DNA of 57,268 nt from an uncultured Synergistales bacterium (lineage in GTDB: Bacteria > Synergistota > Synergistia > Synergistales > Aminobacteriaceae). The DNA lies in contig CAJOEM010000011.1 in the NCBI GenBank assembly GCA_905233725.1, positions 1-57,268 on the forward strand. The letters are read 5' to 3'. The stretch's first letter is position 1. The number at the start of each line of letters is the position of its first letter. Under the pieces are notes generated by a model that saw only the letters and a list, made by a program, of their open reading frames with translations, did not search any database and was not told where the DNA came from. Shown here piece after piece: positions 1 to 57,268 of this stretch. The translations under genes and the position numbers were made by a program.

Positions 1-182
1 TATCACTCTCAAAATTCGAAGCCAGTTTGCGTGAAAAAGCCGAATCTGAAGCTGGGTCGCGTGCAAAATCTGGAGCAGAATCCGGGTTGGAAGCTTGGGC
101 TGTATCATTCTCAAAATCCAAAGCCAGTTTGCGTGAAAAAGCCGAATCTGAAGCTGGGTCGCGTGTAAAATCTGAAGCAGAA
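1..182. repeat. 102-bp direct repeat inside the mutL linker
   Basis: Bases 1-80 and 103-182 are near-identical direct repeats (period 102 bp, about five mismatches). The period is a whole number of codons, so in MutL it yields two copies of a 34-residue unit containing RDPASDSAFSRKLA. The first copy continues past the left window edge, so the copy number is not known. Confidence 0.9.
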
Positions 183-1243
183 GCTCTCTTGGGAAAATAT
201 CTCTGCGAAAAATCCCGCGAACTTGAAAAATTTTCCCTGACTGGCGCTGGCTGAAAATTCTCAGTCACATCGAGCAATGGTGGCGGACTTCCCAATTTCT
301 CCGAGAGTTTCCTGATCGCTTCGAAAATTTCGTTCGGGTAACGGAAACGCACTTCGGATTTCGTCGGGTGAATGTTCACGTCAACCAATGCCGGATTGAG
401 TGTGAAGAACAACGCCCAATTCCCGGAAATTTCCCGTGCTGCTTGAGACAACGCGCCTTTGATTACCGGATCGTTTACTGCCCGAGAATTTACGAATGAC
501 ATCACATCGCTGCGAGTTTTGAGTTCGGGTCTGTGCTGAAACCAAGCCTTGAGATGCAAATTCCCCACGCTAATCTCCGAAGCTTGAATCTCTGCGCCAG
601 TTCCCCAGAGTTTTTCGAGAATCTTCTTTGTGTTGCCGGAGCCGTCCGTGTCAAAAATTTTCTTGCCGTCATGTTCGAGTGAGAACGCAACGTCCGGATT
701 ACACACAGCGTATTCGCGCAAAAACACCGACGCACGACGCAACTCAGCCGACGCAGTTTTCAAGAATTTCCGCCTCGCTGGCAAACTCGCAAAAAGATTC
801 TCAACCTGGATACGCGTACCTGGATTGCAATTTACTTTCGCGTGTTCGATTATTCTCCCGTCAGAAGTCTTGATTAAGCCGCCCGTTTCTGAATTGCGAA
901 CTCTGCTGCGAATCTCTACGTCCGCAACGGCTGCCAAACTCGCAAGAGCTTCTCCCCTGTAACCCAATGTGCTGATTCTCTCAAGATCTTCAAGCCTCGA
1001 AATTTTACTTGTCGCATGATACGTCAGAGCTAGTGGCAAATCGTCAAAATCTATTCCGGACGCGTCATCTTCGACAGTGATTCGCAATTTTCCACCGTCC
1101 CAAAGTCGCACACGAATATTTTTCGCACCAGCATCAAGTGAGTTCTCAACAAGTTCCTTCACAGCAGAAGCAGGACGTTCGACAACTTCGCCGGCAGCAA
1201 TTCTCCGCCAGATTCTCTCTGGTAATTCGTGAATCTCTCGCAT
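1..1243 (-). CDS. mutL: DNA mismatch repair protein MutL (3' end outside window)
   Basis: This is the N-terminal ~414 residues of MutL, the GHKL ATPase that couples MutS mismatch recognition to strand removal; the gene runs off the left edge. Visible motifs are KELVENSLDAGA (residues 29-40, ATP/Mg site E30 and N34), VEDDASGI (57-64), TSKI (79-82), GYRGEAL (95-101) and the later NLFASLPARRKFLK segment, followed by the HPTKSEVRF-like end of the transducer domain. The second GHKL motif is unusual: the family normally has DNGxGI, here it is DDASGI. After about residue 350 comes a low-complexity Ser/Asp/Arg linker that contains a 34-residue tandem repeat. ATG is adjacent to the stop codon of the upstream aminotransferase gene, so the two are probably cotranscribed. 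The reading frame is open to the edge, so no damage is evident. Confidence 0.96.
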   Translation of the reverse strand, partial: MREIHELPERIWRRIAAGEVVERPASAVKELVENSLDAGAKNIRVRLWDGGKLRITVEDDASGIDFDDLPLALTYHATSKISRLEDLERISTLGYRGEALASLAAVADVEIRSRVRNSETGGLIKTSDGRIIEHAKVNCNPGTRIQVENLFASLPARRKFLKTASAELRRASVFLREYAVCNPDVAFSLEHDGKKIFDTDGSGNTKKILEKLWGTGAEIQASEISVGNLHLKAWFQHRPELKTRSDVMSFVNSRAVNDPVIKGALSQAAREISGNWALFFTLNPALVDVNIHPTKSEVRFRYPNEIFEAIRKLSEKLGSPPPLLDVTENFQPAPVRENFSSSRDFSQRYFPKRASASDFTRDPASDSAFSRKLALDFENDTAQASNPDSAPDFARDPASDSAFSRKLASNFESD

Positions 1244-2326
1244 TTAACGCAAAATCTCACGAAGAATTTCCATCGCTTGCAAAACTCTCGTCTCGTCAGC
1301 CTGGCTGCCCATGTGGCCTATCCTGAAAACTTTTCCAGCGAGCTTGCCATAATTTCCGCCAACTACAACACCGCGACTTCTCAACGCAAGATCAAGTTCT
1401 CGCCACGTCCATTTATCAGGAACGTAGAACGCCGTCACAGTCGGTGAACTTGTCAATTCGTTTTTCGGGAATAATTTCAGACCCAGCTCTTTGCCCAAAT
1501 CACGACAAATTTTCGCAACTTTCGCGTGACGTTCCCAGGATTTTTCGAGACCTTCGTTGAGTATCAAATTCAGCGCGTAATTCAAAGCCTGCAAAGCTTG
1601 CCAATCATGCGTATATGGCGTGAACTTTTTCTCCGGAATATTTTTCCAAGGCAAGTAAGCTTCGTAGCCCGAGTAATTCACCTGTTCGATAACTTCCCAA
1701 GCTCTGTGTGAAATTGACGAGATCGAAACTGACGACGGCATTGATAATACTTTCTGACTTCCGAGCAGGCCAATGTCAATCAAACAATCATCAACGCACA
1801 ATTCCACACCGCCAGCACTCGACACGAAATCTACAACAAACAGCGCGTCAAACTCTCTCGCAATCTTGCCAATCTCACGCAAACACGGCGTAACAGTTCC
1901 ACTCGGAGTCTCGCAATGCACACACGTTATGACTTTCGGTCTGAAATTTTTCACGGCATCATAAACTCTCTGAGAATCCGCCACGTCATCGTAATCGAAA
2001 TTCACAAGCTGCGTATCAAATTCCAAAGCTCGTCCCATGTCAGCGAATCCCTCGCCGAATATTCCAGATGATACACACAGCAATTTCTCGCCAGTTCTGA
2101 GCGTACACTTCAGAGCCGCCCACAAAATCGACATCGCTTCACCCGAAGTTATGATTATGTCATTATGAGTTCGCAGCAATAATTTCGCCAGACTTTGATC
2201 TAATTCGTAAAGCTCGAAAAATTCCTCCTCAAGATCTGCGCTGGCATAATTTTCCAGCCAAGCTTCGCGAATCTTCATCGGGACTTCTACAGGTCCGGGA
2301 ACAAGTCCAATCTCGTAACTTCGCAT
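1244..2326 (-). CDS. Class V aminotransferase, alanine--glyoxylate / serine--pyruvate type
   Basis: This 360-residue fold-type I PLP enzyme resembles the alanine-glyoxylate/serine-pyruvate aminotransferase group, which moves an amino group from serine or alanine to a 2-oxo acid. It opens with the family's PGPVEVP signature (10-16), has TSGEAM (60-65) near the phosphate-binding site, VVDFVSSAGG (164-173) with the PLP-pyridine Asp, and the Schiff-base Lys192 in GSQKVLSMP. Length is close to the family norm. It lies 4 bp downstream of a small exported protein and directly abuts mutL on the same strand. Substrate cannot be fixed from sequence; related enzymes include ureidoglycine-glyoxylate and phosphonate aminotransferases. 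Confidence 0.85.
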   Translation of the reverse strand: MRSYEIGLVPGPVEVPMKIREAWLENYASADLEEEFFELYELDQSLAKLLLRTHNDIIITSGEAMSILWAALKCTLRTGEKLLCVSSGIFGEGFADMGRALEFDTQLVNFDYDDVADSQRVYDAVKNFRPKVITCVHCETPSGTVTPCLREIGKIAREFDALFVVDFVSSAGGVELCVDDCLIDIGLLGSQKVLSMPSSVSISSISHRAWEVIEQVNYSGYEAYLPWKNIPEKKFTPYTHDWQALQALNYALNLILNEGLEKSWERHAKVAKICRDLGKELGLKLFPKNELTSSPTVTAFYVPDKWTWRELDLALRSRGVVVGGNYGKLAGKVFRIGHMGSQADETRVLQAMEILREILR

Positions 2327-2330
2327 ATTA

Positions 2331-2795
2331 TTATTTCAAAATCTCTCTTGCAAGTTTCACAAGTTCGCTGCGATCCAACGAGTAACTTTCAAGCGTGAGT
2401 GTTCTGGTTTTGCCAAGTGAGATCGCCAACGTGTCCGGCAAAATTTCGTGCTTCTCAAAAATCGCGTTACAATTCCTGACTCGCAAAATCTCGTAGCCAG
2501 TTTGTGATTTCATGAGCGTGTTAGAATTATTTTCCGGGATTTCTCTGGGTACTCGCAAATCTCCAACACCAACGCCCTCTGTCAAAATCACAGTCAAATT
2601 TCCAACGGGTTTTCTGCGCGAATATTTCCTGTAAATCACGCGTCCCAAATCTTCAGAATTTGCGTCCGGAATCAGCGGCGTAACAACTTCGCTGACCAAG
2701 TGCCAATCGCCGATTCGATTCGCAAGTTCGAGAGCTTCGGATTTACTCGCAAAAATCACACACACTAACGCAATCGCAAATAATATTTTTTTCAT
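2331..2795 (-). CDS. Small exported protein of unknown function
   Basis: This 154-residue protein begins with a clear Sec signal peptide (MKKILFAIALVCVIFA..., cleavage near residue 21). The ATG at 2795 was chosen over an upstream in-frame start because GAAGGAG lies 8 bases before it and the signal peptide starts there. The mature part holds a short mixed alpha/beta sequence with no motif I recognise. It may modify or sense something in the periplasm, but no function can be assigned. It overlaps nothing, sits 13 bp after the DUF4416 gene and 4 bp before the aminotransferase, and so is likely the middle gene of an operon. A second exported protein of similar style is found at 4349-4906 but the two do not look alike. 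Confidence 0.7.
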   Translation of the reverse strand: MKKILFAIALVCVIFASKSEALELANRIGDWHLVSEVVTPLIPDANSEDLGRVIYRKYSRRKPVGNLTVILTEGVGVGDLRVPREIPENNSNTLMKSQTGYEILRVRNCNAIFEKHEILPDTLAISLGKTRTLTLESYSLDRSELVKLAREILK

Positions 2796-2808
2796 AACAT
2801 GTACTCCT

Positions 2809-3330
2809 TCACAGATTTTCGGCGCGAATTTCACGTAACCAGATCTTTCGCACCTGAGTTAAAAAATTATCATACACTCCACTTCTGAAATCGGGAAATG
2901 TGTAGTCAAAACTCGCCCACTTCTTGAACCTGTAGCGCATTGTGACTTCGGCGTAAATACCATCTCGCAGCCAAATTCTGTGAGCGTGATCTTTTGTTGA
3001 TGCAAGAATCAATCTCGCACCGTCGATATAACCCGGGTCAATATTCACGGCTCTGATTGGCTGACGGCTTTGTGACTCGATATTAATCGCTGCGTGTTTC
3101 CATTCGACCAGACCAGTCGCATCGACAAGTCCTGGAAAACACAGAAATATTCGCGTCAAATGTTCCGAAATATCCCGATAATAATTCGTGCGGTCAAATG
3201 CAACCGGTTCGCTGATAATCTCGGGTTCTCCCCAAATCTCAGAGAGTTTGTGAATGCTCCAGTCGCGAAAATTTTCGTCCGGATACAAAATTCCTGTAAT
3301 TCTCTTAACCAACGGAAATTTATTTTTCAT
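2809..3330 (-). CDS. DUF4416 family protein
   Basis: This 173-residue protein matches my memory of DUF4416, a family in Thermotogota, Aquificota, Synergistota and related groups with no known activity. Features are an N-terminal segment after KRITGILYPDE, an INIDPGYID segment in the middle and the characteristic YTFPDFRSGVYDNFL near the C-terminus. No signal peptide or membrane span is seen, so it is likely cytoplasmic. The ATG at 3330 is preceded by GGGAGG 5 bases upstream; a longer open frame to 3714 would run through the divergent deacetylase gene and is rejected. It heads the minus-strand group DUF4416 - exported protein - aminotransferase - mutL. Confidence 0.8.
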   Translation of the reverse strand: MKNKFPLVKRITGILYPDENFRDWSIHKLSEIWGEPEIISEPVAFDRTNYYRDISEHLTRIFLCFPGLVDATGLVEWKHAAINIESQSRQPIRAVNIDPGYIDGARLILASTKDHAHRIWLRDGIYAEVTMRYRFKKWASFDYTFPDFRSGVYDNFLTQVRKIWLREIRAENL

Positions 3331-3373
3331 GATTCCTCCCAAAATTCTTGCGTGAATATTATAATTCTTGATC
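3331..3373. promoter_or_regulatory. 43-bp divergent promoter region
   Basis: The gap between two divergent start codons must hold both promoters. On the plus strand TATAAT is at 3360-3365, only 9 bases before the deacetylase ATG at 3374, and there is no ribosome binding site between them. On the minus strand a strong Shine-Dalgarno occupies 3336-3341. Confidence 0.45.
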
Positions 3374-4345
3374 ATGAAAAAATTACACGTGTTATTAGCT
3401 TTTACGTTTATATTTATATTTTGCAGCACACAGGCATTCGCTGATACTTGGGAAATTCGCTCAATCGATCTCAAACGCGCAATCCCGAACGACACAAATC
3501 CTCCCGAACGTCTCGAACCTGTTACGAATCTTGCGCCGTTGGATTCATCCGAGGGAATCATTCGGCGTGTGAAGCTTCGTGAGCCTGAGAAAAAACTCGC
3601 GGCTCTGACGTTTGACATGTGCGAACTTGAGACAATCACAACTGGCTGTGACATGAAAATCCTGACATTCCTGCGCGAAAAAAACATTCCTGCGACGTTA
3701 TTCATGGGCGGCAAATGGATGCGAACTCACTCACAACGCGTAAAAGAAATCATGGCGAGTGAAATTTTCGAGATTGCGAATCACAACTGGTCACACGGAA
3801 ATTGCGCATTATTATCCGAACGGGATCTCAAGAATCAGATTTTGTGGACTCAGGCTCAATTCGAGATTTTGCGTGAGGAATTGCTGCGTGAAAATCCAGA
3901 TTTGAATCCGGATTCAGTGCAGAGAATCCCGAAATTATTCAGGCTGCCATATGGGCGAAACTCCGAGAAATCTCTGCGAATCATTGCGAATTTGGGTTTG
4001 CGAATCATTCAGTGGGACGTTGCTGCTGAGAATGGCGACAACTCGAAAATTTCCCGCGCGAAAAAATCAGCCAGGCTCGTTGCATCAATGACGCGTCCGG
4101 GAAGCATTCTGTTATTTCACGCGAATCTTGTTCCAAAGGGCAGCGATGTTTTGTTGCGTGAAGTTGTGCGTGAACTTGAAGCCAAAAATTATGCGTTCGT
4201 AACTGTGAGTGAATTGCTGGAAGCCGGAATCCCTGAGACAACTCGTAGCGGATATTTCACGAAGCCCGGCGATAATATAGCGCTCGATAAAAAATTCGGG
4301 ATCGACGGCACTGGCAGGCGCGCAAAAGCCAAACGCAAGAAATGA
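3374..4345 (+). CDS. Secreted polysaccharide deacetylase family protein
   Basis: This 323-residue protein carries a Sec signal peptide (residues 1-23, ending AFA) and a NodB-type deacetylase domain. Motif 1 is LTFDMCE with D81; motif 2, the metal-binding HxxxH, is HNWSH (H137, H141); motif 3 is RLPYGRN from R190. The FD-M/L-CE form of motif 1 is typical of a subgroup distinct from chitin deacetylases. Such enzymes remove N-acetyl groups from peptidoglycan or other glycans in the periplasm. The C-terminus is a basic tail rich in Lys and Arg. ATG 3374 begins the signal peptide; the TTG 6 bases earlier is less likely. Substrate is unknown. The next gene is convergent and ends 3 bp away. Confidence 0.87.
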   Translation: MKKLHVLLAFTFIFIFCSTQAFADTWEIRSIDLKRAIPNDTNPPERLEPVTNLAPLDSSEGIIRRVKLREPEKKLAALTFDMCELETITTGCDMKILTFLREKNIPATLFMGGKWMRTHSQRVKEIMASEIFEIANHNWSHGNCALLSERDLKNQILWTQAQFEILREELLRENPDLNPDSVQRIPKLFRLPYGRNSEKSLRIIANLGLRIIQWDVAAENGDNSKISRAKKSARLVASMTRPGSILLFHANLVPKGSDVLLREVVRELEAKNYAFVTVSELLEAGIPETTRSGYFTKPGDNIALDKKFGIDGTGRRAKAKRKK

Positions 4346-4348
4346 TTC

Positions 4349-4906
4349 CTAGTCCCACTTGTCCGACTTGTAAATAATCTGGATTGGTCTGTCGCTGAAA
4401 TTGTTCCCGATGATTCGCTTGCCTGCGACTTCCGGATTGAACGTCAGCGTTATGGTCGTGTATTTATCCGGAGTCCAGATGTTTCGCATAATCAGCTTTT
4501 TATCTGAACGCGGATTTTTCATGGCAGTCTCGTGTCCTGAACCGAATTGTGCGTTGTAAGCTCTCTGCAGCGCAAGATAGAAATTTTTGTCGGTGTTTGC
4601 GTTACCTGAGCTTTGAATATACGCAGCTTTGGTCTTGAGAATTTTTTTCTTGTAGAAGCCGAACACAAATCTAGCCGGGAATCCCTCGAAAAAGCCTTCC
4701 ATTGTGAGAGTGTCTTGTCTTGGTGTGAGAACTTTCGCGCCGCTGTTTTCCATGCGTTTCTGAGTTCGGGCGTATGTGTGACCGAACGGCAGCGACATGA
4801 ACGCATCAGCACTGTTCGACAACGCAAAAGCTTCACCTGCAAAACCCGCAACACTCGCAAAAATCATCGCGCAAAAAGCAACTGGCAAAAATATTTTCCT
4901 GAACAT
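4349..4906 (-). CDS. Exported protein of unknown function
   Basis: This 185-residue protein has a Sec signal peptide ending near AFA (residues 1-29). The ATG at 4906 has AAGGAG 8 bases upstream, so an in-frame extension to 4963 is not needed. The mature region contains SLPFGHTYARTQKRM, a pattern seen in small periplasmic proteins where a residue after LPFG contacts a partner, and an alternating hydrophobic core that suggests a beta-rich fold. I do not recognise the family. It stands alone on the minus strand between two plus-strand genes, with its own start region facing cbiK. Confidence 0.7.
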   Translation of the reverse strand: MFRKIFLPVAFCAMIFASVAGFAGEAFALSNSADAFMSLPFGHTYARTQKRMENSGAKVLTPRQDTLTMEGFFEGFPARFVFGFYKKKILKTKAAYIQSSGNANTDKNFYLALQRAYNAQFGSGHETAMKNPRSDKKLIMRNIWTPDKYTTITLTFNPEVAGKRIIGNNFSDRPIQIIYKSDKWD

Positions 4907-4963
4907 GTCTAAGACTCCTTTTTTAAACGTGAAATTTACATGATCATAGCAAATCTGAATCAC

Positions 4964-4972
4964 TGGTATAAT
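4964..4972 (+). promoter_or_regulatory. Extended -10 promoter for cbiK
   Basis: TGGTATAAT at 4964-4972 is a perfect extended -10 element. No good -35 is needed for this promoter class. A start near 4979 would give a ~36-base leader before the cbiK ATG with GGAGG at 5001-5005. Confidence 0.65.
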
Positions 4973-5014
4973 TTACACGAATAATTTTCCAATTTTCCAA
5001 GGAGGAATTTTCGC

Positions 5015-5911
5015 ATGAACAAACTTTTTCTGAGTGTGGCGTTATTAGCACTCGTAATTTTCCCAAAGCCATTCGTGGCACAAGCTGCGGATTCAAAAGA
5101 CAAGTCCGCGATTCTGGTCGTAGCATTCGGAACATCAATGCCTGAAGCTCGAAAAGCAATCGACAATCTCGTAAATGCTGCGAAGGATAATTTCCCGGAT
5201 TTCGAAACAAGATTAGCGTTTTCGTCAAACATAATTCGCCGCAAAATCGCACGTGAAAATCACGAGATCATTCCGACACCAGTTCAGGCACTCGCAAATT
5301 TGAACGATGAAGGCTTCACGAACGTTTACATAATTCCGACACACATAATCCCGGGTGAAGAATACGACGAGATCAAGAATCTTCGGGATTCATTCGCAAA
5401 TTTGAAAGGCAAATACGGCTTCAAGAAAATAATTTTGGCAGAACCATATTTGAACGGAGTTGCGGATTGTGATCGCATGGCTGAAATTTTGTCTGCACGC
5501 TTCAGAGAGTATCTTAACGAAAATTCGGATACAGCTGTAGTATTAATGGGTCACGGAACGCCTGAACATATCGCGAACGCAATGTACTCGCAGCTGCAAT
5601 TATCGCTGGACAAGTTGCTCTACGGAAGATTTTTCCTGGGAACTGTCGAGGCAAGCCCAAAAATCGAGGACGTAATCGCAAATTTGAAGCGTCACCCGCA
5701 AATTGACAAACTCGTGATTTCGCCATTAATGATCGTAGCAGGTGATCACGCGAATAACGACTTGGCTGATGAGGACGACGACGAATCCTGGATCAGCATT
5801 CTCAAAGCAAACGGTTACGGTAAAATCGAGAAATATCTTGTCGGACTTGGTGAAGATGAAAATATCAGGGACGATTTCGTCAAAAAGATCCAGAAGGCGA
5901 TTGACAGGTAA
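5015..5911 (+). CDS. cbiK: CbiK-type sirohydrochlorin cobaltochelatase, periplasm-targeted
   Basis: This 298-residue class II chelatase inserts Co2+ (or Fe2+) into sirohydrochlorin in cytoplasmic relatives. Motifs are VVAFGTS (35-41), PTHIIPGEE (108-116), MGHGTPEH with H180, GTVEASP with E212, and GDHANNDLA with H245; H180, E212 and H245 match the metal-binding His-Glu-His set of Salmonella CbiK. Residues 1-25 form a Sec signal peptide (LSVALLALVIFPKPFVAQA), so the enzyme should be exported. An exported CbiK with a proposed role in haem or iron handling is known in Desulfovibrio. AAGGAGGA precedes the ATG by 10 bases. The gene overlaps the FecCD permease by 11 bp, which supports a tetrapyrrole or metal uptake role rather than cobalamin synthesis. 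Confidence 0.9.
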   Translation: MNKLFLSVALLALVIFPKPFVAQAADSKDKSAILVVAFGTSMPEARKAIDNLVNAAKDNFPDFETRLAFSSNIIRRKIARENHEIIPTPVQALANLNDEGFTNVYIIPTHIIPGEEYDEIKNLRDSFANLKGKYGFKKIILAEPYLNGVADCDRMAEILSARFREYLNENSDTAVVLMGHGTPEHIANAMYSQLQLSLDKLLYGRFFLGTVEASPKIEDVIANLKRHPQIDKLVISPLMIVAGDHANNDLADEDDDESWISILKANGYGKIEKYLVGLGEDENIRDDFVKKIQKAIDR

Positions 5912-6875
5912 ATTTCTTGCACTTGTAGCATTCGCGCTAATAATTTCGTTTTGGAGAATCACGACTGGAGAATGGGAAATCCCGTTTGAATGCGTGATTC
6001 ATTTTTTGTCAGCAAATCTTGGCGAGTCCGAGAGAATTTTGCCGCAAGCCTTGGTGATTCGTAACGTGAGATTGCCGCGCTTAATTTGCTCGTTCGGAAC
6101 TGGCGGATTGCTGAGCGTTTCGGGAGTGATTTTGCAGGGATTACTCGCGAATCCGATGGCTGAACCGTATACTTTGGGAATTGCAGCCGGTGCGGCGTTC
6201 GGAGCGTCGTTGGGAATAATTTTCGGGAACGGGAATTTTCTGGTGATGCCGTGTGCTTTTGCCGGAGCAGTTTTCGCTCTGATATTCACGGGCATAATTG
6301 CGCTGCGTGGGGGAAATTTCAGCAATTCGAAAATTATTTTGGCTGGGATAATTTCGAACTCGATTTTGTCGGCAGGAGTTACGCTCTTAAAATCAATTTC
6401 CGGCGAGAAAATCGGCTCAATCGTGTTATGGCTGATGGGAAGTTTTTCTGGAGCAGGTGTGCGAGAAATTTTCTATGTAGCATTCGCGGTCGTGATAACA
6501 ATTTTCCCCGCGATAATTCTGAGTTCACAACTTGATGCTATGTCTCTGGGAAATAATCGCGGCGCAATTCTGGGCGTGAATGAGAATCTCGTGAGAATAA
6601 TTCTGCTCGTGACAAATTCGCTGGGAGTTGCTGTGATTGTGAGTTCGTTTGGATTAATCGGCTTCGTTGGCTTAATAATTCCGCACGTGATGAGAATCCT
6701 GGTCGGAGCGTCGCACCTGAGACTTATAATTTTCGCGTTTATGTCCGGAGCTTGCCTGTTATCATTCGCTGATGGTGTTGCGCAATCAATCGGGGAATTG
6801 CCCGTTGGAGTTTTGACGGCTTTACTCGGAGGAATATTTTTCTGCTGGTTACTTGCGAGAAATAATAATGCGTGA
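5901..6875 (+). CDS. FecCD/BtuC family ABC transporter permease
   Basis: This 324-residue membrane protein has about nine to ten hydrophobic helices and family signatures RLPRLICSFGTGGLLSVSG, LANPMAEPYTLGIAAGAAFGA and FVGLIIPHVMR. Such permeases form the channel of importers for siderophores, haem or cobalamin and need a periplasmic binding protein and an ATPase. TTG 5901 is chosen as start because AAGG lies just before it and the protein then begins one turn ahead of the first helix; an open frame to 5742 inside cbiK is rejected. It overlaps cbiK by 11 bp. No ATPase or binding protein follows: the frame that overlaps its stop (ATG 6869) ends after about 40 codons and is antisense to SRP RNA. 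The missing partners must be elsewhere. Confidence 0.9.
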   Translation: MTGKFLALVAFALIISFWRITTGEWEIPFECVIHFLSANLGESERILPQALVIRNVRLPRLICSFGTGGLLSVSGVILQGLLANPMAEPYTLGIAAGAAFGASLGIIFGNGNFLVMPCAFAGAVFALIFTGIIALRGGNFSNSKIILAGIISNSILSAGVTLLKSISGEKIGSIVLWLMGSFSGAGVREIFYVAFAVVITIFPAIILSSQLDAMSLGNNRGAILGVNENLVRIILLVTNSLGVAVIVSSFGLIGFVGLIIPHVMRILVGASHLRLIIFAFMSGACLLSFADGVAQSIGELPVGVLTALLGGIFFCWLLARNNNA

Positions 6876-6878
6876 CAT

Positions 6879-7017
6879 AAAAAGATTCCCCAGAAATTTC
6901 CTTCACCGGTCATCAGTGGCACCCGAAGTGATCTGTTTATTGCTGCTTCCTTCCGGATCTGACACGTTTCGCAGTACCTCGCCGCACTGAACCGAAAAAT
7001 TCAATCTCTGGAGAATC
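6879..7017 (-). ncRNA. ffs: Signal recognition particle RNA, small bacterial type
   Basis: The minus strand contains the universal SRP domain IV core GTCAGATCCGGAAGGAAGCA with its GGAA tetraloop, then the ACTTCGGGTGCC segment common in bacterial SRP RNAs. The ends, 7003-7017 and 6884-6898, form a 15-bp helix (three G-U pairs) followed by five U residues, so the closing helix also serves as the terminator. Length is ~134-139 nt. With Ffh it targets nascent membrane proteins. It converges on the FecCD gene, ending 4 bp from it. Confidence 0.93.
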
Positions 7018-7024
7018 TTTGCTA

Positions 7025-7052
7025 ATTATACAGCATGATTCGCGATTTTCAA
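7025..7052 (-). promoter_or_regulatory. Promoter of SRP RNA
   Basis: On the minus strand TTGAAA (7052-7047), a 16-bp spacer and TATAAT (7030-7025) give a near-consensus sigma-70 promoter. The predicted start lies at ~7018, matching the 5' end of the folded RNA. The -35 overlaps the stop region of the M50 protease gene. Confidence 0.8.
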
Positions 7053-7681
7053 AAATTTATCAGCCACTTAGCAAACGAGTAAAACACACTCATAATCGGG
7101 TAAAATAACACGTCGATTATTCCGGTGAAAAGCAACGCCAACAAAATCCACATTCCGTAACTTTCGAGCCACCAGTAATAGCGCATGTATTTATACGGCA
7201 AAAACGCTTCCAAAACTCTCGAACCATCAAGAGGCGGAATCGGAATCAAGTTAAACGCTGCAAGTCCAAGATTCAAGCTAATCATGATCTCCAAAAATCT
7301 TATGCCAGTTCGACCAGTTATCAGGTAAACTCGATCACCAGCAAATTTCCAGAATAACACCGTCAAAACCGCCGTCAAAATATTTCCCGCAACTCCAGCC
7401 AATGACACGATTATCAAATCAAGCTTCGGGTGTTTGAAATATCGCGCATCAATCGGAACAGGTTTCGCCCAGCCAAATCCGCAAATCAGCAGCATCAACG
7501 TTCCAACCAGATCAAAATGATCTAGCGGATTCAGCGACAATCTTCCAGCACGTTCAGCCGTCGGATCACCTGCCCACCACGCAGCAAGCCCGTGACAAAA
7601 CTCATGAAACGATAACGCCCATATCAAAGCAGGAATCGTCAAAAGCAATTTAGCCGGATCATTCAGCAATCTGAAAAACAT
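7049..7681 (-). CDS. Site-2 protease family (M50) membrane protein
   Basis: This 210-residue integral membrane metalloprotease has the zinc motif HEFCH (H26, E27, H30) in the first helix and the second zinc ligand D152 in PIPPLDGSR. Between them lie AGRLSLNPLDHFD and three more hydrophobic helices. It belongs to the short, PDZ-less branch of M50 (Rv/FtsY-neighbour type seen in many anaerobes) rather than RseP. Such proteases cut transmembrane substrates, but targets of this branch are largely unknown. AGGAG lies 9 bases before the ATG. It is 23 bp downstream of the AsmA-like gene on the same strand and its 3' end carries the SRP RNA promoter. Confidence 0.88.
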   Translation of the reverse strand: MFFRLLNDPAKLLLTIPALIWALSFHEFCHGLAAWWAGDPTAERAGRLSLNPLDHFDLVGTLMLLICGFGWAKPVPIDARYFKHPKLDLIIVSLAGVAGNILTAVLTVLFWKFAGDRVYLITGRTGIRFLEIMISLNLGLAAFNLIPIPPLDGSRVLEAFLPYKYMRYYWWLESYGMWILLALLFTGIIDVLFYPIMSVFYSFAKWLINF

Positions 7682-7703
7682 TCACAAATCACTCCTGTAA
7701 AAA

Positions 7704-9329
7704 TTATAATTTATTCACAAACGTTATTTTGCTCTCGGAAATTCTGAACGGCAAATTCACGTCCTGCGAAACTTGCGACACCAGCGAAAATTCGCCGGAA
7801 ATCTCTGGAGCTAGTAACTCGCCTTTAACGTTGAATAACGCGCTGACTTTCTCAGGAATTTTGTGTTCGTCGTAATCCTGAACAAATCTACGCAATTTCT
7901 CAAATTCGAGATCCAAAATCTTCACAACGAGATCGCATTGCGGCTTCGCAAAAAAAGATTTAACTCTGCCCTGAATGTATCCCTGAGAGCCTTCGAACTT
8001 GAACTTGCCGCTGACCAGCGCGTCTGAACTCCGAGTAAATTTCATCTGGGCACGAATATCACGCAGAACATTACCGTCATAGAAAATTCTCTGTCCGTAA
8101 AAATTCACAAGTCCCGTCATAATTTCGGAATCGCCTTTTAATTTCACGTTGATCGAGTTAATCACACCGCGCAATTTCCTGAGATCAAGATTCAAGTTCA
8201 CGTTCGGATTCAGCGTTCGGTACAAATCATCGAGAGTTGTTTCGCTGCCTTCGAGTGAGATTTCGAATTTCGGTTTGGAAAAGTCACTCGTTCGCATGAG
8301 AATCTCGCCGTTAATCGGAACGTTCAACGCGTAAGCCTGAATATTGTCAATCGTCAAGTTATGATTAGCATACTCAAAATTCGCGCTGAAACTTTCAACC
8401 GGGAAGCCGGAAATTTTTTTGCCGCGAAAATCGCCCGTCCCTGAAAAAATCGGCTTATCAATCGAGCCGCCTACGTCAAGATTCAAGTTCACAATTCCGT
8501 CGAAATCGTTGCTGTTAATCGACGTGTCAAGATTATCCCAAATCGAAGTCAGCTGCTTAAGATCAAGATTATGAACTGAGCCGTGCAAATCGAAAATCCG
8601 CTGCGAATCATTGCGCAAGATTCCGCCAGTTGCCAGGATTCTGCCGTTGCCGAATTTTACATCAGCTCTGTTAATCGCGAGCTCACTTGAAGTCTTGTCC
8701 AAATCCACGAACCCGTCAATCTCGATCTCATCGTTGAAACGTCCGCGGAATTTTGCGTCGAGTAATTGCGTTTCAAATCGAAATTCATCGGCTGTGAAAG
8801 TCCCAAGCTTCGACACGATTTTTGCGCCGGAAATTTTCAGCTCCTCAACTCGTGCGTTTGCGATAGAAAATCCGGATTTCGAATCATTCTTACGCTCCGA
8901 CAAATTTTCACGAATTGTCCCGAGTTTTTCGGCTAAATTCTCTAATACAAATTCAACGCCATCGAGCGAAATCTGTGAGAACGCAAATTTACCCGCCAAT
9001 AAATTCCTGAAGCTTAACGCGCAATTCATGTCCGAGACCGTCAAAACGTTTTCATAATCTTGTTTTGCAAGAATCACGTCCTTGAGCACGTAGCCTTTAA
9101 TCGGATTCCCTGAGATATTCTTCGCCGTCAATCGCAAATTTGCAGTCTCAGCGAAAAATTCACACGCAGAATCCAACAAAGCTTCGCCGCCAACGTTCGC
9201 AAAATTCACGAGTAACGCGCCGAATATTATCAAAACGCAAAGCACAAAGATAAAACCCCAAATATTTTTCAATCTTCGTAAATGTTTTTTCCTGAGCAAA
9301 AATCTCAAGCTCCCCTCTGAAATTAACAT
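7704..9329 (-). CDS. AsmA/TamB-like inner-membrane-anchored protein
   Basis: This ~541-residue protein has an N-terminal basic stretch, one transmembrane helix (FIFVLCVLIIFGALLVNF, about 30-47) and then a long series of alternating beta-strand segments of the sort found in AsmA and TamB repeats, for example FSQISLDGVEFVLENL and LKISGAKIV. AsmA-clan proteins form periplasmic beta-taco bridges that carry phospholipid to the outer membrane. Full TamB proteins are twice this length and end in a DUF490 domain; this one stops after ISESKITFVNKL, so it is either a short family member or a truncated TamB. The start is uncertain: ATG 9329 has TATAAT only 19 bases upstream and no clear ribosome site, ATG 9365 and TTG ~9311 (after GAGGGGAG) are alternatives. 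Confidence 0.7.
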   Translation of the reverse strand: MLISEGSLRFLLRKKHLRRLKNIWGFIFVLCVLIIFGALLVNFANVGGEALLDSACEFFAETANLRLTAKNISGNPIKGYVLKDVILAKQDYENVLTVSDMNCALSFRNLLAGKFAFSQISLDGVEFVLENLAEKLGTIRENLSERKNDSKSGFSIANARVEELKISGAKIVSKLGTFTADEFRFETQLLDAKFRGRFNDEIEIDGFVDLDKTSSELAINRADVKFGNGRILATGGILRNDSQRIFDLHGSVHNLDLKQLTSIWDNLDTSINSNDFDGIVNLNLDVGGSIDKPIFSGTGDFRGKKISGFPVESFSANFEYANHNLTIDNIQAYALNVPINGEILMRTSDFSKPKFEISLEGSETTLDDLYRTLNPNVNLNLDLRKLRGVINSINVKLKGDSEIMTGLVNFYGQRIFYDGNVLRDIRAQMKFTRSSDALVSGKFKFEGSQGYIQGRVKSFFAKPQCDLVVKILDLEFEKLRRFVQDYDEHKIPEKVSALFNVKGELLAPEISGEFSLVSQVSQDVNLPFRISESKITFVNKL

Positions 9330-9639
9330 CTCTGCATTATTAATAAAATTATAAGCTATGAGCACCGGTTCATGATCGTGTATTTCTCCTAAAATGGTAA
9401 ATTGCGTTCTATTTTATAATTAAAATGGCTTGAAATCAAAAACAAAGTCTGATATAAGTATAAAAAACAATTTTACCGAACGTTCGTTATTTTCCCCGGT
9501 AATTTTATTTCTCAAAGTGTTTTATATCACTGGAGTTTGTCGCATAAGTGGAGAGTCCGTTTACCGCTTTGCGTGGATTGAAAAATGATATAGTAAAAAA
9601 GATTTATATTGATTCGTAAAAATTCAGGAGATGTTTTTC
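9330..9639. promoter_or_regulatory. 310-bp divergent intergenic region with palindrome and hairpin
   Basis: This AT-rich gap separates the AsmA-like gene (minus; TATAAT at 9353-9348) from the C69 peptidase gene (plus). It contains a perfect 10-bp palindrome CGAACGTTCG at 9477-9486, of the kind bound by TetR-type repressors, and a hairpin at 9541-9573 whose arms (CGCA-T-AAGTGG and CCGCTTTGCG) pair with one bulge. The hairpin is followed by GTGGATTGAAAA, which looks like the end of a type I CRISPR repeat but is present once only. No small open frame with a ribosome site was seen. Confidence 0.45.
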
Positions 9640-11166
9640 ATGATAACGCTATTTTTTATCACAACGCTAATTTTTCTCGCAATCTGCAACTCACAAGCTC
9701 ACGCCTGCATGACAATTCTCGTCGGCAAAAAAGCTTCCAAAACCGGTGAAGTTCTCGTCGCTCACAACGAAGATGCTCCGGGAGATTTCCTGATGCAAAC
9801 TCATATCGTGAAAAAATCCACACGACCTGAAAATTCCCGCAGAAAATTCGAACCCGATTTAGCCGAGATTACTTTACCGGACGAAAGCGCGAAATTATTC
9901 TGGTCAGAAGCACGCACGATTAAGCAAAAATATTCAGCGTCGGCATTTTGTGATTTGTTCGTGAACTCGAACGGTGTTGCAATCTGCTCGAATAATTGCG
10001 CAGAATCAATCGAGAAAAATCCGGACTTAACTGACAGCCAAGACCCTGAGAATATCGGCGGCATTGGCTACGGATTCAGGCGACTCATAGCAGAACAGGC
10101 TTTGACAGCAAGTCACGCCGTGAAAATTGCGACACAATTAGTCGATCGTTACGGTTACGCTTCGAGCGGCAGATCATACGCATTCGCCGACAAAGACGCA
10201 ATCTGGGTTATGCAAATCGTAAACGGCAAACACTACGCTATACAGAAAGTCCCCGATGATGAAGTCTGCGTGATCCCGAATCATTACACGATACACGAGC
10301 CGTTCAAAAATGCGCCGGGTTGCGGAGAATTAATCGATTACGCGAAAAGACAAAACTGGTTCAGCGGCTTCGAAGCAGGATTCGATTTTGCGGCAACGTA
10401 TCAAGACCCGAACTCGAAATTCCTCGACAAAAATATTTACAGGCACGTTCGCACACTCGAGTTAATTCTGGATCAAAAGCTCGATAACATGCTTAATCAA
10501 AAAATCCCGTTCTCCGTCAAACCAGCGAAGAAAATCGACATTGCCATGCTCAAGAAATTATTACGCAATCATTTCGAACACACTGCGCAAGATTCTTACG
10601 GGGACAACACGCCGCATTTTTCGAAACCGTTGACCGTTTGCAATTCAGAAACTCTCGAGAGCACAATCATAGAATTTCGCGACAATCCAGCCGGAACAAT
10701 TCTTAGACGCGCGTTGGGTGAGCCGTGTTTAGGAATATACATGCCTTGGTACCTGGGGATCGAGAAATTGCCGTTGGGTTATGAATCTATCAATCCGCAA
10801 GAATCTCTCGACACGCACTTCAAGACAAGCGAATCCGAGTTCGAATATTCTGAGCAAAATATCTGGTTCAAAATCCGCGAGATACAAAAAGCTGCGAACG
10901 AATCATTCCCCGAGAAAGCAAAAATCATCCGCTCGATAATCAAGTCCGTCGAAGAAAGACTCGAACGCGAACTCAGCATGATGGACATGCAAATTCTCCC
11001 AAGACTTGAGACCGATCCAGAGAACATGACCGCCATGATGGAAGGTGCCGTGAAAACTTGGGCAGTCAGCGTCGAAACCGGATTGAAACACATAATTTCC
11101 GAGGCAAAAATCGACTTACCGGAAATTCCGCAAGAAATTCTGTTTGACGACGACACAAACGCGTGA
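9640..11166 (+). CDS. Secreted C69 family dipeptidase
   Basis: This 508-residue N-terminal-nucleophile hydrolase resembles PepD-type dipeptidases. The signal peptide ends at HA and the mature chain starts with C23 (CMTILVGKKAS), the catalytic nucleophile exposed by cleavage; VLVAHNEDAPG follows, another family hallmark, and EDxxG-type contacts continue to about residue 230. Normally cytoplasmic or exported, this version is clearly exported and would release amino acids from dipeptides in the periplasm, fitting an amino-acid-fermenting lifestyle. ATG 9640 is preferred over ATG 9631, since CAGGAG abuts 9631 but is 9 bases before 9640. It is followed 17 bp later by tRNA-Pro, whose promoter overlaps the end of this gene. 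Confidence 0.88.
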   Translation: MITLFFITTLIFLAICNSQAHACMTILVGKKASKTGEVLVAHNEDAPGDFLMQTHIVKKSTRPENSRRKFEPDLAEITLPDESAKLFWSEARTIKQKYSASAFCDLFVNSNGVAICSNNCAESIEKNPDLTDSQDPENIGGIGYGFRRLIAEQALTASHAVKIATQLVDRYGYASSGRSYAFADKDAIWVMQIVNGKHYAIQKVPDDEVCVIPNHYTIHEPFKNAPGCGELIDYAKRQNWFSGFEAGFDFAATYQDPNSKFLDKNIYRHVRTLELILDQKLDNMLNQKIPFSVKPAKKIDIAMLKKLLRNHFEHTAQDSYGDNTPHFSKPLTVCNSETLESTIIEFRDNPAGTILRRALGEPCLGIYMPWYLGIEKLPLGYESINPQESLDTHFKTSESEFEYSEQNIWFKIREIQKAANESFPEKAKIIRSIIKSVEERLERELSMMDMQILPRLETDPENMTAMMEGAVKTWAVSVETGLKHIISEAKIDLPEIPQEILFDDDTNA

Positions 11167-11172
11167 TAGAAT
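11144..11172 (+). promoter_or_regulatory. Promoter of tRNA-Pro
   Basis: TTGACG (11144-11149), a 17-bp spacer and TAGAAT (11167-11172) form a good sigma-70 promoter. The -35 and spacer lie inside the last codons of the C69 dipeptidase gene; the start would be ~11179, 5 bases before the tRNA. Confidence 0.7.
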
Positions 11173-11183
11173 ATTCCAGTTTT

Positions 11184-11261
11184 CGGAGCGTAGCGCAGTC
11201 TGGCGAGCGCGCATGGTTCGGGTCCATGAGGCCGGAGGTTCAAATCCTCTCGCTCCGACCA
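11184..11261 (+). tRNA. tRNA-Pro (anticodon CGG)
   Basis: A complete cloverleaf is present: acceptor CGGAGCG/CGCTCCG, D stem GCGC/GCGC, anticodon stem CATGG/CCATG with loop TTCGGGT (anticodon CGG, codon CCG), T arm GGAGG-TTCAAAT-CCTCT (one G-U pair) and an encoded CCA at 11259-11261. Confidence 0.96.
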
Positions 11262-11317
11262 TTACAACAACATTGACAAACAAAGTTTCTTAATTCATAC
11301 ATACAGCAAACCTTTCT

Positions 11318-11349
11318 CCTCTCGGTGTCGCAACATCGGGAGGCTTTTT
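11318..11349 (+). terminator. Rho-independent terminator after tRNA-Pro
   Basis: Arms 11318-11328 and 11333-11343 form an 11-bp stem with two G-U pairs and a CGCA loop, followed by CTTTTT. A TATAAT at 11355-11360 just after it may start transcription of the surface protein gene. Confidence 0.88.
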
Positions 11350-11397
11350 GCATGTATAATATTTCCAAAATCTTAATTCTAAACAGGAGTGTTACAC

Positions 11398-13626
11398 ATG
11401 AAAAAAATATTGCTGTTATTACTCGCGATTCTTGTGTTGGGATTCGCTTCTGAACACGCAGCTTTCGCGGGATTGGGACTGTACGAGATTCACCATTCGA
11501 GAGCAAATATCGTCTCCGGGATCGTCGATTACACCAGCGCACGATTCTCTCGTCTGGAAATCTTCGTGGCAAGCAACGACGCAGACGTAAAAGAAAATCA
11601 CCTGCACTCAACCGGCACTTTGAAATTCTCAAGCGGAATTTACTCGTACTGGGACGGCTTGAATCTTGTAGACAATGTCGGTGAAGCACGCACTCTGAAA
11701 CTTGCACTCGGAAACAACATAACGCAAACCGGCACTCACCAATCGATAAAATTTATTCCGGTGAACGACGCTGGTGAACAAGTTTATTTCTACGGCAACG
11801 CTGACTCAGGCTTGAACGCTGTAGAGACAGTCTGGCGCATGAATAACGCAAAGGATTTCAACGGCTACATGAATCTCCCGGATATACGCTCAACTTCAGA
11901 ACAATTATCAACGTTTGTTCCGTACATCGAGTATATTTTTGTTGAAAGCGATGACTCTTCTGAAGGCGAAAATTCTGAAGAGAACACAGATGAAGATTCT
12001 AATTCTGATTCTGAATCTGAAGATGCTGATTCAGAAAACGAAAACTCTGACGAGAACACAGACGAAGATGCAGATTCTGAATCCGAAGATGAAAGCACAG
12101 ATTCTGATTCTGAATCCGAAGACGCTGATTCTGAAAATGAAAACTCTGATGAGAACACAGACGAAGATGCAGATTCTGAATCCGAAGATGAAAGCACAGA
12201 TTCTGATTCTGAATCCGAAGACACTGATTCAGAAAACGAAATTTCTGACGAGAATACAGACGAAGATCCAGATTATGATTCTGAATCCGAGGACGAAGAC
12301 GCCGATTCTGAATCCGAAGTCCTCCGTGTGAGACGCACTGCAAAGAACAACGTCAAACGCGTTAAACTCTCCGAACTTGCCAGACGCGCTGATGAAGCTG
12401 ATGAAGAATATGATTCCGAAAACGTGACTGGACTCACCATGATGAAGGGCTTCAACTTTAGCGTGACAAATTCCCATAACAACGGCACACCCGTAACTCT
12501 CCCAACAAACGTAACTCTCACGATTGAGGACATGTACACAATTTACGGCGAGTCCGTCGCTCTCGAAAATATCACAGCAAGCGCAAAAACTGGCGAAGTA
12601 ATTTCCGGCTCTGTCGAGTTTGGCTCAGAAATTCCCGTCGATGTGATCGCGTTCATAACTGTCAGGCTTGACGTTCTCGAAGATGGCAGAACAAATTCCT
12701 ACAAATGGAGATTTCACAGCAACGAATTATCCGGAACAACAAGTCTCTCAACAAGTCACGTCTCCGCAGCACGATTCAAGAACAACGCTTCGATTTACAA
12801 AGGCGCGAAATTCAAAGGACTGTACCTGACACTAAATAATCCAACGCGAGTTATCGACAGCAAATACATAACGACCGGCTTAATCGACATTCCAGCAGGC
12901 GGCTACACACTGTGCGACGCTTCAAATTCAAAGCGCATCTCGAAAGTTGCAGAAGGAACTCTCAGAACATTGCCGTTAATTCCGCAAACTTCGCTTATTG
13001 ACAGGAATTTCGGCGCAGAATATTTCCTGGGCAGCGATTCAAACAAACGCTACAAAATCATTCTGGGCGGCGATGTCGAAGAAAATCTGAACGGTCAAAT
13101 CGTAACCTGGACTTTCCCGAATAATCTGAACATGGACGGCTCAGCAACAATTCCGAATTACACTACGACAAGTGAGCAGCTCGAAGAATTTGTCCCGTAC
13201 GTTGAGACAGTTTCGTCGGATAATAACGCAATCAGTGCACTGAGCTATCGAATCGTCGATCGATATGACACGATTACGCCGATAAGCCCGGATTTCAGAG
13301 TCGATTTCAAACTCGCAGTTTATGTGAACGATGTCATGGCTTACGAATCAGAATGGCTGACTGAATCTTGCGAGGGAGCTGTCGAGTTTGGAAGCAGTTT
13401 CGCGCTGAATAACGTGACGTGTATCTCGGTTATGTTGCGAACTTTCGAGAATAAAGCCTTGCCGTGTACGTATCAGTGGAATTTCACAAATAAGCGTTCG
13501 TCGGGGTCAGGCGACACTGAAGAATTTGAAGGTTGCAATTTGAATTTCGGATTTACAGGCATTTTTACGTTGATGGCTTTTGCGCTGATTTACTCTGGGG
13601 AAAAATTCCGGCGAGTGAAAAAATAA
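11398..13626 (+). CDS. Large surface protein with acidic Ser-Asp-Glu repeats and Synerg-CTERM-like tail
   Basis: This 742-residue protein has a Sec signal peptide (MKKILLLLLAILVLGFAS..., 1-24). The layout is: domain A (~25-185) ending TSEQLSTFVPYIE; an acidic Asp/Ser/Glu stretch (~190-310) built of 33-residue repeats; a basic patch; domain B (~345-445, SVEFGSEIPVDVIAFITVRL); a second A-like domain (~450-610) ending TSEQLEEFVPYVE; a second B-like domain with AVEFGSSFALNNV; and a C-terminal EGCNLNFGF - hydrophobic segment - EKFRRVKK tail resembling Synerg-CTERM. The A-B pairs appear duplicated around the acidic linker. It probably sits on the outer surface with the acidic region as a flexible spacer. 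ATG 11398 follows AGGAG by 8 bases. Function unknown. Confidence 0.82.
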   Translation: MKKILLLLLAILVLGFASEHAAFAGLGLYEIHHSRANIVSGIVDYTSARFSRLEIFVASNDADVKENHLHSTGTLKFSSGIYSYWDGLNLVDNVGEARTLKLALGNNITQTGTHQSIKFIPVNDAGEQVYFYGNADSGLNAVETVWRMNNAKDFNGYMNLPDIRSTSEQLSTFVPYIEYIFVESDDSSEGENSEENTDEDSNSDSESEDADSENENSDENTDEDADSESEDESTDSDSESEDADSENENSDENTDEDADSESEDESTDSDSESEDTDSENEISDENTDEDPDYDSESEDEDADSESEVLRVRRTAKNNVKRVKLSELARRADEADEEYDSENVTGLTMMKGFNFSVTNSHNNGTPVTLPTNVTLTIEDMYTIYGESVALENITASAKTGEVISGSVEFGSEIPVDVIAFITVRLDVLEDGRTNSYKWRFHSNELSGTTSLSTSHVSAARFKNNASIYKGAKFKGLYLTLNNPTRVIDSKYITTGLIDIPAGGYTLCDASNSKRISKVAEGTLRTLPLIPQTSLIDRNFGAEYFLGSDSNKRYKIILGGDVEENLNGQIVTWTFPNNLNMDGSATIPNYTTTSEQLEEFVPYVETVSSDNNAISALSYRIVDRYDTITPISPDFRVDFKLAVYVNDVMAYESEWLTESCEGAVEFGSSFALNNVTCISVMLRTFENKALPCTYQWNFTNKRSSGSGDTEEFEGCNLNFGFTGIFTLMAFALIYSGEKFRRVKK
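12001..12306 (+). repeat. 99-bp tandem repeat, about three copies
   Basis: Units start at 12001, 12100 and 12199; the first two are almost identical and the third is diverged at its end. Each encodes 33 residues of Asp, Ser, Glu, Asn and Thr (core DSESEDADSENENSDENT). Mutations between copies are mainly synonymous (GAT/GAC, GAA/GAG, TCA/TCT). Confidence 0.92.
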
Positions 13627-13644
13627 TTCGCGGAGGTGCATAGC

Positions 13645-15318
13645 ATGCATAACATGTTCAGAAAAATTTTTGCGTTAGTAAGTGTAAGTGTATTAGTAAG
13701 CCTGTTGGCAATTTTTTCGGGGACGGCGTTTGCTGCTGAGATCGATCTTGAAAAAGCTCTCGCGTCCGGTGAAGCTACGAAAGTTACGATTGCTCCGTTA
13801 ATCGACGGCGAAGTTCTGAAAGTTGACTGGTACGTTGCGCCATATCTTGCGAAGCCGAATCGTCCGAAAGATCAGCGGATTAATATTTACGTTCCGGAAA
13901 ATGCCAGCGAAAAATCCCCGGTCTTGTTCGTGATTAACAACGGCGGCTGGTTCATGGACGATTACGCTGCAACAGTCGGAGAACGTGACGGAATCGCAAT
14001 CAGAGACGGCGTGAATTATCAGACTGAAATTGACGCAGGCGATGATTTGTCAAAGGGTCGTGAACAATTCAGCGCAATGGCTCTCAAACGCGGATTTGTT
14101 GTCGTGTCATACGGTGCGAGATCAAGAGGCAACGGCGCAACTGACGGGAAATTTCTCGGTCATTCACCGGCTACAGCAGTCGATACGAAAGCTGCAATCA
14201 GATATTTACGCGCAAATCGTGAATTCTTGAAATTTATCGACACGGATCGAATTATCGCGAACGGAACTTCTGGCGGTGGCGCAATGACGAGTTTGATCGC
14301 AGCAAGTGGAAACAGTCCGGATTTCTTCGAGTTTCTGTACGATGTCGGAGCAGCAGGAATTTCTAAAAATCCAGACGGAACTTTCACGAGTGATGCCAAA
14401 GTCGGCGATGAAATTTTCGCGGCAGTAGCGTATTGTCCGATTACGGATCTCGGTCACGCGGACGCAGCTTATGAATTTACGTACAACTCGACACGTGCAA
14501 AATTATTCGCAGCAGGAAATCTTGATTACTCAGAAGCAGGCGCAACAAGTCAGGATATTATGCGCAAATCAGATTTGTTGAAAGCAGAATACGCAGATTA
14601 CGTGAACTCGCTGAATCTCAAACGCAAAGATGGCTCGAAATTAACGCCTGAGAATCTTGAAAGCGAAATCGTGGACTTGATGACGGCTGAGATTGACAAG
14701 ACGATTCAGGAAATCGGCATCGAAAAAATGCGCGCGGATATTGCAAATTCGAAATGGCACGGGAATTCCTGGTTGATTCTGAATGACGATGAGACTTACT
14801 CGTACGATTTTGAAACACACAAGTATTTCGTCGCTATGAATACGAAGCTCAAGATTGCTCCGGCGTTCAGCAATTCCGGAATTTACGAGCCTCAGCAACA
14901 GAACGAGGATAATTTGTTCGGCAGCATTTATGATAATTACAGCCCGTTCGAGTTCTTGTCCTGGAATGAGGATTCCGTGAAAAATAATTCCGTTGGCAAA
15001 GATGACACGAATTTGACATGGGACGAGTACATGAAGACGGATTCGGGCAAAAATCTCGCGTTCCAGATAAAGATGACTTCACCGTTTGATTATCTCACGC
15101 GCGAAAATAATGTCACAACTGCGCCGTATTGGTACGTTCGCTGGGGCATGAAAGATCGCGATTCGTCATTTGCTCTCGAGACGGTGTTTTATCACGAGTT
15201 GCTGAATTGCGAAAGTATTCGTGATTTGAATTTCGGCTTTGCGTGGTTGTTCCCTCATTCAGGAAATTATGACGCGAAAGAAGCTTTCAAATGGTTGGAC
15301 TCAGTTTTGGAAAAGTAA
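13645..15318 (+). CDS. Secreted subtype B tannase-like alpha/beta hydrolase
   Basis: This 557-residue protein has a Sec signal peptide (cleavage near AFA/AEI, about residue 30) and an alpha/beta hydrolase fold. The nucleophile elbow is GTSGGGA with Ser209, preceded by DTKAAIRYLR; near the C-terminus are YVRWGMKDRDSS, holding the acid Asp, and FPHSGNYD, holding the catalytic His. This spacing and wording match bacterial tannase of the Lactobacillus type (subtype B), which hydrolyses galloyl esters of polyphenols. Export to the periplasm would allow breakdown of plant tannins or other aryl esters. ATG 13645 follows GGAGG by 8 bases; a GTG within the Shine-Dalgarno is rejected. It lies 18 bp after the surface protein and ends in a terminator. 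Confidence 0.84.
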   Translation: MHNMFRKIFALVSVSVLVSLLAIFSGTAFAAEIDLEKALASGEATKVTIAPLIDGEVLKVDWYVAPYLAKPNRPKDQRINIYVPENASEKSPVLFVINNGGWFMDDYAATVGERDGIAIRDGVNYQTEIDAGDDLSKGREQFSAMALKRGFVVVSYGARSRGNGATDGKFLGHSPATAVDTKAAIRYLRANREFLKFIDTDRIIANGTSGGGAMTSLIAASGNSPDFFEFLYDVGAAGISKNPDGTFTSDAKVGDEIFAAVAYCPITDLGHADAAYEFTYNSTRAKLFAAGNLDYSEAGATSQDIMRKSDLLKAEYADYVNSLNLKRKDGSKLTPENLESEIVDLMTAEIDKTIQEIGIEKMRADIANSKWHGNSWLILNDDETYSYDFETHKYFVAMNTKLKIAPAFSNSGIYEPQQQNEDNLFGSIYDNYSPFEFLSWNEDSVKNNSVGKDDTNLTWDEYMKTDSGKNLAFQIKMTSPFDYLTRENNVTTAPYWYVRWGMKDRDSSFALETVFYHELLNCESIRDLNFGFAWLFPHSGNYDAKEAFKWLDSVLEK

Positions 15319-15352
15319 TTTGCTCGTGAAAATTTTGCGAGAATTTTTGAGG

Positions 15353-15383
15353 CGGGGCTTTGATAGTGAAGTCCCGTTTTTTT
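15353..15383 (+). terminator. Rho-independent terminator after tannase-like gene
   Basis: Arms CGGGGCTT (15353-15360) and AAGTCCCG (15369-15376) pair over 8 bp with one G-U, followed by seven T residues. Confidence 0.9.
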
Positions 15384-15452
15384 GCGTGTCGATATTCAGA
15401 AAGTTTGTGTTATCATTCAGGCAATAAATTTTTGGAAAGGCGGCTATCTTAA

Positions 15453-16632
15453 TTGACAGCTAACGATAAATCCGGTTTGCCGGAAAACACGAATTTCAGG
15501 AACGATTTGGAAGAACTGCTCGCTCTCAGACAGGCGATGCAGGACAGCCTTTGACTTGCCCGTTCTCAAAGCACAATCTGAGAAATTATCGGGAATAACT
15601 GCACAACCAGATTTCTGGGAACTCGATTCGCGCGAGGAAATTCTCAAGCAATTATCCGGTATAAATTCCAAGCTGGATAATTTCAAGCACATTTGCTCAG
15701 AATGCGATGACTTGATCGTTCTCGAAGAATTGATTCGCGATTCGGCTTCGGATTCAGATCCGGAATCTGGCTTTGAATTGAAACGCGAATTTCTGGAACG
15801 TGCGTCTGACTTGCGAAAGTTGCTCGAACGTTATAATTTGCTCTTGCTCCTGAACGAAAATTATGACGCATCGAATGCGATCCTGATGGTTCACGCTGGC
15901 TCTGGCGGTTTGGATTCTCAGGATTGGGCGGGAATGTTGCTGCGAATGTACCTGCGTTACGCTGAACGTGAGGGTTTCAAAGTCAACATGATCGAATCAA
16001 TCGAAGACGAAGGCTCGGGAATTAAATCCGCGACAGTTATGATTACAGGTGAATATGCTTACGGATTTTTGAAGGCAGAGCGCGGAGTTCACAGGCTCGT
16101 GAGAATTTCACCGTTTGATTCGGCTCACAGAAGACACACGAGTTTCGCGTCAGTTTTGGTTTCCCCGGAAATTTCTGACGATGTTGGCGTTGAAATTAAA
16201 CCCGAAGACTTGAAAATCGACACGTTCAGAGCAAGCGGTGCCGGTGGTCAGTACGTGAACAGAACAGATTCAGCCGTGCGAATCACGCATATCCCGAGCG
16301 GGATCGTCGTAACTTGTCAGAACGAGAGATCACAGCACATGAATCGCGAACTGGCAATGCATGTTTTGAAAAGCAGATTGTATGACATTGCGCTTCAGGA
16401 ACGTCAGGAACACTTGGCTTCAGTTGTTGGCGACAAGAAAGAAACTACGTGGGGCAGCCAGATTAGATCATATGTTTTGCACCCGTACACGCTCGTGAAA
16501 GATCATCGCACGAATTTTGAGAAGGGAAATGTTCAAGCAGTTTTGGACGGCGATATTAACGAGTTCATCATGGCGTATTTGAAGCAAAAAGCTAAATCTA
16601 ATTCAAGCGTGAAGGTTTTGGACAATGCGTAA
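15453..16632 (+). CDS. prfB: Peptide chain release factor 2 with programmed +1 frameshift
   Basis: RF2 recognises UGA and UAA and triggers peptide release. The gene starts at TTG 15453 (GAAAGGCGG 9 bases upstream), reads 33 codons to CTT TGA at 15549-15554, and continues in the +1 frame from GAC 15553 to the stop at 16632, giving 392 residues. Domain 3 carries the GGQ motif in ASGAGGQYVNRTDSAVR, which enters the peptidyl-transferase centre, and the RF2 anticodon-like tripeptide SPF is in RISPFDSAHRR. Slippage when RF2 is scarce gives autoregulation, as in most bacteria. The open frame from 15556 alone would miss the N-terminus. The stop overlaps the start of the next gene by 8 bp, so it leads the long operon that follows. 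Confidence 0.97.
15549..15555 (+). promoter_or_regulatory. prfB programmed frameshift site CTTTGAC
   Basis: CTT TGA C is the standard RF2 slippage heptamer: the P-site tRNA-Leu shifts from CTT to TTT when UGA decoding is slow, and GAC is read next. The Shine-Dalgarno-like stimulator is weak here (AGG at 15541-15543 only). Confidence 0.95.
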
Positions 16633-18331
16633 ATTATTATTAATCGCAATATTTCTCGCAGCGATTTTCCCAGAGAGAATCTTTGCAGCGAATTTCGTCC
16701 CGGAACAGAAAATTCTTCCTGTAAGCCAGATTAAAGCCGGAGCGTCCGGTTACATGCTTACGGTTTTACAGGGAATGAAGCCGTCGAGAATCCCGATTAA
16801 AATCGTCAGTGTAGTTCCTCAGAAACCTGCGAATAATATTTCGGACTTGATATTGATTCGCCTGTTAAATCACACGTTGCTCGCGCGCGGCATGAGTGGT
16901 TCACCGGTGTACGTTGGCGGAAAATTAATCGGCGCAGTTTCCAGCGGCTGGGAATTGAGCGATCATTCACTTGCGTACGTAACGCCGATTGAGTCGATGT
17001 GCAAAATTTTTGACGATGAGAATCTTGCGAATGAATCCGGATTTGCGAATCACGCCGGAGTTTTCACGATTTCAGGCATAAATAACAGACACGTGATCGA
17101 GAAATTAGAGCGTTCGCTTGGAATTGAATTTGTCTCGGGGCTTTCGTCAGGTGCGCGAGGATTTCTGCAGCCTGAGAATTACGCGTTCAAACCAGGGGAT
17201 TCTCTCGCAGCTTTGCTAGTCTGGGGAGATGTTGAGATCTCGTCAACCGGAGTTGTAACGGCGACTTCAAGTGACGGGAAATTTCTGGCGTTCGGACACC
17301 CGTTTTTGCAACATGGCAGCGCAAATTATCCGGCAGCACGTGCGTTTATTCATGAGACGGTCAAAAGCACATCGTTCCCGTTCAAGTTGTCGAGTCCGAT
17401 CGCAATTTCAGGGACGATTACTCACGATAAAAAATCCGGGTTAGGCGGTCAAGTCGGTTATTACGCAGCGTCAATCCCGAACGAATTGGTGTTCAAGAAT
17501 CTGGATAATGGCACTCGCGAAAATTTCCAGTTTAGAGTCATTGCCGATGAATTTCTCAGCGCGAATTTACTCGAGGGAGTTTACAGCGGATTAATCGAAT
17601 CAGCTTGGGATCGCAAAGGCGCAGGAACTATGTCTGTGAATTTGCGAATCGATGCGAAAGGCGTTGAGAATGGCTGGGCGCGTCGTGATGTGTTTTTCTC
17701 GGACGAGAATATTTCGGCGAATTGTTTCAAGCAAGCGTCGCAGATTATTAAAGCGTTTTTGACACAGCCGTTTTACAGCGCGATGCCGGTTGCGTTTCGT
17801 GTTGAAGTCGAAGCTACACAGAATCCGCAAGTCCTGATAATCGAGGATATTAAGACGGTCGATCATGCGAAACCCGGTGAGGAGTTCGAAGTTTCTGTCA
17901 AGTTGAGACCCTGGAGAGGCGAAAGATTCACTGAGAAATTCACGCTGCGAATCCCTGAAGATGCTACGGGTGTCAGTGAGCTGATAGTTCGCGGCGGAGG
18001 TACGCAATCTATGTCACAGTTGGCAGTCGATGAAGGCTGGAAATCTATTGACAGTTTGGCATTGATGCTGCGGGAAATTCGTGCGCTCGATGCGAATAAC
18101 CAGTTGATAATCGAGCTATCGAACGACAATATTGATAACGCGCTTAAAAAAGCTATGGCTAAACGCAAATCTTCACGCAAAAATTTCGATGACGCACTTT
18201 TGCCCGAACAGCAGGAATACTTGAGCGAGACCAAAGCACGCAGAATACGCGAAGGCACGCTTAGGATATTCAGTTCGGATTACCTGGTTGACGGCATGAT
18301 GAAGAGAATAATTCACACGGACGAGAAATAA
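16625..18331 (+). CDS. S55 (SpoIVB-type) serine peptidase domain protein
   Basis: This 568-residue protein starts with a Sec signal peptide (1-21) and then an S55/SpoIVB peptidase domain: VSQIKAGASGYMLTVLQGMKP (entry motif of the family), and the active-site motif LLARGMSGSPVY with Ser91 or Ser93, followed by GGKLIGAVSSGW. In Bacillus SpoIVB is a sporulation signalling protease cutting SpoIVFA, but S55 proteins with SpoIVB-like domains also occur in non-sporing anaerobes, where their role is unknown. The remaining ~300 residues look beta-rich and end in a basic helix with KRKSSRKNF. ATG overlaps the prfB stop (ATGCGTAA) and tmk follows after 2 bp, so it is translationally coupled to housekeeping genes. 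Confidence 0.83.
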   Translation: MRKLLLIAIFLAAIFPERIFAANFVPEQKILPVSQIKAGASGYMLTVLQGMKPSRIPIKIVSVVPQKPANNISDLILIRLLNHTLLARGMSGSPVYVGGKLIGAVSSGWELSDHSLAYVTPIESMCKIFDDENLANESGFANHAGVFTISGINNRHVIEKLERSLGIEFVSGLSSGARGFLQPENYAFKPGDSLAALLVWGDVEISSTGVVTATSSDGKFLAFGHPFLQHGSANYPAARAFIHETVKSTSFPFKLSSPIAISGTITHDKKSGLGGQVGYYAASIPNELVFKNLDNGTRENFQFRVIADEFLSANLLEGVYSGLIESAWDRKGAGTMSVNLRIDAKGVENGWARRDVFFSDENISANCFKQASQIIKAFLTQPFYSAMPVAFRVEVEATQNPQVLIIEDIKTVDHAKPGEEFEVSVKLRPWRGERFTEKFTLRIPEDATGVSELIVRGGGTQSMSQLAVDEGWKSIDSLALMLREIRALDANNQLIIELSNDNIDNALKKAMAKRKSSRKNFDDALLPEQQEYLSETKARRIREGTLRIFSSDYLVDGMMKRIIHTDEK

Positions 18332-18333
18332 TC

Positions 18334-18975
18334 ATGAAATACGAAAATTTGTTCATAACGATTGAGGGAATCGATGGCTGCGGAAAATCTACACAATCTG
18401 AGAGAATCTGCGAATGGCTGACGAGTGTTAATGCCTGCGAGACACTCAGAACTTTTGAACCAGGCGGCTGGTCTGGCGGGAAATTTCTGCGCGAGGTTAT
18501 TTTGCGTGACGAGAATTTCTCAGGAATGTCGGAGTTGTTTTTGTTCTTGGCTGATCGTGCTGGTCATGTTGAGAAAAAGATTTTACCAGCGCTGAAATCC
18601 GGCAAGAATGTCGTATGCGAACGATACGTTGACTCGACGATTGCGTACCAGGCTTCAGGTCACGGGATCGAAAATGTTCGGGAAATTTTGAGTGCGTGTA
18701 AATTCCCGGAGCCAGATTTGACAGTGTTGCTTGATATTGATCCGGAACTTGCGATTAAGCGCGTGAAGAATCGCGGCGGAAATTCTGCGGATAAATTCGA
18801 ATCTGAGGGCGTGAAGTTCATGTGCAGAGTTCGTGATGAGTACTTGAAGCTTGCAAACGCAAATCCGAGTCGCTTCCTGAAAATTCCGGTTCTTGAGAAT
18901 GCTTCGGAATCTGATATTTTCGCGCAAATAATTTCGGGTATTAAGGGGAGAAATTTGTCGTGCCAATTCAGGTAA
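18334..18975 (+). CDS. tmk: Thymidylate kinase
   Basis: This 213-residue kinase phosphorylates dTMP to dTDP. The P-loop is GIDGCGKST (12-20), the substrate-base region has RTFEPGGWSGG, the DR(Y) motif appears as CERYVDSTIAYQ, and the lid is RVKNRGGNSADKF. E. coli-type and Gram-positive-type Tmk differ by where basic residues sit; the Arg after the lid fits the latter only loosely. It is followed by yaaR-, holB- and ricT-like genes, the order seen in Bacillus, and overlaps yaaR by 16 bp. Confidence 0.96.
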   Translation: MKYENLFITIEGIDGCGKSTQSERICEWLTSVNACETLRTFEPGGWSGGKFLREVILRDENFSGMSELFLFLADRAGHVEKKILPALKSGKNVVCERYVDSTIAYQASGHGIENVREILSACKFPEPDLTVLLDIDPELAIKRVKNRGGNSADKFESEGVKFMCRVRDEYLKLANANPSRFLKIPVLENASESDIFAQIISGIKGRNLSCQFR

Positions 18976-19424
18976 AACGCAGAAGTTCGGATTCAGGAGC
19001 GCAAACACCAGTTCAAGCAGGCAAAGTTGAGTACGGCGGTGGCGGCGGTCATCACACGGAAGCAGCCAGCCATGTTGAAATGTCTCCGTTCTCGTTTGAG
19101 GCCGCGATGGAGGCGACGGAACTTGAGGATTTACTGGATCAGCTTTATGAGCTATCGGATAAATTGTCAGTGTTTCCTGGCGGGAAATTGATTCAGGAAT
19201 ACAGGAGCGTTTTGCACGAGTTGCTGAAGCGTGCGTCGAAAGGCCTGCGTATTAAACGTGACATGCGCTGGCGAAAAACTGATCGCAAATTGTACGTGAC
19301 GATTGAACGTGCTGAGTCCGCGATGGATGAACTCGAGGAAGCGTTTTCGTACGAGGGTGACAGAACGAAAGCCCTGGCACTGATGGAGGAAATCAAAGGT
19401 TGTCTGATCTCGCTGTTAATGTAG
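18960..19424 (+). CDS. yaaR: DUF327 (YaaR) family protein
   Basis: This 154-residue protein matches YaaR/DUF327. It has a basic, Gly- and His-rich N-terminus (GGGGGHH at 27-33), then an all-helical domain with GGKLIQEYRSVLHELLKRASKG and a KTDRKLYVTIERA segment, typical of the family. Function is unknown; YaaR is usually found between tmk and holB as here. GTG 18960 is chosen because GGGGAG precedes it by 7 bases. It overlaps tmk by 16 bp and holB by 25 bp. Confidence 0.85.
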   Translation: MPIQVKRRSSDSGAQTPVQAGKVEYGGGGGHHTEAASHVEMSPFSFEAAMEATELEDLLDQLYELSDKLSVFPGGKLIQEYRSVLHELLKRASKGLRIKRDMRWRKTDRKLYVTIERAESAMDELEEAFSYEGDRTKALALMEEIKGCLISLLM

Positions 19425-20194
19425 CCTGGCTGGAATTGCTGAGAGAAGCTGCGATAGAAAATCCACACACACGCGCGATAATTGCGCCGCAGAAATGGCA
19501 CATGCAAATTGCGGAATCACTCGCGAAAATCATGCTGAAATCTGAGAGAAATATTCTTGAGAATCCGGACTTGCTGATAATTGGCAGTCTCGAAAAAGCT
19601 CCGAATGTTGAAGCCTGTAGAGATCTGATTCGTGATATTGCGCTGAAACCAGTGAATGCAGATTGCAGATTTGCAGTGATTCTCTCAGCGGATAAATTGC
19701 TGACACACGCCGCGAACAGTTTGTTAAAACTCGCCGAAGAACCACCGTCACACGCGTACCTGCTGTTCTTGATGGAGGACGCGAGATTTTTCCTGCCGAC
19801 GCTGAAGAGCCGATCACGCTGCAATATTCTGTCTGATGATGATAGCGATTCGGAAATTTCAGCCAAGCACATTCCCAAGAGTGATTCAGACTGGGTCGAA
19901 TGGCTTGAGCAAGTTCGGAAATTTGCTGCAAAATCAGAGAGCGATTCAAGTTCAGGCAAATCTCGCAAGAAAGCTAAGTCAGGATTGGAAGCGAATCCGG
20001 ATTTTCTTGTGAACGAGTTGAAATCATGGCTTGCGTTTGCTTTGAGTGGCGGGAATTTTGAACTCGCAGCGAAACTTGAGAATCTGCGTGTGATTGCGTC
20101 CGAGAAGAATTTGTCGCTTTCAATGATGTCGGATTTGTTAATCTTGATCTTGAAAGATGCGTTTGTCGAGAAATTTGATATTGCGAATGAATGA
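19400..20194 (+). CDS. holB: DNA polymerase III delta' subunit, short form
   Basis: This 264-residue protein is shorter than typical delta' (about 320-330). The core segments ADKLLTHAANSLLKLAEEPPSHAYLLFL and KSRSRC match the conserved clamp-loader motif of delta', which recognises ssDNA-binding partners and positions the clamp loader; the Walker A region is degenerate, normal for this non-hydrolysing subunit. A polar Ser/Asp stretch (DDDSDSEIS...) separates the ATPase fold from a C-terminal helical domain. TTG 19400 follows GGAGG by 10 bases. Gene order tmk-yaaR-holB-ricT supports the call. Why it lacks the zinc module of E. coli HolB is unclear but is shared with other divergent forms. Confidence 0.83.
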   Translation: MSDLAVNVAWLELLREAAIENPHTRAIIAPQKWHMQIAESLAKIMLKSERNILENPDLLIIGSLEKAPNVEACRDLIRDIALKPVNADCRFAVILSADKLLTHAANSLLKLAEEPPSHAYLLFLMEDARFFLPTLKSRSRCNILSDDDSDSEISAKHIPKSDSDWVEWLEQVRKFAAKSESDSSSGKSRKKAKSGLEANPDFLVNELKSWLAFALSGGNFELAAKLENLRVIASEKNLSLSMMSDLLILILKDAFVEKFDIANE

Positions 20195-20229
20195 GATGAA
20201 TGATATGAATGAGAGAAGGGAAAATAAAT

Positions 20230-21357
20230 TTGAGAGTATATTTGACGGTGTTCGGGAAGCCTCGGTATCTGGGAATTGCGAAAATCAGTAACGAAATATA
20301 CGAGGCAAACAGAAATTTTTTTGAGGGACACGCCAGCACTCGCTGGGTAGTTTTGAAAACACCACGCGGACTTGAACTCGGAGCACTTGGCGGCGCACTT
20401 TCGCCCGAACAGAAGGAGAAATACGAATCTGCTACGTCCAAGTTTGAGGATTCGTCTGAGAGAATGTTGCAAAGTGTAGAGTTTGTGAGAATTGCTGACG
20501 AAGGAAGAATTGCGGATTATTACCAGCAGAAGCGCGATGATGTGAGTTCGCTGTTGAGAGCGCGTGATCTTGCAATTCAGCACAAGTTGAACATGAAGCT
20601 CGTTGATGTTGAGTACATGCTTGATCGCAAAAAAATGTATGTTTACTTTACGTCTGAGCAACGGGTTGATTTCAGGCTGTACGTTCGTGATTTGGCGCAT
20701 TATTTTAAGACGAGAATCGAGATGCGTCAGATCGGATTTCGTGATGAAGCGAGAATCGTTCGGGGGATCGCGTCGTGCGGCAGACCGTGTTGCTGTAGTT
20801 ACTGGCTGCGCGGATTTTCGCCGATTGGCATAAGAATGGTCAAAGAGCAAAAGTTGGCGCTGAATCCTACGAAAATTTCCGGATTATGCGGCAGATTAAT
20901 GTGTTGCATGTCGTATGAACAATCGTTGTATAGCGAATTATGGGCGAAACTTCCCGGACCCGGCTCGAAAATCAAGACTGAGCAGGGGAATTACGTTCTT
21001 GAGAGTCTGGACATCGGGCGCGAGTACGTTCACGTGAGATTCCCGTCTGGGAGATTGGTCTCGATTGCAATTTCTGAATTTCCGGATTTTCAGGAGACTG
21101 TTCTGAGCGGCAAAGAATGGCAGGACGCAAACGCTCCGAAAGCACCGACAGTTTTAGCGCGGCGAGTTCGTGTTTTACGTGGGGCTCGTTCTGCGGATTC
21201 TCCTGAGCGCAAACCTGAGAAAAAGCTCGACAAGAAACCTGAGCATAAATCAGCAAAAAAATTCAAGAGAAAGAATCGTCATTCAAGTCGCTCAAATTAC
21301 TCAAGTCATTCAAAAAGAGCAGATTCAAAGAAAGCAGGTGGAAAACGTGAAGCATGA
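20230..21357 (+). CDS. ricT: RicT/YaaT-type PSP1 domain protein
   Basis: This 375-residue protein has a PSP1 domain (segments ETPRGxE-like KTPRGLELG, VDVEYMLDRKKMYVYFTSEQRVDFR) and a C-terminal Cys cluster: CGRPCCCS and CGRLMCCMSYE. In Bacillus, RicT forms the RicAFT complex, carries Fe-S clusters and acts with RNase Y on mRNA decay; the partner proteins are not in this window. The tail is a long basic Lys/Arg/Ser/His stretch (last ~70 residues) unlike Bacillus RicT. TTG 20230 is preferred (GAAGGG 9 bases upstream) over ATG 20209, which has no ribosome site; the family also starts near RVYLTVF. Confidence 0.9.
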   Translation: MRVYLTVFGKPRYLGIAKISNEIYEANRNFFEGHASTRWVVLKTPRGLELGALGGALSPEQKEKYESATSKFEDSSERMLQSVEFVRIADEGRIADYYQQKRDDVSSLLRARDLAIQHKLNMKLVDVEYMLDRKKMYVYFTSEQRVDFRLYVRDLAHYFKTRIEMRQIGFRDEARIVRGIASCGRPCCCSYWLRGFSPIGIRMVKEQKLALNPTKISGLCGRLMCCMSYEQSLYSELWAKLPGPGSKIKTEQGNYVLESLDIGREYVHVRFPSGRLVSIAISEFPDFQETVLSGKEWQDANAPKAPTVLARRVRVLRGARSADSPERKPEKKLDKKPEHKSAKKFKRKNRHSSRSNYSSHSKRADSKKAGGKREA

Positions 21358-22159
21358 TTATGAAAATGCGTGTGAATCAGTGGAATTTATCCGTAAGTTC
21401 TTCAAGCGCGAAAAATTCCCGGATACAGCGATAGTTCTGGGATCAGGTTTGGGAAATTTGGTCGATAGTCTTGATGAGAAAATTATCCTGCCAAGCTCAG
21501 AGATTCCGAATTTCCCAGTTTCTACAGCTCCGGGACACGCAGGAAAATTTGTTCTCGGCAAGCTGCGAAATTCCCGTGAAGTTGTGATTTTGCAAGGGCG
21601 TGTGCATTTCTATGAGTACGGCGCTATGAATGTTGTGACGTTTCCTGTGCGGCTTCTTGCGATGTTGGGCGTGAAAAATTATCTCGCAACGAATGCGTCC
21701 GGCGGTATTAATGCGGAATTTGCCCCCGGGGATTTGATAGCAGTTCGCGATCACTTGAATTTGATGGGAACGAATCCGCTGATTGGCAAGAATGATTCTC
21801 GCTGGAATGAGAGATTCCCGGATATGTCGCAAGTTTATGACGCGGAATTTCTGGAGATTTTTCGTAACATGGGTTTGAAAACTGGAATTTACGCCGCGTT
21901 CTCAGGACCATCGTTTGAGACACCAGCTGAAGTTCGAATGGCGAAAATTCTCGGGGCGGATTTAGTCGGAATGTCAACTGTTCCGGAAGTTATCGTTGCA
22001 CACGCAATGGGACTGAGAGTTGCTGTGCTATCGTTTGTAGCGAACAAAGCTGCTGGAATTTCTGATGGGAAATTATCCGGTCAAGAAGTTCTGGATATGG
22101 CGAAAAATTTCTCGGGAAAATTCGCGGACATAATCGTTGAATTTACGAGCAAATTTTAA
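21347..22159 (+). CDS. Purine nucleoside phosphorylase, PNP-I (trimeric) family
   Basis: This 270-residue enzyme cleaves purine nucleosides with phosphate to free base and (deoxy)ribose-1-phosphate. Hallmarks are VLGSGLG, STAPGHAGKF, LQGRVHFYEYG, TNASGGIN, SGPSFETPAEVRMAK and GMSTVPEVIVA, the phosphate and base sites of trimeric PNP, with FVANKAAGIS near the end. GTG 21347 follows AGGTGG by 5 bases and overlaps the ricT stop by 11 bp; an open frame to 21170 is inside ricT and rejected. It provides purine salvage, and lies next to an M23 peptidase gene. Confidence 0.95.
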   Translation: MKHDYENACESVEFIRKFFKREKFPDTAIVLGSGLGNLVDSLDEKIILPSSEIPNFPVSTAPGHAGKFVLGKLRNSREVVILQGRVHFYEYGAMNVVTFPVRLLAMLGVKNYLATNASGGINAEFAPGDLIAVRDHLNLMGTNPLIGKNDSRWNERFPDMSQVYDAEFLEIFRNMGLKTGIYAAFSGPSFETPAEVRMAKILGADLVGMSTVPEVIVAHAMGLRVAVLSFVANKAAGISDGKLSGQEVLDMAKNFSGKFADIIVEFTSKF

Positions 22160-22188
22160 GTGTAAGAATGATAAGAAGGAGTAATAAT

Positions 22189-23112
22189 TTGAAGTTAAGT
22201 AGCAGTTTTTTGAGATTAAGTTTGTTTTTTGTTTTTGTGATTTGTGCTGCTGGTGTTGCGAGTGCTTCGACGTGGGTGAATTTCCCGACGAGCTGGGACG
22301 TTGGACAGGCGTTCGCGGTCTCGATAACATCAACGGCTGAATACACGAATCCGAAAGTTACATGGATGAATCGCACGATTAATCTTGCTGTCGAAACTGG
22401 CGGTGCCGGGAAAATTTCGTACGCGTTACTCGGCACTGATGTCAGGAATATCAAGCCCGGCGATTATAATATTGCGTTTGAGTTCACACAGGCTAATCGC
22501 AAATATTCGGCTTCGGGAACTATCACGATAAATCCGCATGATTATCCCAAGCGTGAGGAATTGCGCGTTAGTCAGAAAATGGTCAGTCCGTCAAAAAAAG
22601 ACATGCCCAGAATCCGCAAAGAATCGCAACTAGTCGCTGCAGCTCTGAAGACTATGACAACTCCGAGAAAATGGACTACACCACCGATGCAGCCGCTGAA
22701 AAATATCACGCTCACGAGCCATTACGGGACATATAGACTCTACAACGGCACTCCCAGAGCAGGTCACAACGGAGCAGATATTCGCGCAGCAACAGGCACG
22801 GATGTCAGAGCACCATTCGCAGGAAATGTAATCTTGACGGGCTTTCATTATTATGCGGGCGGCAGCGTTTATATTGACTCAGGCAACGGAGTTATTACGG
22901 CGTTCTTTCACCTGAGCAAAATTAACGTGAAAGCCGGGGATCAAGTTGTTAAAGGTCAGGTTTTCGCGAAAAGTGGCAGCACAGGTCGAGTAACGGGTCC
23001 ACACTTGCATTATAGCTTGATTCTCGGCGGTCAATACGTCGATCCAATTCCGTTATTATCAACAAGCATAACGCAAATGTTAAAGAAAGGCACTCAATCT
23101 CAGGTCAATTAA
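22189..23112 (+). CDS. Secreted M23 (LytM-type) metallopeptidase domain protein
   Basis: This 307-residue protein has a Sec signal peptide (cleavage after ASA, ~residue 27), an Ig-like domain (~30-120, TTSAEYTNPKVTWMN-like), a basic linker (KMVSPSKKDM), and a LytM domain: first zinc ligands in GHNGADIR, later H in HLHYS, with FFHLSKINVKAGDQVVKG as the core motif. LytM enzymes cut cross-bridges or glycan-peptide bonds in the wall, or act as inactive activators of amidases (EnvC type). The HxxxD..H pattern looks complete, so activity is plausible. TTG 22189 with AAGGAG 7 bases upstream is the most likely start. Confidence 0.87.
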   Translation: MKLSSSFLRLSLFFVFVICAAGVASASTWVNFPTSWDVGQAFAVSITSTAEYTNPKVTWMNRTINLAVETGGAGKISYALLGTDVRNIKPGDYNIAFEFTQANRKYSASGTITINPHDYPKREELRVSQKMVSPSKKDMPRIRKESQLVAAALKTMTTPRKWTTPPMQPLKNITLTSHYGTYRLYNGTPRAGHNGADIRAATGTDVRAPFAGNVILTGFHYYAGGSVYIDSGNGVITAFFHLSKINVKAGDQVVKGQVFAKSGSTGRVTGPHLHYSLILGGQYVDPIPLLSTSITQMLKKGTQSQVN

Positions 23113-23167
23113 TTTATAATATTGAGATTAAGAAAATGATTTAGCGATTTAGGGAGAGAAAATTTTC

Positions 23168-23899
23168 ATGGCTGACGAACAAGAGAGTTATAACGAATTT
23201 AGCGGTGTTTATGACCCGTCCGAGAATTATGAGTTTACGCGTGAAGTTGTTTATCGCGACATAATCTCACCCGAGGCATTTACTCGCAAAGAAGCGCGTG
23301 AGGCTGATAAACGTGCAATGGAAACGTTCGGCATTCCGGGAATTTTGCTGATGGAAAATGCGGCGTTGGCAGTAGTTCGAGAAGTTCGGGATTACGCGAT
23401 TTTTGCGATTGTGTGTTCACCTGGCAGCAACGGCGGCGATGGTCTTGCGATTGCGCGGCATTTGTGCATAATCGGCAAAGACGTTCGCGTTTACATCGTC
23501 GGTGACCCGAGAAAAGGTTCTGATGATTTCAAGACGAATCTTAAAATCATGAGCCATTTAGCACCGGAAGTTCTTAACACGATTAATGACGATAATTTCG
23601 AAGATTTCGTTAGTGCTCTGAAGGGTTGCGAGACTTGCATTGACGCGATATTCGGAACTGGTTTGAATCGTCCGGTTGAAGGGATTTTCAAGCGTGTTAT
23701 TGACGCGATAAACGAGTTTGCAGTTCACACGGTTGCGGTTGACTTGCCATCAGGCCTTGACTGCGACACTGGTGAGGAATTGGGCGTTGCGGTGAAAGCT
23801 GAGAAAACTGTCACGTTCCACAGAATGAAAAAGGGATTGGATCTTGCGCCGAAATTCGGTGGTGATATAGTTGTGAGCTATATCGGGATCCCGAATTAA
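23168..23899 (+). CDS. nnrE: NAD(P)H-hydrate epimerase (YjeF N-terminal domain only)
   Basis: This 243-residue protein is the YjeF_N epimerase that interconverts R- and S-NAD(P)HX, damage products of NAD(P)H. It has a ~40-residue N-terminal extension, then ADKRAMETFGIPGILLMENAA, the pyrophosphate-binding CSPGSNGGDGLAIARHL, DAIFGTGLNRPV and AVDLPSGLDCDTG, ending VTFHRMKKGL. The partner dehydratase domain, often fused as in E. coli NnrD-NnrE, is absent and must be elsewhere. It lies between the M23 gene and a surface protein with small gaps. Confidence 0.9.
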   Translation: MADEQESYNEFSGVYDPSENYEFTREVVYRDIISPEAFTRKEAREADKRAMETFGIPGILLMENAALAVVREVRDYAIFAIVCSPGSNGGDGLAIARHLCIIGKDVRVYIVGDPRKGSDDFKTNLKIMSHLAPEVLNTINDDNFEDFVSALKGCETCIDAIFGTGLNRPVEGIFKRVIDAINEFAVHTVAVDLPSGLDCDTGEELGVAVKAEKTVTFHRMKKGLDLAPKFGGDIVVSYIGIPN

Positions 23900-23925
23900 T
23901 CATGATTTTGGAGAGTGTAATAATT

Positions 23926-26592
23926 ATGCGTATGATCAGGAATTTTTTTGCGTTATGTGTGATTATGATTTTTGCGAGTTCTGCGTTTGCGATGCAGGAT
24001 ATTTATCATTTGTATCCGTATGACACGACGAACTTGAATGGCAACGAGATTTATAATCGTTACGGCTACGAAGGCATCGACTTCAATTATCAATTACGCG
24101 ACATGTACCCGAGTACGAGTCCATCGGTAAATGTTCCAGATGGTCAATGGTTCGCGGTTGTTCAGGAGAATTATTTCCGGAATTGGTGGTATCGCGCGAA
24201 TAATCAGACGGTGAGTGGCGACATAGTTTATCGCAGGACTTTGGGCGGAGATGTACCGGAGATTGCGATTAACTCGTTGGCTGACTTGCTGAATGATTTT
24301 AATTACGTTCTCGTCGAGGAACCTGAACCGTACAGAAACTGGAGTCAATATATCGACATGGGAGATTACGATGATTTTCCAGATCCGGTTGAGGCGTTCT
24401 GCGTTATTATCAAGAATGGCGAGGGCGAGTTGAACCTGAATTTCGGCAATCAATACGCGCGCCATTTCCCGTACTGGTGGGGACGCGGTGAACAGGGCGT
24501 TTCTTCCCCGAATTACGTTGACTGGCGGAATTATACTTACGATGTGATGAACGGTCCGCTTGCGTATATAATCTCAGCTGACAGAACCAGCATTTACACG
24601 CCAACTCGCGCGAATCAGACGAATGAATACCGAACGAATTTCTACGCGAAAATTTCCGGCGATGAAGTTTATAACGCGAATGGGAATTTGCTCTGGACAA
24701 TTTCCGGCGATGAAGTCTATGACGCGAATGATATTTTGCGCTACACAGTTGATACGGAAAATCAGGAAGTTATGAACACGTCGGGCAGGGCGCAATATTT
24801 TTACCGTGACGATACTGCACTCGCTTACACGTATATTTTCAACATGGCAGCGATTGATGAGCAGGTTTCGACTACACCCGAAGATAACCCTGATTTGTTC
24901 GGATTGTCGAGCGCTTATAACGTCTATGTTGAGCCTGAAGATTTCGAGTCCGTGAATCCGAGCGAATATCTCGAAGCAACTGTCACGCTGAATGCAAAAA
25001 ATTCCCAGAATTATTCGAGCGTCTTGGGCTATATTAATTTCCAGCAGAGAGCAGATTTAGCTTACGGATATAAAAATTTCTCGGAGTCGTCGTTAGTGCC
25101 GTTAATCGTGGCGAATGTTTTTGACGGGACTGCAACACGTGCGCACCCGCTGGAATTTGAGCTGAGAGTTTTTGACGCGAATAATAATATCGTTGACGTG
25201 AAGCGATTTGACTGGAACGTTGACGAGACAAATATGCCAGATATTGGATCGTTTTATATATTAATGACAAGCAGCTCTGTTATGCCAAAGTACGAGACAG
25301 AATTGCGAATCACGAATCACACCAGCACTCGCTACGGAGTCTATCGCTATGACAGTTTAGCGCGAAATTCAGCAGATGATATTAGACCGGCATATTGGGA
25401 ATTTGATTTGCCATCAGATGCGTTGACACGTCAGGGATTTCTAGGCAGTAGAGTCAGTGCTAATGTCAGCCGCGACAGAAGCGTTCCATCGAGATTCTGG
25501 TTGGACTCGCATTCACAGATTGCTCCGGGACTTGTTACGGTTTATGATAATTTTGCGATTGACACGCTGCATGACACGTCTCCGATATTCAGCATAAGAT
25601 CAGCCGTAGATTCTCAGCCTCATGAATTGCGCCTGCGATATAAATCTATAACCGGAGTTTCAGCGGCAAGCCCGAGTAATTTATATAACGGAGCCGTTAC
25701 GGTTCAGGGATTTTATAAAGGCTTCGCAGACGACACGGATCTCAAAGACACTCGCCAGGATTTAGCCAACATGATGGGATTACCGCCGGTTATGGCGTCG
25801 CTTGATCATGGGGTTTCAGCTTCGATGCCAATGACTTTCACAGCTGGAACAGGCATGCTTGAGCCGTTCGAAATTCACAAAGCTGTTCCCGATGGCTTGA
25901 TCTCGATTGACGTGATAGTTTCGACAGACGCGTCCGGAGATATTGTTGACTCGATTGATATTCCAGTTGAGATTGCAGTTCAGCCGGTGAAGATTCGCTT
26001 CAAGTTATCTCGCAGGGACGGATTAATCGGCGATCACTGGGACGAATTGGAGAGCGCGTCGAAAAATGGCACGGGCAATTTGCTGAATAAGTTCTCGGAA
26101 TTTGCGTCGATCTGGTTCAGGTCAGCTGCAACGGACAGAAAATTCGCGAGTTTGTTCACGTCTATGTCGCGTCGCGGTGTGAGTTACGAGGATTGCGTGA
26201 ATGCGTTCTTGTACGGCGATGACTTATATCTGGACTTTATCGTTTTCATTGCGGATTCAGACTGGAGCCATCAGGAAGCTAACAAGACTGCGTATATAAA
26301 TTTCTTCAGTGATGATAATAATCGCTATATTCTCGTCGGAGATGGAAAAATTGATAAAACTTGGGATTTAGGAGTGTTCGTTGCGGCGAATAATTACACC
26401 GATGAGAGCACGAACACAAATGACGGAAATTCTGAGCAGTCGAACAGCAGCGTTGATCCTGAATACGATGATTTGGATGATTTGATTGAGAGACGTTCGA
26501 AAGACAGTAGCGGAACTTGTAACGGCTTTGGATTGAATTTGAATCTAGTGAGCGGAATTTTGCTGGTGTATTTGCTTCGGAGAAAATATTAG
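23926..26592 (+). CDS. Large surface protein with Synerg-CTERM-like tail
   Basis: This 888-residue protein has a signal peptide ending at AFA (1-23), no recognised domain, and a C-terminal Ser/Gly- and Cys-Asn-rich patch (DSSGTCNGFGLNLN) followed by a hydrophobic stretch and RRKY, matching the layout of Synerg-CTERM proteins and of the 11398-13626 gene. The mature part is rich in Tyr, Asn and beta-strand patterns; it contains two copies of a short motif ISGDEVY.ANG/D (about 235-260), and later a Cys-free region. It may be a surface adhesin or periplasmic enzyme, but nothing can be assigned. ATG 23926 follows GGAGAG by 10 bases; an ATG at 23902 lies before that site. Confidence 0.8.
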   Translation: MRMIRNFFALCVIMIFASSAFAMQDIYHLYPYDTTNLNGNEIYNRYGYEGIDFNYQLRDMYPSTSPSVNVPDGQWFAVVQENYFRNWWYRANNQTVSGDIVYRRTLGGDVPEIAINSLADLLNDFNYVLVEEPEPYRNWSQYIDMGDYDDFPDPVEAFCVIIKNGEGELNLNFGNQYARHFPYWWGRGEQGVSSPNYVDWRNYTYDVMNGPLAYIISADRTSIYTPTRANQTNEYRTNFYAKISGDEVYNANGNLLWTISGDEVYDANDILRYTVDTENQEVMNTSGRAQYFYRDDTALAYTYIFNMAAIDEQVSTTPEDNPDLFGLSSAYNVYVEPEDFESVNPSEYLEATVTLNAKNSQNYSSVLGYINFQQRADLAYGYKNFSESSLVPLIVANVFDGTATRAHPLEFELRVFDANNNIVDVKRFDWNVDETNMPDIGSFYILMTSSSVMPKYETELRITNHTSTRYGVYRYDSLARNSADDIRPAYWEFDLPSDALTRQGFLGSRVSANVSRDRSVPSRFWLDSHSQIAPGLVTVYDNFAIDTLHDTSPIFSIRSAVDSQPHELRLRYKSITGVSAASPSNLYNGAVTVQGFYKGFADDTDLKDTRQDLANMMGLPPVMASLDHGVSASMPMTFTAGTGMLEPFEIHKAVPDGLISIDVIVSTDASGDIVDSIDIPVEIAVQPVKIRFKLSRRDGLIGDHWDELESASKNGTGNLLNKFSEFASIWFRSAATDRKFASLFTSMSRRGVSYEDCVNAFLYGDDLYLDFIVFIADSDWSHQEANKTAYINFFSDDNNRYILVGDGKIDKTWDLGVFVAANNYTDESTNTNDGNSEQSNSSVDPEYDDLDDLIERRSKDSSGTCNGFGLNLNLVSGILLVYLLRRKY

Positions 26593-26604
26593 AGTAATCT
26601 CGGC

Positions 26605-26667
26605 AAAAAAATTTCCCCTGAGATCTTGCATGCTTGAGCTTGCGTGTGAGATCTCGGGGGATTTTTT
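26605..26667. terminator. Bidirectional terminator between convergent genes
   Basis: A long hairpin pairs CCCCTGAGATCT-TGC (26615-26628) with GC..GAGATCTCGGGG (to 26660), flanked by T residues at 26661-26667 and A residues at 26605-26611. It ends the surface protein operon and the convergent penicillin-binding protein gene. Confidence 0.9.
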
Positions 26668-26676
26668 GTTGCGTAT

Positions 26677-29265
26677 TTATTCTAGCCCGTACTGTCGCAA
26701 TAATTCGCGATAACGTCGTTCAACTTCGTCGGCTTCTTTTTTCTGCTGAATTTGCGCTGGAGTTGGCTGAGCTTTCGGAATTGCTGCCTGAGTTACAGGA
26801 GCTGTGACTTTCTGTTGAGTTGGCGATTGTGAGTGCGATGAACTCGAACCAGAACTTGATGATGATGACGATGCTGATGCAGATTCTTCTGAACTGCCGT
26901 TACGCATTCGCGCGTAGTGTGCGTCGTCCTGCTCAATCAGGAATAATCTTGGACCTCTTGGGTCGTTGTCTGCTGCTGTGTAGCTTCCGCCGTGAATCGG
27001 GCATGATGCTGTCGGGGATTTGCCTTTCGGGAAGTACAGCGGAACTGCCTGACAACCTGAGCGCGCAAGATAGCCTGACGTTCTGCAAATCGATAATTTT
27101 CCGACTTCTACCCATGATGGAGGATTTGTGAAATTCGCCGGAGTTTGCAGCAGAGTAGTTGCGTATGTCATGAATTTTTTCCAGACAGGAGCTGCCATAG
27201 TTCCACCGAAGCCGTGTCGTCCCAGAGTTTTGTGATCGTCGCGTCCAACGTAAACTGCCGTTGTCAATCCGGGTGCGCCTCCTACGAACCATGCGTCCAT
27301 GAAATCGTTCGACGTTCCGGTTTTGCCGAAGATATTGATTTTCGGGAGTGCCGCGGGTTTTCCAGTTCCTGCTCTGACTGTGTCCTGAAGCATTGAGCGA
27401 ATCGAGTAAGCAGTCTCCGGTCGCATTGCCTGACTCTCAGCAGTTTGTCGGTTCTCGATCACATTTCCGTCGCAGTCTTTTATCTCGCGGATCATTAACG
27501 GGACTATGCGTTTGCCGCCATTGTTGAAGCAGTTAAACGCTACGGCCATTTCCAACGGTGTCAAACTTGCTGCTCCGAGTGCGATTGATAAGTCATTCGG
27601 CAAATATTTCGTCTCGATACCCATGTTGCGAGCCATTCTGACGATTACGTCCGTTCCGATGTAAGCTGCAACTCGAACTGCGACAGTGTTCAGTGAATTT
27701 GTCAACGCGCGTTGAACTGTGACTTCGCCTGCGTAACCTTTGCTGGAATTTTTCGGCGACCAGCCTTTGCCGCGGCTTCCCTTTGCTTTGAAAGTTATCG
27801 GAGCATCGAGAAAATGATCGCTGGGCATAATATCTTCTTCCATTGCTGCTGCGTATACGATTGGCTTGAAACTTGAGCCTGGCTGTCTGAACGCCTGAGT
27901 TGCGCGATTGAATTTGCTTTCTTTGAAGTCTTTGCCACCGACGAGTGCGAGAACTTCACCGGTTTCGGATTCAATGCAGACCAACGCACCCGTTGCAGGC
28001 TTCGAGATTGACTGGACAGCTTCACGGCCCTTTTCCTGAAGATTTATGTCAAGTGTGGTGTAAATTTGCAAGCCTCCGCTGTAGACTTCATCTTTGCCGT
28101 ATTTTGGCAGCAAATCGTTGAATAGCAAGTGTGACACGAAATATGGCGCGCGGTTAAATTCCTCGATGCGATTCACGCGGCTCTTGAATTCGAGTTGTTC
28201 GTTGTAAGCTTCCTGGCGTTGTTCGGATGTGATCCAGCCAAGAGATTCCATTCGGCTCAAGACGTAATTCTGTCGTGCTTTTGCGTTCGACACGTTGCTG
28301 AGTGGGTTATAGCGTCCAGGGTTCGCGATTAATCCGGCGAGTATTGCTGATTGTGCGAGGTCTAAATCTGCCGCGGATTTGTCGAAGTAAGTGTGTGCTG
28401 CAATTTCTGCGCCCCAAGCTCCGTGTCCAAAATTGATCGTGTTGAGATATAGTTCCAGGATTTTGTCTTTCGGGAATAATTTTTCAAGACGCATTGCGAT
28501 AATTATTTCTTTGGCTTTACGAGTGACGCTTTTTTCATGTGACAAGAACAAATTTCGCGCAAGTTGCTGAGTTATCGTGCTAGCTCCCTGAACTTTGCCG
28601 CGTTCGACAACGTCCGTCCATAACGCTCGCAAAATCGATCCGACACGAATGCCGCCATGATGATAAAACGCCGAATCTTCAGCCGCCAAAACTGAACGCA
28701 CAAGCCACGGTGAAATCTGGTGCAATTCCAGCGGAGTTCGATTCTCGATGAATAATCGCGCGATGACTTCACCGTTACGGTCATATAAAATCGATGGCAA
28801 ACTGTTTTTCGGATTCGCGAGTTCGATCATGCTGGGCAAATCCTCGGAAAGTTTCACGACGTACCATGCGACACCCGCACTGATAGCACCGGTCGCAAGC
28901 AGCATTACGAGAAATACCGTCATGAACAGAACTTTCAAGACTGACGGACGCTTACGTTTTCTGGGAGCCGGGCGCGGGATAATTTCGGCTTTCTGAGTTC
29001 TGGGATTTTGTGGGTTGCGCTTGAATTTCGATTTGAGATTCTTCAGCCCGAATAACTCATCGCGAAGTTCCGGATTCACACCCAGGATTTCGTCTCTTGA
29101 GATGCGAAAGTTTCTCGGAGTTGCCTGTGGATTTTCGCGTGTAAATTTTCTGCGGTCGTTGAAGTTGAAGTCGAAGCGCTCGTTTGCGTTATTTCTGCGG
29201 GAAATTCTTGTACGTCCGATATTTGAATTTGAACTTGAGTTTGAGTTTGATTCTCTGTTGTCCAT
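26677..29265 (-). CDS. Penicillin-binding protein 1A (GT51 transglycosylase + transpeptidase)
   Basis: This 862-residue bifunctional wall synthase has a basic Asn/Ser/Arg-rich cytoplasmic N-terminus (1-108), one membrane helix (~109-135), a GT51 domain with EDSAFYHHGGI (E196 first catalytic Glu) and GASTITQQLARNLF, and a transpeptidase domain with the SxxK motif SSFK (S464), SLN (524-526) and KTGTS (648-652). It ends in a Ser/Gln-rich tail (SASASSSSSS at ~810). It polymerises lipid II and cross-links stem peptides in the periplasm. A GGAGG lies 16 bases before the ATG, longer than usual. It stands alone on the minus strand; its upstream region contains AT-rich short repeats. Confidence 0.96.
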   Translation of the reverse strand: MDNRESNSNSSSNSNIGRTRISRRNNANERFDFNFNDRRKFTRENPQATPRNFRISRDEILGVNPELRDELFGLKNLKSKFKRNPQNPRTQKAEIIPRPAPRKRKRPSVLKVLFMTVFLVMLLATGAISAGVAWYVVKLSEDLPSMIELANPKNSLPSILYDRNGEVIARLFIENRTPLELHQISPWLVRSVLAAEDSAFYHHGGIRVGSILRALWTDVVERGKVQGASTITQQLARNLFLSHEKSVTRKAKEIIIAMRLEKLFPKDKILELYLNTINFGHGAWGAEIAAHTYFDKSAADLDLAQSAILAGLIANPGRYNPLSNVSNAKARQNYVLSRMESLGWITSEQRQEAYNEQLEFKSRVNRIEEFNRAPYFVSHLLFNDLLPKYGKDEVYSGGLQIYTTLDINLQEKGREAVQSISKPATGALVCIESETGEVLALVGGKDFKESKFNRATQAFRQPGSSFKPIVYAAAMEEDIMPSDHFLDAPITFKAKGSRGKGWSPKNSSKGYAGEVTVQRALTNSLNTVAVRVAAYIGTDVIVRMARNMGIETKYLPNDLSIALGAASLTPLEMAVAFNCFNNGGKRIVPLMIREIKDCDGNVIENRQTAESQAMRPETAYSIRSMLQDTVRAGTGKPAALPKINIFGKTGTSNDFMDAWFVGGAPGLTTAVYVGRDDHKTLGRHGFGGTMAAPVWKKFMTYATTLLQTPANFTNPPSWVEVGKLSICRTSGYLARSGCQAVPLYFPKGKSPTASCPIHGGSYTAADNDPRGPRLFLIEQDDAHYARMRNGSSEESASASSSSSSSGSSSSHSQSPTQQKVTAPVTQAAIPKAQPTPAQIQQKKEADEVERRYRELLRQYGLE

Positions 29266-29307
29266 ATTTTTTCACAAATGACCTCCCTAATGTTGCATAC
29301 TTTCTTT

Positions 29308-29351
29308 AATAATAATCAAGAATAATAATCAAGAATAATAAAGAATAATAT
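29308..29351. repeat. AT-rich short tandem repeat upstream of PBP1A
   Basis: The 13-mer AATAATAATCAAG recurs twice, then decays to AATAATAAAG and AATAATATC. It lies between the C39-like gene and the PBP1A ribosome site. It may be a promoter spacer or a polymorphic tract. Confidence 0.75.
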
Positions 29352-29361
29352 CACAAGTGCG

Positions 29362-29973
29362 CTAAAAAATTCTCACTAAGCCGCCGCGACGTTCTTGACC
29401 TGTGTTCCATAATTTTTCGAAATCGACCATGTAATCCTCACCGTAAGTTATCACCCGTGCGAAAATATTTTCCCCGTGAAGTTCGTAGCCGCCCAGAATA
29501 AACCAGTGCCATTCCAGCTCATCAAATTTCGGGTCTGAGTGATTCAGCATCAGGTACGGCACAGGCAAATCGCGATCAATCTGGTCAATCAAAGCCTCAC
29601 GCGCAATCTGGAAATTCACGAATCCGGATAATCCTTCGAGCTTGTAATCCGCAAATTTCACGTCGCGCCAATATTGCGAAAGTCCCAGCAGATATATCTC
29701 AAGAAAATCGATCCCGTGATAACGCGGTGTCAAATACGGTTTCATAATCGCTGAGAATCTCACGAAATCCGAGCGCGTAATTTTCCTGCAATCGAACGGA
29801 TATAGACTCGAAAAATTTTTCCTCGCAGCCAAGTACATGCAAACATCGCACGCCGTCACCGCAGCACAGCCACCCATGTGCATATCCCACTCCGGCAGCC
29901 AATCCTGATTCCCACCGATTAAGCCGTCAATCATAATATAATCCAAGAATTTTTTCCCTGAATTTTCCTGCAA
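29362..29973 (-). CDS. C39-like cysteine peptidase domain protein
   Basis: This 203-residue cytoplasmic protein looks like the papain-like peptidase C39_2/BtrH group: the N-terminal Cys is in MGGCAAVTACD and the likely His in ELEWHWFILGGYE, followed by ITYGEDYMVDFEKLW. Those proteins are autoproteases or amidases with diverse targets; no substrate domain or leader peptide gene is next to it. TTG 29973 is chosen because CTAAAGGTGA lies 5 bases upstream, over an upstream ATG at 30081. Its start region faces rpmG. Confidence 0.66.
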   Translation of the reverse strand: MQENSGKKFLDYIMIDGLIGGNQDWLPEWDMHMGGCAAVTACDVCMYLAARKNFSSLYPFDCRKITRSDFVRFSAIMKPYLTPRYHGIDFLEIYLLGLSQYWRDVKFADYKLEGLSGFVNFQIAREALIDQIDRDLPVPYLMLNHSDPKFDELEWHWFILGGYELHGENIFARVITYGEDYMVDFEKLWNTGQERRGGLVRIF

Positions 29974-30078
29974 ATTATTCACCTTTAGTTTCACGTATAA
30001 ATTTTCGAGAATATATTTTAACGCTTTCGTGGCGAATGTGTTAGAATAGTCGAGTTGTAAATCAAGAATCAAGAATTT

Positions 30079-30126
30079 CATGAACTCAGATTCATGAACT
30101 CAGAAAGAACTTAGAAAGAACTTAGA
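30079..30126. repeat. Short direct repeats before rpmG
   Basis: CATGAACTCAGA occurs at 30079 and 30093, and AAGAACTTAGA at 30105 and 30116, directly before the rpmG ribosome site AAAGGAAG. No promoter element was seen within them. Confidence 0.75.
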
Positions 30127-30142
30127 AAGGAAGTTTTTATTC

Positions 30143-30292
30143 ATGGCGGACATAATCGGATTAACTTGCACGCAATGCAAACGCAGAAATTACACGACGA
30201 CGATTAACAAGAAAAAGCAGTCTAAGAAGCTCGAGATAAAAAAATACTGCAAATGGTGCAACGCGTCTGTGCTTCACAAAGAGTCAAAGTAA
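30143..30292 (+). CDS. rpmG: Ribosomal protein bL33
   Basis: This 49-residue protein of the large subunit starts MADIIGLTCTQCKRRNYTTT and contains two CxxC pairs (CTQC, CKWC), a zinc-binding version of L33, then LHKESK at the end. The zinc form is replaced by a Cys-free paralogue under zinc starvation in some bacteria. It is too short to be found by long-frame scans. AGAAAGGAAG lies 8-9 bases before the ATG. It heads the rpmG - tRNA-Trp - secE - nusG - rplK cluster. Confidence 0.97.
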   Translation: MADIIGLTCTQCKRRNYTTTINKKKQSKKLEIKKYCKWCNASVLHKESK

Positions 30293-30333
30293 CTTGCAGA
30301 TAACATCGCGTGAAAAAAATTTTGCGAAAATTA

Positions 30334-30362
30334 TTGCATAACTCGTAAAATTGTTGTAGAAT
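30334..30362 (+). promoter_or_regulatory. Promoter of tRNA-Trp / secE / nusG
   Basis: TTGCAT (30334-30339), 17-bp spacer and TAGAAT (30357-30362). The expected start is ~30369, about 15 bases before the tRNA. Confidence 0.65.
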
Positions 30363-30383
30363 TTCCGAGGTGTTTTTCAATGC

Positions 30384-30459
30384 AGGTCCGTGGCTCAATT
30401 GGCAGAGCACTGGTCTCCAAAACCGGGGGCTGCAGGTTCGAGTCCTGCCGGGCCTGCCA
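30384..30459 (+). tRNA. tRNA-Trp (anticodon CCA)
   Basis: A full cloverleaf is visible: acceptor AGGTCCG/CGGGCCT, anticodon stem CTGGT/ACCGG with loop CTCCAAA (CCA), T arm GCAGG-TTCGAGT-CCTGC and encoded CCA at 30457-30459. The tRNA is just upstream of secE, the standard arrangement. Confidence 0.97.
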
Positions 30460-30516
30460 TTTTTGTGTTCAGTCGAACGCGAAAAAATATTTTTTGTGAA
30501 TGAGAGCAGGCGAAAG

Positions 30517-30747
30517 ATGGCAAAGGTAAGTGCTGTAAAAGTCAAATCAGACAAGAACTCGAAAGTGAATTTCATAAAGAATTTCGTTCGGGAAGCGAGG
30601 GCTGAGTTAAAGAAAGTCACATGGCCAACGAGAAAACAGATCTGGTACTGGACGTTAATCGTAATAATTTTCACGTTGGTGGTGTCGCTTTATCTCGGAG
30701 TTGTGGATTTTCTGCTCGCGTGGTTATTCTCCGCGCTGTTGGGTTAA
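30517..30747 (+). CDS. secE: Preprotein translocase subunit SecE
   Basis: This 76-residue subunit of SecYEG holds one transmembrane helix (WTLIVIIFTLVVSLYLGVVDFLLAWL) preceded by the conserved amphipathic segment EARAELKKVTWPTRKQ. It is the short, single-helix form, typical outside gammaproteobacteria. ATG 30517 follows GCAGG by 8 bases; the open frame back to 30370 crosses the tRNA and is rejected. It is 4 bp from nusG. Confidence 0.96.
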   Translation: MAKVSAVKVKSDKNSKVNFIKNFVREARAELKKVTWPTRKQIWYWTLIVIIFTLVVSLYLGVVDFLLAWLFSALLG

Positions 30748-30751
30748 AATC

Positions 30752-31276
30752 ATGGACGAACGACGCTGGTATGTTGTCCAGACTTACTCCGGTTACGAGA
30801 AACGTGTGGAAGCGGATTTAAGAAAGCGCATTGATGCAATGGGTATGCAGGATAAGATTTTCAACGTGTTGGTTCCGGTTGAGAATCGTCGCGTAGTCAA
30901 GGAAGGAAAAAGTCGAGAAGTCACGCGCAAATTATTTCCCAGTTACGTTCTTGTCGAGATGATAATGGACGAAAAATCCTGGCACGCAGTCCGACACACT
31001 CCCGGAGTAACCGGCTTCATCGGCGCAGGAACTCACCCAATGCCTCTCTCAAAAGAAGAAGCCGAGCGACTCTTGTCAAGCGTTGAGAAAAAATCAGAAC
31101 CAGAAATCGAGATCGATCTCAAACCCGGCGACATGGTAAGAATTACAAGCGGCGCGCTGAAAGATCATGCAGGTTCAGTCATGGAAGTCAATGCCAAGAA
31201 CGGTAAAATTCAGCTGCTGCTCAACGGCAACGGCATCAAAGCCGAAGCGGATTATCAATCGTTGGAGAAAATCTAA
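30752..31276 (+). CDS. nusG: Transcription termination/antitermination factor NusG
   Basis: This 174-residue protein has the NGN domain (RRWYVVQTYSGYEKRVEADL, then RKLFPSYVLVEM and VRHTPGVTGFIG) and a C-terminal KOW domain (DMVRITSGALKDHAGSVMEV). It binds RNA polymerase and couples it with the ribosome and Rho. ATG 30752 is 4 bp after the secE stop; an open frame back to 30701 lies within secE. Confidence 0.97.
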   Translation: MDERRWYVVQTYSGYEKRVEADLRKRIDAMGMQDKIFNVLVPVENRRVVKEGKSREVTRKLFPSYVLVEMIMDEKSWHAVRHTPGVTGFIGAGTHPMPLSKEEAERLLSSVEKKSEPEIEIDLKPGDMVRITSGALKDHAGSVMEVNAKNGKIQLLLNGNGIKAEADYQSLEKI

Positions 31277-31332
31277 ATTTGAGACCAGAATTTAATCCAG
31301 AATTTAATTTCAGAAAGGACAATTTCTAAATC

Positions 31333-31758
31333 ATGGCAAAAAAGGTCGTAGGACAAGTAAAATTGCAATTACCTGCTGGGAAAGCAACTCCAGCACCACC
31401 CGTCGGTCCGGCACTCGGTCAGCACGGCGTGAATATCATGGAATTTTGCAAGCAGTTCAACGCCAAAACATCGGATCAGGCTGGCTTGATAATTCCAGCA
31501 GTAATTACGGTTTATGCGGACAGAAGTTTCTCGTTCGAGCTTAAGACTCCACCGGCAGCAGTTTTGCTCAAGAAGGCAGTCGGCATCGAATCAGGCTCAG
31601 GTGTCCCAAATAAGACCAAAGTCGGCAAAATTCAACGCGCAAAAGTTCGTGAAATCGCTGAGTTAAAGCAAAAAGATTTGAACGCGAACGATGTCGAAGC
31701 AGCTATGAGAATGATCGAGGGCACAGCGCGCTCGATGGGTCTCGAAGTTGTTGATTAG
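31333..31758 (+). CDS. rplK: Ribosomal protein uL11
   Basis: This 141-residue protein matches uL11 closely: [28 protein letters not shown] at the N-terminus and a C-terminal rRNA-binding domain ending SMGLEVV. It forms the stalk base with L10 and the 23S GTPase centre. Length is normal. AGAAAGG lies before the ATG by ~11 bases. Confidence 0.98.
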
Positions 31759-31830
31759 TAATCAGGATTAGAATTTGTGGCAGGATTTTAGAATCTGAGA
31801 ATCCGTTAATGACCACAGGAGGCGAAATTT

Positions 31831-32535
31831 ATGAAACGAAGCAAACGTTACAGGGCTGCTGCCGAAAAAGTCGAAGCCGGGAAATTATACTCGCTCCGAG
31901 AAGCAGTAGACCTCGCGAAACAAGTTGCAACAGCGAAATTTAACGAGGCAATCGAAGTCCACGTGCGCTTGGGAATAGACCCACGACACGCAGATCAGCA
32001 AGTTCGTTCGACCGTTACGCTCCCACACGGAACAGGCATAACGAAGAAAGTCCTCGTAATTACGACAGGTGAAAAAATCAAAGAAGCTCAGGATGCCGGC
32101 GCGGATATAGTCGGCGGTGAAGATATAGTCCAGCAAATTCAGGGCGGCTTCATGGATTTCGACGCTGTAATCGCAACTCCGGATATGATGAAGTTAGTCG
32201 GACGTTTAGGAAAAGTTTTAGGTCCCAGAGGCTTGATGCCCAGCGCAAAAACCGGAACAGTCACGTTTGAACTCGAAAACGCGATTAAAGAAATCAAAGC
32301 TGGTCGTGTTGAGTTCAGAGCTGACAAGGCAGGAATCACACATAACGCTGCAGGCCGCAGAGATTTCTCGGCAGATGACCTGTATGATAACGTGAAGGCG
32401 TTATTGCAGGCGATTTACAGAGTTCGTCCGGCTTCGGTCAAAGGCGCATACGTCAGAAGCATCGCAATCACTTCGACGATGGGACCGGGAATCATGGTCG
32501 ATACAACACTGGCGCAGAAAGAAGTCACGGTGTAA
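31831..32535 (+). CDS. rplA: Ribosomal protein uL1
   Basis: This 234-residue protein has the uL1 signature [20 protein letters not shown] and the earlier [18 protein letters not shown] and [15 protein letters not shown]. It binds 23S rRNA at the L1 stalk and, in many bacteria, its own mRNA. AGGAGG precedes the ATG by 7-8 bases. The gap to rplK is 72 bp with no gene. Confidence 0.98.
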
Positions 32536-32556
32536 AATATAAATTAAAATTAACTT

Positions 32557-32660
32557 TCCAGAGACAGCAGGTGCTTCACGCTCAATATCCTGCTCAGGAA
32601 GAGTGAAAATTCTAGCAGCAGAAATTTGAAACTTGCTGTGTTTGGCTTGTCTAGTTAAGA
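32557..32660 (+). promoter_or_regulatory. Ribosomal protein L10 leader (autoregulatory)
   Basis: The rplA-rplJ gap holds the conserved GACAGCAGGTG motif (32562-32572) and a partner region with CCTGCTCAGGAAG (~32592-32604), the L10(L12)4 binding structure used to repress rplJL translation or transcription. This is expected upstream of rplJ. Confidence 0.85.
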
Positions 32661-32665
32661 AAATT

Positions 32666-32698
32666 ACTCCTCCTGAAGAAATTCACGGGGGAGTTTTT
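32666..32698 (+). terminator. Attenuator terminator in the L10 leader
   Basis: Arms ACTCCTCC (32666-32673) and GGGGGAGT (32687-32694) form an 8-bp stem with one G-U, followed by TTTTT. Its place after the L10 leader and before rplJ suggests it is conditional rather than a plain terminator. Confidence 0.75.
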
Positions 32699-32747
32699 GA
32701 TGTGTTAATGTCAGGAAAAAATCAGAACAGGAGGTGAATTAATAAAT

Positions 32748-33290
32748 ATGCCAGCAAAGATCAAGTATGAACTCGTTGCAGATTTGAAAGCAAAACTCGA
32801 ACGTTCCAGCGCAGTATTCGTCGGAGAATATCGCGGAATGACAGTTGCTCAGGCTACAGCGTTGAGAGCAAAGGTTCGTCAGGCAGGCGGTGAGCTGAAA
32901 ATTGCGAAGAATACGCTATTCGAGATCGCAATGAAAGAAGCAGGAAAAACCCCGTTGCCCGATGAGTTGATGGCTGGACCGAATATTTTCGCGCTGTGTT
33001 ACGATGATCCGGTCAGCGTCGCAAAAGTCCTGAAGGAATACGCTAATGACAAAACTCAGAAAGCTTTCTTCCTGAAGGGCGGCGTTCTCGAAACTCAGGT
33101 TTTGAGCCTTGAACAGCTGAAAGCACTCGCAGATTTGCCGTCAAAGGACGTAATGCTCGGAATGGTCGTCAGAACGATTGCAGCACCGATTTCCGGATTG
33201 GTCAACGCACTCGCCGGAAACGTTCGCAATTTGGTCAACTGTCTCGCACAAATCCGCGACAAAAAGCAGGATTCTGGAGAGGCAGCGTAG
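32748..33290 (+). CDS. rplJ: Ribosomal protein uL10
   Basis: This 180-residue protein anchors the L7/L12 stalk. The rRNA-binding N-terminal domain has VFVGEYRGMTVAQATALR and ELKIAKNTLFEIAM; the C-terminal helix binding L12 dimers contains LVNALAGNVRNLVNCLAQI. A strong AGGAGGT lies 12 bases before the ATG. It is followed at 64 bp by rplL, and regulated by the leader upstream. Confidence 0.98.
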   Translation: MPAKIKYELVADLKAKLERSSAVFVGEYRGMTVAQATALRAKVRQAGGELKIAKNTLFEIAMKEAGKTPLPDELMAGPNIFALCYDDPVSVAKVLKEYANDKTQKAFFLKGGVLETQVLSLEQLKALADLPSKDVMLGMVVRTIAAPISGLVNALAGNVRNLVNCLAQIRDKKQDSGEAA

Positions 33291-33354
33291 AATTAGCAAG
33301 TTAGTATTAATAATAATTATCGCGTAAAAATTTTTATCGGAGGAAATATTTATC

Positions 33355-33732
33355 ATGTCAAAAGAAGAAATTATTCAGGCTATTGAAACAATGTCAGTTC
33401 TTGAGCTTTCGGAATTGGTGAAGGCTCTCGAGGAAAAATTCGGCGTGTCAGCTTCAGCAGCTCCTGTCGCAATGATGGCTATGCCCGGTGCAGCAGCCGC
33501 AGCAGCTCCAGCAGAAGAGAAAACTGAGTTCGATGTCGTATACAAAGGCCCCGGCGCAAATAAAATCGCAGTAATCAAAGTCGTTCGCGAAATTACGTCA
33601 CTTGGTCTTAAGGAAGCAAAGGAACTCGTTGACAATCCGCCGAAGAACGTCAAAGAGGGCGTTTCAAAAGAAGAAGCTGAGGAAATCAGAAAGAAACTCG
33701 CTGAAGCTGGCGCAGATGTCGAGGTTAAGTAA
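33355..33732 (+). CDS. rplL: Ribosomal protein bL12 (L7/L12)
   Basis: This 125-residue stalk protein recruits GTPase factors. The N-terminal dimerisation segment is [18 protein letters not shown]; an Ala/Pro hinge with [17 protein letters not shown] follows; the C-terminal factor-binding domain contains [19 protein letters not shown] and [16 protein letters not shown]. It is followed by a terminator, not by rpoB. Confidence 0.98.
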
Positions 33733-33755
33733 TCAGGCGTAATGCTTGAAAATGG

Positions 33756-33781
33756 GCGGTCACATGCAGGCCGCTTTTTTT
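33756..33781 (+). terminator. Terminator after rplL
   Basis: GCGGTC (33756-33761) pairs with GGCCGC (33769-33774) with one G-U, followed by seven T residues. It closes the ribosomal operon here. Confidence 0.85.
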
Positions 33782-33804
33782 GTAAATGATGGAGGCTAAC
33801 GGAA

Positions 33805-34152
33805 ATGATCCAGACTAACAAGAAAAAAATGTTCGTAATCGGCTTAATCGTGGCAATTTTGCTGCTGAATGTCGTATGGACGGTTCTGCAAAATAAATTC
33901 ACTCCCAAAGTCGATGAACTCAAAGCCGGAATGCTGCGACTTGAACAGAGAATCAACAAGCTCGAATCAAGCGGAATTTCGGACATTGCGACACTCAAAG
34001 AAGAATTTGCAAATCTGAAAGTGTTCTCGGATTCATTCTCGGAAAATCTAAGCGAATCACTCAAAATTGAAGAAGAACGTTTGGCAACACTTCAGAGTCA
34101 GGTCGAAGCCCAGAAAACTCGCATCGAAGCACTCAAGAAAATCGCTCAGTAA
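33805..34152 (+). CDS. Small membrane-anchored coiled-coil protein
   Basis: This 115-residue protein has one N-terminal membrane helix (MFVIGLIVAILLLNVVWTVL, ~9-28) followed by a long charged helix with heptad-like hydrophobic spacing (LRLEQRINKLESS, then EERLATLQSQVEAQKTRIEAL), so a coiled coil exposed to the periplasm is likely. I know no family match. ATG 33805 follows TGGAGG by ~11 bases. Its own terminator is at 34183-34213. Such proteins may scaffold an envelope complex, but there is no partner next to it. Confidence 0.75.
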   Translation: MIQTNKKKMFVIGLIVAILLLNVVWTVLQNKFTPKVDELKAGMLRLEQRINKLESSGISDIATLKEEFANLKVFSDSFSENLSESLKIEEERLATLQSQVEAQKTRIEALKKIAQ

Positions 34153-34182
34153 TAATCGCAAATTATCGCGAAAACTCACACA

Positions 34183-34213
34183 ATGCCCCGGCAATCTCAC
34201 GCTGGGGTATTTT
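34183..34213 (+). terminator. Terminator after coiled-coil gene
   Basis: The arms ATGCCCC...GC (34183-34192) and GC..GGGGTAT (34201-34210) pair with a mismatch near the loop, followed by TTTT. Confidence 0.7.
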
Positions 34214-34238
34214 CACATAACAAATCATGCAATAAATC

Positions 34239-35363
34239 ATGAACCACGAGATAATATTAATCAAGCAGGAAAATTATAACCAGAATGAGATCGATAAATC
34301 AATTTTGCGCGCATTCGAGTATTTCGGAGGTCTGGGAAAATTCGTGAATCGTGGCGATAACGTGCTGTTGAAAGTGAATCTCGTCGCAGGTCACTCACCC
34401 GAGAAAAGAATCACAACTGACCCGTCAATCGTCAAATCTGTCGCAAAAATGCTTCTCGATTTAGGCGCAAAACCCTTTATCGCAGACAGCCCCGGAATCG
34501 ATAATTTCTCACGCGCCGCAGAAAAAGCTGGCTTCAAAAAAATCGCTGACGAACTGCAAATTCCTTGCGTAGAACTTGATGAGCCAATCGAAGCTCCGTT
34601 TGCAGAAAATCTCGCGTATAATAAAATCAAATTATCACGCAAAGTCCTCGAAGCTGACAAAGTTATTAATCTCGCAAAAATGAAAACTCACGGGCAAATG
34701 CTGCTCACACTCGCCACAAAAAATCTCTTCGGCTGCGTCCCTGGAAGATTAAAGGCTAGCTGGCATTACAACGTTGGATTAGATCGCGTAAAATTTGCGT
34801 CGTTATTGCTGGATATTCACGCTCTGGTCAAACCAGCAATTTCGATTCTTGACGGCGTAATCGGAATGCACGGCGACGGTCCAACTAGCGGCGAGCCTTA
34901 CAAATTCGGCTTAATCGCTGCGACAACGAATGCTCCGAAGCTGGATTTTCACCTGTGCAAAATGATGGGCGCAGAACTCGAAAATTACCCGCTATGGCTT
35001 GCGGCAAAATCACGAAATTTCCCTGAATGCGAATTAGCTCCGGAAGATTTATACGGCGATTTCGAATCAGGCTTCGTTTTCCCGGGCGTGAAAATTCCCA
35101 GAACGCGAAGTATGCGCTTGCTCCCGAAGATAAAATTTCTCGAAAGATTAATGACGTCAAAACCCGTTCACATTCCAGAAAAATGCGTTGGCTGCGGAAG
35201 ATGTCAGGAAGTTTGCGCGGCTCATGCACTGAAACACGAAAATCGTAAATTAACGTTCGATTACGCGAAATGTATCCGGTGCTATTGCTGTCACGAAATG
35301 TGTCCGGTGAAGGCGATAAAATTCCAGGAAAGTTTGCTCGTGAAATTGCTCTCGAAAATCTAA
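34239..35363 (+). CDS. DUF362 domain protein with C-terminal 2[4Fe-4S] ferredoxin domain
   Basis: This 374-residue protein has the DUF362 domain (VLLKVNLVAGHSPEKRITTDPSIVKSV near 45-70, KMKTHGQMLLTLATKNLFGCVPG near 150) and two Cys clusters at the C-terminus, CVGCGRCQEVC and CIRCYCCHEMC, each CxxCxxCxxxC, so two 4Fe-4S clusters are likely. DUF362 proteins are redox proteins of unknown substrate in anaerobes. No clear ribosome site precedes ATG 34239, and no signal peptide is seen, so it is cytoplasmic. It sits between a terminator and the amino-acid ABC operon. Confidence 0.9.
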   Translation: MNHEIILIKQENYNQNEIDKSILRAFEYFGGLGKFVNRGDNVLLKVNLVAGHSPEKRITTDPSIVKSVAKMLLDLGAKPFIADSPGIDNFSRAAEKAGFKKIADELQIPCVELDEPIEAPFAENLAYNKIKLSRKVLEADKVINLAKMKTHGQMLLTLATKNLFGCVPGRLKASWHYNVGLDRVKFASLLLDIHALVKPAISILDGVIGMHGDGPTSGEPYKFGLIAATTNAPKLDFHLCKMMGAELENYPLWLAAKSRNFPECELAPEDLYGDFESGFVFPGVKIPRTRSMRLLPKIKFLERLMTSKPVHIPEKCVGCGRCQEVCAAHALKHENRKLTFDYAKCIRCYCCHEMCPVKAIKFQESLLVKLLSKI

Positions 35364-35367
35364 AATT

Positions 35368-35376
35368 TGCTATAAT
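35368..35376 (+). promoter_or_regulatory. Extended -10 promoter of the amino-acid ABC operon
   Basis: TGCTATAAT at 35368-35376 is a perfect extended -10 element, 43 bases ahead of the binding-protein ATG. Confidence 0.65.
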
Positions 35377-35419
35377 TGCGCATGTTTGAAATTTAATTCA
35401 ACGGAGGTTGTATTGTGTC

Positions 35420-36364
35420 ATGAAAAAAATCTTGACATTAGCGTTGTGTTTGTTACTGGTTGCGTCTGTCGCATTTGCGTCGGATTTGAGCAGCCTCATG
35501 AAGTCCGGCTCTGAAAATTCGGCTGTGCAGGAAGCAGTCAAAAGTGCCGTGAAAGATGCAGTCAAAGAGGGCGTGAAAGAAGCTGTAACTGATGCAGTCA
35601 AAGGCGCTGTCAAAGAAGCTATGGACGATGGCAAATTACACGGAAACGATCAGCTCAAAACTTCAAAACTCGCAGCTCAGAGAGGCACCGTCGGTCAAAT
35701 GCTCGCTGAAGAATTACTCGGCGACAAGAAAGGCGAATTGCTCACGACCTACGAGAAATACACGGACGCAGTGATGGCTCTCAGACAAAAGAAAGTTCGC
35801 GCAATCGTTATGGACGAGATGCCAGCAAAAAGATTCTTGCGTTCAGTCGATGGCTTGATGATTATGCCCGAGGCATTGTCAACTGAGAATTACGCAATCG
35901 GCTTCAAGAAAGGTAATTCTGAATTGATCGAACAAGTCAATAAGATTCTCAACGAGATGAAAGCTGACGGAAGTTTGAAAGCCATAATCGAGAAGTATTA
36001 CACGAATGACATTTCAAGCTTCAAACCCGAAAATATTGACCTGAACCCTGGTGCAAAGAACGGTGATTTAATCGTCGGAACTGAAGCAGGCTTTGCTCCG
36101 TACGAACTCAAATCTGGCAATGGCTTCGTCGGAATCGATGTCGAAATGTGTGCCGCAATCGCGAAGAAACTCGATCGCAAACTCGTGATCATGAACATGA
36201 ATTTTGACTCGCTGCCAACAGCAGTATCAACAGGAAAAGTCGATATGATCTGCGCAGGCATCACAGTTACGGACGAGAGAAAACAGAACATGGATTTCTC
36301 GGTCGATTATATCGAAGGCGCTAAACAAGTTGCATTAATTAACGCAGATGATTACTCGAAATAA
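35420..36364 (+). CDS. Amino-acid ABC transporter substrate-binding protein, apparently circularly permuted
   Basis: This 314-residue protein starts with a Sec signal peptide (1-20). Residues ~35-70 are a Lys/Ala/Val/Glu repeat (VKSAVKDAVKEGVKEAV), probably one long amphipathic helix. Residues ~80-195 match the second lobe and C-terminal end of family 3 binding proteins: AAQRGTVGQMLAEELL, TYEKYTDAVMALRQKKVRAIVMDE, then AIGFKKGNSELIEQVNKILNEMKADG. Residues ~215-314 match the first lobe: LIVGTEAGFAPYEL, GFVGIDVEMCAAIAKKLDRK, TGKVDMICAGITVTDERKQ, ending VALINADDYSK, where family members normally cross into lobe two. The order is thus lobe 2 - lobe 1, a permutation at the hinge. It overlaps the permease by 17 bp, and with the ATPase forms an importer. 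ATG 35420 follows GGAGG by 12 bases. Confidence 0.85.
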   Translation: MKKILTLALCLLLVASVAFASDLSSLMKSGSENSAVQEAVKSAVKDAVKEGVKEAVTDAVKGAVKEAMDDGKLHGNDQLKTSKLAAQRGTVGQMLAEELLGDKKGELLTTYEKYTDAVMALRQKKVRAIVMDEMPAKRFLRSVDGLMIMPEALSTENYAIGFKKGNSELIEQVNKILNEMKADGSLKAIIEKYYTNDISSFKPENIDLNPGAKNGDLIVGTEAGFAPYELKSGNGFVGIDVEMCAAIAKKLDRKLVIMNMNFDSLPTAVSTGKVDMICAGITVTDERKQNMDFSVDYIEGAKQVALINADDYSK

Positions 36365-37184
36365 TAATAATAATTTGCAGGATTTGCAGAAACGTTACGG
36401 CATGGCTCGTGGGGATATTGTCCTTGCGGTCTGTGCCGTAATTTTGTTGTTTTTGTTGTACAGGTCGGGATTTTTCACGGCTGAGTCATGGGCGGATTTC
36501 GCCAGAAGATTTGAGCAGAATTTCATTCGTGAGTCGCGCTACATGATGCTCGTGAACGGATTGAAAGCTACGATTTTCATGACGTTTTTCTCGACTTTGC
36601 TGGGAATTGCAGTCGGCTTAATCCTGAGCGTTATTCGTGTCGCACACAAAGGCGGAGTTCGAATCCCGTTCCTGAATTGGCTGGCGAATTGCTATATCAC
36701 CGTCCTGAGAGGCACGCCCGTGATGGTGCAGCTGTTAATCTGGAACTTCACGATTTTTGCGTCGGCTAGAACCCTGAATTTGCAGTACATAGCGATTCTT
36801 GCGTTCGGCTTAAATTCCGGAGCATATATCGCAGAAATTTTCCGCGGCGGCATTGAATCAATCGACGGCGGTCAAATGGAAGCTGCGAGATCTCTTGGAT
36901 TATCATACGGGAAGTCGATGCGCTTCGTGATTTTGCCGCAAGCTGTGCGAAACGTGATTCCGATGCTCTTCAACGAGTTCATAGCGTTACTCAAAGAAAC
37001 TTCGGTAGCAGGCTATATCGGGATCGATGACTTGACGCGCGCAGGTCAGGATATTCAATCGCTCACAATGGAACACTCACAGCCGTTAATAATGGTCGCG
37101 TTGATATATTTAGCAATCGTCTTGTTATTATCGCACTTGATCAAGCGGCTCGAAAACTGGCTCAGTCGCAGCAAGAGGGGGTAG
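36348..37184 (+). CDS. Amino-acid ABC transporter permease
   Basis: This 278-residue permease belongs to the His/Glu/Arg/opine family. It has a short N-terminal segment (NNNNNLQDLQKRYG), an initial helix (DIVLAVCAVILLFLLY), then the typical GLKATIFMTFFSTLLGIAVGL, TVLRGTPVMVQLLIW, GAYIAEIFRGGIESIDGGQMEAARSLG (EAA loop that binds the ATPase) and VLPQAVRNVIPML. It works with the permuted binding protein and the ATPase downstream. It overlaps the binding protein gene by 17 bp; the exact start is uncertain, since no clear ribosome site precedes ATG 36348 and an ATG at 36402 is also in frame. Confidence 0.93.
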   Translation: MITRNNNNNLQDLQKRYGMARGDIVLAVCAVILLFLLYRSGFFTAESWADFARRFEQNFIRESRYMMLVNGLKATIFMTFFSTLLGIAVGLILSVIRVAHKGGVRIPFLNWLANCYITVLRGTPVMVQLLIWNFTIFASARTLNLQYIAILAFGLNSGAYIAEIFRGGIESIDGGQMEAARSLGLSYGKSMRFVILPQAVRNVIPMLFNEFIALLKETSVAGYIGIDDLTRAGQDIQSLTMEHSQPLIMVALIYLAIVLLLSHLIKRLENWLSRSKRG

Positions 37185-37190
37185 CGAATC

Positions 37191-37940
37191 ATGATTATCG
37201 AGATCGAAAATCTGCACAAGTCATTCAAGCTCAACGGCAGAAAAGACGAATTACACGTCCTGAACGGAATCACAACCGGCATTAACAAAGGCGAGAGAGT
37301 TTCCGTTATTGGCCCGTCAGGCTCCGGCAAAAGCACATTCCTACGCTGCATAAATCGCATGGAAGAGCCTACGTCCGGCAGCATAAAATTCAACGGTCAA
37401 GATATTACTTCCGAAACTTGCGACATAAACGAAATTCGCAGGCATATCGGAATGGTTTTCCAGCATTTTTATTTATTCCCGAATTTGACGGTCAGAGAGA
37501 ATTTGACGCTTGCTCCGGTTCAGCACAAAATTTACACGCCCAAAGAAGCCGATGACAGAGCGAAAGAATTATTATCACGCGTTGGCTTACTCGACAAAAT
37601 CGACGAATGGCCCGACAGATTATCCGGCGGTCAGAAGCAACGTGTCGCAATCGCTAGAGCCTTGGCTGTGAATCCTGACGTGCTGTTATTCGACGAGCCA
37701 ACCAGCGCACTCGATCCGGAAATGATCGGCGAAGTTCTCGAAGTCATGAAGGAACTCGCGGACTCAGGCATGACGATGTATCTTGTTACGCACGAGATGG
37801 GTTTCGCGAAGGAAATCTCGGACAGGATATTATTTATCGACAAAGGCGTAATCAGCGAAGAAGGCACACCGTCAGATATTTTTGATAATCCCAAGCAGCC
37901 AAGAACGATAGAATTCCTGTCAAAAGTTTTGCGGCGTTAG
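37191..37940 (+). CDS. Amino-acid ABC transporter ATP-binding protein
   Basis: This 249-residue ATPase has Walker [10 protein letters not shown] (43-51 region), Q-loop [10 protein letters not shown], signature LSGGQKQR, Walker [14 protein letters not shown] and H-loop VTHEMG, the standard GlnQ/HisP-type profile. It energises import of polar amino acids with the permease upstream. A GAGGGGG ribosome site lies 9 bases before the ATG. After it there is a short gap with the promoter of rplY. Confidence 0.97.
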
Positions 37941-37947
37941 GAATTTG

Positions 37948-37956
37948 TGCTAGAAT
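37948..37956 (+). promoter_or_regulatory. Extended -10 promoter of rplY
   Basis: TGCTAGAAT at 37948-37956 is a near-consensus extended -10 element immediately after the ATPase stop, 47 bases ahead of the rplY ATG. Confidence 0.5.
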
Positions 37957-38002
37957 CGCGAATTGTGTAAAAATATTTTTGGAAAGGAAGCGAAGTTTTA
38001 TC

Positions 38003-38659
38003 ATGGCGGAAATAGTAACGTTAGTGATGGAATCGCGTGAGAAGACAGGTAAAGGCGAGAATCATCGTCTCAGAAAAGCAGGTTACGTACCTTGCATTAT
38101 TTACGGTCCGGAGATTAAAGAAAATATCAAAGGCAAGTTGAATGCTCGTGACGTTCAGAAAGTTTTGGCAGGACGCTGGGAGTCAGCAAGATTCAGCGTA
38201 AAATTACCAAGCGGCGAAAATGAGCTGTGCATTATCCGTGAAGCTCAGAAACACCCGTTGACAGACGCACCGCTGCATATTGATTTCCTGCACTTGGTAC
38301 GCGGCAAAAAGATCAAAATGAATATTCCGGTCGAAGTCATCGGAACAGAAGATTCTCAGGGCATCAAAGACGGCGGAGTTCTGGAAGCTACACACGAACT
38401 CGAAGTTGAAACGCTGCCAATGAGCATTCCTGATGTTATCAAAGTTGACGTGTCAGGCTTGAACGTTGGAGACGCAATTCACGCGAAAGATCTTGTGTTA
38501 CCTGAAGGCGTTGAGTTAATGGTCGAACCGGATGAAGTTGTCGCGATAATCGTAACGTCACGAGGCGTTGAGGACGCAGCTCCTGAGGAAGAACAGCCAG
38601 CAGCCGCAGATGTCGAAGTCGTAGCAAAGGGCAAAGCAGCTAAGGAAGAAGCCGAATAA
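38003..38659 (+). CDS. rplY: Ribosomal protein bL25 (CTC form)
   Basis: This 218-residue protein consists of an L25 5S-rRNA-binding domain (~1-95, ESREKTGKGENHRLRKAGYVPCIIYG) and a C-terminal beta domain (~100-185, FLHLVRGKKIKMNIPVEVIG), as in the general stress protein CTC, and ends in an acidic/alanine tail (EEEQPAAADVEVVAKGKAA). It binds 5S rRNA. ATG 38003 is preferred because AAGGAAG lies 13 bases upstream and a 8-residue extension is unusual. It is 9 bp from pth, the usual neighbour. Confidence 0.95.
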   Translation: MAEIVTLVMESREKTGKGENHRLRKAGYVPCIIYGPEIKENIKGKLNARDVQKVLAGRWESARFSVKLPSGENELCIIREAQKHPLTDAPLHIDFLHLVRGKKIKMNIPVEVIGTEDSQGIKDGGVLEATHELEVETLPMSIPDVIKVDVSGLNVGDAIHAKDLVLPEGVELMVEPDEVVAIIVTSRGVEDAAPEEEQPAAADVEVVAKGKAAKEEAE

Positions 38660-38668
38660 TTTTTGCAA

Positions 38669-39223
38669 ATGCGACTTGTAGCAGGTTTGGGCAATCCCGG
38701 CACGCAATACGTTTTCACACGCCATAACATGGGTTGGCTATGTGTCGATCATTTTGTGGCGAATCATTCTCTGGGAGAATCGCAGGAGAAATTTCAGTCG
38801 CAATTCTGGAAATCTAGTGACGTAATTTTTCTGAAGCCGCTGACGTTCATGAATCTTAGTGGGCGCGCGATAATCGAAGCCGTGAATTTCTACAAGATCG
38901 AACTCGAAAATATCCTGGTAGTTTACGATGACATGGCTTTGCCGTTTGGGAAGTTGCGAATGCGCATGAAGGGCAGTGCTGGCGGTCATAACGGAATGTT
39001 GTCGATAATTTCGGAGTTAGGCAGCACGGAATTTCCCAGATTGCGAATCGGAATTGGCAAGGCGCAATCGAGCATGATAAATCACGTTCTGGGACATTTG
39101 AGCGATGATGAAAGACTTGAGCTTCCAAAAATTCTGGACTGGGCTGAATCAGGAATTGAAACTTGGCTGAGTGATGGGATTGACAGGGCGATGTCAAAAG
39201 TGAACTCGATAAAAAACGAATAA
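38669..39223 (+). CDS. pth: Peptidyl-tRNA hydrolase
   Basis: This 184-residue enzyme releases tRNA from dropped-off peptidyl-tRNA. Motifs are VAGLGNPG (4-11), TRHNMGW with the catalytic His (~20), KPLTFMNLSG, and VVYDDMALPFGKLRMRMKGSAGGHNGM with the conserved Asp and the second His. ATG 38669 has no strong ribosome site; coupling to rplY (9 bp) may drive translation. A terminator follows. Confidence 0.97.
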   Translation: MRLVAGLGNPGTQYVFTRHNMGWLCVDHFVANHSLGESQEKFQSQFWKSSDVIFLKPLTFMNLSGRAIIEAVNFYKIELENILVVYDDMALPFGKLRMRMKGSAGGHNGMLSIISELGSTEFPRLRIGIGKAQSSMINHVLGHLSDDERLELPKILDWAESGIETWLSDGIDRAMSKVNSIKNE

Positions 39224-39246
39224 TTACGCAAAATATGCAGTGAAAG

Positions 39247-39273
39247 CTCTCGAAAAAAATCGGGAGTTTTTTT
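39247..39273 (+). terminator. Terminator after pth
   Basis: CTCTCGA (39247-39253) pairs with TCGGGAG (39260-39266) with one G-U pair, followed by seven T residues. Confidence 0.9.
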
Positions 39274-39281
39274 GTTACCTG

Positions 39282-39290
39282 TGATATTAT
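39282..39290 (+). promoter_or_regulatory. Candidate extended -10 promoter of the FMN/FAD reductase gene
   Basis: TGATATTAT at 39282-39290 fits an extended -10 with one mismatch in the hexamer, 37 bases ahead of the start codon. Confidence 0.4.
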
Positions 39291-39327
39291 GGACTTGAAA
39301 AATTTTCCCAAGGAAGGAACGATGTTA

Positions 39328-42090
39328 ATGAAAAAGCAATTCTTAGTTTTAACGACGCTGTGTCTTGTTATGTGCATGATATTTGCGTCAACGGTTTCAT
39401 TCGCGGAAACATTTACGCCTGGAACTTACGAAGGCTCAGGCAAAGGTTACAGCGAAGAATCAAATGTCACAGTTAAAGTTACGGTTGACTCTGACAAGAT
39501 CACTGCTGTAGAGATCGAGGGTGCTGGTGAAGTCCCGATCGACGCAGTAGCTGGTGCAACAATGACTCGTGACGGAATCTCTGAAGCTGTTGAAAACGCT
39601 CTCAAGAAAGCAAAGCCTGCTCCAACATCTGCAGCAACATCAACATTCACGCCGGGAACTTACGAAGGTTCTGGCAAAGGTTACAGCGAAGAATCAAATG
39701 TCACAGTAAAAGTTACGGTTGACTCTGACAAGATCACTGCTGTAGAAATCGAGGGTGCTGGTGAAGTCCCGTTTGGAGTGCCGAATTTCGAGAATTATTC
39801 CAAAGCGCTAATCGGTCGCACTGACGGAAAAATCGACGCAGTAGCCGGTGCAACAATGACTCGTGACGGAATTTCTGAGGCTGTCGAAAATGCCCTCAAG
39901 AAAGCAAAGCCTGCTGCAAGCGCAAGTTCCGAAAATGCTGCGTTATCATTCACAGCTGGCGAATACACCGCCTCGGCAAATGGCTACAACGCTCCGGTAG
40001 TCGTGAAAGTCGTTTTTGACAACGAGAAAATTACGGCAATCGAAGTCGCTGATAGTCACGAAACTGCTCACGTCGGCGATATTGCTTTCGGAATTATGAT
40101 CCCGGATATGCTCAAGGCTAACGGCGCAGGTGTTGACGGTGTTTCAGGCGCAACTTTCTCAACAAGAGCGTTACGTAATGCTGTGATTAACGCTGCTGAA
40201 CAGGCAAATTGCACAAATCTTGACGCGTTCAAGGCCGCAAAAGTTCAACACGCTAAAGACGCTCCGATGAAAGTAATTTATGACGTAATAATCGTCGGTG
40301 CTGGCGGTGCTGGAGTTGCTGCTGCTGCTCAAGCTGCTCAGTTAGGAAATACTGTTCTCATAATCGAGAAAAACGCTGAAATCGGCGGAAATACTCTGGT
40401 TTCGGGCGGTCAATATCAGAGCGTAATGCCATATCTCGTTTGGGATCCGACAAATCCTGACGCTACAACTGGTGTCTATGCTTTCAACGGTCAGACGTAT
40501 GAGAAAGTGAAATCTGTCCCGGGCTGCATCAAAGAACTCGAGATGATTTATAACTGGAACGAAGCAGAATTTGACGCGAATTATTATAAAGATCACGAGT
40601 ACGTTGCCGGTGACGCTGCCGAATTATCAAAGCATGGTGTTCACGCAGAATATTTGCCGGTTCTCAAAGCACTCAAAGCCGAAATCAAGCAATATCTCGA
40701 CTGGGCTAAGCCGAAACTCGAAGCAGGAATCCCTGAGAATCAATTAGCGTTATTCTCGACACTGAATCTTCACATATTCCAGACTTATTACGGCGGACTG
40801 AGACAGAGCGCGGACAAGTCACAATGGATTTACGGAAATGTCGAACTCGTCAAGCAATTCATCGAGGGTGCGCAGGGTTTGAAAGAATGGCTCGAAGCTA
40901 TGGGTTCGGAATTTCACGAGGATACTCAGCCAACGTTGATCGGCGCGTTATGGTATCGCGAAAACGAATTTGTCGGCGCAAAAGTTGACACTGACGGTGA
41001 CGGCGTGCCCGAAAATTACCCGGGACGTTGGGGAACGTTTTTCGTAGCTCCGGTGAATGCGTTCTTGAAAGCTAATCCAAAGAATCAAATTATGCTCAGA
41101 ACGACCGTCAAAGAATTATTAACGGACAATCAGCGCGTAATCGGCGTGAAAGCAACACGCAATGACGGAACTGAAATCGAAGCTTATGCTGCGAAGGGCG
41201 TAATTTTGGCGACAGGCGGTTATGCTGCAAACCTGACGAAAGTTGTCGAGGAAAATATTTACTGGTCAACGGAATATTTATCAATGCAGACGAAAACTAC
41301 GAATCGCTCATCTCTTCAGGGTGACGGCATAACGATGGCTCAGAAAATCGGCGCAGATGTTACGGGACTTGGCTTCACTCAGTTAATGCCAATCTCATGG
41401 GTCGATAACGGGAATTTGGCTTTCGGCGGCGGAAATTACGCGTGCTGGATCAATCCAAACACAGGTCACAGATTCGTCGATGAAGGCTCAGAACGTGACG
41501 TGTTATCGCTGGCTGAATTTAGAAACGGAATGGAATACAAAGGCTCGAAAGGCGCGTTCCTGGAATTTTACAACGCTGAGCAGTTAATGCCCGCTCCGAC
41601 ACAGTTAGCAGACGGAGATTTCCCGGGACGTTATTACAGGCGCAAAATTTCTCAACTCGGCGAATTATTCAAAGAATTGGGAGTGAAAGCTGATCCTGAA
41701 ACTGTAATCGCTACGATCAGAGCTTATGACAAGGCCGTAATGACTGGCAGCGAATTTCCTGATGTAGGCAAGGCTATTGCATCTCGATGTGTTGGCAACG
41801 TGCAGAAAAACGCAGACGGCAGTTACAACGTCGAGAGCTATGATCTTGACAACGCGCTCCTGACGATAAGATTATTAGCTCCGAGTACGCATCACACGAT
41901 GGGCGGATTGGTCGTCGATACGGGCAGGCATGTTCTCGCAACGAGCGGCAAAATAATCCCGGGCTTGTACGCAGCTGGTGAAGTTACGGGCGGCATTCAC
42001 GGCGGAAATAGATTGGGCGGAAACGCTATCACAGAAATTTTCGTCTCGGGCAGAACTGCGGCTAACACACTCAACGCCGATAACAAGTAA
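39328..42090 (+). CDS. Secreted FAD-dependent reductase with three FMN-binding domains (fumarate/urocanate-reductase-like)
   Basis: This 920-residue protein has a Sec signal peptide (1-27, ending AFA-like SFAE), three FMN-binding domains (~28-105, 106-203, 210-300) and a flavoprotein domain of the FAD_binding_2/fumarate-reductase family from ~315: VIIVGAGGAGVAAAAQAA, EIGGNTLVSGGQYQ, then GLYAAGEVTGGIHGGNRLGGNAI. Domains 1 and 2 are near-identical at DNA level; domain 1 lacks 20 residues present in domain 2. The covalent-flavin motif is DAVAGAT in domains 1-2 and DGVSGAT in domain 3, the Thr target of the flavin transferase ApbE. Relatives such as Shewanella FccA and UrdA reduce fumarate or urocanate in the periplasm. 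No haem-binding CxxCH motif or ApbE gene is present, so electron donor and substrate are unknown. ATG 39328 follows GGAAGGA by 9 bases. Confidence 0.9.
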   Translation: MKKQFLVLTTLCLVMCMIFASTVSFAETFTPGTYEGSGKGYSEESNVTVKVTVDSDKITAVEIEGAGEVPIDAVAGATMTRDGISEAVENALKKAKPAPTSAATSTFTPGTYEGSGKGYSEESNVTVKVTVDSDKITAVEIEGAGEVPFGVPNFENYSKALIGRTDGKIDAVAGATMTRDGISEAVENALKKAKPAASASSENAALSFTAGEYTASANGYNAPVVVKVVFDNEKITAIEVADSHETAHVGDIAFGIMIPDMLKANGAGVDGVSGATFSTRALRNAVINAAEQANCTNLDAFKAAKVQHAKDAPMKVIYDVIIVGAGGAGVAAAAQAAQLGNTVLIIEKNAEIGGNTLVSGGQYQSVMPYLVWDPTNPDATTGVYAFNGQTYEKVKSVPGCIKELEMIYNWNEAEFDANYYKDHEYVAGDAAELSKHGVHAEYLPVLKALKAEIKQYLDWAKPKLEAGIPENQLALFSTLNLHIFQTYYGGLRQSADKSQWIYGNVELVKQFIEGAQGLKEWLEAMGSEFHEDTQPTLIGALWYRENEFVGAKVDTDGDGVPENYPGRWGTFFVAPVNAFLKANPKNQIMLRTTVKELLTDNQRVIGVKATRNDGTEIEAYAAKGVILATGGYAANLTKVVEENIYWSTEYLSMQTKTTNRSSLQGDGITMAQKIGADVTGLGFTQLMPISWVDNGNLAFGGGNYACWINPNTGHRFVDEGSERDVLSLAEFRNGMEYKGSKGAFLEFYNAEQLMPAPTQLADGDFPGRYYRRKISQLGELFKELGVKADPETVIATIRAYDKAVMTGSEFPDVGKAIASRCVGNVQKNADGSYNVESYDLDNALLTIRLLAPSTHHTMGGLVVDTGRHVLATSGKIIPGLYAAGEVTGGIHGGNRLGGNAITEIFVSGRTAANTLNADNK
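39409..39936 (+). repeat. Tandem duplication encoding FMN-binding domains 1 and 2
   Basis: Unit 1 (39409-39642, 234 bp) and unit 2 (39643-39936, 294 bp) match except for scattered synonymous changes; unit 1 lacks exactly 60 bp of unit 2 (between CCC and ATCGACGCAGTAG), in frame. Confidence 0.93.
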
Positions 42091-42112
42091 TTAAATTAAT
42101 TGCATAATTGCC

Positions 42113-42457
42113 ATGGAAATATTATTACGAGTTGAAGCTATATTCCAGTTAATCGTTCAGTACGGAATTTTGCTGCTGGAATTTGCTGGAGTTGCGATTT
42201 TGCTCTCTACAACTGTGAAAAGTATTTGGGGCTGCTTGTGTCATGATTCGCGCGTGAGATTAACGCTTGCTCAGGGGATTGCGTTGGCTCTGGAATTTAA
42301 GCTCGGCGGTGAGGTCTTGAGAACTGTAATCGTTCGGGAATGGAGTGAGATGGCAATTTTGGGGGCGATAATCTTGCTGCGAGGTGCGCTGACATTCTTG
42401 ATTCACTGGGAGATTAAGAACGAAGAAGCCCAGATTAAGAGCAAAGAATTGAATTAG
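42113..42457 (+). CDS. DUF1622 family membrane protein
   Basis: This 114-residue inner-membrane protein matches DUF1622: helix 1 (YGILLLEFAGVAILLSTTVKSI), LAQGIALALEFKLGGEVLRTVIVREW, and helix (AILGAIILLRGALTFLIHWEI). Function is unknown; small channel-like or regulatory proteins are suspected. It follows the FMN/FAD reductase by 22 bp without a terminator between, so it may be coexpressed with it. A bidirectional terminator follows. Confidence 0.86.
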   Translation: MEILLRVEAIFQLIVQYGILLLEFAGVAILLSTTVKSIWGCLCHDSRVRLTLAQGIALALEFKLGGEVLRTVIVREWSEMAILGAIILLRGALTFLIHWEIKNEEAQIKSKELN

Positions 42458-42469
42458 AATAAAAAACAC

Positions 42470-42505
42470 ACGTCCTTCTTGCGCAATGTGAGAGGGACGT
42501 TTTTT
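42470..42505. terminator. Bidirectional terminator between convergent genes
   Basis: ACGTCC(TT)CTT pairs with GAG(A)GGGACGT, followed by TTTTTT at 42500-42505; six A residues lie on the other side at 42461-42466. Confidence 0.8.
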
Positions 42506-42516
42506 CACGAGAAAAT

Positions 42517-42939
42517 TTACGAGAAAATATCTTTGCCCGACGTTATGTCCTGAATATGCTCAATTTCAAGATCAAGATTCTTTTCGTCAAGCATTTCACG
42601 AATCGTCATTTGTTTTTTTATCGTGATGCCGATTACGTCAATACGCCAGCAACTTTCCCAGGCGATTTCCTCGATTAATGCGCGCGCCGTGCGGATTAAT
42701 TTGCGCAATTTTTGAGTGCCGACTGTGTCCAGCGGAGTCTGAATTTTCCCGATTGTCCTGCACCTGACTTCGACAATCACAAGCTCCGGGAGATTCGCAA
42801 CACTCTCATCGAGCGCAAGAATATCAAGTTCGCCAAAGCTATTCGCGTAATTTCGCCCGAGAATCTTGTAGCCAATATCGCGCAAAAATCTCGCAGCACG
42901 CTCTTCTGATAATTTCCCGAGTTCAGACGTGTAATTCAC
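42517..42939 (-). CDS. yraN: UPF0102 (YraN) family protein
   Basis: This 140-residue protein has the YraN nuclease-like motifs: LGKLSEERAARFL (N-terminal), NYANSFGELDILALDES with GELDxI, and LVIVEVRCRT with the E-x-(K/R) of the PD-(D/E)XK fold, then KLRKLIRTARALI. Function is unknown; in some bacteria it aids DNA transformation or repair. GTG 42939 is 2 bp from the stop of the flhB-like gene, indicating coupling. Confidence 0.9.
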   Translation of the reverse strand: MNYTSELGKLSEERAARFLRDIGYKILGRNYANSFGELDILALDESVANLPELVIVEVRCRTIGKIQTPLDTVGTQKLRKLIRTARALIEEIAWESCWRIDVIGITIKKQMTIREMLDEKNLDLEIEHIQDITSGKDIFS

Positions 42940-42941
42940 GA

Positions 42942-43235
42942 CTAATTCTTGCCCTGAGCCTCTCTGTCAAGCCTGTAAACCCACGCCAAAACTCTCGCAA
43001 CAACTTCGTATAATTCAGCTGGAATTTCCTCGCCCAACTCAAGCGATATTAACGCCGAAACTAACGCCGCATCTTCAACAATAGGCACATCAGCTTCGAC
43101 CGCACGTTCGATAATTTTTTTCGCGATGAAGCCCTCACCTTTAGCAAGCAATACCGGCGCGCGCATTTGTTTGCTGTCGTATTTCACAGCAACTGCACGT
43201 TCACGTTTATTATTATTCTCTCGATTATCTGACAT
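42942..43235 (-). CDS. Stand-alone FlhB cytoplasmic-domain protein (YlqH-like)
   Basis: This 97-residue protein matches the C-terminal export-switch domain of FlhB/YscU, with KRERAVAVKYDSKQMRAPVLLAKGEGFIAKKIIERA and VPIVEDAALVSALISLELGEEIP. The autocleavage motif NPTH of FlhB is absent; the start is shorter than flagellar FlhB. Stand-alone copies such as YlqH occur in flagella-free regions and have unknown function. ATG 43235 has no clear ribosome site; 16 bp separate it from the upstream gene. Confidence 0.85.
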   Translation of the reverse strand: MSDNRENNNKRERAVAVKYDSKQMRAPVLLAKGEGFIAKKIIERAVEADVPIVEDAALVSALISLELGEEIPAELYEVVARVLAWVYRLDREAQGKN

Positions 43236-43251
43236 GTGATTATTATAATCG

Positions 43252-44370
43252 CTACACCGTAATGTCAAGTCCCCTTCCAGAAAGCAGCATATCACGTTCA
43301 CTCTCCGCAGCTTTCCGACTGATGCCGATGAATTGCACCGGCAACGCTACACCGTCCAATTCACGACGCAACTCACGACGACGCGATTCCAAAATTCTGC
43401 ACGTTTCCAATTTTTCCGCACTAAGATTCAAATTACAAGCTTTGCCATCACTCTCGACTAATCCGCCGACCTGTCCCAGAACTGAGCCGCTTATTCCGAA
43501 ACCGACTTGCCAATATTTCTGAGCTTCATCTTCGGACGAGCGCCCAACGTAAATTTTCGCGGTCATGTTTCCTGAGTCACTTATCTCGGGTAATGGCCAG
43601 AACGGTGCTGCTAATAACGCCGGATTAACTTCGTGTCGAGGACTTCTCATCAAAATCGACTGAGCCTGCAAAAATTTCGAAATATCACCCTCGCCTTCTT
43701 TCATGTTTTTCAAAGCTTTAACAGGATCTTCGCCTTTGGACATTCTCTCGCGTAATTCTTTACGGATTTTGTCCCAGATTTCAGTTGCTTCCGCGCCGTT
43801 CATAGCCGCATACTCAGATAATAACAGCGCATTCTCTGCCGTCATCGGAACATCTCGCGCCCATAATTCGATCATTGACGATAATTGCTCAGGTTGAGAG
43901 CCGGATTTACGCCACGCATCTTTTATCGCAGCCAGGACTTCACTCGATAGCGGCAAACCTCGCGATAACAAAGCCGTCGCCAATTCACGATCACGCAGCG
44001 GAACTTGTGATAAAAACGACAACTCGCCCTGAGAAAGTCTCAGCACCGGAACACCATCAGCACCTGACGCATCCCAAACAGCGTTGAATCTCTCGCCAAC
44101 GATCAAGTTCACCGTCGCACGCGCGCGCAATTCCTGAGGAACTCCACGAACGTCCACCCGAACCAGATATGTCCCGTCGTCATTTTTCGCTAACACTTGA
44201 CCTTCAACAGTCATTCCCGTTCGAATGCCAGTTAATCCTGGTCGCGTAATTTGTTGCGTTTGAGTTGGGCTTATCTGGCTCTCGATTTGTCCCTGATGCT
44301 GCGTGTTCGTGTTTATATTCTGGTTGTAATTCTGGTCAATATTTACGTTAAGATTGCTTATTCCCGCCAA
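43252..44370 (-). CDS. YlqG-like protein, possible hook-length-control-related
   Basis: This 372-residue protein has a Gln/Asn-rich N-terminus (NQNINTNTQHQGQ...), a ~90-residue beta-rich domain (~45-115, TGMTVEGQVLAKNDDGTYLVRVD), an acid/helix-rich middle (~140-230) and a C-terminal beta domain (~255-360, with IYVGRSSEDEAQKYWQVGFGI and VALPVQFIGISRK) that resembles FliK C-terminal domains. Its place between rnhB and a YlqH-like gene is exactly that of ylqG in Bacillus, which supports the name. TTG 44370 follows AGGTGAG by 5-7 bases. Possible link with the FlhB-like protein as substrate-switch partner is inference. Confidence 0.7.
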   Translation of the reverse strand: MAGISNLNVNIDQNYNQNINTNTQHQGQIESQISPTQTQQITRPGLTGIRTGMTVEGQVLAKNDDGTYLVRVDVRGVPQELRARATVNLIVGERFNAVWDASGADGVPVLRLSQGELSFLSQVPLRDRELATALLSRGLPLSSEVLAAIKDAWRKSGSQPEQLSSMIELWARDVPMTAENALLLSEYAAMNGAEATEIWDKIRKELRERMSKGEDPVKALKNMKEGEGDISKFLQAQSILMRSPRHEVNPALLAAPFWPLPEISDSGNMTAKIYVGRSSEDEAQKYWQVGFGISGSVLGQVGGLVESDGKACNLNLSAEKLETCRILESRRRELRRELDGVALPVQFIGISRKAAESERDMLLSGRGLDITV

Positions 44371-44451
44371 ATTTTCTCACCTGCCGATTTTGAGATTGCT
44401 TATTAAAATTTATAATTCATATTTCCATTTGCAATTTGCAAAAACATTTTC

Positions 44452-45159
44452 TCATAAGCCGATTTTCTTGCAAAACGATTTCCGGTGAATTGCACACAGA
44501 CCTTTTTCAAGAATCGCAGCTCTGTGATCTTTTGTGGGATAGCCTTTGTTGTGCGCGAGATTATAGCCCGGGTAAATCTGGTCCAGAGTCAGCATTAATC
44601 TGTCACGCAGAACTTTCGCAACAACTGACGCTGCCGAAACTTCCGGAATTAACGCGTCTGCCTTCACAAGAACCCACTGCAAAAGTCTTCGGTCATCCGG
44701 CAACTCATCAAGCTCGGGTATGCGTCGTGAGCCATCGACTATTACACACGCAATCTCGCCTTTGATTTCGGGGCGGATTTTCTGCACACACTGAGCCATC
44801 GACCACAGAGCCGTATGCAAAATATTTTCCTGCTCAATCTTGCGAACACTGCCGAATTTCATTTTCCAAGTTACGCCGAGTTCGTTCATGTATGCGAATA
44901 AATCTTCGCGTTCTTGAGCCTTGAGCTTTTTCGAATCTTTCAAGCCTGCAGATAATAATTCGCGCTCTTGCCTGCGTGTCAGGGAAACTGCTGCCGCTGA
45001 CATCGGACCTGCCAATGCTCCCGTGCCTGCTTCATCTGTGCCAATTACTGCGCCTCTGCGTCTGAGTTCCGCGAGTAATTCCATAGCGTCCTCGGGTGTT
45101 TCGTGCGAAGTTAATATCAAGTCTTCTTCGAATAATTGCAGCTGTTGAAAACGTATCAT
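44452..45159 (-). CDS. rnhB: Ribonuclease HII with altered GRG motif
   Basis: This 235-residue enzyme removes ribonucleotides from DNA. The usual DEAGRGxLAGP motif reads DEAGTGALAGP (D42, E43, T46): the catalytic Asp and Glu remain, but the Arg that contacts the junction phosphate in Thermotoga RNase HII is Thr. Later acidic residues fit the family: VIVDGSRRIPEL, SVVAKVLRDRLM, and YPGYNLAHNKGYPT. An N-terminal extension of ~30 residues is present. ATG overlaps the rbgA stop (ATGA). It lies in the ylqF-rnhB-ylqG type cluster. Confidence 0.93.
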   Translation of the reverse strand: MIRFQQLQLFEEDLILTSHETPEDAMELLAELRRRGAVIGTDEAGTGALAGPMSAAAVSLTRRQERELLSAGLKDSKKLKAQEREDLFAYMNELGVTWKMKFGSVRKIEQENILHTALWSMAQCVQKIRPEIKGEIACVIVDGSRRIPELDELPDDRRLLQWVLVKADALIPEVSAASVVAKVLRDRLMLTLDQIYPGYNLAHNKGYPTKDHRAAILEKGLCAIHRKSFCKKIGL

Positions 45160-45986
45160 GAATTATCAAGCTGCCATTCCAAAAGCGAATTTTCACCCGG
45201 GACTTCCAGACTCACGAGACCCAATTTCCCCGACGAAAAAGATTCTACAAATCGACGCGCTGCAAGTTCAGGATTCACTCTGCCCCCTGAGATTAAGCAA
45301 CCAAATCTCACGCCGATTCGCTCAAGTGTGATCTCGTTAGCTTCATCAGGATCGCAATCAACCGGAATAAGATTCAGCATGTGTTTTTCCTTCAGGAATT
45401 TGAGCAGACTCAACGCAGCATTCTCCCAGCCTCCGACAGCTTCAGGTTTCGCACAGCCAAGCCACGAAAGCACCAAGTGAACGCCTGGTTCAGCATGTGG
45501 GTCTAAAATTCCAGGCGAGTCTACGATTAACATGCCGTCATTCTTGTACCAGCTCACGGACTTAGTCACGCCAGGAATGCCGCCGACATTTGCGTTGGAT
45601 TTTTTTATCAGCGAGTTGAGTAAAAGCGACTTGCCAACGTTAGGAATGCCAACGACTGCGAGCCTGACTTCTCTGTGTTGGGGCTTGAACTCTAGAATTG
45701 CTCGGCGTAAATTTGCAAGACCTTTGTGTTCTCGTAGATTCACGGCGAAAATTTTCGATCCGGATTTCAGCCATAAAGCAAGATTCTCGGATTGAGCGAG
45801 ATCTTTTTTTGACAGCACGCGTATAACAGGACGGATTTTCGACAACGCACGCGCAAACGGTGCCGCAGTTGATGCAGGTGCGCGGGAGTCACGAACTTCG
45901 ATTATGAGATCAAGTTTTTCGGCAAGCTCCCGCAATTTACGAGAGCCTTTCGCCATGTGACCCGGGTACCAAACAGTTCTAGGCAA
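45156..45986 (-). CDS. rbgA: Ribosome biogenesis GTPase RbgA (YlqF)
   Basis: This 276-residue circularly permuted GTPase helps late 50S assembly. It begins with WYPGHMAKG (6-14), a hallmark of RbgA; motif G4 is SKKD (59-62 region; NKxD in most relatives), G1 is GIPNVGKS (~112-119), G3 is DSPG (~154-157). The C-terminal domain ends ENSLLEWQLDNS. TTG 45986 is 2 bp from lepB, which it follows. It overlaps rnhB by 4 bp. Confidence 0.94.
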   Translation of the reverse strand: MPRTVWYPGHMAKGSRKLRELAEKLDLIIEVRDSRAPASTAAPFARALSKIRPVIRVLSKKDLAQSENLALWLKSGSKIFAVNLREHKGLANLRRAILEFKPQHREVRLAVVGIPNVGKSLLLNSLIKKSNANVGGIPGVTKSVSWYKNDGMLIVDSPGILDPHAEPGVHLVLSWLGCAKPEAVGGWENAALSLLKFLKEKHMLNLIPVDCDPDEANEITLERIGVRFGCLISGGRVNPELAARRFVESFSSGKLGLVSLEVPGENSLLEWQLDNS

Positions 45987-45987
45987 T

Positions 45988-46539
45988 TTATCTCGGGATT
46001 CCTATTCTGTTCAGGGGCCAGTACCTGAAGAATACCGGACCGCGCAAATCTTCGTCCGAAGCAAAGCCCCAAAATCTCCCGTCCTGAGAATTCGGTCTGT
46101 TATCGCCAAGCATGAAATATTTTCCCTCGGGAACAGTGAACGGCACGCTGGGGAAATATCTGCTCGGGCGCATCGTGAAATTGTCGTGATTCTTCACATA
46201 TGGCTCATTTGTAGGCTGATCGTTTATGTAAACGATTCCGTTTTTTATATCAACTTTGTCGCCGGGAATCGCAATCACACGCTTCACAAAATCACGATCA
46301 TGATCCAGCGGGTATCTGAACACGTAAAGCGAGCCTCTAGACGGTTCGAAAAACCAGTTCCAGAATTTCGCAACAAGAACTCTATCACCAACTTCGAGAG
46401 TCGGTATCATTGAGCCGCTCGGAATCCAGAACGCCTGAACGATGAACGTACGAATAATCATCGCGAGAATAAACGCCCAGATTATCGTCTCAAGAGTTTC
46501 GCGCCACCACGGTTTGAAAGTCGCTTCTGCTGCTGCCAA
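45988..46539 (-). CDS. lepB: Signal peptidase I
   Basis: This 183-residue leader peptidase removes Sec and Tat signal peptides, and would process the many exported proteins in this window. It has one N-terminal helix (IIWAFILAMIIRTFIVQAF, ~19-37), catalytic Ser43 in IPSGSMIPTL and Lys86 in DRDFVKRVIA, and GDNRPNSQDGRFWG near the C-terminus. TTG 46539 is preferred: GGAGG lies 9 bases upstream; ATG 46587 is upstream of that site and would be unusual. It is 2 bp upstream of rbgA. Confidence 0.95.
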   Translation of the reverse strand: MAAAEATFKPWWRETLETIIWAFILAMIIRTFIVQAFWIPSGSMIPTLEVGDRVLVAKFWNWFFEPSRGSLYVFRYPLDHDRDFVKRVIAIPGDKVDIKNGIVYINDQPTNEPYVKNHDNFTMRPSRYFPSVPFTVPEGKYFMLGDNRPNSQDGRFWGFASDEDLRGPVFFRYWPLNRIGIPR

Positions 46540-46672
46540 TTTAACATTCCTCCGATTCAAATTCAAATTATATTCCAAAAATCGCAATTATTATACAATC
46601 ACTTGACAGGTGCGAAAGAGTTTTTGTGAGGTATTGTATTATAATTTAGCGAAAAAATCAGGAGGGAATATA

Positions 46673-47548
46673 ATGCGAAAGATTAATTTCACAAAAATGC
46701 ACGGTTGCGGAAATGATTATGTCTACGTGAATTGTTTTGACGGCGAAAATCTGGCGAATGTGAGTGAATCTGAATTATCGGAAATTGCTGTGAAAATTTC
46801 GGATCGGCATTTCGGCATTGGCTCTGACGGCATGATCTTGATTGAACCGGCGAAAAATCCTCAGGCTGATGCGTTCATGAACATGTTCAACTCGGACGGC
46901 TCGCGCGGAAAAATGTGCGGTAACGGCATTCGTTGTGTCGCGAAATATATTTACGATCACGGAATTATCCCAAGTTCACGCAAAAATACGATTATCGAAA
47001 CTCCGGCTGGATTGCGAAAAATTGCTCTCGAAATTCACGGCGGAAAAGTCACAGCTGCGAGTGTCTCGATGGGTGTCGCGAAAATTGACTCAGACTTGCC
47101 CGAAAAAATCTGCGTTGATAACATGAATCTGGAATTTGTCGGCGTAAATGTCGGCAATCCTCACGCGGTGTATTTTCTGGAAGATAACGCTGCATTGAGA
47201 AACCTGGGAAATTTGCACGAACTCGATTTGTCGCGTCTGGGAAAATATTTCGAGAATCACGCGCGATTCCCTGAGCGAGTAAATTCTGAGTTTGTCGAGA
47301 AGCTCCCTGGTGAGAATCAAGAACTCAATTTCCGTGTTTGGGAACGTGGCAGCGGGGAAACTTTGGCTTGCGGAACTGGTGCGACGGCGGCTGCATTTGC
47401 TGCGGTAAAGCTTGGGAAATTTTCCAGAAATTCCGAGATTACGATTCACTTGCTTGGCGGGGATTTGCGCATAAATATTCTCGATGACGACGAGTGCGTG
47501 ATGACTGGTGAAGCTGTTGAAGTTTTCGACGGTGAAATCATGCTCTGA
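46673..47548 (+). CDS. dapF: Diaminopimelate epimerase
   Basis: This 291-residue enzyme converts LL- to meso-diaminopimelate for lysine and peptidoglycan. It has the first catalytic Cys in MFNSDGSRGKMCGNGIRC (~81) and the second in ERGSGETLACGTGATA (~235), plus KMHGCGNDY at 8-16 and GIGSDGMI. ATG 46673 has GGAGGG 7-8 bases upstream. It is divergent from lepB and has TATAAT at 46640-46645. A long intergenic region with an RNA gene on the other strand follows. Confidence 0.97.
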   Translation: MRKINFTKMHGCGNDYVYVNCFDGENLANVSESELSEIAVKISDRHFGIGSDGMILIEPAKNPQADAFMNMFNSDGSRGKMCGNGIRCVAKYIYDHGIIPSSRKNTIIETPAGLRKIALEIHGGKVTAASVSMGVAKIDSDLPEKICVDNMNLEFVGVNVGNPHAVYFLEDNAALRNLGNLHELDLSRLGKYFENHARFPERVNSEFVEKLPGENQELNFRVWERGSGETLACGTGATAAAFAAVKLGKFSRNSEITIHLLGGDLRINILDDDECVMTGEAVEVFDGEIML

Positions 47549-47573
47549 TTCCGAAAAATTTCACACATAACAC

Positions 47574-47765
47574 AAAAGAGCCTCGGGGGAGACTCCTTAT
47601 GTTTGAGGGGGGTAAAACGATCTTTTTCAATCCTGCTCTCGGGAATTCATGAGAGCGACAAGTGAACAAACCGAGGGATATTCCTCTATACAATCCACGT
47701 CCTAACTGCAGGTTTAAGACGATTATTTGTCATTTGTAATTTTTCTGATTGATTTGTTCGTTACG
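47574..47765 (-). ncRNA. Unassigned standalone small RNA, ~192 nt
   Basis: On the minus strand a consensus promoter (47799-47772) and a rho-independent terminator (arms 47595-47589 and 47584-47578, then TTTT at 47577-47574) enclose ~192 bases without a convincing open frame. Strong pairing is visible: GAACAAATC (47759-47751) with GGTTTGTTC (47672-47664), 9 bp with one G-U; a hairpin CGTCTTAA/TTAGGACG (47721-47714 with 47705-47698, one G-U); GAGG/CCTC (47686-47683 with 47676-47673); and GCTCTC/GAGAGC (47656-47651 with 47640-47635). It faces dapF end to end and is too far from a minus-strand gene to be a leader. I do not recognise the family: it lacks RNase P, tmRNA and SRP signatures, and 6S is not supported by the end pairing. 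Confidence 0.72.
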
Positions 47766-47771
47766 TCAAAC

Positions 47772-47799
47772 ATTATAGATTAAAAATTCATATTGTCAA
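47772..47799 (-). promoter_or_regulatory. Consensus sigma-70 promoter of the small RNA
   Basis: TTGACA (47799-47794), a 16-bp spacer and TATAAT (47777-47772): both hexamers are perfect, the best promoter in the window. Expected start ~47765. Confidence 0.88.
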
Positions 47800-47968
47800 T
47801 ACGTTCTGCAAAAATTTTTTTCGCGCGGAATTTTGCGATGATTGTATTATGCATTTAATCGGTAATATTCGCGTGTAAGTTTGAAGCGTCCGAATGTAAA
47901 ATATGTGAGAATTTGAGAGATTGCTCCGGATTTTTGGGGCAAATTTTTATTAGGAGAGCATTTATAAA

Positions 47969-49396
47969 TTGTTGGACTGGTTTGTAGATTTTATTCATAA
48001 CGGCTCACCGGCTGCTGTCGGGATTATAACGATTGCGCTGATGTTGATTTGCGGCTTTGCGCTCACGAGATTAACTAGACTTCTGAAGCTTCCAAATGTT
48101 ACGGCTTATATCATAACGGGAATTTTGATCGGACCGTATTGCCTGAATCTTGTGCCATCAGCTGTGACGGATAATACGGGATTTTTGCCGGATATTGCGT
48201 TGGCGTTCATTGCGTTCAGTACGGGACAATTCTTCAGGTTGAACGCGCTCAAAGGCAACGGAATGAAAGTGTTAATTATCACTATTCTTGAGGCGTGTGT
48301 TGCGTCAGTGTTTGTTTTCATCGCCACGTATTATATTTTGCGAATGGATTTTGCGTTTTCGTGTGTGTTGGCTGCATTGGCTTCGGCGACTGCTCCGGCT
48401 TCGACGATGATGACAATTCGACAGACTGGTGCAAAAGGCGATTTTGTGAACACGCTGCTGCAGGTTGTGGCACTCGATGACGTTGTGGGATTACTCGCGT
48501 ACAGTATTGCTATCTCGATTGCTCTTGCTACGTCGATCTCGGGAACTGGTTCGGGATTTGATATTAAGAACGTAATTTTTCCGCTGCTAATCAATCTTGC
48601 GAGCATAATCACTGGCGCATTACTAGGAGTTGTGATGAAATTCCTGATTCCGGAAAAGCGTTCGAAAGATAATAAATTAATACTATCCGTCGCGATATTA
48701 TTAGGCTTCTGCGGAATTTGCCAGATTCTCGGAGTTTCACCGTTGCTTGGCTGCATGTTCATGTCAACGGTTTATATTAATATCACGGATGACGATAATT
48801 TGTTCAAGCAGCTAAACAGTTTCAGCCCACCGATCCTGTTATTATTCTTCGTGAGATCGGGCGTGTGTTTTGATCTCGGAGCGTTGACAGGCTCTCATGC
48901 TTCATCTGGCTCTGTCTCGTTATTAATGCTCGGTGTCGTGTATTTCCTGATTCGCATTTTGGGAAAATATGTCGGAGCGTTTCTTGGCTGCTTTATAACA
49001 CACAAAGACAAGCTCGTGCGCAATTATCTCGGACTTGCTCTTATCCCTCAGGCCGGTGTTGCTATCGGACTTGCTGAACTCGGTGCGAGAACTCTGGGAG
49101 GCGAAACTGGCAGCGCGCTTCGAACGGTCATACTTGCGTCAAGTGTTCTGTACGAGTTAATCGGACCTGCGAGTGCGAAAATCTCACTGTCACTCTCGCA
49201 TTCGTACGATAACACAGCAACTGACGATGCAAAACCCAAACTCAATCCAAAAGACGAAGAGAAATTAATGGTGAACTTGCTAATCGAACGCATTCGTGAA
49301 ATCCAGAGCGAAATTCCTCAGCACGAATTACAGCCAGCGTTCTATGACTCTCAGGCAACACAGCCAATCCAGAGACATTTACATTCGCCAAGATAA
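47969..49396 (+). CDS. Cation:proton antiporter, CPA2 family
   Basis: This 475-residue protein has about 12 hydrophobic helices and the CPA2 pattern: TAYIITGILIGPYCLNLVP in helix 2-3, SATAPASTMMTIRQTGAKG with the ion-coordinating part, ALDDVVGLLAYSIAISIA, and LALIPQAGVAIGLAELG near the C-terminus. A ~60-residue polar C-terminal tail follows, without a TrkA-N domain. It exchanges Na+ or K+ for protons across the inner membrane. TTG 47969 follows AGGAG by 12 bases. A terminator follows. The 200-base upstream gap is AT-rich with no other gene on this strand. Confidence 0.93.
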   Translation: MLDWFVDFIHNGSPAAVGIITIALMLICGFALTRLTRLLKLPNVTAYIITGILIGPYCLNLVPSAVTDNTGFLPDIALAFIAFSTGQFFRLNALKGNGMKVLIITILEACVASVFVFIATYYILRMDFAFSCVLAALASATAPASTMMTIRQTGAKGDFVNTLLQVVALDDVVGLLAYSIAISIALATSISGTGSGFDIKNVIFPLLINLASIITGALLGVVMKFLIPEKRSKDNKLILSVAILLGFCGICQILGVSPLLGCMFMSTVYINITDDDNLFKQLNSFSPPILLLFFVRSGVCFDLGALTGSHASSGSVSLLMLGVVYFLIRILGKYVGAFLGCFITHKDKLVRNYLGLALIPQAGVAIGLAELGARTLGGETGSALRTVILASSVLYELIGPASAKISLSLSHSYDNTATDDAKPKLNPKDEEKLMVNLLIERIREIQSEIPQHELQPAFYDSQATQPIQRHLHSPR

Positions 49397-49400
49397 AAAT

Positions 49401-49443
49401 AAAACGGTGCAGGATTGTGCGAGAATCTTACACCGTTTTTTTT
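49401..49443 (+). terminator. Terminator after the antiporter gene
   Basis: AAAACGGTG (49401-49409) pairs with CACCGTTTT (49431-49439) and runs into T residues to 49443. The loop and right arm lie in the duplicated segment and recur at 49575-49605. Confidence 0.82.
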
Positions 49444-49696
49444 GCGCGTTACCTGAGTTTGCCCGATAATAAATTCAGTCTTAAGGCATTCGTCACAACA
49501 CAGAAACTCGACAAACTCATCGCAGCAGCCCCAAACATCGGATCAAGTTTCAAGCCCCATTGAGCGAAAAAACAGATTGTGCGAGAATCTTACACCGTTT
49601 TTTTTGCGCGTTATTTGAGCTTGCCCGATAATAAATTCAGTCTTAAGGCATTCGTCACGACAATCAAGTTTCAAGCCCCATCGAGCGAAAAATCCA
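49413..49696. repeat. 162-bp tandem duplication of the copA 3' end
   Basis: Copy A (49413-49574) and copy B (49575-49696) repeat the right terminator arm and the last ~35 codons of copA. Copy A keeps an intact tail frame (minus strand LKLDPMFGAAAMSLSSFC... to a stop). Copy B lacks 41 bp (between CGTCACGACA and ATCAAGTTT) and has a few substitutions, so the copies have diverged or come from two strains. Confidence 0.9.
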
Positions 49697-51825
49697 GCAG
49701 CTAACGGAATGCCGATAATATTATAAATAAACGCCCAGAATAAATTCTCGTGAATGTTCCGCAAAGTTGCACGACTGAGTTTTATCGCAGCAGCAGCGTC
49801 GGTCAAATTGCTCTTCATCAGGACTACATCAGCAGCATCAAGCGCTACGTCAGTTCCAGCACCGATTGCAATCCCAGTATCAGCGCGTGTGAGTGCAGGC
49901 GCGTCGTTAATCCCGTCACCAATCATAGCAACTCTGAATTTGCCGTTATCCTGAAGATTCTTTATAACCTGTTCTTTGCCGTCCGGTAAAACTCCCGCGA
50001 TAATTTCATTCACGCCAGCTTCGTCCGCGATTGCCTGAGCTGTGCGTTCATTGTCTCCGGTCAACATTACGACTTTGATATTCATATCCTGCATCTTTCT
50101 TATTGCGTTTGCACTGTCGGATTTGATAACGTCCGCAACTGCAATAATCCCGAGCAACTTGTGATCTCGTGCGAATAATAACGGAGTCTTGCCTTCAGAC
50201 GCGAGTTTCTCAGAAATTTTCTTGGCTTCGTCATCGAGAGTTATTTCGCTGTTTATGAATTTTACGCTGCCTCCGAGCAAAATTTTCTCACCGTCAACAA
50301 TCGCGCTTAATCCGTTACCAGGCAATGCTCTGAAATCTGCGACATGTTCGGCTGTCAAGTTCTCGTATTTCGCAGCAAATTCCGTGATGGCTTTTGCTAA
50401 TGGGTGTTCGCTCATTTTCTCAAGTGAGTACGCGTTCGAGATGAGTTCACGCTCAGAAATTCCGCTTGACGGGATCATGTCCGTAACTTTGGGTTCACCG
50501 CTTGTGATTGTCCCGGTCTTGTCGAGAGCTGCAATCTGAACTTTCCCGGCATTTTCGAGTGACGCAGCAGTCTTGAATAATATTCCGTTTTTAGCACCTA
50601 CTCCGTTGGCGACCATTATGGCGACAGGTGTAGCAAGCCCCAGCGCACACGGACAACTGATAACTAGAACTGCGATTCCGTACGATAAGGCTTCACCGAA
50701 ATTTTTCCCGAGTAACAGCCAAGCTATAATCGTAAAAATCGCAATCGCAATCACACTTGGCACAAATATTCCGCAGACTTTATCCGCAACTTTTGAGACG
50801 GGAGCTTTTGTCGCAGCAGCATCACTGACCATTTTGATAATCTGTGACAGAGTCGTGTCCTGACCAACTCGCGTAGCCTCGCATTTAATAAAGCCAGCTT
50901 GATTTATCGTCGCAGCAGAAACTTGATCGCCAGGGATTTTGTCAACAGGAATGCTTTCGCCAGTCAGAGCCGATTCGTTCACTGCGCTTGAGCCTTCGAG
51001 AATCACGCCGTCAACAGGAATATTTTCACCGGGTTTCACGATGAATGTATCGCCGCGTTTAACCTGATCGATTGGCACTGTAATTTCGCGATTGTTCCTG
51101 AGAATTACGGCAGTTTTCGGCGCAAGTTTCATGAGAGATTTCAGCGCGTCAGTTGTTCTACCCTTCGACCGGGCTTCGAGCATTTTCCCGACTGTTATGA
51201 GTGTGAGAATCATTCCTGCGCTCTCAAAATAGAAATCCGGCATGTAAGAATTATTTCCCGAAATCCTGAACAGCAGGTAAACGCTCCAGGCGAACGACGC
51301 AAACGATCCCATCGCAACAAGTGTGTCCATGTTTGGCGCAAGATGCAATAACGAACTGAAGCCGCTCGTGAAAAATTTCTGGTTAATAATCATGATTATC
51401 GCTGCGAGAATCATTTGTGCGAGACCAACAGCTGCGTGATTTCCCGTGAAAAATTCCGGCAGCGGCAAATTCATCATGTGACCCATTGAGAAATACATCA
51501 GGATTATCAGGAACACAATCGACGCGACGAGGCGTTTCTTGAGAACAGGTGTCTCGTGATCTGCGAGAATTTCGGCTTCGGATTCAGATCCAGATTCAGA
51601 TTTCGATTCTGGTTTGGGATTTTCGGTCTTGAGTTTTGCACCGTAACCAGCTTTTTCAACGGCAGCGATTATGTCTTGAGAATCTGCGTTACCTTCGACG
51701 CTCATGGAGTTCGTGAGCAAACTCACAGCACAGGACTCAACACCCGCAAGTTTTTTCACGACGCGCTCGACTCTTGCACTGCACGCAGCACAACTCATAC
51801 CGGTAATAATATATTGCTCTGACAT
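49543..51825 (-). CDS. copA: Copper-exporting P1B-type ATPase with frameshifted C-terminus
   Basis: This 760-residue pump exports Cu+. It has one heavy-metal-associated domain (GMSCAAC, 9-15), an acidic Ser/Glu linker, eight membrane helices with CPC in ISCPCALGLATP (~395-406), phosphorylation motif DKTGTIT (~437), and GDGINDAPALTRADTG (~650). After WGLKLD the chain runs out of frame for ~35 residues (CRDECLKTEFIIG...) to a stop at 49543, because of a 41-bp deletion in duplicated tail copy B. The normal tail is intact in copy A, which is out of reach of this frame. Only the last helix end is altered, so partial function is possible. AAGGAG lies ~12 bases before the ATG. Confidence 0.93.
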   Translation of the reverse strand: MSEQYIITGMSCAACSARVERVVKKLAGVESCAVSLLTNSMSVEGNADSQDIIAAVEKAGYGAKLKTENPKPESKSESGSESEAEILADHETPVLKKRLVASIVFLIILMYFSMGHMMNLPLPEFFTGNHAAVGLAQMILAAIIMIINQKFFTSGFSSLLHLAPNMDTLVAMGSFASFAWSVYLLFRISGNNSYMPDFYFESAGMILTLITVGKMLEARSKGRTTDALKSLMKLAPKTAVILRNNREITVPIDQVKRGDTFIVKPGENIPVDGVILEGSSAVNESALTGESIPVDKIPGDQVSAATINQAGFIKCEATRVGQDTTLSQIIKMVSDAAATKAPVSKVADKVCGIFVPSVIAIAIFTIIAWLLLGKNFGEALSYGIAVLVISCPCALGLATPVAIMVANGVGAKNGILFKTAASLENAGKVQIAALDKTGTITSGEPKVTDMIPSSGISERELISNAYSLEKMSEHPLAKAITEFAAKYENLTAEHVADFRALPGNGLSAIVDGEKILLGGSVKFINSEITLDDEAKKISEKLASEGKTPLLFARDHKLLGIIAVADVIKSDSANAIRKMQDMNIKVVMLTGDNERTAQAIADEAGVNEIIAGVLPDGKEQVIKNLQDNGKFRVAMIGDGINDAPALTRADTGIAIGAGTDVALDAADVVLMKSNLTDAAAAIKLSRATLRNIHENLFWAFIYNIIGIPLAAGFFARWGLKLDCRDECLKTEFIIGQAQITRKKNGVRFSHNLFFRSMGLET

Positions 51826-51925
51826 TAGAATTAGAACAACTCCTTCTGAAAATATGATTCACGCAAGATTGTACTATAATTACAGCTATAATTGCAGCAT
51901 AATGAATACGAGAGGATTTTTGAAA

Positions 51926-53872
51926 ATGCGAAATTTGCGAATAATATTGCTAATATTACTAATCGTGTTGAGTGTGTTTGTGAATGTCTCGGGAGTTTAC
52001 GCAGCAGCCTTGCAGCCACCAAGAGCCAATCTCGACGAATCCGAAGTCTATTTCACGAACGCATATTTATATTTCATGAGCCGGAATTACTGGAGCACGC
52101 AGAATAATCTTGATCGCGCTCTGGGTGTGAACACGTACCTGGTCGATTATTACCTGTTGAATGGTCTAACGCTTGATCGAATTGGTGACGGTGTTGGAGC
52201 GTTGGCATCGTTGAATCGCTATCTCGAAGTCCGCCCGTTAGATCCGTCAGTGCCAAGAATCACGAAGAATCTCTCGGAACAGAACGCAATCTTGAGCGCA
52301 ATCCCCGGAACAGCTCCAGTGCCAGCAGGTTGGAAATTTTCGCGCACGGATATTATGACGGAATGGAACACAGGCTTCACTCGTCCGTTGAGTATAAAAG
52401 GCATGGGCAAAATCAAGTCACTCGGTCAAACAGTCTGCATTTCTGACACGTACGGCGATCGGGTTTACGTCAAGCCTGCGAATAATTCAGGAGCGATTCA
52501 AGTCTTCGGAGCAAAATCTGGAGTTTTCAGGGAAGTTGCTGTGAATAGACCTGTTATAACATTTCCGATGGGTGATGGAACGTTCATGATCGTGAATGCT
52601 GACGGTGAGATTTTCACATTTGCGAATCTGAGTGAGCATGCCGGGATAATTTCGCCGGATTTTGTCGGGCAATTAAGCTCTCGGAATATTTCTGACGCTG
52701 AAATAATTTCTGAGAATGAGCTAGCGATTGCAGATCCGGTTGAACGAACTGTCGGATTTTACAACGCAGCGACTTTGGACGTGATGGCATTCTGGTTTCC
52801 GCCGGAATTTACGGGTGACTTGTTATTCGAGCCGGTTGCGATTGAGGCGTTTGCTGACTGGCTGGCGATTGCTGACAGGGGAAATTCGCGAATATATATC
52901 CTGAATGTAATGTCGCGTGAATATTTCGTGATAAATAACGTTCCGTTGCCGCGAGATATATTATGGTCACCGCTGGGAGAATTGTTCGTTTTGAGTGAAG
53001 AGGGCAGCATATATAATTACATAATCGATTTTGGCACGAGATCATACGCGAATCGCCATAACGGTGCGATGTATTCCGGGCTTGAGAATATCTGGGCGTT
53101 ATTCAGGTCTCCGGAGGGGGATTTGATGTGTCTGGAAACCGGCGCGTCGAAAATATACAAGTCAATCATGACACCGCCGCGTGAAGGTGAACAGGCGTTT
53201 CTGGGAATATTCAGCCCAACGCTTACAATGCAGACCGAGAATCGCGAGAGCTTCATAATCAGCGCAACATTCATGACACCGTTCACGAGTTATCTGCACA
53301 CTTCGAGACTAATCGCTCAATCCGCGTGGAACAATCGCACGATGAGAGCTTATGCACTATGGTCACGCAGACCGAATTTCGACGGAATGCTGATTCACAG
53401 ACCGTTGCCAACTGGACAGGTTTTGCCGCTGAATTTGCGCCCTGCTCAGGTGAATCGAGGCAATGATGTTCGAGAGGCTCTGCTGTCATTCTGGGTTCTG
53501 CACAAAGACACGCTAACAAATGTAGTTGTAGATTCATCGATTTCGTTCACGATTGATGACTTGATTACGCTGATGAGATTTTGCCTGTTGAACGGACTTG
53601 AGCTTGATGTTTGGGCACGGGAAATTGCGTCTCCGGGATTGATTCGCGCGTCAGCATTCACTGGCGGAAAAGTTGTTTACTCGCTGAAGAACGCACTCGA
53701 ACTCACAGCACCGGATTCTCGATTGCAGATTCAAATTCCGCTGCCCGAAGAATTATCGTCGTCAGGTTACCCGGGTCGGTCTATGTTAGCCGTGTATCTT
53801 GACGCAGGATTGATTCAGTCAAGAGCTTGGATGCCGCTTTGGCCGGATTTATTCACGCCGCCTTCGAGATAG
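51926..53872 (+). CDS. Secreted TPR / beta-propeller-like protein of unknown function
   Basis: This 648-residue protein has a signal peptide (LRIILLILLIVLSVFVNVSGVYA, ~4-27), a TPR-like helical region (~35-95, SRNYWSTQNNLDRALG...YYLLNGLTLDRIGDGVGALASLNRYLEV), and then repeated short beta segments (~120-400) such as IKSLGQTVCISDTYGDRVYV, LAIADPVERTVGF and LAIADRGNSRIYILNV that look like NHL or YVTN propeller blades. The C-terminal ~230 residues have no clear domain. It may bind a partner or ligand at the periplasmic face, but no function can be assigned. ATG 51926 follows AGAGG by 10 bases; the longer open frame from 51704 overlaps the copA start on the other strand and is rejected. TATAAT lies at 51875-51880. 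Confidence 0.78.
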   Translation: MRNLRIILLILLIVLSVFVNVSGVYAAALQPPRANLDESEVYFTNAYLYFMSRNYWSTQNNLDRALGVNTYLVDYYLLNGLTLDRIGDGVGALASLNRYLEVRPLDPSVPRITKNLSEQNAILSAIPGTAPVPAGWKFSRTDIMTEWNTGFTRPLSIKGMGKIKSLGQTVCISDTYGDRVYVKPANNSGAIQVFGAKSGVFREVAVNRPVITFPMGDGTFMIVNADGEIFTFANLSEHAGIISPDFVGQLSSRNISDAEIISENELAIADPVERTVGFYNAATLDVMAFWFPPEFTGDLLFEPVAIEAFADWLAIADRGNSRIYILNVMSREYFVINNVPLPRDILWSPLGELFVLSEEGSIYNYIIDFGTRSYANRHNGAMYSGLENIWALFRSPEGDLMCLETGASKIYKSIMTPPREGEQAFLGIFSPTLTMQTENRESFIISATFMTPFTSYLHTSRLIAQSAWNNRTMRAYALWSRRPNFDGMLIHRPLPTGQVLPLNLRPAQVNRGNDVREALLSFWVLHKDTLTNVVVDSSISFTIDDLITLMRFCLLNGLELDVWAREIASPGLIRASAFTGGKVVYSLKNALELTAPDSRLQIQIPLPEELSSSGYPGRSMLAVYLDAGLIQSRAWMPLWPDLFTPPSR

Positions 53873-53903
53873 AAAAGAAAATAGAAAGTAAGGAGTGATA
53901 GCT

Positions 53904-54611
53904 ATGGATTTTCTGAGTCAGATTCCTGCTGGGGGAACTGTATTTAACTCACTGGCTGTATTTTTCGGCGGAACGATTGGCTTACTGGTTGGGAAATTTA
54001 TTCCGGAGAGATTGCACAAAGCGATATTCGATTGCCTGGGATTATTCACGCTTTACGTTGGGATTAACATGACGCTGCAAATGAAACACTCGATTGCTGT
54101 GTTATTGAGTTTTGTAATCGGAACGGTAATCGGGGATTTGTGCGGACTTGATAATAAGCTGAATAATCTGGGCGACGTTTTGAAAGCGAAATTTCACTCG
54201 TCAAATTCGAAATTCACGCAGGGATTTGTTACGGCGACGTTGTTATTTTGCGTGGGGTCGATGGCGATAATCGGCGCATTCGAGGACGGTTTGCGGCACA
54301 ATGCTTCGATTCTGGTCACGAAAGGCGTTATGGATGGGATTTCGTCGATATTATTTGCTGGCTCGTTCGGAATTGGAGTAATTTTCTCGATCATACCGAT
54401 GTTTATATATCAGGCGAGTTTGACGTTCTTGGCTGTATGGGCTGCACCGTTTATAACTCAGGATATGTACGCGGATATTTCGGGACTTGGCGGCTTGATG
54501 ATCGTTGGAATTTCGCTGAATCTCTTGAAAGTTGCGAATCTGAAATTATGCGACATGCTGCCATCGTTGATATTAATCGTGCCGTTATCGATGTTATTCG
54601 CGTTAATTTGA
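53904..54611 (+). CDS. DUF554 family membrane protein
   Basis: This 235-residue protein with ~6-7 helices matches DUF554 (YdfK): PAGGTVFNSLAVFFGGTIGLLVGKFIPERLHKAIF, VLLSFVIGTVIGDLCGLD, TATLLFCVGSMAIIGAFEDGLR and GGLMIVGISLNLLKV. A transport role is suspected in the family but not shown. ATG 53904 follows AAGGAG by 7-8 bases. It lies 31 bp after the propeller protein, likely in the same operon, and its last codons contain the promoter of thrC. Confidence 0.9.
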   Translation: MDFLSQIPAGGTVFNSLAVFFGGTIGLLVGKFIPERLHKAIFDCLGLFTLYVGINMTLQMKHSIAVLLSFVIGTVIGDLCGLDNKLNNLGDVLKAKFHSSNSKFTQGFVTATLLFCVGSMAIIGAFEDGLRHNASILVTKGVMDGISSILFAGSFGIGVIFSIIPMFIYQASLTFLAVWAAPFITQDMYADISGLGGLMIVGISLNLLKVANLKLCDMLPSLILIVPLSMLFALI

Positions 54612-54617
54612 TATAAT
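54609..54617 (+). promoter_or_regulatory. Extended -10 promoter of the thr operon
   Basis: TGATATAAT at 54609-54617 is a perfect extended -10 element, 39 bases ahead of the thrC ATG and overlapping the DUF554 stop codon. Confidence 0.65.
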
Positions 54618-54655
54618 TCTTGCGAAAATTTTTTGCGAAGGGAAATGTGATTATC

Positions 54656-55699
54656 ATGGGAGTTTTGAAAAAGTACGGGGATTTGCTGCCATTAACTGAG
54701 AAGACACCGAACGTAAATCTTGAAGAGGGTTCTACGCCGTTGATATATTTGCCGCGAATCAGTGACAAACTCGGCATAAAATTATACGGGAAATTCGAGG
54801 GCTGCAATCCGTCTGGCTCGTTCAAAGATCGTGGAATGGTTCTGGCTGTAGCGAAGGCTCTCGAAGATGGCAAACGTGCGCTGATTTGTGCGTCGACTGG
54901 CAACACGTCTGCGTCTGCTGCTGCGTATGCTGCGTATGCTGGGATACCGTGTTTTGTGTTGCTGCCGGCTGGGAAAGTTGCTCTGGGAAAATTGGCTCAG
55001 GCTTTGATGTACGGTGCGAAAGTTATCGCCGTGAAGGGGAATTTTGACAGGGCTTTGGAACTTGCGCGTGAAGGTGCTGAGAAAACCGGCTGTGCAATGG
55101 TAAATTCTGTGAATCCGTTCAGGTTAATCGGACAGCGTTCGGGAGCTTGGGAAATTTGCGATGTATTAGGAAAAGCTCCGGACTGGCACGCGATTCCTGT
55201 AGGGAATGCCGGGAATATAAGCGCGTATTGGGCAGGTTACAACGAGTATTTCAAGCTCGGGAAGATCAAGACTTTGCCTAGAATGATGGGTTTTCAGGCT
55301 GAAGGTGCAGCCCCGTTAGTAACGAATCAGCCATGCCCGAATCCTGAGACAGTTGCGACGGCGATTCGAATCGGCAATCCAGTCAGCGCACATTTAGCAC
55401 GAGCAGCAGTTCAGGAATCAAGCGGCGAATTTAATTCCGTTACGGACGAGCAGATTTTGTCGGCTCAGAGATTGCTTGCGTCGGAAGGCGGAGTTTTTGC
55501 GGAACCGGCATCATGCGCACCGTTGGCAGGTATTTTGAAATTGCGCGATTTAGGAAAATTGCCCGAGGGAATAACTGTCACGATGATATTGACCGGAAAC
55601 GGCTTGAAAGACCCGGATACAGCGATGTCACAAGTCGGCAAGCCTATTGAGATTAACGACACGCTCGAAGATTTGATGCGAGTTCTCGAAAGCAAGTAA
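54656..55699 (+). CDS. thrC: Threonine synthase
   Basis: This 347-residue PLP enzyme converts O-phosphohomoserine to threonine. Motifs are EGSTPLIYLPR (24-34), GCNPSGSFKDRGM with the Schiff-base Lys (~58), ASTGNTSASAAAYAA (phosphate cup) and GNAGNISAYWAGY. It has the compact fold of the Bacillus/Mycobacterium class. ATG 54656 is chosen with GAAGGG 13 bases upstream. It leads thrB with 1 bp between and ends ...LESK. Confidence 0.95.
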   Translation: MGVLKKYGDLLPLTEKTPNVNLEEGSTPLIYLPRISDKLGIKLYGKFEGCNPSGSFKDRGMVLAVAKALEDGKRALICASTGNTSASAAAYAAYAGIPCFVLLPAGKVALGKLAQALMYGAKVIAVKGNFDRALELAREGAEKTGCAMVNSVNPFRLIGQRSGAWEICDVLGKAPDWHAIPVGNAGNISAYWAGYNEYFKLGKIKTLPRMMGFQAEGAAPLVTNQPCPNPETVATAIRIGNPVSAHLARAAVQESSGEFNSVTDEQILSAQRLLASEGGVFAEPASCAPLAGILKLRDLGKLPEGITVTMILTGNGLKDPDTAMSQVGKPIEINDTLEDLMRVLESK

Positions 55700-55700
55700 C

Positions 55701-56621
55701 ATGCGAATAGTATTAAAAGTTCCGGCAACTACGGCGAATTTAGGCTCAGGATTTGACACGCTGGGAATGGCGCTGAGCCTGTATAATATTTTCACGCTGA
55801 AAGAGATTTTTGACGAGGCGAGATTCTCGTGTGAAGTTATCGGTGAAGGCATGGACGAATTGCGCGATTCTGACTCGAACATGATCGTGAAAAGTTATAA
55901 ACGTGCGTGCGAAGAATGGCGGGTTAATAATCCAAAGGGATTTGCTCTTGAGAGTTGCAATGCTGTGCCGTTGAATCGCGGTCTGGGTAGCTCATCGACA
56001 GCTGTAGTTGCAGGAGTCGTTCTAGCGAATCTGATTTGTGATCTGAATAAGCCTGAAGCTGAATTATTGCGGGTTATGACGCTAATCGAAGGTCATCCGG
56101 ATAATGTCGTGCCGTGCTTCATCGGTGGAATGACTGTATCGTGTTGGGACGGTGAGAGCCTGCGTTATGTGAGACTGCCTGCGTTGCCGGAAGACCTGAA
56201 TGTGATAGCAGCGGTTCCAGATTTTCAAGTTCACACGGAAGATGCAAGAAAAATTTTGCCCGAAAGCGTGCCATTTAGAGATGCAGTTTTCAACGTAAGT
56301 CACGCGAGCATATTATGTGCAGCCTGGGCGATGGGTCGTTGGGATTTGTTGCGCGTCGGAATGGAGGACAGATTACACCAGCCTCACAGAGCGAAATTAT
56401 TCCCGGGTGAAACTGGCGAGAAATTCCTTCGAGAGATTGCGAATCACCCGGACTGTGTAGCTACGGCAATCAGCGGCTCAGGTCCTACGATGATTGCGAT
56501 TGTTCACGGCAAATCCGGCAAATTAGCCAGTGCGATGTGCAAAATATTCACTGAGGGTAACGCAGCGTCACATTTCTTCGTGCTGAATTGTGCGCCATCA
56601 GGAACGGTGATCGAGAGGTGA
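55701..56621 (+). CDS. thrB: Homoserine kinase
   Basis: This 306-residue GHMP kinase makes O-phosphohomoserine, the substrate of ThrC. The ATP-binding GHMP motif is PLNRGLGSSSTAVVAG (~95), the N-terminal motif is VPATTANLGSGFD (8-20), and the C-terminal motif is AISGSGPTMIAI (~257). Length is normal. It starts 1 bp after thrC. The two enzymes form the last steps of threonine synthesis; homoserine dehydrogenase is not in the window. Confidence 0.95.
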   Translation: MRIVLKVPATTANLGSGFDTLGMALSLYNIFTLKEIFDEARFSCEVIGEGMDELRDSDSNMIVKSYKRACEEWRVNNPKGFALESCNAVPLNRGLGSSSTAVVAGVVLANLICDLNKPEAELLRVMTLIEGHPDNVVPCFIGGMTVSCWDGESLRYVRLPALPEDLNVIAAVPDFQVHTEDARKILPESVPFRDAVFNVSHASILCAAWAMGRWDLLRVGMEDRLHQPHRAKLFPGETGEKFLREIANHPDCVATAISGSGPTMIAIVHGKSGKLASAMCKIFTEGNAASHFFVLNCAPSGTVIER

Positions 56622-56628
56622 TCGAGAA

Positions 56629-57180
56629 ATGAGAATCATGATTGCGTCGGATATTCACGGCTCGGCGTATTATTGCAACGAACTTGTGAATGCGTATAAG
56701 CGCGAATCGCCTGAGAAATTTCTTTTGCTCGGGGATATTCTTTATCACGGACCGCGAAACGATTTGCCGCTCGATTACGATCCCAAGATTGTTGCGAAAT
56801 TGCTGAATGATTTGAATCGCGAATCTGGGATTTTGTGTGTTCGGGGGAATTGCGACTCCGAAGTTGACCAAATGATGCTGGAATTTCCGATTATGTCTGA
56901 GTATTGCATTCTGTACGTGAATGGCAGGACGATTTTTGCGACACACGGACACGTATTCAACACGTCGAATATTCCGCCGATTTCGTCCGGAGATATTTTG
57001 CTGCACGGACACACGCACGTTCCAGCTTGGGAGAATTTTGGCGAGAATTGCGCGTACTTGAACCCGGGTTCAGTTTCGATTCCCAAGAGCAACAGCCCAA
57101 ACAGCTACATGATTCTGAATGACGGCTCATTCGCATGGAAAGAGCTTGACGGGAAAATATATCACGAGTATCGCGCGTAA
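56629..57180 (+). CDS. yfcE: YfcE-type metallophosphoesterase
   Basis: This 183-residue protein has the calcineurin-like metal motifs DIHG (8-11), LLGDILYHG (GD), VRGNCDSE (GNCD), ATHGHV and LHGHTHVPAW, the standard set of YfcE/MJ0936 phosphodiesterases, which act on small phosphodiesters with two Mn2+ ions. ATG is 7 bp after the thrB stop, with GAGG shortly before. It probably belongs to the thr operon by position; a shared function is not clear. Confidence 0.94.
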   Translation: MRIMIASDIHGSAYYCNELVNAYKRESPEKFLLLGDILYHGPRNDLPLDYDPKIVAKLLNDLNRESGILCVRGNCDSEVDQMMLEFPIMSEYCILYVNGRTIFATHGHVFNTSNIPPISSGDILLHGHTHVPAWENFGENCAYLNPGSVSIPKSNSPNSYMILNDGSFAWKELDGKIYHEYRA

Positions 57181-57188
57181 TATAACAA

Positions 57189-57235
57189 TGCAGCCAGAGA
57201 AATTTTCAAGTTTTCACACCCTGACTGCATATTTT
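57189..57235 (+). terminator. Weak candidate terminator
   Basis: TGCAGCCAG (57189-57197) and CTGACTGCA (57221-57229) pair over nine positions with one mismatch and are followed by TATTTT, with a long 23-base loop. The final 33 bases after this hold nothing I recognise. Confidence 0.4.
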
Positions 57236-57268
57236 GCTGCAATTTCACGTTCACGCCTATATGCTTAT

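Follow-up and report, generated by a model that had tools for sequence, protein, structure and literature searches.

What RNA, if any, is made from a minus-strand locus that begins with a perfect consensus promoter and ends against dapF, and on what would it act? The locus lies in a window of 57,268 nucleotides, the whole stretch of DNA analysed, from an uncultured Synergistales bacterium. Our reading, to which we give a probability of about 0.6, is that it encodes a trans-acting translational repressor of an iron-sulfur (Fe-S)/redox regulon, a small RNA (sRNA) which probably blocks the ribosome-binding sites of iron-sulfur and energy-metabolism enzyme genes. The features discussed are the following:

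47772-47799, minus strand: promoter TTGACA-N16-TATAAT, 12/12 consensus matches, -35 and -10 boxes retained in nearly all of 30 aligned genus loci
47755-47772, minus strand: inverted repeat TGTTTG-N6-CGAACA, a possible operator over the start site, near-invariant across the genus and also in three other genera
47569-47767, minus strand: sRNA transcript, its ends predicted from the promoter and terminator positions (fold z -3.3; match to model R2)
47751-47759, minus strand: 5' arm of a long-range helix, GAACAAAUC, from the fold and the helix columns of the covariation alignment
47698-47721, minus strand: hairpin seen in the fold, with variable arms and a conserved loop, ACCUGCA, kept in most relatives
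47671-47679, minus strand: C-rich motif 1, AUCCCUCGG (CCCUCG in most relatives), from the alignment of relatives
47664-47672, minus strand: 3' arm of the long-range helix, GGUUUGUUC, from the fold
47635-47656, minus strand: extra hairpin GCUCUC...GAGAGC of the window copy, lacking in most relatives
47602-47617, minus strand: C-rich motif 2, UUUUACCCCCCUCAAA, unpaired in the fold, the proposed target-pairing segment
47569-47598, minus strand: intrinsic terminator, with a hairpin of 10 pairs at 47598-47575

The original prediction had described perfect TTGACA and TATAAT boxes at 16 bp spacing, a rho-independent terminator, an end against dapF and a 9-bp helix between the 5' region and the middle of the RNA, and all four were recovered. 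The promoter (47799-47772), of the sigma-70 type, matches the consensus at every position, and six other promoter-like sites within 46400-48200 each score 9. It predicts a start near 47765-47767, for an RNA of about 190-200 nt. The terminator-like hairpin has a U-tract that is weak in the window's genome and strong in relatives, and the transcript is convergent with dapF, whose end is at 47548. The fold of the RNA (-52.2 kcal/mol, z = -3.3) was equalled by 1 of 200 shuffles and contains the announced helix, GAACAAAUC (47759-47751) with GGUUUGUUC (47672-47664). The claimed absence of an open frame is nearly right: a mechanical TTG ORF of 51 aa (47538-47693, minus strand) overlaps the RNA, and no frame is conserved because the middle of the RNA differs widely in length among relatives. 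The locus is thus predicted to be a structured, terminated and non-coding minus-strand transcript, encoded by a single-copy gene, whose expression we infer.

A search of Rfam 15 returned no family at gathering score at the sRNA and noise only at E <= 10; the loci of 16 relatives were also without family match at the sRNA, only SRP RNA being found elsewhere in them. The RNA, whose family had not been recognised in the original prediction, belongs to no known one. A 6S-like regulator had been left as a possibility, and the sRNA does resemble 6S RNA in its size, strong promoter and long-range closing helix. However, the 6S model RF00013 did not match the locus at E <= 10, and a separate candidate on another contig (G000:C5:24232-24365; 41.3 bits, gathering 46.4; E 4.5e-7) is likely the 6S RNA of the window's genome. 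The exclusion of tmRNA is in agreement with ARAGORN, which predicted two tRNAs but no tmRNA across the window. The literature on Synergistetes RNAs yielded the SLH motif, a riboswitch candidate, and not the present sRNA; no described trans-acting regulatory sRNA of Synergistota was found in the literature searched, which covered few subscription journals. The sRNA is previously undescribed. Elsewhere in the window, a ribosomal protein L10 leader was detected at 32540-32709 (plus strand; 47.7 against a gathering score of 44).

The RNA had been called an orphan; it is instead a conserved family, found with a consensus query in 39 of the 43 genus genomes (no match in the remaining four) and, with the covariance models R1 and R2, in four genomes from three other genera of the same family. 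These models gave no further matches among 188 genomes of the phylum. By blastn, the promoter and 5' end were detected in 34 of the 37 genus genomes first tested and in 0 of 24 genomes from other families. R2, whose 43 training sequences include the window copy, matches the window at 47604-47771 with an E of 3.3e-8; this copy is among the most diverged of the family. The carriers are mainly Synergistaceae of the rumen and other ruminant guts, one of them labelled Fretibacterium. Both the sequence and the helices are conserved, with covariation. In the alignment of 43 sequences, which leans towards structure because it was fitted to the model and in which the window's own row is misplaced at the 3' end, 90.7% of pair cells are standard and both sides have changed in 18 of 26 pairs (shuffle mean 9.4, slid controls <=11). 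In G094, the helix CGAACAA/UUGUUCG is replaced by CAAACAA/UUGUUUG, a compensatory change seen by eye. Weak second matches to the sRNA model, bearing a AGUUUUACCCCCUUCA-like segment, occur in L101 (G023:C52:6165-6207), there without promoter, and at G031:C22:169735-169823, and are possibly decayed copies. Pattern matches outside the family, on GTDB contigs of Vibrionaceae, Polyangiaceae and Sunxiuqinia, have neither the promoter nor the 5' part and are consistent with chance.

The gene could be suspected of serving a neighbour as a cis element, that is as the leader or terminator of the antiporter or dapF, given that a divergent Na+/H+ antiporter gene lies upstream in 19 of 30 loci. The neighbour is a different one in the other 11 of the 30, and the opposite flank varies as well (dapF, glycosyltransferases, a HemW-like protein, SRP RNA or other genes). 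Since the flanking genes vary, the sRNA gene is free-standing, in agreement with the earlier statement that it serves no downstream gene. A cis leader of the antiporter is ruled out by strand and synteny. The RNA has a promoter and a terminator of its own, on the opposite strand, and is very improbable as a cis element of any neighbour, an explanation largely refuted by synteny.

The original prediction had overlooked that the RNA carries near-invariant C-rich motifs, matching the ribosome-binding sites of redox genes. The architecture common to the family is TATAAT-GTTTGACRTAACGAACAAATACGA, a variable hairpin (loop ACACCUGCAAG), CCCUCGUUCUUGUUCGAUCGUU, UUUUACCCCCCUCA and the terminator; among the C-rich motifs, near-invariance chiefly concerns the unpaired UUUUACCCCCCUCA ahead of the terminator. 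The C6 motif ACCCCCCUCA is found in 39 of the 43 aligned rows; the window copy, with an incomplete row in the alignment, has it as well.

The genome of the window was rebuilt from 56 of its 57 contigs (1,869,860 of 1,872,660 bases) and UUUUACCCCCCUCAAA was scored for duplex formation with the sequence surrounding every predicted start, the ORF calls being crude. The top-scoring sites are ribosome-binding sites, for example UUUUGAGGGGGA ahead of AUG, and many redox genes have as their ribosome-binding site the complement of the C-rich motif, GAGGGGG or GAGGG-A-GGGU. The real motif gave 26 sites at <= -16 kcal/mol, a modest excess because the maximum reached in 40 permutations of the flanks around C6 was 23. 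Classing by regular expression picked out only nine Fe-S proteins and separated the real motif poorly from permuted ones; therefore, controls labelled from Pfam and matched for energy of pairing with the anti-Shine-Dalgarno sequence (mean -13.2 against -13.1) were used. Labels were assigned by hand from the Pfam tables. Among the 40 top-ranking predicted targets, 12 are iron/Fe-S proteins and none of these ranks below 26; the 40 controls contain 2, namely a radical SAM protein and an iron alcohol dehydrogenase (one-sided Fisher p = 0.003). The twelve are PFOR (pyruvate:ferredoxin oxidoreductase), RnfC, [FeFe] hydrogenase, a NADH/4Fe-4S subunit, a HydG-like radical SAM protein, fumarase, an aconitase/LeuC-family protein, a NfnA-like Fe-S flavoprotein, a ferredoxin-domain aldo/keto reductase, a 2Fe-2S FAD oxidoreductase, desulfoferrodoxin and a rubrerythrin fusion; the fumarase family of this list and the aconitase family carry [4Fe-4S]. 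Other members of the best 40 are transporters, kinases (sugar kinases), citrate lyase, sigma factors and a Cas protein. The ribosome-binding site of a Cas_Csd1 gene on G000:C8 (L150:1311-3203) is predicted to pair well with the sRNA.

Two target families, PFOR (30 loci) and RnfC (29 loci), were followed across species. Their sites, GAGGGAGGGU or GAGGAGGGGU for PFOR and UUGAGGGGAGUG for RnfC, are kept in about 30 species despite diverged leaders. In PFOR, the intervening A shifts position and the six G are constant in about 25 of 30 loci (four of which were counted by reading the leaders, the pattern match being incomplete there), which is what pairing of G6 with the invariant C6, the A being bulged out, would lead one to expect. 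PFOR and RnfC score about -17 against the sRNA, whereas RnfD and the antiporter, in the same loci and with similar anti-Shine-Dalgarno strength, score -5 to -6; an acyl-CoA-synthetase-like family is intermediate at -13.5. The citF and TRAP transporter sites were not counted because part of them may be coding sequence of the upstream gene. In two other species, G010 and G032, redox genes occur again among those with GAGGGGG-N3-11-ATG. Judged by eye from the N-terminal sequences, they encode a hybrid-cluster-like protein, ferredoxin-like proteins, double-cubane dehydratase-like proteins, a flavin reductase and the 2Fe-2S oxidoreductase.

These results are compatible with a mechanism in which the 5' segment would pair with the middle of the RNA around the hairpin, and the resulting compact fold would leave UUUUACCCCCCUCAAA single-stranded beside the terminator. 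In the cell, this segment would bind the G-rich Shine-Dalgarno sites (GAGGGGG, or GAGGGAGGGU with a single A bulged out) of mRNAs for Fe-S and redox enzymes, among them PFOR, RnfC, [FeFe] hydrogenase, fumarase and the aconitase/LeuC-family protein, and would thereby prevent translation of these mRNAs when the iron or redox state of the cell requires it.

Part of the signal is accounted for by the tendency of any C-rich RNA to pair with G-rich Shine-Dalgarno sites, and permuted C-rich motifs likewise favour ferredoxin-motif genes. The RNA might then be a real trans-acting C-rich sRNA with a general or otherwise specialised role (carbon flux, growth phase, NADH), as the presence of transporters, citrate lyase, sugar kinases and sigma factors among the targets would also allow, and the Fe-S bias would reflect a chance use of G-rich Shine-Dalgarno sites by redox genes. 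We consider this rather unlikely: the bias persists after matching for anti-Shine-Dalgarno strength, and the PFOR and RnfC sites remain complementary though the A shifts. The long-range closing helix, the near-invariant single-stranded motifs and the single gene copy could also suit a structured decoy for RNA polymerase or for an RNA-binding protein, in the manner of 6S RNA or CsrB, the C-rich motif being a protein site. Such a decoy would however leave the complementarity to redox ribosome-binding sites unexplained, its C6 site is single and not repeated, and with a 6S candidate elsewhere and no 6S match at the locus we regard it as improbable.

The control of the proposed repressor RNA may lie in the inverted repeat directly after the -10 box, which is perfect in L102. 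Its near-invariance, although part of it is probably untranscribed, suggests that TGTTTG-N6-CGAACA is an operator. No other exact copy was found in the genome; near matches, with one or two mismatches, are mostly far from gene starts and were not retained as further copies. The usual link to iron is missing because no Fur (PF01475) was found in nine genus genomes including that of the window (G000); all four order relatives have one to four. Hfq (PF17209) was not detected in 13 genomes by a search whose control recovered the E. coli and B. subtilis proteins. Several of the assemblies searched for Fur and Hfq are incomplete, that of the window being 97.9% complete. The signal for the sRNA may be iron, redox state or NADH. 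More tentatively, one sRNA could coordinately repress the pyruvate-ferredoxin-hydrogenase-Rnf module in this anaerobe genus devoid of detectable Fur and Hfq, its own synthesis being under a repressor bound at TGTTTG-N6-CGAACA.

By computation, the locus has the attributes of C-rich, Shine-Dalgarno-type sRNAs, namely a free-standing gene with promoter and terminator, a conserved single-stranded C-rich segment and conserved complementarity to the ribosome-binding sites of a functional gene set. Those of Fur-controlled iron-sparing and of Hfq-dependent sRNAs were not seen, neither protein having been found in the nine and 13 genomes searched. IsrR of Staphylococcus is conserved genus-wide, has a Rho-independent terminator and conserved single-stranded C-rich regions, counts Fe-S enzymes, aconitase included, as 7 of its 23 top predicted targets and is repressed by Fur via two Fur boxes (PMC9410917). 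The present sRNA is similarly free-standing and terminated, with C-rich single-stranded regions and a predicted enrichment in Fe-S targets, but its promoter carries another repeat in place of Fur boxes and no Fur was found. FsrA of Bacillus subtilis prevents the expression of iron-containing enzymes under Fur control, assisted by the FbpABC chaperones (PMC9410917); iron-containing enzymes as targets, here predicted ones, are the likeness, Fur control and FbpABC the difference. RsaE/RoxS of Firmicutes has several C-rich regions able to pair with G-rich Shine-Dalgarno sites and targets in redox metabolism (PMC4409812), traits seen or predicted here also, but differs in its ResDE control, structure and phylum. 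The Rfam search revealed no sequence relation of the sRNA to IsrR, FsrA or RsaE/RoxS, and the resemblance is therefore functional convergence at most. If our reading is correct, the C-rich iron/redox sRNA strategy would have been invented independently once more, in rumen anaerobes without detected Fur or Hfq, and hydrogen and ferredoxin metabolism would be tied to RNA regulation; the repeat, if truly an operator, would be a specific DNA bait for the regulator.

The leader of the divergent antiporter was considered as a partner of the sRNA and rejected: GGGGGUAAA is found in some relatives, is absent in the window and is part of a leader hairpin. In the window, this leader (47921-47968, plus strand) has a terminator-like hairpin just ahead of the Shine-Dalgarno site. 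In many relatives (L003-L026) the hairpin is ACCCC...GGGGUAAAUUUUU; after it comes GCAAACAA, which is the complement of the start UUGUUUGC. From its sequence, the leader seems to combine an attenuator with a hairpin that sequesters the start.
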